From positions 1 to 37,566 of the forward strand of contig CAJFVQ010000005.1 in the NCBI GenBank assembly GCA_904420535.1: a DNA stretch of 37,566 nucleotides. The letters are read 5' to 3'. A model generated the notes under the pieces. That model was not told where the DNA came from. It searched no databases and saw only the letters and a list, made by a program, of their open reading frames with translations. Below are positions 1 to 37,566 of the stretch, piece after piece. The DNA is from Candidatus Cryptoclostridium obscurum. Its GTDB lineage: Bacteria > Bacillota > Dehalobacteriia > UBA7702. The stretch's first letter is position 1, and the number at the start of each line of letters is the position of its first letter. The translations under genes and the position numbers were made by a program.

Positions 1-56
1 CAGCCCTCCGGCTGTATTGGTTGAGCAAAAGTCAGCGTGGGATTGGTGTGGTATCT

Positions 57-185
57 TTATCTAAGTGAACCCCCGTTCTCCCAGTTGGAGATTGTTTGTC
101 TCGTTACGAACACCTCTTCTGCCAAGGCTTCTTGAGACAACCCTAGATCTTGTCTATATTTTTTGATTTGTGTTCCAATCTCCAT
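57..185 (-). pseudogene. Truncated XRE-family (HTH_3) transcriptional regulator
   Basis: A 42-residue frame starts MEIGTQIKKYRQ and contains a clear XRE-type helix-turn-helix (LSQEALAEEVFVTRQTISNW), followed by ENGGSLR and a stop. The start is well supported: an AGGAGGG ribosome binding site lies about 7 bases upstream of the ATG at 185. Intact family members continue after the NWENG segment with a proline-containing linker and more helices, usually for 100 or more residues. Here homology stops abruptly, so the gene looks broken by a frameshift or by a junction with unrelated DNA around position 75. I could not identify the sequence at 1-56. It may still make a DNA-binding stub, but a remnant is more likely. 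Confidence is high for the domain and moderate for pseudogene status. Confidence 0.72.
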
Positions 186-344
186 TTCGCATCCCTCCTT
201 TGTCTCATTCTGTCATGAAAGAAAACAATTGACAATCAAAAAACTTTTCCATCGGCCTTTTTTCATTGCAAAAAGGTTTTTACATCTGTCAATTCCCCTG
301 CATGGGCCTTTACATACCAGAAAAAGCTTTTTGAGACATTACGG

Positions 345-373
345 AAAAAACCCGCAGACGATTCATCTGCGGG
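345..373 (-). terminator. Intrinsic terminator of the satP gene
   Basis: Inverted repeat with 8-bp arms CCCGCAGA (351-358) and TCTGCGGG (366-373) and a 7-base loop. Read on the minus strand it is followed by six T (the A-run at 345-350). It lies about 57 bases past the permease stop codon. The stretch 186-344 holds no gene I can support. Confidence 0.8.
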
Positions 374-429
374 AAAATTTTCACTCTGCTGATATTGGGC
401 GCCACTGAGTCCGATATTGATTCCAAATA

Positions 430-987
430 TTAAAGGGGAAAAACATTCCTGCCGAACTCACCGTTGACGACCTGCCCCACAGCAGAATAAACCGCCGAAG
501 CGCCGCAGAAAATGCCAACATAGCCCGCAATCAGATGAACGGCATGGATACCTGTAAAATCACCCAAAGCCAATAAAAAGAAGAGCAGTGTCAGAGAACC
601 GAAAACCACCTGGGTAGCACGGTTGTGTTTTAATGTGCCGATAAACATAAACAGTGTAAAGATTCCCCAAAGCAGCAAATAAAATCCCATAGAGAGGGCA
701 TCGCTGGCCAAGATCGACTGGAACGGCGAGATCCAAATCAAAATCAGCGACCACCAGAAAAAGCCGTAAGCGGTAAAGGCTGTACCGCCGAAAGTATTAC
801 CGTTTTTAAATTCCAGTACCCCGGCAATGATCTGAGCAGCACCGCCCATGGCGAACCCCATAGCTACAATGACGATGGACAAGGGAATGATCTCCGCATT
901 GTGGAGATTTAAAAGGATCGTGGTCATGCCAAATCCCAAAAGTCCTAAGGGACCGGGATTAGCCATCTTTTTTGTTTCTGCAGACAT
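430..987 (-). CDS. satP: Acetate/succinate permease, SatP (YaaH/GPR1/FUN34) family
   Basis: 185-residue integral membrane protein expected to carry acetate or succinate with protons across the cytoplasmic membrane. The family signature is present near the N-terminus as NPGPLGLLGFGMTT, and about six hydrophobic segments follow, matching the six-helix SatP fold. Length is close to the roughly 190 residues usual for bacterial members. I chose the start MSAETKK at 987 rather than an ATG five codons upstream, because a GAGGAGG ribosome binding site sits 7 bases before it. The gene is monocistronic: a good sigma-A promoter lies at 1062-1090 and a terminator at 345-373. Acetate export or uptake would fit a fermentative or acetogenic lifestyle (inference). 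Confidence 0.88.
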   Translation of the reverse strand: MSAETKKMANPGPLGLLGFGMTTILLNLHNAEIIPLSIVIVAMGFAMGGAAQIIAGVLEFKNGNTFGGTAFTAYGFFWWSLILIWISPFQSILASDALSMGFYLLLWGIFTLFMFIGTLKHNRATQVVFGSLTLLFFLLALGDFTGIHAVHLIAGYVGIFCGASAVYSAVGQVVNGEFGRNVFPL

Positions 988-1061
988 TTTCGTCCTCCTC
1001 ATTCTTTTTCATTGTTTCTAAAACAGATGATACAGCCGTTTTGCGGCATAACGATTGTGAA

Positions 1062-1090
1062 ATTATACCACAGATTCGACAAAATCACAA
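1062..1090 (-). promoter_or_regulatory. Sigma-A promoter of satP
   Basis: On the minus strand TTGTGA (1085-1090) and TATAAT (1062-1067) are separated by 17 bases. Transcription would start near 1055 and give a leader of about 70 bases that contains a small GCCG/CGGC hairpin. Confidence 0.7.
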
Positions 1091-1181
1091 TGGATTCCCG
1101 TCCAATTCCCAAAGTTTTTCAAAAAATGACAATTCTTGCCTTCACTCCAAAAAATAGTGACGCCAATCCTTTCTCGCCAAT

Positions 1182-1198
1182 GATTCCAAAATGGAATC
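1182..1198. promoter_or_regulatory. Perfect 17-base palindrome upstream of the satP promoter
   Basis: GATTCCA-AAA-TGGAATC is a perfect 7-bp inverted repeat about 92 bases upstream of the satP -35 box, in the gene-free stretch 988-1336. Related half-sites (TGGATTC at 1091-1097, next to the -35) occur nearby. This could be an operator for an unidentified regulator; no family assignment is possible. Confidence 0.35.
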
Positions 1199-1230
1199 GG
1201 AACATCCGAAACTCAAACGGCTCAATGTTA

Positions 1231-1276
1231 CAAAAGGCCAAAAAGTCGCTTCAAAAAGCGTCTCTTTGACCTTTTG
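1231..1276. repeat. Long imperfect inverted repeat between satP and spoVT
   Basis: The arms CAAAAGGCCAAAAAG (1231-1245) and CTCTTTGACCTTTTG (1262-1276) match at 13 of 15 positions and enclose a second CGCTT/AAGCG stem. No T-run follows on either strand, so it is not a standard terminator. It could be a short palindromic repeat family member or an RNA structure. Confidence 0.5.
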
Positions 1277-1290
1277 CATAATATAAAAAC

Positions 1291-1325
1291 TAAAAAGAGG
1301 AGAACATAAAATCATTCTCCTCTCT
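1291..1325 (-). terminator. Intrinsic terminator of spoVT
   Basis: A 9-bp perfect stem (AGAGGAGAA 1296-1304 with TTCTCCTCT 1315-1323) and a 10-base loop. On the minus strand it is followed by a TTTTT tract (A-run at 1292-1296). It starts 12 bases after the spoVT stop codon. Confidence 0.8.
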
Positions 1326-1336
1326 TTTCAATTAAT

Positions 1337-1900
1337 TTACTGTTCCAACTGTTTTGCCAGAAATCCCGCAGCAGTCTCCGCCAACTTTTGCTCCAAATCG
1401 CCCATGTTGGCTTTGGGATCTTTGGAACAAATGATCACTGTACCGATGACATCTCCCATGGGAATGATGGGCGCGATACAAAAAGCAGTAATATCATTAT
1501 CTTCATCGGTATCGATCAGAGAGAGATAATTTTTATCCACCTCTTCTTGGATACGGTTTACCAGCAAAGTTCTTCTGTCATCCATCACTTTTTCCACAAT
1601 GGAACCGATATTCTTATCGAGAAATTCTTTTTTAGAACCACCGCTTACAGCAATAATCGAATCTCTATCTCCGATTAATACCGTCGTCCCTAAAGTTTCG
1701 CTCAAAGCACCGGCATATTCTCGGGCAAAATCTCCCAGTTCGCTGATGGGAGAATATTTTTTTAAGATGACTTCACCCTCACGATCCACAAAAATTTCCA
1801 AGGGATCTCCTTCTTTAATGCGCATGGTTCTCCGAATTTCCTTGGGGATCACCACACGCCCCAAATCATCGATCCGCCTTACGATTCCCGTTGCTTTCAT
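1337..1900 (-). CDS. spoVT: Stage V sporulation protein T (AbrB/GAF transcription factor)
   Basis: 187-residue DNA-binding regulator that in Bacillus tunes forespore (sigma-G) gene expression. Residues 1-52 form the AbrB swapped-hairpin domain: MKATGIVRRIDDLGRVVIPK, RTMRIKEGDPLEIF and a VILKKYSP exit are nearly identical to SpoVT of model sporeformers. Residues 55-187 form the C-terminal GAF domain. Length is close to the 178 residues of B. subtilis SpoVT. The start is fixed by GGAGG seven bases upstream of the ATG. The gene stands alone, with a sporulation-type promoter candidate at 1945-1973 and its own terminator. In many Firmicutes spoVT lies close to mfd/pth/prsA; here accessory surface genes separate it from them. 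Presence of spoVT is good evidence for an endospore-forming lineage. Confidence 0.96.
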   Translation of the reverse strand: MKATGIVRRIDDLGRVVIPKEIRRTMRIKEGDPLEIFVDREGEVILKKYSPISELGDFAREYAGALSETLGTTVLIGDRDSIIAVSGGSKKEFLDKNIGSIVEKVMDDRRTLLVNRIQEEVDKNYLSLIDTDEDNDITAFCIAPIIPMGDVIGTVIICSKDPKANMGDLEQKLAETAAGFLAKQLEQ

Positions 1901-1944
1901 ATTCGTTTCCTCCGTTTAAGTGTTTACATTTTTTCAAGTAAATG

Positions 1945-1973
1945 TAGTATCTGTAAAAGAGAGGAATTTATGC
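1945..1973 (-). promoter_or_regulatory. Candidate sigma-G-type promoter of spoVT
   Basis: On the minus strand GCATA (1969-1973), a 17-base spacer and GATACTA (1945-1951) closely match the forespore sigma-G pattern (GHATR, 17-18 bases, CATNHTA). A sigma-A reading (TTGCAT with GATACT) is possible but weaker. In B. subtilis spoVT is known to be sigma-G dependent. Confidence 0.5.
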
Positions 1974-2010
1974 AAGGTCTTTTCAGCAGAGCCAAATGAT
2001 TTACAATAGA

Positions 2011-2040
2011 ATCGGAGATATGGCACACCATATCTCCGAT
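2011..2040 (-). terminator. Perfect 13-bp hairpin after the giant SLH gene
   Basis: ATCGGAGATATGG and its exact complement enclose a 4-base loop, 24 bases after the stop codon of the SLH gene. The stem is perfect, but on the minus strand the following bases (TCTATTG) are only weakly T-rich. It may be a Rho-independent terminator of reduced strength or an mRNA 3'-end stabiliser. Confidence 0.5.
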
Positions 2041-2063
2041 GAAAAATAATGGAAAATCTTTGA

Positions 2064-5000
2064 TTATTTCATTTCCAACAAAAGATGAATCATTTTTGCA
2101 GCGGCGCCGCGACTCGCATTTCCTCTGGGATGGAAAATATTATTGCCCTCTCCTTGGAGAATACCGGCAGATTTCATGCGGTAAACAGCTTCTTTGGCAT
2201 AATCTGCGATTTCAGCATCGTCGGCAAAGACAGTTTCATCGGCAGCAGGCAAAGAGATTTCCATTGCATTGGCATAGCGTGTCATCATAGCGGCAATTTG
2301 TTCTCTCGTTACTTCGTCGTCAGGGGCAAATTCCCTTTCCGAAATACCATTGATGATCCCTTTTTCAACGGCCCAAGCCACATGGGCGGCATAGTATTCA
2401 TTGGCGTTCACATCATCAAATTTCGTTGTCGCGGGTGCTTTTTGACTACTATCTGTCACATCGGCAGTGCGGCCTAAAACCGCCACGAATTGTCCCCTGG
2501 TCATACTTTCATCGGGTCCGAACATCGTATCGCTGATTCCGTTCATGATATTTTTTTCATAAACATAGAGCACATCTTCATAGAACCACTGTCCGCTCAA
2601 AACGTCGGTAAAAGGCATCTGGTGTTCCAAAGCTTTTAATCTATCTTCTGCTTTGACAAGTTTTGCCAAAGTCTCTTCCGAAATCTGCTGTTTTTCCTCC
2701 TCACTCAGACTATCGTAAGCAGCGCGAGCCTGAACAATACGGTCTTTATCTTGTATAGTGATCTCTGAGGGCAAAGCATTGATAGCATCGCTGACAGCTT
2801 CTATTTTCAAGTTGCTCAAAGCTCCTTCAATTTCTTCCAACCGGGCAATATTGGCCACTTTAGACTTTTCCGAATCACTGAGAGCTTCATAGGCAGCGCG
2901 GACAGATTGCACCGCTTCTTCATCGTCTAAAGTGATTCGATAAGACGCGGGCAAAGCCCGAATCATCTCCGTCACAGCTTGGGCCGAAGCATTTTCCAAA
3001 GAAGCAATAGCATCTTCCGCTTGCTCCAATTTCTTTAAAATATCATCAGGAATGAAAGCCTTTTGTTCATCGCTGAGATCTTCATAAGCGGCTCTGGCTG
3101 CTTCCACATCGGCTTTTTGATCCATGGTGATCTCATCGGACAATTCCTGAATCAAATTGATAACGACTTGAGATCCCTGTTCTGTTACGGTCACTACACA
3201 CCAAGGTGAAATAATATAGTTGTAAGAATCGGTTCCCTTAGCAGAAATCACGTAGGTTCCCGCTTGATCGAAAGTCAATGTCACTTTCCCACGGTTATCT
3301 CCTTCATTGCCGGTGACCGCGCCATTGATAGAAATCAAGCGTCCGTTATTCTGATTCACTTTAGTAATTTGGGCGTTGGCAATATCATCGGTCATCATAT
3401 CAATGTATTCTTCCGTGGCATAACAATAATAACCATAGGGATAGCCGCGGAGCGACAATGTTACAGATTCTCCCTGGGGGATTGTAATAGACTCGACCTT
3501 TTCGCCGTTTTGTTCAAACCAAACATACTGGTCGCTCCAATAACTATCCTGATAGAAAAAGAATTCTACGACATCGCCTTCTTCAATTACAGCCTCATGA
3601 ACTGAATATGCTGTATAACCGTTTCCCACCTGCACGCCGTCGTTAGGGCAACGACCGTTCACGGCAAAGCTCAGACTGGAGGATTCTTTTTCAAACATCT
3701 TACGGATCAGGCCGCTGTTGGAATCAACGTCAAGGAAATTCTCTGCGGTCTTTGCGGTAAATTCTTCACCATAGTAGGCAATATGAGCTGCCACCAACGC
3801 ATCAAGAGTTGTTACGTCAGCAGGCTTTACCTGATCCCCATAAGAATAACCGTAAAGTTCCGCAAGTCCTGCCACAGGCTTCACGGTCTGACGGGGCATC
3901 AGATAACGGTTTTGGTCCTGAGCGCTAAAAGTCACATCAATCGGCGTTGCTTTTTCCAGATCTACACTGATCGTAGGGGCCGATTCTCTCGGTACCACCC
4001 CTTTGGCAGGGATATAGCCCTCCTTCATCACGGAATAGGTGTAGTCTGCCACCGTAAACATCCCTATGTATTTTCCGTCTTCACCGACCTCCACCTCGTT
4101 GCCATTAGGGTCGAACACTTTTACAACAGCATCTTTCGGGGAGACATTCATTGTCAAAACAGAAGCGTCTACTTTACTCAAATGAATGGTGTATGTGGTC
4201 GTTAAAGCATTCTCATCGCTGCCGCCACTTACCGCGACTTCGATCTGATCAATTTTGCTGACGTCTATATCACAACTGAGGAAACCACCTTCATATGGCT
4301 GGCCGTTCACCGTTACAGTATTGCTGGATTTGGTATAAGCCCTATTGATGGATATGGTATCCGTATCGCTTAAAATCACTGCGTTGTATTGGGTAACACT
4401 TTTATTGAAATCGGGTTCTAAATCGAGGGAAACGCCATCAACGGTTAGTGGCATGGAAGTAAAACAAGGCAGGTAATTGATATTTAGTATATAGGTACCT
4501 ACACCGTAATCACTGTTTTCCGGTGGAGTTACAGTGATCACCACTTGATTTTTCCCTGTCGACAAAGACAATGATTTATAAGAATCATTGGTGAGATTAA
4601 TCGCATTGCCGCCATTGACAGATACTGTCGTTTGATAACTGGCGTCAAATTTAGCTCGGAGATAAAAACTGGAGCCGTCCACCTGATCGGCCAAATTATA
4701 TTCTCTGGTATCTGCGGCAAAATGCGGAATATCTTCTCCGTAATCATCGGTAGAATATTGGAGCAAAGCGGTGGACGCGCTGAACGAATAAGCGTTATAG
4801 GCTCTTAAGTCACCGAGGGGTGCCCCATCTTTCGCATCCCTCACCACAGTTACGGTATAAGTAATGATTTCACTGCCATCTTCTGCCGAAGTTTCCAATG
4901 TAAGTTTGTTCTCTCCGTAATTTAACATTACTTCCGAAGAGGTTCCTTCAGATTCGCTGCCGTTGATTTTGACTTTTGTATCTTCGTTAATGGCAGACCA

Positions 5001-7463
5001 ATTCAAAGTAATTTTATCGGCATCGGAGGGAATTTTCACCGTGTAATCCCTTTGGGAGAGCAGGAATCCTTTGCCGTCTTTAGAGGTTAAAACGCCGTAC
5101 CCTTCCTCCAAAGTCACACCTTCCTCTGCGGTCAGAGAAATATCTTGGAGGCCGGGATTTTTCACAATGTCGCTGTTATATACCAGCATGGAATAAGTCT
5201 TGGCGTCCCCTAAAGATGCGTCACTGGGTGTTACAACATAGTCAATATAGTTCAGCTTATCCTTACTGATCACTCCCGTTCCCAAAGAAGTCTTAATACC
5301 AGACAACAATTTTACCGTACCGCCGTCGTCGCCGTCCCCATGGCTATAACGAGCACTGATGGAAACCTGGGGCTGGGCAGATGTCGCCGTCGTCACCATT
5401 TCATAAGTTTCTTTCCATTTCGCGGTAGTGAAAGAAACAACAGTATTGTCTGCAATGGGTTTAGAAGATGTCGCTGTTAAAGTTTTATTAAAGCTACAAA
5501 CAAAGGTACTGGTACCATGGTAAGCGACAATTTTAGAAAGATCGGCAAAACCTTCGGGCATGACCACTTCGCTGTCGGGTTCTACTTCAATGGTGATATC
5601 CGGCAAAATGCTAAATTGCCCGGGGCGTTCCAAAGCATTAAAGTTGGAACCGCGGCCGCTGTCTGTGATGGTGCGGTGGGCGCCAAATGGGTCCCCCATG
5701 CTGGTTAAACTGATACAACCGTTTTCCAAAACGCAGGTTCCGCTTTTCCACATCGTCGCGGTAATGGTATTAGAGGAGATCAGATTATACTGGACGACTT
5801 TGCTACTCAGAGAGCCGCCGTCAGCCATTTCATAAAGAACGCAAGCCGTGCCAAGATAACCGGGATTATACACGCCACCCATTTTCGGTACAGGCATGGA
5901 AAGACCATCAAAAGAGATCTCAATGGTATCCCCTTGTTTTACAACATCGGAATCGGGATTGGTCGTATTCTTGATCTGATAACTTACTTCCTTGCACTTA
6001 ATCACATGATACTGAACTTCGCCGTTGAGCGTCACCTTTACGATGTTGCTACCGTCCTTCAAGGTCAAAGACGCAGTCCCATCTTCACCCAAAGCAACAG
6101 CAGCGCCATTCACCTCCACGACAGCACCGGTCGGCGGGGTGAAGGTATAGGAACCATCCATCCCTTTCGTATGGTATACGGTATCGAATTCCGTCAGTTC
6201 AATTCCTGTCTCAAAAGCATGTTCCGTTCCACCCACATTGACGACGAAAATACCTTTACGATCGGGATCCACAGCGCCGTAAATGCCGCTGTAAAGACTA
6301 CATCCATCAACATCAATGGCATCGTAGGTCACTTCCACGACACTGATGCCATTTTCCACAGCCTCCATTTTGCCGTTGGCGTCAACAGTGACGGAACTGC
6401 CTTCCACAACTCGAAAGTGGAAATCCGGTTCAATCTGAATGTTGGAAGAAACATTATTCACGATTTGCCATGTCCGATAGGGACGTATTTGAAACGTCTC
6501 CCCTTTGTCCATCGCCATATAGTTACTGTCGCTGATATTTAACAGCATACTGTCTTCAATGTAGGCGTAACCGCTGCCGCCTTCCGCGCTGTAGCCAGGA
6601 CGGACGTTGACAGCTTCATCAGAGAATTGGATTTCTTTTTCAAAATCTTTAGTAGTCGTTAAATAACCTGCCCTGGTGATTTTCCCCTCCATTGAACAAC
6701 GATAGGTCAAATTGGCGTTGCTTTTGGGAAGCTGGTAAACATAAGTGTCCACAGTTTCCCCCTCTTCTTTGGTAAAAGACGTCAATTCCATGTACTTATA
6801 ATTGACCACCTGAGCTTCGATACGGAAATCAGCGCCATGAGGCACGGTAAAAGTTCCCGTAATGGCCTGGGGCATGGAAAATGTCAACGAATTCACAGAA
6901 GTTCCTGCAGACATCGCGCGACTCATCTGACTATATTGCAATCCCAGTTCGCTACTTTCAGGGAATACCGCGGCAGCGTAAACTGTGGCATTGCCATTGG
7001 TATAAAAGAGATAACGGTTCTTGCTCTGACCGGTGTCGGTGACATCTACGATCCCCGGAGTTACAGTAATGCCATCAGGACAAAAGACTTCGATGTGATA
7101 CTGGTCATCTGACAAATAATTTCCGTCAACTTTGGTACTTACGGCATAAGTTGTCGCCCGTAGGACTATATCGGAAGTTTCCGCATCCATGTTCATGGTA
7201 ATCGTTCCCCAACTGCCCTTGGTATCCTCTGCGGAGAACGTATAAATCCCCGGCACACCGGAGAATGTGTATTGGTGGTATCCATCTACTACACCGCCGT
7301 CCTTCAACGTGACGGCATCCCCCTCACTATCCGTAGCGGCCAGGCTCAAATCACTGGTTGCAACGGACACGGTGTAAATATTACTGTCTTCGGCAAGAAC
7401 AGCGGCACCCATGGAAAATACCATGGCCAATATCAACACCAGACTCAAAAATGCTTTTCTCAT
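2064..7463 (-). CDS. B12-riboswitch-controlled secreted SLH protein with cadherin-like and DUF4430-like domains
   Basis: 1,799-residue surface protein. The start MRKAFLSLVLILAMV (7463) has GAAAGGAAAAAGAAC upstream; an ATG 13 codons earlier lacks one and would precede the signal peptide. Seen in order: signal peptide 1-25; beta-rich repeats, one Ig-like, to about 760; three cadherin-like beta-sandwich segments, roughly 770-880, 880-1000 and 1002-1095; a PEGA-like segment 1097-1170; a DUF4430-like region about 1215-1305 (TTLDALVAAH, SFAVNGRCPNDG, IEEGDVVEFFFYQD); a beta domain to 1433; three alpha-helical repeats 1434-1615 (RAAYEDLSDEQK type); and three SLH domains 1616-1799. SLH domains hold proteins on secondary cell-wall polymer. 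DUF4430 is related to the C-terminal domain of transcobalamin. Because a cobalamin riboswitch precedes the gene, I infer a surface corrinoid-binding role. Alternatives are an adhesin or a structural S-layer protein. The domain architecture is secure; the ligand is not. Confidence 0.85.
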   Translation of the reverse strand: MRKAFLSLVLILAMVFSMGAAVLAEDSNIYTVSVATSDLSLAATDSEGDAVTLKDGGVVDGYHQYTFSGVPGIYTFSAEDTKGSWGTITMNMDAETSDIVLRATTYAVSTKVDGNYLSDDQYHIEVFCPDGITVTPGIVDVTDTGQSKNRYLFYTNGNATVYAAAVFPESSELGLQYSQMSRAMSAGTSVNSLTFSMPQAITGTFTVPHGADFRIEAQVVNYKYMELTSFTKEEGETVDTYVYQLPKSNANLTYRCSMEGKITRAGYLTTTKDFEKEIQFSDEAVNVRPGYSAEGGSGYAYIEDSMLLNISDSNYMAMDKGETFQIRPYRTWQIVNNVSSNIQIEPDFHFRVVEGSSVTVDANGKMEAVENGISVVEVTYDAIDVDGCSLYSGIYGAVDPDRKGIFVVNVGGTEHAFETGIELTEFDTVYHTKGMDGSYTFTPPTGAVVEVNGAAVALGEDGTASLTLKDGSNIVKVTLNGEVQYHVIKCKEVSYQIKNTTNPDSDVVKQGDTIEISFDGLSMPVPKMGGVYNPGYLGTACVLYEMADGGSLSSKVVQYNLISSNTITATMWKSGTCVLENGCISLTSMGDPFGAHRTITDSGRGSNFNALERPGQFSILPDITIEVEPDSEVVMPEGFADLSKIVAYHGTSTFVCSFNKTLTATSSKPIADNTVVSFTTAKWKETYEMVTTATSAQPQVSISARYSHGDGDDGGTVKLLSGIKTSLGTGVISKDKLNYIDYVVTPSDASLGDAKTYSMLVYNSDIVKNPGLQDISLTAEEGVTLEEGYGVLTSKDGKGFLLSQRDYTVKIPSDADKITLNWSAINEDTKVKINGSESEGTSSEVMLNYGENKLTLETSAEDGSEIITYTVTVVRDAKDGAPLGDLRAYNAYSFSASTALLQYSTDDYGEDIPHFAADTREYNLADQVDGSSFYLRAKFDASYQTTVSVNGGNAINLTNDSYKSLSLSTGKNQVVITVTPPENSDYGVGTYILNINYLPCFTSMPLTVDGVSLDLEPDFNKSVTQYNAVILSDTDTISINRAYTKSSNTVTVNGQPYEGGFLSCDIDVSKIDQIEVAVSGGSDENALTTTYTIHLSKVDASVLTMNVSPKDAVVKVFDPNGNEVEVGEDGKYIGMFTVADYTYSVMKEGYIPAKGVVPRESAPTISVDLEKATPIDVTFSAQDQNRYLMPRQTVKPVAGLAELYGYSYGDQVKPADVTTLDALVAAHIAYYGEEFTAKTAENFLDVDSNSGLIRKMFEKESSSLSFAVNGRCPNDGVQVGNGYTAYSVHEAVIEEGDVVEFFFYQDSYWSDQYVWFEQNGEKVESITIPQGESVTLSLRGYPYGYYCYATEEYIDMMTDDIANAQITKVNQNNGRLISINGAVTGNEGDNRGKVTLTFDQAGTYVISAKGTDSYNYIISPWCVVTVTEQGSQVVINLIQELSDEITMDQKADVEAARAAYEDLSDEQKAFIPDDILKKLEQAEDAIASLENASAQAVTEMIRALPASYRITLDDEEAVQSVRAAYEALSDSEKSKVANIARLEEIEGALSNLKIEAVSDAINALPSEITIQDKDRIVQARAAYDSLSEEEKQQISEETLAKLVKAEDRLKALEHQMPFTDVLSGQWFYEDVLYVYEKNIMNGISDTMFGPDESMTRGQFVAVLGRTADVTDSSQKAPATTKFDDVNANEYYAAHVAWAVEKGIINGISEREFAPDDEVTREQIAAMMTRYANAMEISLPAADETVFADDAEIADYAKEAVYRMKSAGILQGEGNNIFHPRGNASRGAAAKMIHLLLEMK

Positions 7464-7589
7464 GTTCTTTTTCCTTTCTTTTGGAATTTTTCGGAATCTC
7501 ACGACTTCCCTTTTCTTGCATCGTGGTCACTTGACGACAAAAAATTCACCTAATTTACTCAGAGCACAGGTAGTTTTCTATCGCCAATC

Positions 7590-7622
7590 AAAAAAGCCGT
7601 TTCCACCAGGATACGGCTTTTC
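7590..7622 (-). terminator. Intrinsic terminator of the cobalamin riboswitch (expression platform)
   Basis: On the minus strand AAAGCCGT (complement of 7613-7620) pairs with ACGGCTTT (complement of 7593-7600) around a 12-base loop, followed directly by further T residues. It lies between the B12 aptamer and the SLH start codon, about 127 bases before the ATG. This fits cobalamin-induced premature termination. Confidence 0.82.
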
Positions 7623-7626
7623 CATA

Positions 7627-7812
7627 CAAAAATTCGCACCGCCCAAAATAATATTGTCGGTGATTATTACCCAATCCCGGAGGTTTCAACAAAGGATGCA
7701 TTCTGACTCATCATCAATATTCACCAAAATTAGAATATTTACTGATTCACAGTGGCCGGTCCGTTCGGGATTCTCACCCGATTCCCATCACTCTGTAACT
7801 GTGCTTTTATTG
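7627..7812 (-). promoter_or_regulatory. Cobalamin (B12) riboswitch in the leader of the SLH gene
   Basis: The minus strand carries the conserved B12 aptamer landmarks in order. GGGAATCGGGTGAGAATCCC (7767-7786) is the GGGAA plus P5/L5 element. CGGACCGGCCACTGT (ending at 7749) is the GCCACTGT core. A perfect AATATTC/GAATATT stem comes next, then GAGTCAGAATGC (7698-7709), which matches the B12-box region. Downstream, CACCG/CGGTG (7637-7641 with 7658-7662) forms a stem whose loop could be the kissing-loop partner. Cobalamin binding normally shuts off the downstream gene. The only gene downstream is the 1,799-residue SLH protein. The 5' and 3' boundaries are approximate, and I cannot assign the class (adenosyl- or methyl/hydroxo-selective) by eye. 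Confidence 0.9.
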
Positions 7813-7823
7813 ATGTAATTCCA

Positions 7824-7851
7824 ATTATACCCAAATTTGAAGGAAAATCAA
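7824..7851 (-). promoter_or_regulatory. Sigma-A promoter of the riboswitch-SLH transcript
   Basis: TTGATT (7846-7851) and TATAAT (7824-7829) on the minus strand are 16 bases apart. The predicted start near 7817 is just before the riboswitch and gives a leader of about 350 bases. Confidence 0.75.
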
Positions 7852-7923
7852 TGAATTACTACGGTTTTAGAGATTCCATTTTGTTATCATTATTTTAATA
7901 GTTAAGTACTATTTAACATGCCC

Positions 7924-7957
7924 TATCAGAAAGTAAGATCTACTTTTTTAACTGATA
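7924..7957. promoter_or_regulatory. Nested inverted repeat between divergent surface loci
   Basis: TATCAG (7924-7929) and CTGATA (7952-7957) flank an inner AAAGTA/TACTTT pair. The element lies between the SLH promoter and the -10 box of the plus-strand operon (7996-8001). It could be a regulator operator or a leader hairpin; the sequence does not decide. Confidence 0.4.
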
Positions 7958-7995
7958 CTTTACGAAACTTCCCTTTCGTTTTTGATGTTCCTTGT

Positions 7996-8001
7996 TATAA
8001 T
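7996..8001 (+). promoter_or_regulatory. -10 box of the three-gene surface operon
   Basis: TATAAT lies 35 bases before the ATG at 8037. No good -35 is visible 16-18 bases upstream (CTTTCG region), which suggests an activator-dependent or weak promoter. Confidence 0.5.
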
Positions 8002-8036
8002 GACCGCATCAGGCAGAAAGGATCAGGACGCCATCA

Positions 8037-8501
8037 ATGAACAAGAAAAAGCGACGTATTGTAATAGCCATTGCATTAGTATTATGCATCACTATGGCGG
8101 CGGTTGCCTTCTATATGTTTGCAGGGAAAGAACAGGGCGATATAGCTACCACCTGGACCAGTAATCAACTTGCTTCTTACGCTTCAGAGAATTCCGGCAT
8201 CAAGGTTCCGGGATATTCCCACCTCTATTTTCCCGCTGATTCGGAAAAAGTTCCCATTACCCTTTGGAATCCCGAAGGCAATGAATGTCTCTTTCGCTTT
8301 ACTTTGACTCTGGAGGAAGAAAACGACATTCTTTACACTTCAGACTTTATCGAACCAGGTATGGCATTGGAGGAAATTACATTAAATCATTCACTCTCCC
8401 CAGGAGATTACCGTCTTCTTATTCAAATTGAACCTTATACCATGGACAAAACAACGCCATTGAACCGTGCCAATGTCACAGCGGATCTCACCGTTCAGTG
8501 A
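8037..8501 (+). CDS. Membrane-anchored extracytoplasmic beta-rich protein (function unknown)
   Basis: 154 residues: a basic MNKKKRR start, one transmembrane helix at about 8-29, and an outward-facing beta-rich domain at 35-154. The domain has the pattern IKVPGYSHLYFPADSEKVPI, LWNPEGNECLFRF, IEPGMALEEI and PGDYRLLIQI. I have the impression that such short anchored IPGY-type domains recur beside surface genes in Firmicutes, but I cannot name a curated family. The fold (Asn-rich turn after strand 2, then an exposed edge) recalls the peptidoglycan-binding DUF916 domain of WxL-interacting proteins in reduced form, which is inference only. It is the first gene of an operon, 57 bases before a secreted beta protein and a sortase substrate. 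The start is supported by AAAGGA upstream. It could act as an assembly factor or chaperone for the secreted partner. Confidence 0.78.
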   Translation: MNKKKRRIVIAIALVLCITMAAVAFYMFAGKEQGDIATTWTSNQLASYASENSGIKVPGYSHLYFPADSEKVPITLWNPEGNECLFRFTLTLEEENDILYTSDFIEPGMALEEITLNHSLSPGDYRLLIQIEPYTMDKTTPLNRANVTADLTVQ

Positions 8502-8558
8502 ACCACGATTCAAGATGCGTTTCAATAAAAATTTATACTTATTCTATGGAGGAAACCT

Positions 8559-9083
8559 ATGAAAAAATTAATCTCTACTGTCGTAGCGACAGTCATGTGT
8601 CTCGGTTTTTCCATGCCTTTGGCGGCGGGAACCATAAACCAAGACTCTGCAGACACTTTGGGCACTGACTTTACTTGTACTGTGGAAAACAACCCCACAT
8701 ACACCGTAACAATTCCTTCGGCCGTCACCATTTCCCAAAACGGTACCGTGGTTGACATCACTGCCGAAAACGTCGCGAATCTTGGCGACCAAGAAATCTC
8801 CGTTACCATTGGAGGAACCGACTACTTCCGTAATCAACTGGTCCTTGAAGGGGAAGCCAGCAATGGTCAAAAGAAAGTACTTCGTTACCAAATCATCAAA
8901 TCCGACGGCACTGCCATTGAAACCACAGGCACCGATACTGCCACCGGCACAGAATTAGCAGCTTTCACCGAAGACGGTACCGTCAACTATACTGTGAAAC
9001 CCGTAATTGCTGCATCTACCAGCAAAGGTGTTACCTATACTGGTAGCATGACCTACGGTATTTCCTTGGTCGATGCACAGTAA
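8559..9083 (+). CDS. Secreted beta-sandwich surface protein, WxL-like or pilin-like (unassigned)
   Basis: 174 residues with a classical signal peptide (MKKLISTVVATVMCLGFSMP, cleavage after about residue 24) and a wholly beta-rich mature part. The segments YTVTIPSAVTIS, EISVTIGG and a C-terminal YTGSMTYGISLVD are typical of WxL-like and pilin-like Gram-positive surface proteins, in which the last strand ends the polypeptide. No WxL tryptophan motif and no anchor are visible, so it must be released or held by a partner, perhaps one of the two membrane-linked neighbours. A strong GGAGGAAACCT ribosome binding site precedes the ATG. Its last 11 bases overlap the start of the next gene, which implies coupled synthesis. 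Thr/Asn-rich and free of conserved catalytic residues, it looks structural or adhesive. Confidence 0.78.
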   Translation: MKKLISTVVATVMCLGFSMPLAAGTINQDSADTLGTDFTCTVENNPTYTVTIPSAVTISQNGTVVDITAENVANLGDQEISVTIGGTDYFRNQLVLEGEASNGQKKVLRYQIIKSDGTAIETTGTDTATGTELAAFTEDGTVNYTVKPVIAASTSKGVTYTGSMTYGISLVDAQ

Positions 9084-9402
9084 TCAAAAACGTGCCGGAC
9101 AATTTATCACAACCTTTGGACTGACCGTTATGCTATGCATTTTTCTCCTTTCTCCGCAGCTGTTGGGAGCCGAAACCGTCAACCCAGCGGAGGAAGGAAC
9201 CTCCTTCCTTTTCGTTTACCCTGACGATCATGAAGAAAATTCAACGGATGTACCTAACAACCAAGAGATGTCGCCTCCTACAGGGGACAACCACATCTCC
9301 CCCAAAAGCCTATTATTTTTTTCTATCATTTTCTTATGTGCCACAATATTGTGTTTCCGGCAAAAAAATCAATACTACAAAAAAATCAATACTATGTATT
9401 AA
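9073..9402 (+). CDS. Small sortase-anchored surface protein with PPTGD motif
   Basis: 109 residues. An N-terminal signal peptide (about 1-33) precedes a short acidic segment, then SPPTGD (PPTGD at 68-72), a hydrophobic helix (about 79-95) and a basic tail (RQKNQYYKK). This is the order of a cell-wall sorting signal. PPTGD-type variants of LPxTG are common sortase substrates in Clostridia. After processing only about 35 residues would remain exposed, too few for an independent adhesin, so it may serve as an anchor or spacer for the secreted neighbour. The gene has no clear ribosome binding site; its ATG overlaps the previous stop by 11 bases, so translation is probably coupled. No sortase gene lies in this window. 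Confidence 0.72.
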   Translation: MHSNQKRAGQFITTFGLTVMLCIFLLSPQLLGAETVNPAEEGTSFLFVYPDDHEENSTDVPNNQEMSPPTGDNHISPKSLLFFSIIFLCATILCFRQKNQYYKKINTMY

Positions 9403-9419
9403 AAAAATAATGCTTAACA

Positions 9420-9448
9420 AACAACGTCCCTAGTTCAGGGACGTTGTT
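9420..9448 (+). terminator. Terminator of the surface operon
   Basis: A 12-bp perfect stem (AACAACGTCCCT with AGGGACGTTGTT, 9420-9431 and 9437-9448) and a 5-base loop, followed by TATTAAAT. It is 18 bases after the last stop. It may also serve the convergent lipase gene. Confidence 0.8.
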
Positions 9449-9537
9449 TATTAAATCCTACGACGATATCCGCAGGTTGCTTTTTATTTCCAAACCAAAT
9501 CATCTAACCAAGGGACAGTTCCTCCTTAAGCTGCCTT

Positions 9538-10302
9538 TTATATTTCTGCCAGCCATTCCAAAAGAAGGTACCAAAATCGACGCCAATCATAATTACAATG
9601 AGACTTTTTCCTGCGATTATCCACAACATCACGGTGGGAGACACCGGAGAGCAATTGATGATTTTTGCTCCATCTGGCAGAATCTGGAGATACCAATCCA
9701 TCGGTCTCCCCGTCCCAATGAGTCAAACAGTGCGCCAAACAAGCCATTCCATAGTCGCGGTGCCCCTGGGCTAACACAGCGCCAAAGCTGCGATAAACAA
9801 TGCCGGGGACATCGGGGTTGTTTTGGTTAAATTCCGCCATGGCAGCGGGAGTCAGGGAGTGGACCACGGACACCACATCCGGGGCAAGATCGCCCCGTTG
9901 CCGCCAATACATTTCCAAAAAACGTCCAATAAAATGAAGTCTCAGAGGACGTTTTTCCCAAATAGCAGCTGTCCGAGAGCCTTGGTGAGGCGTGGACAAC
10001 GTCGTTACTGAGGCAACAAAGGGAGCAAATTCCATGGTAGAGACTAAATATCTTGCTTCCAACCCTCCTTTAGAATGAGCAATCAGATGCACTTTTTCAC
10101 ATGACTCCGATGATAAAATTCTCTTTATTTGCCAGCGGTATAATTCACAATTATGAGCAATGGTTCCCCAGGCATCACCGTAAAGCAAATAACATTTTTT
10201 CCCTTGTTCTTCGATCATTTGAGGGATTCTGCCAAAATAATGATGCTTACCGTCATTGCGACAGTTAGTACCGTGAATCAACAAAATCGGGTAATCATTC
10301 AT
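9538..10302 (-). CDS. Alpha/beta hydrolase, triacylglycerol lipase-like
   Basis: 254-residue esterase/lipase without signal peptide, so probably cytoplasmic. Near the N-terminus ILLIHGTN carries the HG oxyanion motif. The nucleophile elbow is AHSKGG with Ser77 (A-H-S-x-G-G form), followed by the family-typical LSTPHQGS. The acid is probably Asp201 in TDGLVSPDSARW, and the base His223 in GVSHRD, which completes a Ser-Asp-His triad. This arrangement matches the Gram-positive lipase class related to Pseudomonas-type class I lipases and PGAP1-like esterases. The start is supported by AGAGGAAGATGAGAT upstream. It follows the prsA terminator on the same strand with only about 29 bases between, so it probably has its own promoter. 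The natural substrate cannot be told. Confidence 0.82.
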   Translation of the reverse strand: MNDYPILLIHGTNCRNDGKHHYFGRIPQMIEEQGKKCYLLYGDAWGTIAHNCELYRWQIKRILSSESCEKVHLIAHSKGGLEARYLVSTMEFAPFVASVTTLSTPHQGSRTAAIWEKRPLRLHFIGRFLEMYWRQRGDLAPDVVSVVHSLTPAAMAEFNQNNPDVPGIVYRSFGAVLAQGHRDYGMACLAHCLTHWDGETDGLVSPDSARWSKNHQLLSGVSHRDVVDNRRKKSHCNYDWRRFWYLLLEWLAEI

Positions 10303-10330
10303 ATCTCATCTTCCTCTTTCCCAAATCGTG

Positions 10331-10358
10331 AAAAAGGAGCCGCATACGCGGCTCCTTT
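10331..10358 (-). terminator. Terminator of the pth-mfd-prsA unit
   Basis: An 8-bp GC-rich stem (GGAGCCGC 10336-10343 with GCGGCTCC 10348-10355), followed on the minus strand by TTTTT (10331-10335). It lies 13 bases after the prsA stop. Confidence 0.88.
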
Positions 10359-10370
10359 GGCATGTTTGGT

Positions 10371-11507
10371 TTATTCGGCATTTGCGTTATCGGAAGAGTC
10401 GCTACCGGAATCGTCAGCTGCGGCATCATCGGTAGTTTCGCCATTGGAATCGTCGGCAGCGGTGTCATCGACTGCTGTGTCGCCGGAATCATCCTCTTCC
10501 TTGATCTCATTGCCTTCTTCGTCATAATATACGATTACAGCATCGGCCTCAAATTCATCCATATATGCAGTTAACTGGTCAGAACGCTGGCTGGCCAAAT
10601 CATCGTCAATAATGCCCTGCAATACTTCATCGAGGTTATCTTCACTGGTCATATCATCAATTTTAATGATATGATAACCGTAAGAGGAACGCACAGGTTC
10701 TTCAGTATATGCCCCAACTTCTGTCAATTCAAAGGCAGCGTTGGTAAATTCTTCCACATAGCTGCTGCCTTCCCTTGTAAAGGCTCCTTCCAGAGCACCG
10801 CCATTTTCAGCACTGCCGGTATCATCGGAATTTTCTTTGGCCAACTCCGCAAAATCGGCGCCATTATCCAATTCTGCAATTAATTCCTTAGCTTTTTCTT
10901 CTGCTGCGGCCCATTCCTCATCAGTGTAAATGGTATAGCCTTCATCGTCGGTTTCCGTTTCTCTGTCGCCGGCGTCAGGCATTACCAAAATATGGGATAC
11001 CGTACGGGTATTGTATGCTTCAGGATCAGCGTCATAAATTTCTCGGGCTTCTTCCTCTGTCATAGTTGCTTCAGGAACTAAAGATTCGGAAATCTTTTCC
11101 TGACAAAGCGAAACAGCATAGCTATTACGGAAAAAATCCAAATCTAGGCCAAACGAGCCGATATAATCCTCTCCCGTATTTACATCGCCATACATGGCTG
11201 TCAACTGTTCTTCATAATATTCGTTAATTTCATCCTTGGTAGGATAGCAATCCAGTTCTTCAGCGGCCTGTTCCACTAATTTGGTATTGACCAATTCCTG
11301 CACTACCGTATCGCGCATAGCCAAAAGCTGCTCATTTTCCATGGAATAACCGTTGGCCTCATAAATACTGAGGACATTATCCAAATACTCTGTATAATCG
11401 TCGTTAGAAATATCCTCTCCATTTACCGTTGCCACGTTGTTCCCACCGCAGCTTGCCAGTGCGAACATCATTAAAAGGCCAACAAAAGCTGTAAGTAATT
11501 TCTTCAT
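10371..11507 (-). CDS. prsA: Foldase lipoprotein, peptidyl-prolyl isomerase PrsA-like
   Basis: 378-residue lipoprotein that assists folding of exported proteins outside the membrane. The signal peptide ends in a lipobox (LASC) with the acylated cysteine at position 20, followed by GGNN. A SurA/PrsA-type N-terminal helical domain (about 22-165) precedes a parvulin rotamase domain (about 168-285). That domain shows SHILV near its start, then FAELAKENSDDTGSAENGG, and YGYHIIKI near its end. The last 50 or so residues are a low-complexity acidic Asp/Ser/Thr/Ala tail, unusual for PrsA, which normally ends basic. Two large surface proteins in the same window are plausible clients. It lies 51 bases after mfd on the same strand and is probably co-transcribed with pth-mfd. 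Confidence 0.9.
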   Translation of the reverse strand: MKKLLTAFVGLLMMFALASCGGNNVATVNGEDISNDDYTEYLDNVLSIYEANGYSMENEQLLAMRDTVVQELVNTKLVEQAAEELDCYPTKDEINEYYEEQLTAMYGDVNTGEDYIGSFGLDLDFFRNSYAVSLCQEKISESLVPEATMTEEEAREIYDADPEAYNTRTVSHILVMPDAGDRETETDDEGYTIYTDEEWAAAEEKAKELIAELDNGADFAELAKENSDDTGSAENGGALEGAFTREGSSYVEEFTNAAFELTEVGAYTEEPVRSSYGYHIIKIDDMTSEDNLDEVLQGIIDDDLASQRSDQLTAYMDEFEADAVIVYYDEEGNEIKEEDDSGDTAVDDTAADDSNGETTDDAAADDSGSDSSDNANAE

Positions 11508-11558
11508 GCTGTTTCAAGCTCCACCTTTCTACGTTTTGTGAAATCAATATTATATATA

Positions 11559-14500
11559 TTACACACTATTTTCGTTTTCCCTCTTTTCTAAAAGATAAAC
11601 AAAAATTTTTATGAGTAAAAGTAATGCCTTCACATTGGAAAGTTTATCGCATCGCACTGTCATTTCTAGATTTTCGCTCATTTTAAATCCGAAACGGCGA
11701 CCAAACTTCCCTATCAAATCGCCAATATCACGGCTCTCTATATGATTAAGCCCTTTGAATGTGACCAAAAAAGAATGATTCTGTTGTGAAATTGCGATAA
11801 TTCCAAGTTTTTCCGCTAAAATTTTAAGACGCGCTACCAAAAATAAATGATAAACGCTATCGGGAACAGCACCAAAACGATCTTCAATTTCGTTGAGTAA
11901 AGTTTTTAATTGTGACTGATTGCGAATTTCAGCAATTTTTTTATACAACTCAATTTTAATATCACTGTCTCCGATATAATCATCGGGCAAATAAGCGGAA
12001 CAAGCGACGTCAATGGCAACTTCCATCCGCTCTTCGGGAACTTTCTCTCCTTTCAGACGTTGCACTTCCTCGGACAACAGCTGGCAGTACATATCAAAGC
12101 CAACGGAAGCCATATGACCGTGTTGTTCCGGCCCCAAAAGATTACCGACGCCGCGGATTTCCATATCTCTCAAGGCGATTTTAAAGCCGGATCCCAGTTC
12201 CGTATAGTCCCTTATGGCTGCCAACCGCTTTTTCGCGGGCATGGCCAGGAGTTCGCCTTTGCGATAAAAGAAATAGGCATATCCCTGTTTGCGACTGCGG
12301 CCCACGCGCCCGCGCAACTGATACATCTGAGATAACCCCAAACGATCCGATTCATCCACAATTAAAGTATTGACATTGGGAAAATCCAATCCAGATTCCA
12401 CAATGGTGGTAGCCAATAAAATATCGGCCTCACCGTTTAGAAAATCCACCATAACCCGCTCCAACTCCCCTTCGGCCATTTGGCCGTGACCTACCAAGAT
12501 CCGGGCTTCGGGTACCAAACGATGTAAATCATCGGCAACGTCCTCAATATCTTCCACTCGGTTGTGAATAAAATAAATCTGACCATCCCTGAGTATTTCT
12601 CGAACAATGGCTTCTTTGATAACACGATTCTGGCGCTCCATCACATAGGTTTGTACCGGCTGGCGGAAAGCAGGTGGGGTTTCAATAATGCTAATATCCC
12701 TCACCCCCAACAAAGACATATGAAGAGTCCTGGGGATGGGGGTTGCCGACATGGATAAAACATCGACATTCTTCTTTAATTCTTTAATTTTTTCTTTATG
12801 GGCCACACCGAATCGCTGTTCTTCATCGATGACGAGAAGTCCCAGATCGTGAAAATTCACCCGTTTTCCGAAAAGCATATGGGTGCCAATGACGATATCA
12901 ACGGTCCCTGCCGCCAATCCCCTTAAAACTTCATTCACTTCTTTGCGAGATTTAAAACGGGAAAGACCGCCAATGGTAACACCAAACTTGGCCAAACGCT
13001 CACGGAATGTCCGCTCGTGCTGCTGCGCCAGGACTGTAGTGGGAACCAGAATAGCGCATTGCTTGCCGTCCAGTACCGCTTTGAAGGCAGCCCGAAGGGC
13101 CACTTCTGTTTTACCATATCCCACATCGCCACAAAGAAGGCGATCCATAGGCTTTTCCGCTTCCATATCGGCTTTTACATCGCTGATGGCATCAAGCTGA
13201 TCAGGTGTTTCTTCATAAGGGAAATCCTGTTCCATTTCCCTAAGCCACGACGTATCCTTGGAAAATGCAAATCCTTTTTCTGCTTCTCGCTGGGCATAAA
13301 GTTTTAAAAGTTCTCCTGCCATCTCTTGAACAGAACAACGCACTTTTGCTTTGGTGGCTTTCCATTCTTTACCTCCCAATTGGTTCACTTTGGGCGGTAT
13401 ATCGGTATTGCCAATATATTTCTGCAACAAATCCAGTTGATCCGTAGGGACATAAAGCTTATCCTGACCTCGATAGCGAATATTCAGATAATCTCGTTCC
13501 GTATCGCCGACTTTTAAATGTTCAATTCCCATGTATTGACCAATACCGTGGTTTTCATGGACAACATAGTCGCCCTCTTTCAAATCTACAAAGGATTGAA
13601 TGGCCTTTCCTTTTTCCTTCTTCCGTCGTTTGCCGGAGCGTTGCGATTCTTCCACACGTTGGAATAAATCAATACTACTAATGACCCAGGCAGGAATCTG
13701 ATAGAATTCCGCGCTTTTTTCCAAAGGAAATCGGCATAAACGATAATTATGCAAGTGCCATGTCTCAGCAAAGCCCTTCATCTGCTCCAATGCCGCATCA
13801 TCATTGCCACAGAGAACAACTGTTCCCTGTTCCGAAAGCTCCTGCAATTCCATGCCTCGCTCCTGGCGCTCTCTGTGGAAGGAAAACTCTCGCAGCGGCG
13901 GTGAAAGAGACTCCTGGACATCCAGGCCTGTAGGCCCTGGCAAAAAGGCCAAATGAAGCAGGTTGCAATGGTTCAAGGAAGTCCATATTTCAGCTTGACT
14001 GCGGTAATTTTTCAGATAAGACGGCCAGACCTCTCCCTCTAAAAACAATTCCTGATAAAAATCCAGCAGTTCCTCATCACCTTCATCCAATGTTTTCCGC
14101 AGATCATCTCCTTCTTCCACAACGACGATTCCGTCTCCCAGATAGTCTTCCAAAGCCCCGCACTTCTCGTAAAAATATGGCAAAAGCTGTTCTAAATCAT
14201 TGGAACGCAGTCCTTCTCGCACCGCGTCACAAAGGCGGTTAGACTTATCAATGCACTGTTTTTTTTGAGGCCCCTTAAGTTTTTTAGCCGCTGCCACGGC
14301 TTCGGTTTTTAAGGAAGCGAGTCCTTCCTCGATCCGCTCCTTGGGAAAAATCAATTCTGCGGCGGGAACAATCACCGCCTCCTTAACTGTTCCCAGAGAA
14401 GTCTGTTTTTCCGGATCAAAAAGTCGGATGGATTCTAATTCATCATCGAAAAAATCAAGGCGGAAAGGATATTTTGCCGCCGGAGAATAGATATCCACAA

Positions 14501-15035
14501 TACTACCACGGAGACTGAAGGAACCGGATTCTTCCGTCAATACTTCCCTGCGGTAGCCCAAATCCACTAAGCGTTCTACCAGCGTCTCAAGGCTAACAGA
14601 ATCTCCTTCCTTCACGGAGAAAGACATGGTTTGCCATACGGTCGGCGGCACCAAATACTGAGCCATGGATCCAGCAGATGCCACGGCAAAAAAAGGCTTT
14701 TTCGACAAAAGCCCATGCAACACCCGTAACCTTTGACGGCTTGGTTCCAAATTACCCGCTGCCGTTTCATAGGGAAGCAATTCCCTCCGCGGGTAATATC
14801 CTACGCGATCTGTTGCCAGAAATCGTGTGGCCATGCGACTGATCTTCTTCGCCCGCTCCTCACTTTTCGTTACATAAAGAATATTTTTTCCCTGCTCCGC
14901 CGTGAGAGAAACAGCAAGGATCACCTTACATTCATCGGTCAAACCCGTAAATTCAAAGCGACCTCCCTCTTCTGCCAATCGACGATACAAGGGCATTTCT
15001 TTCCATAAAAAATCCAGTTGTTCCACTTTCATCAT
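11559..15035 (-). CDS. mfd: Transcription-repair coupling factor Mfd
   Basis: 1,158-residue DNA translocase that removes RNA polymerase stalled at lesions and recruits UvrA. The N-terminal UvrB-like region (about 1-400) contains PRRELLPYE. The RNA-polymerase-interacting domain starts near residue 490 (NHGIGQYMGIEHL). Walker A is GDVGYGKTEVA (about 635) and the helicase motif II is DEEQRFG (about 739). SATPIPRTLHMSL, VESGLDFPN and QLRGRVGRS (motifs III, V and VI) follow, then the TRCF C-terminal domain. Length matches the family (1,150-1,180). Two adjacent ATG codons exist (15035 and 15032); AAAGGA serves either. The C-terminus ends in a basic/hydrophobic LLEKRENENSV. The gene order pth-mfd-prsA with spoVT nearby is a classic Firmicutes arrangement. 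Confidence 0.97.
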   Translation of the reverse strand: MMKVEQLDFLWKEMPLYRRLAEEGGRFEFTGLTDECKVILAVSLTAEQGKNILYVTKSEERAKKISRMATRFLATDRVGYYPRRELLPYETAAGNLEPSRQRLRVLHGLLSKKPFFAVASAGSMAQYLVPPTVWQTMSFSVKEGDSVSLETLVERLVDLGYRREVLTEESGSFSLRGSIVDIYSPAAKYPFRLDFFDDELESIRLFDPEKQTSLGTVKEAVIVPAAELIFPKERIEEGLASLKTEAVAAAKKLKGPQKKQCIDKSNRLCDAVREGLRSNDLEQLLPYFYEKCGALEDYLGDGIVVVEEGDDLRKTLDEGDEELLDFYQELFLEGEVWPSYLKNYRSQAEIWTSLNHCNLLHLAFLPGPTGLDVQESLSPPLREFSFHRERQERGMELQELSEQGTVVLCGNDDAALEQMKGFAETWHLHNYRLCRFPLEKSAEFYQIPAWVISSIDLFQRVEESQRSGKRRKKEKGKAIQSFVDLKEGDYVVHENHGIGQYMGIEHLKVGDTERDYLNIRYRGQDKLYVPTDQLDLLQKYIGNTDIPPKVNQLGGKEWKATKAKVRCSVQEMAGELLKLYAQREAEKGFAFSKDTSWLREMEQDFPYEETPDQLDAISDVKADMEAEKPMDRLLCGDVGYGKTEVALRAAFKAVLDGKQCAILVPTTVLAQQHERTFRERLAKFGVTIGGLSRFKSRKEVNEVLRGLAAGTVDIVIGTHMLFGKRVNFHDLGLLVIDEEQRFGVAHKEKIKELKKNVDVLSMSATPIPRTLHMSLLGVRDISIIETPPAFRQPVQTYVMERQNRVIKEAIVREILRDGQIYFIHNRVEDIEDVADDLHRLVPEARILVGHGQMAEGELERVMVDFLNGEADILLATTIVESGLDFPNVNTLIVDESDRLGLSQMYQLRGRVGRSRKQGYAYFFYRKGELLAMPAKKRLAAIRDYTELGSGFKIALRDMEIRGVGNLLGPEQHGHMASVGFDMYCQLLSEEVQRLKGEKVPEERMEVAIDVACSAYLPDDYIGDSDIKIELYKKIAEIRNQSQLKTLLNEIEDRFGAVPDSVYHLFLVARLKILAEKLGIIAISQQNHSFLVTFKGLNHIESRDIGDLIGKFGRRFGFKMSENLEMTVRCDKLSNVKALLLLIKIFVYLLEKRENENSV

Positions 15036-15081
15036 GGTTCCTTTGTTAGTCCTTTTTTATTTTATGTCTATCCCCAAAAGT

Positions 15082-15711
15082 TCATGCCTTTTCAGGTTGT
15101 TCCGAGGATTCCTCTTTCTCTTTTTCTTCCTTTGGCGGCTTCGGCAATTTGGAAAAAACATTGTAACGATTCATTGCTTCGTCGATGCCCCGATCCAACC
15201 AGAGGAAAGCGCAATCGCGCCCTTTTTCCATCATATTGGCAATCAGCTTCCATTCTTCCTCTCCAAAATGTCCCAAAACGTGATCGATGACGTCATCGCC
15301 GCGCCCCCGTCCAATGCCGATCTTTAACCGCGGAAAATCTTCCCCATCCAAATGGGCAATGATGGACTTCAAACCATTGTGACCACCGCTACTGCCTTTG
15401 GGACGCAGTTTCATGGTTCCGGCAGGCAAAGACAAATCATCAACAATGACAAGAATTTCTTCATTGTCAATTTTATAATAACGGGCAATCTCACCAACAC
15501 ATTGACCGCTGAGATTCATATAAGTTTGGGGTTTTACCAAAATTACTTTCTCCCCATTGCGAAATACTTCGCAACAAAGCCCCATAAAATTTTTTTGCGT
15601 TATTTCCACACCCAATTCGTCAGCGATTAAATCCGCTGTAATAAATCCCACATTATGGCGGGTAGCTTCATATTTTTTTCCGGGGTTTCCCAACCCTACG
15701 ATCATTTTCAT
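15082..15711 (-). CDS. pth: Peptidyl-tRNA hydrolase
   Basis: 209-residue enzyme that frees stalled tRNAs by cutting the ester bond of peptidyl-tRNA. The family motifs are all visible: GLGNPGKKYEATRHNVGF with the catalytic His about 20, YMNLSG with the substrate-binding Asn, VDDLSLPAGTMKLRPKGSSG, and GIGRGRGDDVIDHVLG. The last 20 residues form a Lys/Glu/Pro-rich tail (PPKEEKEKEESSEQ) that extends past the usual end of about 190 residues. A GAAAGG ribosome binding site lies 11 bases before the ATG. It is the first gene of the probable pth-mfd-prsA transcript, 46 bases before mfd. The upstream 204 bases hold AT-rich promoter-like DNA shared with the divergent PRC-barrel gene; I could not settle on -35/-10 boxes. 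Confidence 0.96.
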   Translation of the reverse strand: MKMIVGLGNPGKKYEATRHNVGFITADLIADELGVEITQKNFMGLCCEVFRNGEKVILVKPQTYMNLSGQCVGEIARYYKIDNEEILVIVDDLSLPAGTMKLRPKGSSGGHNGLKSIIAHLDGEDFPRLKIGIGRGRGDDVIDHVLGHFGEEEWKLIANMMEKGRDCAFLWLDRGIDEAMNRYNVFSKLPKPPKEEKEKEESSEQPEKA

Positions 15712-15915
15712 ATCATTTCAAACCTTTCTTTAGGCCACCAATTCATTAAGGAAATCAGCCAACGACCAAAATTCCAAAGCACGGTATGATGCAACCGATC
15801 ACTTTGGTTCCTATTTATTTTTATTTTATCATATTTGAAAGGAAATAAACATACCATTTCCTGAAAGTATTCTTTCCACAATAATCAAACACGGAAAAGA
15901 AAGAGAGGCATTGCC

Positions 15916-16746
15916 ATGGAACTCCAAAGCAAACAACTTCCGGGCCTTGCGGTATTCAGCGTTGATGACGGGAAAAAACTGGGACAAGTGAAGGATTACG
16001 TCTTAGACCCTGAGATCCGCGCCATTGTAGCTTTTATCATCGGCGGAACGAAACGTTTTCGAGAAGAGTTCATTCTGCCCTATGAACGGATCAAGGGCAT
16101 CGGAAAAGAAGCCATTACTGTAGAAAGCGCCAATGTTCTCGGAAAAAAACAGGACTTTCCGCAGTTGGCCTCATTACTCAAAGCCATGCCCGATATCAGC
16201 GGTCGCAGCGTCATGACGGAACGCGGCGTATTTTTGGGGAAAGCCGCGGACTTCACCATTGACAGTGAAACCGGAACCATTCATCGCCTCATTCTCAAAA
16301 ATGGTATGTTTGATGATTTACTGCGGGGGAAACATGAGCTTCCCATTGAAGGTATCACCGTATTTGGCGCTGATGTGATTTTGACAGCAGAGGGGATCGT
16401 CCCCCGTCCCCGAAGCAGTCGGGAGGAAAAGCCCCCCCAAAAAACGCCATCGGAACCGCAACAGCCTCCCACACCACAATCAACCATCAAACAAAAAATT
16501 CCTTCATTCAAAGGAACCCGCCGTACTTTGAAGGTGAAAACTGAAGCATGGAAAAAAAAGGGATACGGTGCAAAAATTGCCGCACTATCCCGCAGAGATC
16601 AAAAAGTTTGTTCCGAAATCATTCCTGGAACTGATCAGAAACCGCAACAACCGCCCGAAAAAGCTGTGGTTACAGAAAAGAAAACCGCTTCCGCACCGGA
16701 ACAAAGCTCCAATCGAGCGAAAGCGGGAATCACCTATAAACAGTGA
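15916..16746 (+). CDS. PRC-barrel domain protein with Pro/Lys-rich tail
   Basis: 276 residues. Two PRC-barrel domains are in tandem: 1-80 (LPGLAVFSVDDGKKLGQVKD, FILPYERIKGIG) and about 88-165 (GRSVMTERGVFLGKAADF, LPIEGITVFGADVIL). PRC-barrels are small beta-barrels found in RimM, photosynthetic reaction centre H subunits and sporulation-related YlmC/YmxH proteins. They usually mediate protein or RNA contacts. From 166 the protein turns into a Pro/Gln/Lys/Ser-rich, probably disordered, basic tail. The start has AGAGAGG seven bases upstream. The gene converges on prs with 9 bases between stop codons and is divergent from pth. A GGAAAT/ATTTCC inverted repeat lies upstream (about 15840-15861). 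Function unknown; a role at membrane or spore is speculative. Confidence 0.8.
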   Translation: MELQSKQLPGLAVFSVDDGKKLGQVKDYVLDPEIRAIVAFIIGGTKRFREEFILPYERIKGIGKEAITVESANVLGKKQDFPQLASLLKAMPDISGRSVMTERGVFLGKAADFTIDSETGTIHRLILKNGMFDDLLRGKHELPIEGITVFGADVILTAEGIVPRPRSSREEKPPQKTPSEPQQPPTPQSTIKQKIPSFKGTRRTLKVKTEAWKKKGYGAKIAALSRRDQKVCSEIIPGTDQKPQQPPEKAVVTEKKTASAPEQSSNRAKAGITYKQ

Positions 16747-16755
16747 CGATGAACA

Positions 16756-17706
16756 TTATTCAAACAATCTGCTCACTGAAAGATTGTTGTTAATGGAACG
16801 AATGGCTTCCCCCAACAAAGACCCTACGGAAAGCACCTTAAATTTATCGTTGGTGATCACAGCATCATTTCTTTGGGGAATGGTGTTGGTCACCACCACC
16901 TCTTTAATGCAAGAATTGGTCAAACGTTCCACCGCCGGACCGCTGAAAAGCGCATGGGTACAACAAACATGGACTTCCTTTGCTCCCATATTCATCAAGG
17001 CCTCGGCTCCCAAAGTAATGGTACCGCCGCTATCGATAATATCATCGGCCATAATGGCTACTTTCCCTTTGACATCGCCAATCAAATTCATGATTTCCGC
17101 TTCGCCAGGGGCGGGGCGACGCTTGTCCACAATGGCAATATCACAGTGCAAACGATCGGCAAGATTGCGGGCTCTACCCACACCGCCGATGTCCGGAGAA
17201 ACCACAATAATGTCGCCATCAAACTGTTTTTTCTTATAATAATTGGCCAAAATAGGCATGGCTGAAAGATGATCCACGGGAATATCAAAGAATCCTTGAA
17301 TTGCAGCAGCATGCAAATCCATACAAATCACACGGTAGGCCCCGGCAGCAGCAATTAAATTTGCTGTCAATTTCGCCGAGATAGGATCTCTAGCTTTACT
17401 TTTCCGTTCTTGACGCGCATATCCATAATAAGGAATCACCGCAGTAATGCGTTGTGCCGAAGCTCTGCGCATTGCATCCATCATAATCAGTAATTCCATC
17501 AAATTATCATTCACCGGGGGACAAGTCGGTTGCACAATATAGACGTCGGCGCCGCGAACGCTTTCATCGATATTCACAGCGATTTCGCCGTCACGGAAAC
17601 GTTTCACCGTCGAAATCCCGAGGTTCATTTTCAAATGTTCCGCAACCTCCTGGGCAAGAGCGGGATGCGCATTGCCGGCAAATAATTTTAAGGTGTTATC
17701 GTTCAT
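16756..17706 (-). CDS. prs: Ribose-phosphate pyrophosphokinase (PRPP synthetase)
   Basis: 316-residue cytoplasmic enzyme making PRPP from ribose-5-phosphate and ATP for nucleotide, histidine and tryptophan synthesis. Diagnostic segments: [70 protein letters not shown], and the PRPP-binding loop [12 protein letters not shown]. Length equals the class I enzymes (B. subtilis 317). The start MNDNTLKLF at 17706 is preferred over an in-frame ATG ten codons upstream because GGAGGGAAG lies directly before it. It follows glmU by 134 bases, the glmU-prs order seen across Firmicutes. One conservative deviation is [11 protein letters not shown], where many enzymes have MDLHADQIQG or MDLHAAQIQG. Confidence 0.97.
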
Positions 17707-17786
17707 TGCCTTCCCTCCACAAAAAAGATCAACCATAAATATAATTAGCTGTTTTCCGCCAATTTCCTTTTTCTTTCAGCAAATAA

Positions 17787-17792
17787 ATTATA
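17787..17792 (-). promoter_or_regulatory. Possible -10 box of prs
   Basis: TATAAT on the minus strand in the 134-base glmU-prs spacer, 80 bases before the prs ATG. No convincing -35 is visible, so prs may depend on read-through from glmU as well. Confidence 0.35.
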
Positions 17793-17840
17793 CCTCGCCT
17801 GTTTTCATAAAAGCCGTACTTATGATTTTGCTCCTGACTT

Positions 17841-19217
17841 TTATTTCTGATGACGAGAACGAAAATTCCGAGCCCAGCCTTGAATATTTTTCTGTTTTTC
17901 TCTGGCTACGGCCAAACTATCAGCAGGGACATTTTTTGTCACTGTAGAGCCGGCTGCAATGTAGGCACCGTCCTCAATGGTAACAGGGGAAACCAAATTT
18001 GCATTGCAACCCACAAAAACGTGGTCCCCAATGGTACTGCGATATTTGTGGAATCCATCATAATTACAGGTAATGGTACCGCAGGCAATATTGACACCAG
18101 AACCAACATCGGAATCGCCGATATAAGCCAAATGCGGCAATTTGGAACCTTCACCAATCGTACTGTTTTTTACTTCTACAAAATCCCCTACTTTGACCCC
18201 ATCCGCCAACTGCGTTTGTGGACGTAGATAAGCAAAGGGACCAATATTGCAATCATTTCCCAAAACAGCCTCTACGGCGATACTCTGCCAAAAACGTACA
18301 CCGTCACCTAACGAAGAATTTGTTAGTTCAGAGCGAGGCCCTATAGTACAACCTGTTCCGATCTTAACCTTGCCGCGCAATGTGCAAAAAGGTTCTAAAA
18401 TCGTATCATATCCTATCTCTGCATCGGGATCCACAAAGCTAGTTTCCGGAGAAATCACAGTAACGCCTTCTTTCATCAAAGCGTCATTTTTTCTGCGGAA
18501 TAAAATTTTTCCGGCTTCACTCAGCTGCTTTCTATCGTTAATTCCTTTTACTTCCTCAAAATCATTTACTGCCCAGGCCATGGCTTTTTTGCCCTTTTCA
18601 TTGCAAATAGCCACCGTATCGGTAAGATAAAATTCCCCCTGGTCGTTATCGGTCCTTAGTTCCGTCACTGCTTCCCTGAGGAAATCGAGATCAAAGCAAT
18701 ACACGCCACTGTTAATTTCAGAAATTGTCTGTTCTTCAGGGCTGGCGTCCCGTTGTTCCACAATGCGAAGCAACGAGCCGTCTTGACCGCGCACGATGCG
18801 TCCATAACCAAAGGGATCGTCAATTCTTGCCGTCATCACGGAACAAGCAGCGCCTTCCCTCTCATGGGCGCCTAAAAAATCATCCAAAGTTTCTCCCCGT
18901 AAAAGCGGTGTATCACCGCAAAGTATCAATACTGTACCATGAGCTCCAGTCAGAGCAGGCATGGCCTCCATAACAGCATGCCCTGTCCCCTTTTGCTCTC
19001 GCTGCAACACAAATTCACAGCGGTCTTCAAACACTTCACGCACCTGATCGGCACCGTGTCCCACGACAGTTAAAATTCTTTCGGCAGAAACGGCCTCTGC
19101 CGCGTCTAACACATAATGAAGGATTGGATGGAAGGCTGCTTCATGGAGAACTTTCGGCAATTCCGATTTCATCCTGGTACCTTTTCCCGCCGCCAGAATC
19201 ACAGCATAACGTTGCAA
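17841..19217 (-). CDS. glmU: Bifunctional UDP-N-acetylglucosamine pyrophosphorylase / glucosamine-1-phosphate acetyltransferase
   Basis: 458-residue enzyme supplying UDP-GlcNAc for peptidoglycan and wall polymers. The N-terminal nucleotidyltransferase has VILAAGKGTRMKSELPKVLH, QREQKGTGHAV, LCGDTPLL and EINSGVYCFD. From about residue 250 a left-handed beta-helix of hexapeptide repeats carries the acetyltransferase, with NIGPFAYLRP, FVEVKNS, HLAYIGDSDVG and ACGTITCNYDG. I chose a TTG start at 19217 (TTG-CAA-CGT), because AGGAG lies 8 bases upstream and because this gives the family length (456 in B. subtilis). The longer ATG frame from 19259 would add 14 residues that cover the ribosome binding site. 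A strong promoter is at 19305-19333. Confidence 0.96.
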   Translation of the reverse strand: MQRYAVILAAGKGTRMKSELPKVLHEAAFHPILHYVLDAAEAVSAERILTVVGHGADQVREVFEDRCEFVLQREQKGTGHAVMEAMPALTGAHGTVLILCGDTPLLRGETLDDFLGAHEREGAACSVMTARIDDPFGYGRIVRGQDGSLLRIVEQRDASPEEQTISEINSGVYCFDLDFLREAVTELRTDNDQGEFYLTDTVAICNEKGKKAMAWAVNDFEEVKGINDRKQLSEAGKILFRRKNDALMKEGVTVISPETSFVDPDAEIGYDTILEPFCTLRGKVKIGTGCTIGPRSELTNSSLGDGVRFWQSIAVEAVLGNDCNIGPFAYLRPQTQLADGVKVGDFVEVKNSTIGEGSKLPHLAYIGDSDVGSGVNIACGTITCNYDGFHKYRSTIGDHVFVGCNANLVSPVTIEDGAYIAAGSTVTKNVPADSLAVAREKQKNIQGWARNFRSRHQK

Positions 19218-19304
19218 TAAAATCACTCCTATACAGACAGAAAAAAATGAAAGGTGCAACCAATCATTTTTTTCACGTTTGAGACTCGCTCACTAGATTT
19301 TTCT

Positions 19305-19333
19305 ATTATAACCCCGTACAGCAGAAAAATCAA
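19305..19333 (-). promoter_or_regulatory. Sigma-A promoter of glmU
   Basis: TTGATT (19328-19333) and TATAAT (19305-19310) on the minus strand with an exact 17-base spacer. It begins 25 bases after the spoVG stop, so glmU can be expressed independently of the sporulation-type spoVG promoter. Confidence 0.8.
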
Positions 19334-19357
19334 TTCATCTCAGGACTCTGATAAAAT

Positions 19358-19681
19358 TTATTCTGTTCCTTCCTCTTCTGTTGATCCAGAATTCCCATCT
19401 TCATGATTTTCTACCGGTTCCATCTCTGCCAATGCCTTTTCATACTCGGCCAATACCCGCTCCTGAAGTATATCTCTTGACTCCTGTGAAATGGGATGAG
19501 CAATATCACGGAATTCTCCCGTAGGCGTTTTACGACTGGGCATTGCCACAAAAAGCCCACTCTGTCCCAGAACCACTTTTACATCATGAATGACAAAGGC
19601 ATTGTCCAACGTAACAGAAACAATTGCCTTCATTTTCCCTTCCGGTAAAATTTTACGCACTCTTACATCGGTAATATTCAC
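19358..19681 (-). CDS. spoVG: SpoVG, RNA-binding regulator of septation and sporulation
   Basis: 107 residues. The conserved SpoVG core is intact: [53 protein letters not shown] and [14 protein letters not shown]. In Bacillus SpoVG affects asymmetric septation, and in other Firmicutes it binds RNA and affects capsule and virulence genes. The last 20 residues are an acidic tail ([17 protein letters not shown]) beyond the approximately 97 residues of B. subtilis. The start is GTG at 19681, with AAGGGGG seven bases upstream. The spoVG-glmU-prs order is the standard Firmicutes arrangement. A near-perfect sigma-H promoter lies at 19736-19764, as in B. subtilis. Confidence 0.96.
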
Positions 19682-19735
19682 ATTACATCCCCCTTTTCTG
19701 AGAGCTATCCAACGGGATTCGCTGTAGTTCTTAGA

Positions 19736-19764
19736 TAATTCTACAAAAAATCGGGATTTCCTGC
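19736..19764 (-). promoter_or_regulatory. Sigma-H-type promoter of spoVG
   Basis: On the minus strand GCAGGAAAT (19756-19764), an 11-base spacer and GTAGAATTA (19736-19744) fulfil the sigma-H consensus RnAGGAwww-N11-12-RnnGAATww at every defined position. spoVG is a textbook sigma-H gene in B. subtilis. The leader would be about 48 bases. Confidence 0.82.
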
Positions 19765-19808
19765 AAATTTTTGCAAATAGTGCTTTTTTTTGTCATTTTC
19801 TATTATTC

Positions 19809-20675
19809 TTAACGAAATACTCCTTGCCCAACTGGTTTACAACGAAAGAGCGTTTCCCAAGAATCTTGCCAACACCTTTGAATCCTAATAGCCTCATCCT
19901 GATCCACCAAGGAAAATACTGTAGGACCACTTCCACTCATCAGCGAGTTAAGCCCCAAAGAAACCATTCGTTTTTTCAGTTCCGTTAAAGAAGGATACAT
20001 GGGGATCGTCACCCGTTCCAAATCATTGAAAAGACAGGAACGGACAATGGATATATCTTTTAGCTCCAATCCTCGAATCATAGCATCAACCGATGGCTTT
20101 TCCTCCATTGAAGGCAAAGCATCGAACCGGCGAAAGACATTGGCAGTAGAAACGGGGAAGCCACCGTTTACCAATAAAATATCCGTATCGGGCAATGGGG
20201 GCAACGAGTGCAAAATTTCTCCTTTTCCTCGGGCCAACATCGTACCGCCACAAACACAAAACGGCACATCAGCACCGATTTCTTCTCCCAGCTGTGCCAA
20301 ATGTTCCAAAGACAATCCCAGCTGAAAATAGTCGTTCACAGCATGAAGTAGGGCAGCGCCGTTGCCGCTGCCACCGGCCAAGCCCGCTCCTACAGGGATC
20401 TGCTTTTCCACAGTCACAGCAACTTCATCCGGAAGATCAAACCGATCTTTCATCAATCGCCAACAGCGGGTGATAATATTTGTTTCCACCGGCCCTAAAT
20501 CCAATGATGGATTCTTCAAGGACAAAGAAAAATTCCGCCGTTCAAAATCAAAGTCAAGGCGGTCGAACAAAGAAACCGACTGCATCACCGAAACAAGACA
20601 GTGATACCCATCGGACAGCGCTCCTTCAACCTCCAGGAACAAATTGATTTTCGCAGCGGAATGATAGGTTACCAT
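19809..20675 (-). CDS. ispE: 4-diphosphocytidyl-2-C-methyl-D-erythritol kinase
   Basis: 288-residue GHMP kinase of the MEP isoprenoid pathway, phosphorylating CDP-methylerythritol at its 2-hydroxyl. The N-terminal SAAKINLFLEV carries the conserved Lys. The GHMP ATP-binding loop is PVGAGLAGGSGNGAALL (94-110), and the C-terminal motif is LMSGSGPTVFSL. Length matches the family (280-300). The start codon is one base past the dapL stop, with AAAGG inside dapL, so translation is probably coupled. ispE upstream of spoVG is a conserved order in Firmicutes; insertion of dapL-dapF upstream is not. Together with the ispF end at 37402 this shows the organism uses the MEP rather than the mevalonate route. 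Confidence 0.95.
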   Translation of the reverse strand: MVTYHSAAKINLFLEVEGALSDGYHCLVSVMQSVSLFDRLDFDFERRNFSLSLKNPSLDLGPVETNIITRCWRLMKDRFDLPDEVAVTVEKQIPVGAGLAGGSGNGAALLHAVNDYFQLGLSLEHLAQLGEEIGADVPFCVCGGTMLARGKGEILHSLPPLPDTDILLVNGGFPVSTANVFRRFDALPSMEEKPSVDAMIRGLELKDISIVRSCLFNDLERVTIPMYPSLTELKKRMVSLGLNSLMSGSGPTVFSLVDQDEAIRIQRCWQDSWETLFRCKPVGQGVFR

Positions 20676-20676
20676 A

Positions 20677-21852
20677 TTAGAACGTTACCTTTCCCAAGTG
20701 TTTTTTCAGCCGTTCAGCAGCTTCTCTCACTCGTTCTTCGGGAATCGTTAAGGAAATGCGGAAATATCCCTCCCCGGAGGGACCATAACCGCTACCGGGT
20801 GTAACAACGATCCCCGCTTGATCAAGAACATATTCTGCAAAGGATGCAGAAGTATACCCTTTGGGCACCGGCGCCCAGATATAAAATGTCGCTTTAGGTG
20901 CTTCTAAATTCCATCCCAAATCGTTGAAGGCGTCGACGATCACATCACGGCGTTTGGCGTAAATGGCACGGTTTGCCTCTACAGCAGATTGATCACTGTC
21001 AAGTCCCGCCATAGCGGCATACTGCACCGCTTGAAACGCACCGCTGTCCACATTGCTTTTATAACGCCCTAAAGTTTCGATGACTTCGGCGTTCCCCACG
21101 GCAAAGCCAATGCGCCAACCTGTCATATTAAAGGGTTTGGACAAAGAATTAAACTCAATGCCCACATCCTTGGCACCTTTCACTTCCAAAAAACTGGGAG
21201 GCCGATAACCGTCGTAACAAACTTCGGAATAAGCATTATCATGGCAAACGAGAATATCGTATTTTTTCGCGAAATCCACCACTTCTTCAAAGAAAGACAA
21301 CGGCGCTGTGGCCCCTGTGGGATTGTTAGGATAACTGATCCAAAGGATTTTTGCTTTTTTTGCGATCTCCTCGGGAATTGCCTTTAAATCGGGCAAAAAA
21401 CCGTTTTCTTCCTTCAATGGCATGTAATAAGGCTCCCCTCCCGCAAAGGAGGTGCCAATGCCGTAGACGGGATAACCGGGATCCGGCACCAAACTGATAT
21501 CACCGGGGTCAATATAACAATAGCTGATATTGGCAATTCCCTCCTTGGAACCGATCAAAGACACCACTTCACTGGTGGGATCCAATTCTACTTGAAATCT
21601 TTTTTTGTACCAGTTGGCCACGGATTCGCGGAACGACAACATCCCTACGGAAGAGGGATACTGGTGGTTCTCAGGATTCTTAATTTCCTCCGCCATTTTT
21701 TCAATGATAAAGTCGGGGGTGGGAAGATCCGGATCGCCGATACCAAAGCTGATGATATCGACGCCCTTTTCTTTATATTCCTCTATTTTCCTTTCGATTC
21801 CCGCAAATAAATAGGGCGGGATCTCACGAATTCGCTTGGCTGCTTGCTTCAT
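20677..21852 (-). CDS. dapL: LL-diaminopimelate aminotransferase (class I/II, PLP)
   Basis: 391-residue PLP enzyme converting tetrahydrodipicolinate directly to LL-diaminopimelate, bypassing the acyl intermediates. Motifs: [54 protein letters not shown], and the PLP-lysine in [16 protein letters not shown] (about Lys238). Its closest resemblance is to the bacterial DapL (DapL2) group rather than to a generic aspartate aminotransferase, and this reading is strengthened by dapF immediately upstream. The start MKQAAKR at 21852 was chosen for its AAAGGAG, in preference to an ATG seven codons earlier. dapF-dapL-ispE appear to be one transcript (57-base and 1-base gaps). Product meso-DAP feeds peptidoglycan and lysine, and also dipicolinate in spores. 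Confidence 0.9.
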
Positions 21853-21909
21853 GATTGCTCCTTTCCATTTCACTAAATTACTAACAAGGGACTTGATACC
21901 CCAAAATAA

Positions 21910-22749
21910 TTAATAAATGTATTCACCCTCTGCCACATAAGCAGCAGGGCCGCTCATCATGAGAGAACCGTCATCGCACCATTCACATTCCAGAACACCA
22001 CCTAAAAGGTGAACCTTCACCTTGCGATCAGTATAGCCGTTCAAAATTGAAGCGACAACAGAGGCCGACGCCCCTGTTCCACAAGCCAAAGTTTCGCCGC
22101 AGCCCCGTTCATAGACACGCATGCGAATTTCATCCACATCCATAATTTCCACAAATTCCACATTGGTTTTTTCCGGAAAAAGAGGGTGACGCTCTAAAAT
22201 AGGTCCCAAGCTTGTAATGGGAGCCTCGTCAAGGTTGCGCCAAAAAGTCACGGCATGGGGATTCCCCATGGAAACACAGTTTAAATCAAAATGGTAGCCA
22301 TCGATCTCCATGGGCATTCCGATGACTTTATCGCCTTCCACCTCCACGGGAATCTCCCAAGGTTTGATGCGGGGCGTTCCCATATTTACCTTCACCATGG
22401 GGGATCCATCGACTGAATCCATCAAAACAGGTCGAATGGTACCGGCTGCGGTTTCCACCGTCATTTCCTTTGTGGAAATAATCCCTTTATCATAAACATA
22501 GGCGGCAAAGCAACGAATTCCGTTGCCGCACATTTGCGCTTCGCTGCCGTCGCTGTTGATAATAAGCATCCGAATGTCATTTATATCGGAAGGAAGCACC
22601 ACCAAAATCCCATCGGCGCCAATGCCAAAATGGCGGTCGCAAACCTTTTTGGCCAGAGCCCCAAGATCTTCCGGAAGTGAATGATCGCGTCCGTCAAAAA
22701 TGATAAAATCATTACCAAGACCATTCATCTTTGTAAAATGCAGTTTCAT
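21910..22749 (-). CDS. dapF: Diaminopimelate epimerase
   Basis: 279-residue cofactor-independent racemase turning LL-DAP into meso-DAP. Both catalytic cysteines are in place: Cys74 in MCGNGIRCF and Cys223 in ACGTGASAS. KMNGLGNDFIIFDG, FGIGADG, INSDGSEA, GNPHAV and ERGCGETLACG are the family signatures. Two consecutive ATG codons exist at 22752 and 22749; the second has the better distance (5 bases) from GGGGAGG and gives the typical MKLHFTKM start. dapL follows 57 bases downstream, giving the last two steps of the DapL pathway in one operon. The 118-base spacer to glnA upstream contains no clear terminator; only a weak AAGAG/CTCTT pair is present. Confidence 0.96.
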   Translation of the reverse strand: MKLHFTKMNGLGNDFIIFDGRDHSLPEDLGALAKKVCDRHFGIGADGILVVLPSDINDIRMLIINSDGSEAQMCGNGIRCFAAYVYDKGIISTKEMTVETAAGTIRPVLMDSVDGSPMVKVNMGTPRIKPWEIPVEVEGDKVIGMPMEIDGYHFDLNCVSMGNPHAVTFWRNLDEAPITSLGPILERHPLFPEKTNVEFVEIMDVDEIRMRVYERGCGETLACGTGASASVVASILNGYTDRKVKVHLLGGVLECEWCDDGSLMMSGPAAYVAEGEYIY

Positions 22750-22867
22750 CATATCCTCCCCTATTTACAGCTTAATGATTTCATGCTTACCACGAAATGG
22801 CACCAAAGAGCTGCTTTCATCTCTTCCGCATTCTTTGCACCAATACTAAAAGTCCAAACGCCTCAAT

Positions 22868-24202
22868 TTAAAATTTTGTCAAATAATTTTCAATTTCCCA
22901 AGGGGTAATTTGAGTACGGTATGCTCTCCACTCTTTTTCTTTGGCCTCAATAAAACAATTAAACACATGATTTCCCAAAGCTTCAGAGATCACAATATCG
23001 CTTTTTAATTCTTCCATCGCAGCGGATAAGCTTACGGGCAAACAACCAATTCCTCTGGCCAAACGTTCGTCATCGGTCAAATCATAAAGATTATAATCAC
23101 AGGCTTTGGGCGGTTCAATTTTATTTTTAATCCCGTCAAGCCCCGCCACCAACATCGCAGCAGTCCCCAAATAGGGATTACAGGTCGGATCAGGACTCCG
23201 CATTTCCACACGGGTAGAGACACCGCGTTTGGCGGGAATTCGCACCAAAGGACTACGGTTTTTTCCGGACCATGCAATATAAACCGGGGCTTCGTAACCG
23301 GAAACGAGCCGCTTGTAGGAATTTACCGTTGGGTTGGTAATGGCGGTAATAGCCCGTGCATGTTTTAAAAGGCCGCCAATATAATAATATGCGGTCTCCG
23401 ACAAACCGTCAACGCCGTTAGGATCATCAAAAACATTTTTCCCATCCAAGGTGGAAAGGCTCTGGTTCATATGCATTCCGGAACCGGCGATGCCATAAAT
23501 CGGTTTCGGCATAAATGTCGCATGGAGCCCATGGCGTTTGGCCACAATACGTACGATCAGTTTAAAGGTTTGCATACGGTCGGCAGAAGATAAAGCGTCG
23601 CCGTACTTGAAGTCAATTTCATGCTGGCCCGGGGCACATTCGTGATGTGATGCTTCAATTTCGTATCCCATATCTTCCAGGGAACTTACCATTTCCCGAC
23701 GGGCAGCGGATCCTAAATCGATGGGGGAAAGGTCAAAATATCCCGCTTGGTCATGGGTTTCCAAAGTGGGGCGTCCCGCACTATCGGTGTGGAATAAGAA
23801 GAATTCTGCTTCAGGGCCGACATTCATGATATACCCCATATCTTTAGCTTCGTTTAAAGCACGTTTTAAAACGTAGCGGGGATCTCCCTCAAAAGGTTCG
23901 TTTTTATCGGTATAAATATCGCAAATCAAACGAGCCAAGCCGCCTTCTTGGTAACTCCAAGGAAAAATCTGCCAGGTATCAAGGTCAGGCTTCAGGTACA
24001 TATCGCTTTCCTCAATACGAACAAATCCCTCCACGGAAGAACCGTCAAACATGATTTCGCCGTCCATAGCTTTTTCCAGCTGAGATGCGGGAATATTGAC
24101 GTTTTTTAACACGCCAAAGATGTCGGTAAACTGTAACCGGATAAAACGAATGCCATGATCACGAACACTGGCTAAAATATCGTCTCTTGAATATTTGCTC
24201 AT
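22868..24202 (-). CDS. glnA: Glutamine synthetase, type I (GSI-alpha)
   Basis: 444-residue ammonia-assimilating enzyme. The start [10 protein letters not shown] at 24202 has GGAGG 8 bases upstream, and the resulting length equals B. subtilis GlnA exactly; a longer in-frame reading up to 24493 has no ribosome binding site. Motifs: [53 protein letters not shown], the ATP-binding [13 protein letters not shown], and [22 protein letters not shown]. The adenylylation-site tyrosine region is replaced by [16 protein letters not shown], as in feedback-inhibited GSI-alpha enzymes. No glnR lies next to it and I see no TnrA/GlnR box in its promoter, so control must differ from the Bacillus glnRA operon. 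Confidence 0.97.
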
Positions 24203-24233
24203 GGGGAAATCCTCCGAATTTATCTTTTTTTCC

Positions 24234-24262
24234 ATTATACTATAATTCCAGCAAGGTGAAAA
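24234..24262 (-). promoter_or_regulatory. Sigma-A promoter of glnA
   Basis: TTTTCA (24257-24262), 17 bases, TATAAT (24234-24239) on the minus strand. A strong -10 with a weak -35 gives a short leader of about 25 bases, so there is no room for a glutamine riboswitch or a T-box. Confidence 0.6.
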
Positions 24263-24334
24263 GACTATTTTTTTCGCCTTACCGTCATATTTTCCATTTC
24301 CTTGCCTATGTATATACAGAAAAGAGGTGATTCT

Positions 24335-24751
24335 ATGAGTAAAAGACATCGACAAAATCCCGGCCCTATGGTCAATCTCAATGATTTGATGGAAGTTCTG
24401 CGCCGCAATGGTCTGTTGCAAAACAATGGTTCCATGCCCCAAAACCAACAGGGTAATACTATGCTTCCCCCGATTCAGGGAATGCAAGGACAACAGGGAA
24501 ACCTTGGCCCCTTGGCCGGACTTTTAGGAGGTGTTGGTGGTGGTGCGGGCAACGGCGCCCCAATGCCCCCTATGAGCGGCGGTATGCCTCCCATAGGCAA
24601 CGGCATCGCCCCTATGATGCCAATGGGTATATCTCCTGGCAAACCCCAGCAAGCAACTTCTCCCAAAGTCAGTACCGACGACAGAGAAATGTTAAAAAAA
24701 CTTCTTACAGAAATTATCACAATTTTAAAAGAAGACGAAAAAAAAGAATAA
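24335..24751 (+). CDS. Small Gly/Pro/Met/Gln-rich protein of unknown function
   Basis: 138 residues, divergent from glnA. An amphipathic helix ([16 protein letters not shown], about 12-27) and a charged C-terminal helix ([13 protein letters not shown], then a Glu/Lys end) flank a low-complexity centre (about 30-110). The centre is built from Gly, Pro, Met and Gln with short GG, PPM and PMMPMG repeats. There is no signal peptide, membrane segment or cysteine. The start MSKRHRQ is fixed by AAAGAGGTGATT; an in-frame ATG 11 codons earlier lacks such a site. I do not recognise a family. The composition recalls small spore-coat or intrinsically disordered scaffold proteins, but that is a resemblance only. 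Confidence 0.72.
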
Positions 24752-24822
24752 TTCAAAGTATCCCGCCCAAAAGCTCTATCTTTCGGGAAACCCGAAAAAT
24801 GAGACGATTCTTTCATGCCAAG

Positions 24823-24871
24823 AAAAAGAGGCTGCGATCAATGGTTGATTCCTTGATCGGCAGCCTCTTTG
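24823..24871 (-). terminator. Long terminator hairpin after lgt, probably bidirectional
   Basis: AAAGAGGCTGCGATCAA (24825-24841) pairs with TTGATCGGCAGCCTCTTT (24853-24870) with a single bulge. On the minus strand the stem ends in TTTTTCTT. On the plus strand it is followed by GCTATCTTTTA and could also stop the Gly/Pro-rich gene. A second small hairpin (TTTCGGG/CCCGAAA) is at 24781-24797. Confidence 0.82.
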
Positions 24872-25663
24872 CTATCTTTTATTTTTTTTCGCAGTATTCT
24901 TTTTACGGTTCGGAGCGGGAGTGTTGAAAGAGTTTCCTTTCTGTTTCCAAAGTCCCCAAAGATAAATGACCAGGGCGACGACGAACAGTACAATACTGAT
25001 CACCTGGGCTTGGCGGAGCGGACCGATCATTAAACTATCTGTGCGGAATCCCTCCACAATAAAACGTCCGATAGAATAGAGCATCAGATACCATAAAAAG
25101 ACATTGCCGTTTCGCTTTGCCCTTTGAAAGAGAAAAAGAGTCACAAAAAATACCATCAAATCCCAAAGAGATTCATAAAGAAACGTGGGATGTACCATTT
25201 CACCGTTGACCTCAATGGCCCAGGGTAAATTAGTAGCGTAGCCATGGGCTTCCCCATTGATAAAATTGCCCCAACGGCCAATGGCCTGTCCTAAGGCCAA
25301 CGCAGGGGCAAAGCAATCGGCCATAGAACCAAAGCTCATACGATAATAGCGGCAAACTAAAAAAACAGCAAGAATCCCCCCGAGGATAGCGCCGTGAATG
25401 GCCAATCCTCCATGCCAAATCGCCACAATTTCACCAAGATCAAAACGATAATGTTCCCATTGAAAAATCACATAATACAAACGCGCCCCTATGATGGCAC
25501 AAGGCACCGTTACCAACAGCACCGTCCAAACATGGTCTTCATTGAGACCGCGTTTTTTCGCCAAACGCGTTGCGATTAAAATACCGATTAGCAGGGCAAG
25601 GGCAATGAAGACACCATACCAACGCACCGACCAACCAAATACGGTAAAGGCCACAGGATCCAT
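24872..25663 (-). CDS. lgt: Prolipoprotein diacylglyceryl transferase
   Basis: 263-residue membrane enzyme that attaches diacylglycerol to the lipobox cysteine of lipoproteins, such as the PrsA-like foldase in this window. The signature GRWGNFINGE is at 129-138, and IHGAILGG and GFRTDSL are also present. Seven hydrophobic helices fit the family topology. The C-terminal 25 residues are a basic Lys/Asn tail (PNRKKNTAKKNKR). The start is supported by TTTGGAGGTAGTCA just upstream, and the length is typical (260-280). It has its own strong promoter and terminator, so it is monocistronic. Confidence 0.96.
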   Translation of the reverse strand: MDPVAFTVFGWSVRWYGVFIALALLIGILIATRLAKKRGLNEDHVWTVLLVTVPCAIIGARLYYVIFQWEHYRFDLGEIVAIWHGGLAIHGAILGGILAVFLVCRYYRMSFGSMADCFAPALALGQAIGRWGNFINGEAHGYATNLPWAIEVNGEMVHPTFLYESLWDLMVFFVTLFLFQRAKRNGNVFLWYLMLYSIGRFIVEGFRTDSLMIGPLRQAQVISIVLFVVALVIYLWGLWKQKGNSFNTPAPNRKKNTAKKNKR

Positions 25664-25706
25664 TGACTACCTCCAAAAATAGGGTTTTTCCAAAATGATT
25701 TTTTTT

Positions 25707-25735
25707 ATCATAACAAAAAAAAACAATGCTTTCAA
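25707..25735 (-). promoter_or_regulatory. Sigma-A promoter of lgt
   Basis: TTGAAA (25730-25735), 17 bases containing a T-run, TATGAT (25707-25712) on the minus strand. Confidence 0.75.
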
Positions 25736-25804
25736 CTGCAATCATAATAATCGCAGTTTTTTCTCATTTTTTGAAAAAAGTATTCCATTTTCTGAGAAGA
25801 ATGC

Positions 25805-26012
25805 TATAATAGCAATAGATTTTATTTTTCCCAAAAATTTACACATATTTTACAGTATTTTCATTCCCAAATTTCGATTCTGCAATTTTTCCTCTCCACT
25901 TCCCTCTGTGTTTGAAATAGCAAAACGCGCAGGTGATATATATCCCTGCGTTATCCTTAAAAATGAAAAGGGAACAATGATCGGACCATTTTCGTATTTA
26001 AAGGAGTTTATT
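25805..26012 (+). promoter_or_regulatory. -10 box and long leader of the EamA pair
   Basis: TATAAT at 25805-25810 on the plus strand, without a clear -35, begins a leader of about 195 bases. The leader carries a CGCAGG/CCTGCG hairpin (25928-25933 with 25945-25950, inside AACG/GTT extensions). It also holds a tiny frame MKREQ (25963-25980) whose stop overlaps an in-frame upstream ATG (25978) of the transporter. I could not match it to a known riboswitch; the guanidine, fluoride and SAM classes do not fit. Nothing else is seen in this gene-free stretch of about 350 bases apart from the lgt promoter. Confidence 0.4.
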
Positions 26013-26981
26013 ATGGTGACAAAATCGGCGGAACAAAAAGGCGTTATTCTTTGTTTACTTGCAGCTTTTTGCTATTCACTCGGTCCCATTTTGGGAAAGC
26101 TCCTTTTTGCTGTGGGACTGCCCTGGCAGGTGGTGGTAACCATGCGCGGAATGATACCTGCAGTATTGCTGTTCGTCTATGCTCTCTGCTTTGCCCGCTA
26201 TGTGTTTCATATAAAAAGGGAGCATCTTCACCTCTTTCTTTTAAACGGAGTCAGCTTTGGTTTTATTTCCGTTTGCAATTATTGTTCTCTCTACTACATA
26301 GATGCCGCCGTCGCCACGGTGCTGCTTTATACCCTTCCCGTTTTTACAGTGCTGCTTTCCCGAATTATGTTAAAGGAATCATTTACCGCACCCAAAGTCA
26401 TTGCCATGATCATGGCCTTTTTAGGGATTCTTTTTATTATTGAAGTTTTCAATATTGGCTCTTTGTCCACTGATGGAGGAACAAAAATTTTTGGAATTCC
26501 CTCCGCTATTTTCGGGATCATTATCGGCTTAATGTCAGGCCTTTTAAGTTCATTGTATACGATCTTCACCAAAAAGCTGAATAGCTTTTACCCCGGATGG
26601 ACCGTAAATTCTTGGTGCTATTTTATAGGACTTCCCATTTTCTTCTTCATTGGCGCTCCTCATATCGCATCCTACCATTGGAATGCCACATCTCTTATGG
26701 GAATCATCATTATTTCCTTGGTAGGGCTTGCTGCTTATTCCCTTTACGCTTTATCCATGCAGCATATTGACGCGGGCAAAGCCAGTCTTCTGGTAACGTT
26801 GGATCCAGTACTCAGCGTTTCCATGGCCATCTTGATTCTTGGCGAACACCTTACCATACTGCAACTACTCGGTTGCGTCCTTGTCTTTGGAGGAATTCTT
26901 TTTATGGAGAAGGGGCAGCTTCTCTTAAATCGCATCGCCCCCAAATCATCGAAAAAACAGAAAGGCAGCGCGTCACCATGA
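26013..26981 (+). CDS. EamA/DMT-superfamily transporter, first of an overlapping pair
   Basis: 322-residue membrane protein with about ten transmembrane helices and two EamA repeats (about 8-145 and 165-300). Start MVTKSAEQKG with AAAGGAG eight bases upstream; an upstream ATG at 25978 with AAGGGA is possible and would add 12 residues. Typical features are LCLLAAFCYSLGPILGKLLF at the beginning, then YCSLYYIDAAVATVLLYTLP and MQHIDAGKASLLVTLDPVLS, where the second repeat ends in a conserved glutamate (LGEHL). DMT members of this group export amino acids, metabolites or drugs; the substrate cannot be predicted. Its stop overlaps the ATG of a homologous gene (ATGA), so the two are translated together and may form a heterodimer. 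Confidence 0.85.
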   Translation: MVTKSAEQKGVILCLLAAFCYSLGPILGKLLFAVGLPWQVVVTMRGMIPAVLLFVYALCFARYVFHIKREHLHLFLLNGVSFGFISVCNYCSLYYIDAAVATVLLYTLPVFTVLLSRIMLKESFTAPKVIAMIMAFLGILFIIEVFNIGSLSTDGGTKIFGIPSAIFGIIIGLMSGLLSSLYTIFTKKLNSFYPGWTVNSWCYFIGLPIFFFIGAPHIASYHWNATSLMGIIIISLVGLAAYSLYALSMQHIDAGKASLLVTLDPVLSVSMAILILGEHLTILQLLGCVLVFGGILFMEKGQLLLNRIAPKSSKKQKGSASP

Positions 26982-27883
26982 ACCAAAATAAATTAGGGTT
27001 AATTTTTGTTTTAGCCTCAAGCTTTTGTTATGCCCTTACCGGTATTCTCAGCAAAGTGCTTGTCAGCAGCGGATTACCTCCCATGCTGACATTGACCCTC
27101 CGAACGCTGTTCTGCACTGTTTTTTTAGGAATTTTAGTATTTGCGGTCAAAAAAGAACAATGTTTTCCGAAAAAGAAGGATATTAAAACCTTTTTTCTCT
27201 TGGGAATCGTACTCTTCGTCTATTCTGCGGGATACTTTTTGAGCTTGGTTTATCTCGATATTTCCATTGCCGTGGTTCTACTTTATACTTATCCTGCTAT
27301 GCTGGTCATTGCATCGGTTTTCGCATTCAAAGAAAGGCTTAACAAAATAACGGTAATCGCACTTGGTTTGACATTCCTCGGTATCCTTTTTACCATCGGT
27401 ATTTTCGATTCCTCTTTGGAGAATCTGTCTGTCACAGGTCTCATCCTGGTCCTCAGCGCTGCGGTGGGGGTCGCCGTATATGCGATACTTGTAAAAAAAC
27501 TCACGTCTTCCTACAACGGACTTGTGATCAATCTCTATTGTTTCATTGCCGCTTCGCTGCTCTATTGTCTCATTTTTCCCTTTTGCCTACCGGAGGAATG
27601 GCCTGCGGCCACTGAATATCTGTCCATTCTCGTCCTGGCGCTACCCTATACGTTGGCCTTCCTCTTCTATGCTAAGGGACTCCAATATCTCGAAGCAGGA
27701 AAAGTAGGAATTCTGGCTTCCACAGAGCCGGTGTTCAGCATTGCTATGGCGGCACTGTTCCTGGGAGAATCCATCGCCCCGATGCAGGGGGTGGGAATTC
27801 TTCTCGTTTTGACGGCCATTGTATTGCTGGAGCTTTTCCCAAAGAAGAAAGAGATTTCCGACGAAAGAGATGATCAAAAATAA
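26978..27883 (+). CDS. EamA/DMT-superfamily transporter, second of an overlapping pair
   Basis: 301 residues, paralogous to the preceding gene: LIFVLASSFCYALTGILSKV aligns with its start, AVVLLYTYPAMLVIASVFAF with the end of the first repeat, and LEAGKVGILASTEPVFSI with its second-repeat loop, again ending in LGESI. Ten hydrophobic helices, cytoplasmic basic C-terminus. The start MNQNKLG at 26978 overlaps the previous stop by 4 bases; AAAGG lies some 12 bases ahead inside that gene. A tandem duplication followed by divergence is likely. The pair is bounded by a terminator at 27927, and no regulator or enzyme gene is attached that would tell the substrate. Confidence 0.85.
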   Translation: MNQNKLGLIFVLASSFCYALTGILSKVLVSSGLPPMLTLTLRTLFCTVFLGILVFAVKKEQCFPKKKDIKTFFLLGIVLFVYSAGYFLSLVYLDISIAVVLLYTYPAMLVIASVFAFKERLNKITVIALGLTFLGILFTIGIFDSSLENLSVTGLILVLSAAVGVAVYAILVKKLTSSYNGLVINLYCFIAASLLYCLIFPFCLPEEWPAATEYLSILVLALPYTLAFLFYAKGLQYLEAGKVGILASTEPVFSIAMAALFLGESIAPMQGVGILLVLTAIVLLELFPKKKEISDERDDQK

Positions 27884-27926
27884 TTTAGAATCGCCGCAAA
27901 TATCCTTTCAACTTTTGGGATAAATC

Positions 27927-27962
27927 AAAGCGATAGCAAATACATTTGCTATCGCTTTTCGT
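27927..27962 (+). terminator. Bidirectional terminator between EamA pair and AI-2E-type transporter
   Basis: The stem AAAGCGATAGCAAA with TTTGCTATCGCTTT is perfect around a TACA loop. On the plus strand it runs into TTTTCGTTT. It lies between the two convergent genes, 5 bases from the stop of the minus-strand gene. Confidence 0.85.
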
Positions 27963-27967
27963 TTCTC

Positions 27968-29143
27968 TTACGTTTTTTGCTCCGGTGGATCGCCGGAATG
28001 CTCCAAAGAATCATCTTGAATGCCTTTTTCCTTTAAACGGCTGTCCACGCCTTGTCGCAGCAACACATAAAGCACAGAGACAATGGGAATAAAAAGCAAC
28101 ATTCCCAGAATCCCCATTAAGTTGGCTCCTACCGTAACGGCCACCAGAACAAGAATGGCTGGGAGCCCCACAGAATTTCCTACCACATGGGGATAAATAA
28201 GATTTCCCTCAATCTGTTGCAAAACAAGGAAGAGAATAACAAACCAAAAAGCTTGCATGGGATTGACGATCAAAATCAAAAATGCCCCAACAATACAACC
28301 GATAAAAGCCCCAAAAATTGGAATTAAGGCAGTAACTGCAATTAACAAACCAATGAGCAAAGCATAGGGCATATTAAGAATGGTCATGGTCACAAAGAAC
28401 ATTCCGCCGAGAATCAGTGCTTCCGTACACTGACCGGTCAGGAAACGAGCAAATGTACGATGAGACAAAGAAGCAATTTCAATGGTTTTGTTTGCAACTT
28501 TTTCCGGAAACGCCGCGTAACAGATTTTTTTGCACCAAAGACCAATTTTTTCCTTGGCAAACAACAGATAAACCGCGAAAACAATGCCAATAACAAATGA
28601 AACAATGGCACTGATTACAGAAGATACCACACCTACAGTAGAACTAAAGAAAGCGGAAAGGGAATTTCGCGCCAATTCAATCAGATTATCTCTTGTAGAC
28701 TCCCAGGTAAGTTCCATTTTCCCCAGATAATTCTGGACTTGATCCCAACTAACAGGTAAAGTTCCAAGCCATTCCTGGGTTCGCACCAAGAAACCGGGAA
28801 TTTCTTCGGCGATCCTCGCAAAAGAACGAATCAATTCCGGGATCACAGTAAAAATTACCACCACAACAATGCCAAAAAACAGCAATAACGATACGACAAT
28901 AGACGTTGGGCGCACCAACTTTTTCACTCGTTCCCGCTTGACATGTTTTAGCCATATACGCTCAAAGAACCCCACAGGAATACTGAGAATGAAAGCGACA
29001 CAAGCTCCTAGAATAAAAGGCGAAACAACCTGCCAAATCCAAGAAAGGAACGACGCAACACCGCTTAAATCTCGCAACAAAAATGCCAATACCACCCCAT
29101 ATGTAATACATAAGAGAATGCGTTTTAGCCGTTTATCAAACAT
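27968..29143 (-). CDS. AI-2E family transporter (PerM/YtvI-type)
   Basis: 391-residue membrane protein. Two N-terminal helix pairs, a central charged extracytoplasmic or cytoplasmic segment (about 130-195) and a C-terminal hydrophobic block match the AI-2E/UPF0118 family. Recognisable segments are VVSPFILGACVAFILSIPVG, ALIPIFGAFIGCIVGAFL, LVLQQIEGNLIYPHVVGNSV and LGMLLFIPIVSVLYVLLRQ. Members are known as exporters of autoinducer-2 (TqsA) or sodium/proton antiporters in some halophiles, so the substrate is uncertain. The start MFDKRLKR at 29143 has AAAGGTGG seven bases upstream; a reading from 29245 lacks such a site. A possible -10 (TATGAT, 29168-29173) precedes it. The acidic C-terminus (SLEHSGDPPEQKT) is disordered. 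Confidence 0.9.
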   Translation of the reverse strand: MFDKRLKRILLCITYGVVLAFLLRDLSGVASFLSWIWQVVSPFILGACVAFILSIPVGFFERIWLKHVKRERVKKLVRPTSIVVSLLLFFGIVVVVIFTVIPELIRSFARIAEEIPGFLVRTQEWLGTLPVSWDQVQNYLGKMELTWESTRDNLIELARNSLSAFFSSTVGVVSSVISAIVSFVIGIVFAVYLLFAKEKIGLWCKKICYAAFPEKVANKTIEIASLSHRTFARFLTGQCTEALILGGMFFVTMTILNMPYALLIGLLIAVTALIPIFGAFIGCIVGAFLILIVNPMQAFWFVILFLVLQQIEGNLIYPHVVGNSVGLPAILVLVAVTVGANLMGILGMLLFIPIVSVLYVLLRQGVDSRLKEKGIQDDSLEHSGDPPEQKT

Positions 29144-29422
29144 ACAAGCCACCTTTCCCGATATGTTATCATAGGATATACATGGAATTATTTCTATCCA
29201 TAAAAGAAATCTCCAATTGGAGATATCATTCTCTCTAACCCCCATAGGGCTGAAAGCCCGTAGGTTATAAATTCGCCATATCCCACAAATCTCCTTGTGC
29301 AGGATTTAAAAATATCGCCGATTCCCATAAAATTTATGATAAAAATATAATTCTTTACGGTCATCTCCAATATTTGTGCCCACAACCAAAGGATGTTATT
29401 AGAATATGCATTTTTCTCAAAG
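29144..29422. other. Gene-free stretch with two small hairpins
   Basis: No convincing gene. On the minus strand, AACC/GGTT encloses a GGGCT/AGCCC stem (29237-29266). Next comes a perfect ATCTCC-AATT-GGAGAT stem (29209-29224) running into TTTCTTTT, which looks like a weak terminator. A 63-codon frame at 29194-29385 lacks a ribosome binding site and family resemblance, and I do not call it. The hairpins may mark a small RNA or a decayed element. Confidence 0.35.
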
Positions 29423-29461
29423 AAAACACCGAAAGACAGTAAAATTGTCTTTCGGTGTTTT
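29423..29461 (-). terminator. Terminator of the SLH-metallophosphoesterase gene
   Basis: A 16-bp perfect stem (AAAACACCGAAAGACA at 29423-29438 with its complement at 29446-29461) and a 7-base loop. It carries T-runs on both sides, so it could act in both directions. It lies 81 bases past the stop codon. Confidence 0.85.
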
Positions 29462-29542
29462 CCGCGAATACTCAGTTGGTAAGATACAATGTTTTTTTCA
29501 TTTTGTTATTATTTATGTGAAATTGATTCAAGGAGCAAAACA

Positions 29543-32104
29543 TTAAAGTTCTGAAAGGAAGCGTTGAAGTACTGTTGCAACTTGGGCACGGGTGCTCGTT
29601 CCTTGAGGATACAAAGTTCCGTTGTCCATGCCTTCCACAATGCCATTTTCCACTGCCCAAATCATAGCTTCTTTGGACCAATCGGCAACTTTTTCACCGT
29701 CGCTAAACTGATCCAGAGCATTGCTATTTTCAACGGTGACATCCTTTTCGAGGAACTTGGCATAACGGTACATCATTGTAACCATCTGTTCCCTGGTCAT
29801 ATTGTCATAGGGAGCATAAGTTGTATCACTGCAGCCTTCTACCACACCGTTTTCTGCGGCCCAATGAACATGAGATGCATAATATTCCGTGGAAACTACA
29901 TCAGTAAATCCGGTAACACTGGGAGTTTCGGCAGTGGCATCAGCAATGCCTTCGTGACGTCCCAACACAGAAACGAACATGGCACGAGTCATGGTTTCAT
30001 CGGGCCCGAAAGTGGTTTCATCAATACCGTTGAACAATGATTCATCTACCACATATTGGATGGCAGGGACATACCAGGCACCGGTTTCCACATCAGTATA
30101 TTGTTCCGTTACGTCTATAGGTTTTTCTACAGTAAAGCTGTCATAAACGTAAGGTTCGGTGACAACCTGGTCAGTGGCGGGATCATATTTGTACATATAG
30201 GTGGTGAAATCGATGGTATTACCGTCGACATGAACCAACGTATAAACCTGTTCCTTCTTCACATCGCTGCCGTCGTCGGCGGAGTTTTTATCGAGGAATT
30301 CATAGTTAGCTGCAAGGAGATCCCCGGCAGATACTTCATAATTCTTTTTACTGTACCATTTCAAACCGCCGGCATGACCGCCCACCATATAAAGGATCGC
30401 ATCATCGGGATCGGTGTAAACGCCGTTTTCCGCAACGAGTCCTGCATTGTTCCCTTCAGCAGTGACAAATCCTCTGGAATAAACATGGTCATGACCCATC
30501 AATACGATATCGACACCTAATTCGTTGAGAACAGGCCCCCAATAAGTTCTTGCCGCAATCACATCGGAATCCACAATGTGAGACGCGCCGGTGTAAATGG
30601 ATTTATGGAAACCTACCACGATCCATTGACCGTTGGTTTTGGCATCAGCCACTTGGGCAGTAAGGTATTCTTTTTGAGCCGTGCGGATGGCCTCATCATT
30701 TTTCGCGGTTTCCAGATTTAAAACAATGAATTTCATGTTGCCGTAATCGAAGGCGTAAACGGAATCCCCAACGCTTTCATTGGCGGAAGGCGCTTCAATA
30801 TGATCGGTAAACCAGGCATTGTCATGATTTCCCTGGGTAACAACGACAGTTTTATTACCAAATAAGTCTTGGCCGCCGTCGGGTTCCGCACCGTCGTTGT
30901 TAAAAAGGATCTCCCACTGAGTTTCATTCGTTGCCGTGTTGGTAATATCGCCGGCAATATAGACGTAGTCCAGATCCATTTCACTCAACATTTCCATGGT
31001 ATAACCGGCAGCTTCCGCATCCGAGGCAGTACTTACCTGAGGATCGGTAATGAAAGCAAAGGTGAAGTCATCCTGACTGTCTTTCGTTTTAGCAGTATCA
31101 AAGGCGCCTTCAAAACGATGATCACCAATCACTACCGTATAAGTGTAATGGGTGTCGGCAGTTAAACCATCCAAAGTCACGGTGTGCATATATTTTCCCG
31201 TTGTTTCTGAATATACGGATTGATCTTCATAAGTTTTCGGCGTACCGTTTTGAGGCGTTACAGTAATCACACTTTTCGCGTCCGTGGCAGTGGTAAAGGA
31301 AAGATAGACAGTATCAGCAGTCATTCCCATATGCACGTTCACTTGTTTTGCCTCATCAGCAGTGGTGGCAGCACCATGGGGGCCGAGGTCTTCGGAAACG
31401 GCTTCACTGTAGTCCACAATCTGAAAGTCAGCGCTGTTATTATCGGTATCTGCAAATTCTACTCGACGAATGGCTTTCTTCTTGGACTGAACGTCGGAGG
31501 CTGTACCTTCTACAGCAGGAGCCTTTTGTTCTTCAAAGCCGTCGTTTCCGTTGGCGGCAGCCAAGTCCACAAAGCCGTCAGCTTCCATCACATTGTTGGA
31601 AGTTAAAAGTGTTTGATTACTCATCAAAGCAACGGAAACGCCTTTGTTGTGAAGCGCAATATCCCATTGGCTCTGCCCCGCAGGAACCTGATAAGCTACG
31701 TTTGCCGTATCGGTCACAGCGGCACATCGAATCAAATAATAGCCCCGTGCTTCAATAGAGCCACTGAGATCTTGTTTCGTCCAGGCAGCGGATTGGTCGC
31801 CGTCTGCGGAAGAGCGATACTGTACCGACCATCCATCAAGGGAAATGGATTGATCTGTGGGATTATAAAGTTCAATAAAGCTATGGGATGCATAACCGTC
31901 ATCACTGCCGCCGTAAACTTGATTTACCACAACATGAGGCACAGATACATCATATTCCCCTTCCGTGTTATAGGGAGTACCGGCTATTTCCGCAGCATCG
32001 GCCGTAAGAACAGTCGGTCCTAAAATCGCGACGGCAAAAGCAAAAAGTACCGCAAAAATGCAAATCATCTTTTGCCAATGCTTTTTCAAAATTGAAGTAT
32101 TCAT
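29543..32104 (-). CDS. Secreted SLH-anchored metallophosphoesterase with lamin-tail domain
   Basis: 853 residues. Signal peptide about 1-38; lamin-tail (LTD) domain about 50-160 (VVVNQVYGGSDDGYASHSFIE, LYNPTDQSISLDGWSVQY); a purple-acid-phosphatase-type fibronectin-like domain about 255-345; calcineurin-like phosphoesterase about 350-600; three SLH domains about 665-853 (FGPDETMTRAMFVSVLGR). Metal-ligand motifs are FITDPQV, AGDITN (about 385), QGNHDN (about 428), GFHKS and LMGHDHVYSR (about 538), so the dinuclear metal centre looks complete. Likely a surface phosphohydrolase (5'-nucleotidase, phosphodiesterase or phosphatase) bound to wall polymer. RBS AAGGAGG is 7 bases before the ATG. The SLH parts resemble those of the 1,799-residue protein, suggesting shared anchoring. 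The promoter has a good -10 only. Substrate unknown. Confidence 0.9.
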   Translation of the reverse strand: MNTSILKKHWQKMICIFAVLFAFAVAILGPTVLTADAAEIAGTPYNTEGEYDVSVPHVVVNQVYGGSDDGYASHSFIELYNPTDQSISLDGWSVQYRSSADGDQSAAWTKQDLSGSIEARGYYLIRCAAVTDTANVAYQVPAGQSQWDIALHNKGVSVALMSNQTLLTSNNVMEADGFVDLAAANGNDGFEEQKAPAVEGTASDVQSKKKAIRRVEFADTDNNSADFQIVDYSEAVSEDLGPHGAATTADEAKQVNVHMGMTADTVYLSFTTATDAKSVITVTPQNGTPKTYEDQSVYSETTGKYMHTVTLDGLTADTHYTYTVVIGDHRFEGAFDTAKTKDSQDDFTFAFITDPQVSTASDAEAAGYTMEMLSEMDLDYVYIAGDITNTATNETQWEILFNNDGAEPDGGQDLFGNKTVVVTQGNHDNAWFTDHIEAPSANESVGDSVYAFDYGNMKFIVLNLETAKNDEAIRTAQKEYLTAQVADAKTNGQWIVVGFHKSIYTGASHIVDSDVIAARTYWGPVLNELGVDIVLMGHDHVYSRGFVTAEGNNAGLVAENGVYTDPDDAILYMVGGHAGGLKWYSKKNYEVSAGDLLAANYEFLDKNSADDGSDVKKEQVYTLVHVDGNTIDFTTYMYKYDPATDQVVTEPYVYDSFTVEKPIDVTEQYTDVETGAWYVPAIQYVVDESLFNGIDETTFGPDETMTRAMFVSVLGRHEGIADATAETPSVTGFTDVVSTEYYASHVHWAAENGVVEGCSDTTYAPYDNMTREQMVTMMYRYAKFLEKDVTVENSNALDQFSDGEKVADWSKEAMIWAVENGIVEGMDNGTLYPQGTSTRAQVATVLQRFLSEL

Positions 32105-32136
32105 TGTAATCCTCCTTATGCTTGTTTGATAGAAAA

Positions 32137-32142
32137 ATTATA
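32137..32142 (-). promoter_or_regulatory. Possible -10 box of the SLH-metallophosphoesterase gene
   Basis: TATAAT on the minus strand, 33 bases before the start codon, with no good -35. If used, the structured DNA at 32222-32369 would lie upstream of transcription rather than in the leader. Confidence 0.4.
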
Positions 32143-32221
32143 AGCAACAAAGGAGATATTTTTCATGAACCCAAAGTAAAATCACTGTGAAATATCGAAA
32201 GAGATCCATCGACACCGCTAT

Positions 32222-32369
32222 GGCGTTAGGGTGACATTTTCCGAACGTTCTCGTGAGAACGACACCGGGCCAACGCCGTTCCTCCATATGCCGAAGCAGG
32301 GAGTTCCCTTGCCGGCAAAGCATTGGGGGATCCGGTGCTCATACGCTTTCCGGCCACAGATGATTCCCC
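32222..32369. other. GC-rich region of three consecutive stem-loops, unidentified
   Basis: The 356-base gap 32105-32460 contains three adjacent inverted repeats. A: GGCGTT (32222-32227) with AACGCC (32272-32277), enclosing GGTG/CACC and CGTTCT-CGTG-AGAACG. B: TGCCG (32289-32293) with CGGCA (32313-32317), enclosing GCAGGGA/TCCCTTGC. C: GGGG-AT (32325-32331) with ATTCCCC (32363-32369), enclosing CCGG/CCGG. The segment is clearly richer in G+C than its surroundings and holds no supported gene. It could be a structured RNA (either strand) or the remains of a mobile element end: GGGTGACATTTTC at 32229-32241 recalls IS21-type termini. It matches no riboswitch I know. Confidence 0.45.
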
Positions 32370-32387
32370 GTTATTTGAACGTTTGCA

Positions 32388-32426
32388 CAAAGAACGCCCT
32401 GCTTTCTGAAGAAAACAGGGCGTTTC
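32388..32426 (-). terminator. Terminator of gltX
   Basis: A 9-bp stem (AACGCCCTG 32393-32401 with CAGGGCGTT 32416-32424) and a 14-base loop. On the minus strand it is followed by CTTTG, a weak T-tract. It lies 35 bases after the gltX stop. It could also end a plus-strand transcript of the three-hairpin region. Confidence 0.65.
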
Positions 32427-32460
32427 ATACATTTGCTCATATATTAATTGATTATAACTT

Positions 32461-33939
32461 TTAAAGAGTTTCAGCAAATTCTAAAAATTCATTGGCGCGT
32501 TCCAACATCAGATCGCGGCCCATAACAATGGCAAGTTTATCCAAATCGGGACCGTGATCTTCCCCGGTTTTGGCTACACGAATAGAGTGGAACAGATTAC
32601 GGCCTTTATAGCCGGTTTCCTTGCGGATTTCTTTCAAAATTTGCTGGTAGGTATCGGAATTGATGGTATTGACTTTCTCCAGTTTTTCTTTCATTGCCGT
32701 CATCACCGTAACGATAATTTCTTTATTGGCTTTGATTTCATCAACAATCTCATCACGATAAATGACCTTCCCCCGATATTGATCGATGATTGCCGGCAAT
32801 TCGCTGAAACAACTGATGTAATTTTTCAAAGCGTCTATGGTCATCATGGCCCATATCATCTGTTCTACCGTCGGTTCCGCGTCGACATATCCTGCCTTTT
32901 TCAAATAGGGCAATCCATATTCCAACAGCCGTTCCGCTGAAGCTTTGCGAATGTACATCCCGTTGATCCATTTTAGTTTTTCCATATCAAACACGGCGGG
33001 GCTTTTGGAAACGCGCTCCAGAGAAAATTGCTCTGTTAATTCTTCCAAAGTGAATAATTCCTCTTCCCCTTCGGGAGCCCAGCCCAAAAGCGCCAAGAAA
33101 TTTACAATGGCCTCGGGCAAAAATCCCATTTCCTGATAAGCGACTACCGAAGTGGAACCGTGGCGTTTACTCATTTTTGTCAGCTTTCCTTCGTTGTCGC
33201 GGCCCAAGATGAGAGAAATATGGGCAAACTGGGGACGTTCATAGCCCAAAGCATCGTAGATTACCGCCTGTCTCGGCGTATTAGAAAGGTGCTCTTCCCC
33301 ACGGATTACATGGCTGACTTTCATGGTCACATCATCTAAGACCACGGCAAAATTATAAACAGGGATTCCATCAGATTTTACGATGATAAAGTCGCCGATC
33401 CCATCGGTATCAAAAGTGACTTCGCCCCGCACCAAATCGTTGATAACCACTTGTTCATGTTCGGGAACGCGGAAACGGATCACAGGTTTCATCCCCTGAT
33501 CCAACAATTCCTGCCGCTGTTCCGGAGTGAGATCTCGGCACTTGCCGCTGTATTTCGGCGTCTCCCCTTTGGCCTGCTGAGCCTCTTTTTCTGCGGCAAG
33601 TTCTTCTTCGCTACAAAAGCAATAGTAGGCTTTTCCTTCGGCCAACAGCTTGTCAATGGCCGCCTGATAGATGTCAAGGCGTTCCATTTGACGGTAAGGC
33701 CCATAGTCGCCGCCGACGTCAATGCCTTCATCCCAATCCATACCCAGCCATTTCAAGCTATTCTTAATATTTTCCTCTGATTCCTTGCTAGAACGCTCCA
33801 GGTCCGTATCTTCCACACGAACGATAAAAGTTCCCTGATGTTTTTTTGCCAACAAATAGTTAAACAAAGCAGAACGGGCGCCTCCGATATGCAAAGGCCC
33901 TGTAGGGCTCGGGGCAAATCTCAGACGGTAATTTTCCAT
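32461..33939 (-). CDS. gltX: Glutamate-tRNA ligase
   Basis: 492-residue class I aminoacyl-tRNA synthetase. The HIGH-type signature is FAPSPTGPLHIGGARSALFN at the N-terminus and the KMSKR loop is LTKMSKRHGS (about residue 254). The insert VEDTDLERS and the anticodon-binding C-terminus (TGYKGRNLFHSIRVA, then GPDLDKLAIVMG) are typical. Length fits bacterial GluRS (470-500). In most Firmicutes this enzyme is non-discriminating and also charges tRNA-Gln; no glnS is visible here, but the window is too small to conclude. The ribosome binding site AAAGGAGA lies about 11 bases before the ATG, farther than usual. rmuC ends 50 bases upstream on the same strand. Confidence 0.96.
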   Translation of the reverse strand: MENYRLRFAPSPTGPLHIGGARSALFNYLLAKKHQGTFIVRVEDTDLERSSKESEENIKNSLKWLGMDWDEGIDVGGDYGPYRQMERLDIYQAAIDKLLAEGKAYYCFCSEEELAAEKEAQQAKGETPKYSGKCRDLTPEQRQELLDQGMKPVIRFRVPEHEQVVINDLVRGEVTFDTDGIGDFIIVKSDGIPVYNFAVVLDDVTMKVSHVIRGEEHLSNTPRQAVIYDALGYERPQFAHISLILGRDNEGKLTKMSKRHGSTSVVAYQEMGFLPEAIVNFLALLGWAPEGEEELFTLEELTEQFSLERVSKSPAVFDMEKLKWINGMYIRKASAERLLEYGLPYLKKAGYVDAEPTVEQMIWAMMTIDALKNYISCFSELPAIIDQYRGKVIYRDEIVDEIKANKEIIVTVMTAMKEKLEKVNTINSDTYQQILKEIRKETGYKGRNLFHSIRVAKTGEDHGPDLDKLAIVMGRDLMLERANEFLEFAETL

Positions 33940-33989
33940 GATAACCGATCTCTCCTTTATGTTTCACTGTAATTATTCTATTTCATATT

Positions 33990-35468
33990 TCATTCTGTTT
34001 CCGGCAATTCAGCGGAGGTTTGTCCTGTGGACAGTTCCACTTTTTTTAGTTTATTATTAAGAATACGGCTGCGGTCGCTGGCTTTGCCAAGGGCCGTATC
34101 AGCCTCACTGATCTTCCGCTGGGCTGTCTCCAAAGCATTCTCAAATTTGCCCATTTCCGTTTTCACGGTTCCCAAAAGCTGCCGTATCTCGCCGCTTTTT
34201 TCCTGAATGGCCAAGGTACGGAATCCCAGTTTAATACTGTTCAATAACGCTGCCAGACTGGTGGGACCCGCCACCATGATTTGATATTTTTCCTGAGCCT
34301 CCTCCATAAAGGCAGGCAACCGCAACGCTTCAGCATAAAGGCCCTCGGTGGGTAAAAACATCACAGCATACTCCAAGGTGACGGGAGGATTAATATATTT
34401 GTCGTGAATGGTTTTCGCCGCCGTTTTCAGAGCTTTTTCCAAGGCTTTGCGGCAGGTATCCACAGCAATGGTATCCCCTGATTCCTCGGCATCCAAAAGG
34501 CGCTGGTAATCCTCAACGGGGAATTTGGAATCGATGGGTAAATAGATCACGCCGCCGTTCCCATCGCGCCCTGGTAAACGCACGGCGAACTCTACTCGTT
34601 CGGCACTGCGTTTTTTTGTGGCAACGTTGGCTTCATACTGCTCCGGTGTGAGGATCTCCTCCAAGATGTGGGCAAGCTGCACCTCGCCCCAAACGCCTCG
34701 AGATTTTACATTGGTAAAAATCTTTTTAATGTCCGTCAAGTTGGTGGACAGACTTTGCATTTCTCCCAATCCCTTGTGTACCTGTTCCAACCGTTCATTG
34801 ACCAAGTGGAACGATTCGTTGATCCGCTGGTTCAATGTGGTCTCCAATTTTTCGCCAACGGTTTTTCGCATTTGTTCCAGCTTTGTCTCATTATTTTCCC
34901 GCATCAAATTCAGTTTAGAATCCATCGTATTCCGTAATCGTTCCAAACTTTCCTCATTGCTGCGGGATAAATCAGACAGCTGCTGATTTTGAGCAGCACT
35001 TTGCTGGCCAATGCGATCCACAGATTCCGTCAGTTTCTCCTCAACGGTCTTGCGCATTTGTTCTAACTTCAGTTCGTTGCCACTGCGAATGGTCTCCATT
35101 TTCTGATCCATTGTCGCCCGCAGACGTTCCAAACTCTCTTCATTATTATGGGTCAATTCTCCAAGCTGTTTCAGCTGGTTGAGACTCTGCTCGCTCATTT
35201 GGCTGTGAATGGTCTGATTTGCGCTTTGCAAATGTTTCACCATCTCCTCACGGTTGGCACGGGACTCTGCGGAAAGGTGTTCCCGCAAAGAAGCGGCGTT
35301 TTGATCTTGATTCAGTTTTAGCTCTCGCCCAAGAGTATCCACGGCTTGGCGCAGGGCGGCGACCTCATCGTCCTTGCCGCCAAAGTCCTTCTGCCGCCGC
35401 AGCAACAGAAGGACCATAACAAGCAACACAATGGAGATCACCGATAAAGTCACAGCGACTATCTCCAT
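33990..35468 (-). CDS. rmuC: DNA recombination protein RmuC homologue with internal coiled-coil duplication
   Basis: 492 residues. One N-terminal transmembrane helix (about 5-24), a long coiled coil (about 35-245) and the RmuC nuclease-like core (about 255-440). Core segments are SRGVWGEVQLAHILEEIL, PIDSKFPVEDYQRLLDAEES and GPTSLAALLNSIKLGFRTLA. RmuC limits inversions at short repeats and is predicted to have a restriction-endonuclease-like fold. The coiled coil holds a 62-residue tandem duplication: NEESLERLR-TMD-K at 109 and again at 171, and KLEQMRKTV-EKL at 134 and 196. A ribosome binding site AGGATGG is present. It has its own promoter at 35495-35524, although it follows the RACE gene by only 61 bases. 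Confidence 0.93.
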   Translation of the reverse strand: MEIVAVTLSVISIVLLVMVLLLLRRQKDFGGKDDEVAALRQAVDTLGRELKLNQDQNAASLREHLSAESRANREEMVKHLQSANQTIHSQMSEQSLNQLKQLGELTHNNEESLERLRATMDQKMETIRSGNELKLEQMRKTVEEKLTESVDRIGQQSAAQNQQLSDLSRSNEESLERLRNTMDSKLNLMRENNETKLEQMRKTVGEKLETTLNQRINESFHLVNERLEQVHKGLGEMQSLSTNLTDIKKIFTNVKSRGVWGEVQLAHILEEILTPEQYEANVATKKRSAERVEFAVRLPGRDGNGGVIYLPIDSKFPVEDYQRLLDAEESGDTIAVDTCRKALEKALKTAAKTIHDKYINPPVTLEYAVMFLPTEGLYAEALRLPAFMEEAQEKYQIMVAGPTSLAALLNSIKLGFRTLAIQEKSGEIRQLLGTVKTEMGKFENALETAQRKISEADTALGKASDRSRILNNKLKKVELSTGQTSAELPETE

Positions 35469-35494
35469 GGTTCATCCATCCTAACAATTCTTAC

Positions 35495-35524
35495 AATATA
35501 ATCCTAAAGCGCCCAATGGTTCAA
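35495..35524 (-). promoter_or_regulatory. Sigma-A promoter of rmuC
   Basis: TTGAAC (35519-35524), 18 bases, TATATT (35495-35500) on the minus strand, squeezed into the 61-base gap after the RACE gene. Confidence 0.6.
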
Positions 35525-35529
35525 AATTA

Positions 35530-37383
35530 TCATGAACGAGGCAAATACATTGCCATCACATACTCATCCTGAAAATCAGGACGGCTGGAGAGCTCAATAT
35601 ACTCCGATTTCCGCGCCAATTCAGCGCAGAGTTCTCGTTCCTCCTGGGAAACCAAAGCAAGTCTCGCCCCTTCCGAGGCGGCGTTCCCAATAGAGATAAT
35701 CTTACCGTTGGGCAGTTCCGGGAATAGCCCGATGGCCATGGCGCTGTCCACCTTGATATAGCTGCCGAAGGCCCCGGCGATCATGATCTCCTTCATATCT
35801 TCAATGGTGATACCCATTTCTGCCATAAGTACTTTGAAACCAGCATAGATGGCCCCTTTGGCCAACTGAAGCTCGCCAATATCCTTTTGACAGATAACTA
35901 CGGGCCGCTTTTTGACAGATTCTTCGGCAGTGGCCAAAATAAATTCATACCCTTCCTCTGTCTTGACCATACGTTCTTTTAACGCGGGGTGAATATCGTC
36001 GGCGTCGCCGCGGAATCTGCCGCGGAAATCAATGATATTGTTTTTATAAAGTTGAGCAATAGCGTCGAGAATCCCGGAACCGCAAATTCCCTTTGCCTTT
36101 TTCTTGCCAATGACATCCACTTTGCAGGTACCGGCTTCATTATCAATATAAACGGCTTCAATGGCGCCGTCAGCGGCGCGCATCCCAAATTTGATCTGAG
36201 CGCCTTCAAAAGCAGGGCCGGCCGCTGTGGAACAAGCCAAAATACGACCGTTCCCCGCCAACACGATCTCGCCATTGGTACCAACGTCGATGGCCCCGCT
36301 GTATTGGGGGCGTTCGTGAATATGAGTCCCCAAAATAACGCCGACAGTGTCGGACCCTACATAACCCGCAATGTTGGGCAAAAGATATACATGAGATTCG
36401 GGGTTAATGTCAAATCCTAATTCTTTCCCTGTCATGTGCACGCCGGAGACGTAACCGGGGATAAAAGGAGACGGCGCGAGATAGGAAGGATCAACGCCGG
36501 CGAACAGTTCACTCATGGTAGTATTCCCCACCACAGTCGCTTCATAAACCATGGTTTTGTCTACCCCCGCTTCGGCCACGGCACGCATGGCCAGATCATT
36601 CATGCAGGTGGTCACCTTTTCATGACATTGAGCCAGACCTTCGCCGGTATCCTGTTTAGAGATGACATAATTGATCCGGGAAATCACATCGGCGCCAAAA
36701 ACATTTTGCGGATTAGTTTCAGCAGCGGCACCTTCAATTTCCCCAGTATCCAAATTGATTAAAAGACAAACAACCGTAGTGGTACCAATATCAAATACCA
36801 TCCCATATTTCTGGCTGCTGGTGTCACCGCCTTCGATCCACATCAACTGATCATCATTGACCACAGCGGTAATGCGGAATTGATGATCCCGCAGAGTTTT
36901 GGGAATAACCGCCAGTAATCCTCTGGTCGGTTTTTGTTTGGTAATATCCAAATCCAAAGCGCGGATAATGCGTTCAAAATCGGGACATTGGTCGTTAATG
37001 GAAGGTTTTTCCAATTCCAAATAAACCTTTTTAATAGGAGAGTTGATCGTAATATTGTCCAACAGAGAATTCAGTTTCGTTTTCCGGCTGAAGGCGTCTT
37101 TTTGGATGGGAACTTCCACCGTAAGATCCTGATGAACCTCATATTTGCAGGCAAGAACCCAACCGTCATTCATTTCATCTTCGGTGAAAAATTTCGTCCC
37201 GATCCGTTCTGCCTTGGGATCGAATCCTTCCACCACATGCACCTTACATTTGCCACAGGTGCCGGCTGCTCCGCAATTACTTTCCACTGCGATGGAAGCC
37301 AAAGCCGCAGCATCGAGAATGGTTTTCCCTTCTTCCACGGCAACGCTTTTCCCATGGGATTTAAAGTTGACTGTGTATTCCAT
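35530..37383 (-). CDS. RACE-type corrinoid protein activator: [2Fe-2S] ferredoxin fused to ASKHA ATPase (DUF4445)
   Basis: 617 residues. The N-terminal plant-type [2Fe-2S] domain has Cys37, Cys43 and Cys46 (NCGAAGTCGKC) and Cys79 (VLACKYE). A linker (about 90-190) leads into an ASKHA-fold domain: FDIGTTTVVCLLINLDTGEI (phosphate-1 loop, about 200), AIDVGTNGEIVL, CSTAAGPAFEGAQI and AGAFGSYI. This architecture equals RACo of Carboxydothermus, which uses ATP to re-reduce Co(II) corrinoid proteins to the active Co(I) state. Such genes usually accompany methyltransferase or acetyl-CoA pathway operons; here the neighbour is ispF, 18 bases upstream. Start: the second of two nearby ATG codons (37383), eight bases after AGGAGG; the first (37389) is too close. 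The client corrinoid protein is not in the window. Confidence 0.93.
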   Translation of the reverse strand: MEYTVNFKSHGKSVAVEEGKTILDAAALASIAVESNCGAAGTCGKCKVHVVEGFDPKAERIGTKFFTEDEMNDGWVLACKYEVHQDLTVEVPIQKDAFSRKTKLNSLLDNITINSPIKKVYLELEKPSINDQCPDFERIIRALDLDITKQKPTRGLLAVIPKTLRDHQFRITAVVNDDQLMWIEGGDTSSQKYGMVFDIGTTTVVCLLINLDTGEIEGAAAETNPQNVFGADVISRINYVISKQDTGEGLAQCHEKVTTCMNDLAMRAVAEAGVDKTMVYEATVVGNTTMSELFAGVDPSYLAPSPFIPGYVSGVHMTGKELGFDINPESHVYLLPNIAGYVGSDTVGVILGTHIHERPQYSGAIDVGTNGEIVLAGNGRILACSTAAGPAFEGAQIKFGMRAADGAIEAVYIDNEAGTCKVDVIGKKKAKGICGSGILDAIAQLYKNNIIDFRGRFRGDADDIHPALKERMVKTEEGYEFILATAEESVKKRPVVICQKDIGELQLAKGAIYAGFKVLMAEMGITIEDMKEIMIAGAFGSYIKVDSAMAIGLFPELPNGKIISIGNAASEGARLALVSQEERELCAELARKSEYIELSSRPDFQDEYVMAMYLPRS

Positions 37384-37401
37384 TGTCATATCCTCCTAAT
37401 T

Positions 37402-37566
37402 TCAATCCGTAATATATTGTTCCAACAACACCACTGCCGAAGCGGCGATGCCTTCTTCTCTACCGACAAAACCCAGTGTTTCCGTGGTGGTGGCCTTGAC
37501 ACTGACTTGGGCCACATCAGCCTCTAATACGGCGGCGATCTTTTTTCTCATTGTTTCAATATGGGG
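37402..37566 (-). CDS. ispF: 2-C-methyl-D-erythritol 2,4-cyclodiphosphate synthase, C-terminal part
   Basis: Partial gene cut by the right edge; 54 C-terminal residues are seen. [20 protein letters not shown], then [20 protein letters not shown] and [10 protein letters not shown] are the terminal signatures of IspF, the enzyme that cyclises the MEP-pathway intermediate to MEcPP. The polypeptide ends YITD. The gene is followed after 18 bases by the RACE activator with an AGGAGG in the spacer, so both are probably on one transcript. With ispE at 19809 this completes two MEP-pathway genes in the window, about 17 kb apart. Confidence 0.93.

Follow-up and report, generated by a model that had tools for sequence, protein, structure and literature searches.

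Why should a cobalamin riboswitch control a giant S-layer-type protein? The question is raised by the minus strand of a 37,566-nucleotide stretch of the Candidatus Cryptoclostridium obscurum genome (class Dehalobacteriia; contig CAJFVQ010000005.1, positions 1 to 37,566; hereafter the window). A first-pass annotation made from the letters of the sequence had placed a sigma-A promoter, a B12 aptamer and an intrinsic terminator upstream of a single gene for a 1,799-residue SLH protein, had remarked that such a protein is not a standard riboswitch target, and had proposed for it a job in corrinoid acquisition or handling at the cell surface. The gene assignment agrees with our analysis in full, as this is the sole gene downstream of the riboswitch and its product ends in three SLH domains (E 5.8e-31; Table 1).

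The riboswitch leader

A covariance search with the Rfam cobalamin family RF00174 matched the minus strand at 7677-7823 over the full length of the model (1-189) with a score of 30.2 bits and an E value of 9.9e-6 in an 801-nt scan, or 6.3e-6 against the whole 2.1-Mb genome. The Rfam comparison that the first-pass annotation had named as a check on its aptamer was thus significant genome-wide, but fell short of the family gathering cut-off of 31.5 bits; a gathering-threshold Rfam scan of the window leader returned zero matches, so that the match is formally sub-threshold. Across the genome the same model gave 13 matches, 10 of them above the cut-off. The window aptamer is compact, with a peripheral insertion of 7 nt as compared to 38 in the RF00174 model. 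When its core is aligned with those of 11 further riboswitches from the genome and the class, all 18 invariant columns are present, and the invariant core of this 12-sequence alignment (GGxxxGGUG..AAUCC, CCACUGU and AGxCAG) is retained. Unconstrained minimum-free-energy folding produces P1-, P5- and P6-like stems. The B12 landmarks of the earlier annotation were each located exactly once on the minus strand, GGGAATCGGGTGAGAATCCCGAACGG at 7786-7761, GCCACTGTGA at 7756-7747 and GAGTCAGAATGC at 7709-7698. By eye, no convincing L13 partner for an L5-L13 kissing loop was found in the leader, and the RF00174 model does not include that loop. The element is best read as a genuine cobalamin aptamer, with cobalamin as its presumed ligand.

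It is very improbable that this is instead a decayed or non-functional aptamer retained by chance in front of a gene with which it has no connection. Its sub-threshold score, compact form and A/U-rich peripheral stems are what decay might leave behind, but the complete set of invariant columns and the stems that fold without constraint, followed by a terminator-like hairpin, are not easily reconciled with it, nor is the fact that a similarly weak element of the same genome (C10, 29.2 bits) precedes an ECF operon and another in a relative (G003, 33.1 bits) precedes a protein with a homologous domain.

The remaining parts of the leader are less uniform in their support. The annotated sigma-A hexamers are present at 7851-7824, but 700 nt contained one sigma-70-like match as against 2.4 expected by shuffling; since such a match is not above chance taken alone, the promoter is plausible by virtue of its position. 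The annotated intrinsic terminator was recovered as a hairpin with a U-run at about 7623-7590 (folding energy -18.5 kcal/mol). A terminator scanner called no terminator in the leader, probably on account of its loop and stem limits, and the assignment consequently draws on the folding and the U-run. The giant gene starts with an ATG at 7463.

Table 1. Features of the riboswitch leader and the giant SLH protein gene, in window coordinates
Feature	Position	Strand	Basis
Sigma-A-like promoter, TTGATT-N16-TATAAT	7824..7851	(-)	10/12 matches, adjoins aptamer
Cobalamin riboswitch aptamer, compact	7677..7823	(-)	RF00174 match, class alignment, folding
Intrinsic-terminator-like hairpin and U-run, likely expression platform	about 7590..7623	(-)	Folding
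Shine-Dalgarno-like AAAGGA	7472..7477	(-)	Sequence
Gene P0001, 1,799-aa signal-peptide/SLH surface protein	2064..7463	(-)	ORF, domain search
Signal peptide, residues about 1-25, MRKAFLSLVLILAMVFSMGAAVLA	7389..7463	(-)	Read by eye from sequence
Residues 121-640, common to the 2,952-aa protein of G027 (30% identity)	5544..7103	(-)	Sequence comparison
Cadherin-like beta-sandwich PF12733, best copy, residues 799-875	4839..5069	(-)	Domain search
Diverged DUF4430 (transcobalamin C-terminal-like) domain, residues about 1174-1308	3540..3944	(-)	Profiles, AlphaFold
Ig-like domain fused behind the DUF4430-like domain, residues about 1312-1428	3180..3530	(-)	AlphaFold, Foldseek
Helical repeat linker, residues about 1432-1614, ITMDQKADVEAARAAYEDLS repeats	2622..3170	(-)	Sequence
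Three SLH domains, wall anchor, residues 1617-1792	2088..2615	(-)	Domain search

A diverged DUF4430 domain in the giant protein

Behind its signal peptide the protein has a long N-terminal region that precedes the PF12733 domains. A full-length query of the scanned named genomes found no relative, and the N-terminal third had no homolog at the family and order level in four genomes; in a set of 43 genomes of the class, other giant proteins share the N-terminal region and a 265-residue unit. This unit (residues 1166-1430) is predicted by AlphaFold to have a mixed alpha/beta first half and an Ig-like second half, with a pLDDT of 94.2 and a pTM of 0.90 when modelled from a 12-sequence alignment of the window protein and 11 relatives; from the single sequence, without homologs, the pLDDT of the domain was 34.

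The Pfam model for DUF4430 (PF14478) did not match the window domain and matched two of the 12 aligned unit members, at best with an E value of 1.9e-8. Profile-profile comparison with hhalign, against a DUF4430 profile derived from class sequences, all shared sequences having been removed, aligned residues 1174-1308 to DUF4430 with a probability of 94.9 and a score of 47.5, as compared to at most 15.9 for 200 column shuffles and 15.8 for the reversed profile. A helix (TTLDALVAAH), a strand (FAVNG) and the segment EGDVVEFFF are in register between the two. In transcobalamins, DUF4430 occupies the C-terminus (PMC4350170), and the top PDB sequence match of the DUF4430 profile was the transcobalamin-2 beta domain, at a weak E value of 0.049. 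Foldseek comparison of the two-domain model with the PDB gave Ig-like matches only, and no transcobalamin was among the matches listed for PDB and BFVD, where the Ig-like half dominated; the transcobalamin link therefore derives from sequence profiles. Judged by these, residues ~1174-1308 are a diverged DUF4430 domain of the transcobalamin C-terminal type. Transcobalamin holds the vitamin between an alpha-toroid and a beta domain, of which the alpha-toroid is absent from the window protein. As a candidate capture domain we also considered the Bacteroides-type B12-binding domain DUF4465 and rejected it, as it occurs in none of the 43 class genomes.

Recurrent pairing with cobalamin riboswitches and ECF transporters

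The 265-residue unit is found at nine other loci of the class, six of which have a cobalamin riboswitch upstream on the same strand. The riboswitch lies directly in front of the unit gene in G006 (a 2,634-aa frame), G003 and G028, is separated from it by one small ORF in G035, and heads the transcription unit that contains it in G001 and G002. No riboswitch was detected upstream of the unit gene in G030 and G031, where both loci are at contig edges, or upstream of the unit homolog in G018. Outside the class, unit homologs lie behind cobalamin riboswitches in G065 and G332, and those of G141, G260, G292 and G300 had none within the stretch taken. The same association holds for DUF4430 domains of the class in general: 54 of 88 are located within 10 kb downstream of a same-strand cobalamin riboswitch, for which riboswitch density predicts ~1.1 by chance, as compared to three with an opposite-strand riboswitch and 10 with a riboswitch downstream. 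Some of these domains share a gene or cluster, so that the 54 are not fully independent; when domains on one contig and strand are counted once, a riboswitch lies within 12 kb in 28 of 54 units. The view that a protein of this kind falls outside the standard targets is correct for textbook lists, but giant wall-anchored targets of cobalamin riboswitches are recurrent in this class.

The genes that accompany DUF4430 are best seen in the relative G027, where one riboswitch leads an apparent operon encoding, in order, a 2,952-aa DUF4430/SLH giant, an alpha-toroid-SLH protein, a DUF4430 lipoprotein-like protein, EcfT, a double EcfA (EcfAA') and an S component. Parts of this type are dispersed in the window genome, each behind its own cobalamin riboswitch. 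They comprise the window giant gene (C5), a DUF4430-Big2-SLH gene (C83), a weak DUF4430 protein and, after it, a 922-aa SLH protein (C1), an alpha-toroid protein 41% identical to its G027 counterpart (C75), and an ECF operon (C10) with an EcfT 59% identical to that of G027, an EcfA and an S component. The DUF4430-SLH gene C38 of this genome has no cobalamin riboswitch. Three of the five DUF4430-type genes occupy the first two positions after the 13 riboswitches, an arrangement with a chance probability of ~2e-5 (calculated with an assumed 2,000 genes).

These patterns bear on two other explanations. The riboswitch could be real while the giant serves for adhesion or as a structural S-layer protein, its expression merely being adjusted to corrinoid status (an envelope change during starvation would be one example), with a DUF4430-like domain that lost or never had corrinoid binding. 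The strong divergence of this domain from DUF4430, with no score against the Pfam model, and the mostly generic make-up of the protein (beta-sandwich, helical repeat and SLH) agree with such a role. However, only about three of the 32 SLH genes in the window genome are behind cobalamin riboswitches, which argues against general S-layer control, and the other two are themselves DUF4430-linked, in that one encodes a DUF4430-SLH protein and the other, an SLH gene, adjoins a DUF4430 gene; the association with ECF transporters moreover recurs across genera. We therefore consider a structural role unlikely, albeit the foremost competitor. The second explanation is that the surface protein acts as a receptor with a different ligand, either another cofactor or a metal complex (cobalt, or a heme-like compound), and that the demand for this ligand is linked to corrinoid status. 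In Bacillus anthracis, heme is bound by SLH proteins that carry NEAT domains (as cited in PMC10327494), DUF4430 is annotated as being of unknown function, and the ECF S components matched the general ECF family only, corrinoid being the putative substrate of the transporter. Against this stand the ties of DUF4430 to transcobalamins and, class-wide, to cobalamin riboswitches, and we regard a different ligand as quite improbable.

A proposed corrinoid-capture surface

The B12 riboswitch, the transcobalamin-like domain and the recurrent pairing with riboswitches and vitamin-type ECF transporters suggest that the giant protein probably serves to capture corrinoids at the cell surface. Specifically, we propose with a probability of roughly 0.68 that it is a riboswitch-repressed, SLH-anchored protein whose DUF4430-like domain helps to capture corrinoids for the ECF transporter of the regulon. 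The acquisition or handling role put forward in the first-pass annotation is in this respect supported by the diverged DUF4430 domain, the riboswitched homologs, the apparent ECF operons and the sister genes, with corrinoid binding itself presumed. Under corrinoid-replete conditions, the cobalamin-bound aptamer would allow the terminator to form and the giant gene would be repressed, the switch probably acting by transcription termination. Under corrinoid-poor conditions the protein would be made and exported via its signal peptide, and the three SLH domains would hold it at the cell wall with the DUF4430-like domain displayed, where this domain may contribute to corrinoid capture. It may act together with DUF4430-SLH and alpha-toroid proteins, which are encoded elsewhere under riboswitches of their own, and delivery would be to the DUF4430 lipoprotein and the ECF transporter, both of which are in the regulon.

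Since the toroid and DUF4430 halves are found on different proteins, a split, multi-protein capture surface is conceivable. More tentatively, and with rather less confidence than in capture as such, we suggest that the class may use a dispersed, wall-anchored "split transcobalamin" in which toroid and DUF4430 halves reside on separate SLH proteins and giant DUF4430 S-layer proteins harvest corrinoid to feed the ECF transporter, with every component under a cobalamin riboswitch. If so, a portion of the S-layer would serve to scavenge the vitamin and would be turned on by corrinoid starvation. Corrinoid-dependent methyltransferases and a Wood-Ljungdahl pathway occur in this lineage, which comprises dichloromethane fermenters and their relatives.

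The window riboswitch resembles RF00174 members such as those of Escherichia coli btuB and the Clostridium difficile cbi and btu operons, in its core motif, 5' leader position and terminator-like platform, but differs from them in its compact form, sub-threshold score and giant SLH target; in C. difficile, for example, the targets are cob/cbi genes and transporters (PMC11477304). Dehalobacteriia, the class to which the window protein belongs, have abundant S-layer (SLH) proteins, several of which are without identifiable function (PMC10327494); the main text of that study mentions neither cobalamin nor riboswitches. In the openly licensed literature we found no earlier report of cobalamin riboswitches that control SLH/DUF4430 proteins, nor a prior account of S-layer, DUF4430 or transcobalamin-like bacterial proteins with such a riboswitch. 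Corrinoid capture would provide a specific function for abundant giant S-layer proteins hitherto filed without one.

Riboswitch-linked surface capture of B12 is already known from BtuG and BtuH of Bacteroides (PMC6143338, PMC8941943), and by analogy the window system would be a variant of it. Both place surface capture, putative in our case, under a riboswitch and ahead of a transporter, and BtuH also has Ig-like spacers. In the window system, however, the anchor is SLH rather than lipid, the transporter is ECF rather than BtuB, and DUF4465, the B12-binding domain of BtuJ (PMC13398666), is absent. Surface corrinoid capture has been described in molecular detail for Bacteroides, and hardly at all for Bacillota with ECF transporters. 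The NEAT-SLH heme proteins of B. anthracis (cited in PMC10327494) are alike in being SLH-anchored for nutrient capture, but have another ligand domain and another regulation. The regulon has both elements of transcobalamin and intrinsic factor, an alpha-toroid and a beta domain of the DUF4430 type, but here the halves are on separate proteins and the window protein, a putative corrinoid binder, has the beta-type half only. It and its partners would add prokaryotic, split relatives to the transcobalamin and intrinsic-factor story.

Homologous and related surface proteins

No cobalamin riboswitch was reported near the gene of the second SLH protein of the window, and none was detectable at an SLH-DUF4430 gene elsewhere in the same genome, which adjoins a divergently oriented DUF4430 lipoprotein-like gene. 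The homologous protein in the relative G018 contains two copies of the 265-residue unit; no cobalamin riboswitch was detected ahead of it, and the ABC transporter genes upstream are headed by a TPP riboswitch.

Features outside the main locus (C, contig; L, stretch)
Feature	Location	Strand	Detail
Second SLH protein	window, 29543-32104	(-)	853 aa; lamin-tail, purple-acid-phosphatase, metallophosphatase domains
SLH-DUF4430 protein	C38 (L021:646-1893)		SLH domains N-terminal
G018 homologue	L090:6384-12479		2,031 aa
Tandem aptamers, two relatives	L099:668-1131; L100:3812-4274
Tandem aptamers, G006	L087:4521-4986
G006 region	G006:C1:5455000-5534000 (L084-L087)
Riboswitch, own genome	C83:77055 (L010:3056-8700)		115.7 bits
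Riboswitch, own genome	C25 (L015:4444-4613)		75.2 bits
Riboswitch with bza-type-like genes, own genome	C41 (L012:1-7495)

Tandem aptamers and riboswitch clustering in relatives

Tandem cobalamin aptamers precede DUF4430 proteins of ~2,000 aa in two relatives, and a further pair was found in the relative G006. A stretch of ~72 kb in the G006 genome carries ~10 cobalamin riboswitches that score above cut-off. It also encodes several giant DUF4430 proteins, in frames of 2,634-3,635 aa, together with proteins of the toroid type and two sets of ECF genes; this region is a probable corrinoid-acquisition island.

Other cobalamin riboswitches of the genome

On C41, bza-type-like (anaerobic benzimidazole) genes and cobT, as read by eye, lie behind a cobalamin riboswitch, suggesting that the organism may synthesize its own lower ligand. 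No obvious corrinoid gene lies immediately downstream of the C25 riboswitch. The strong C83 riboswitch is followed by LysR-type regulator-like and peptide/nickel-type ABC transporter-like genes, a set that, as assigned by eye, is an unusual target for a cobalamin riboswitch.
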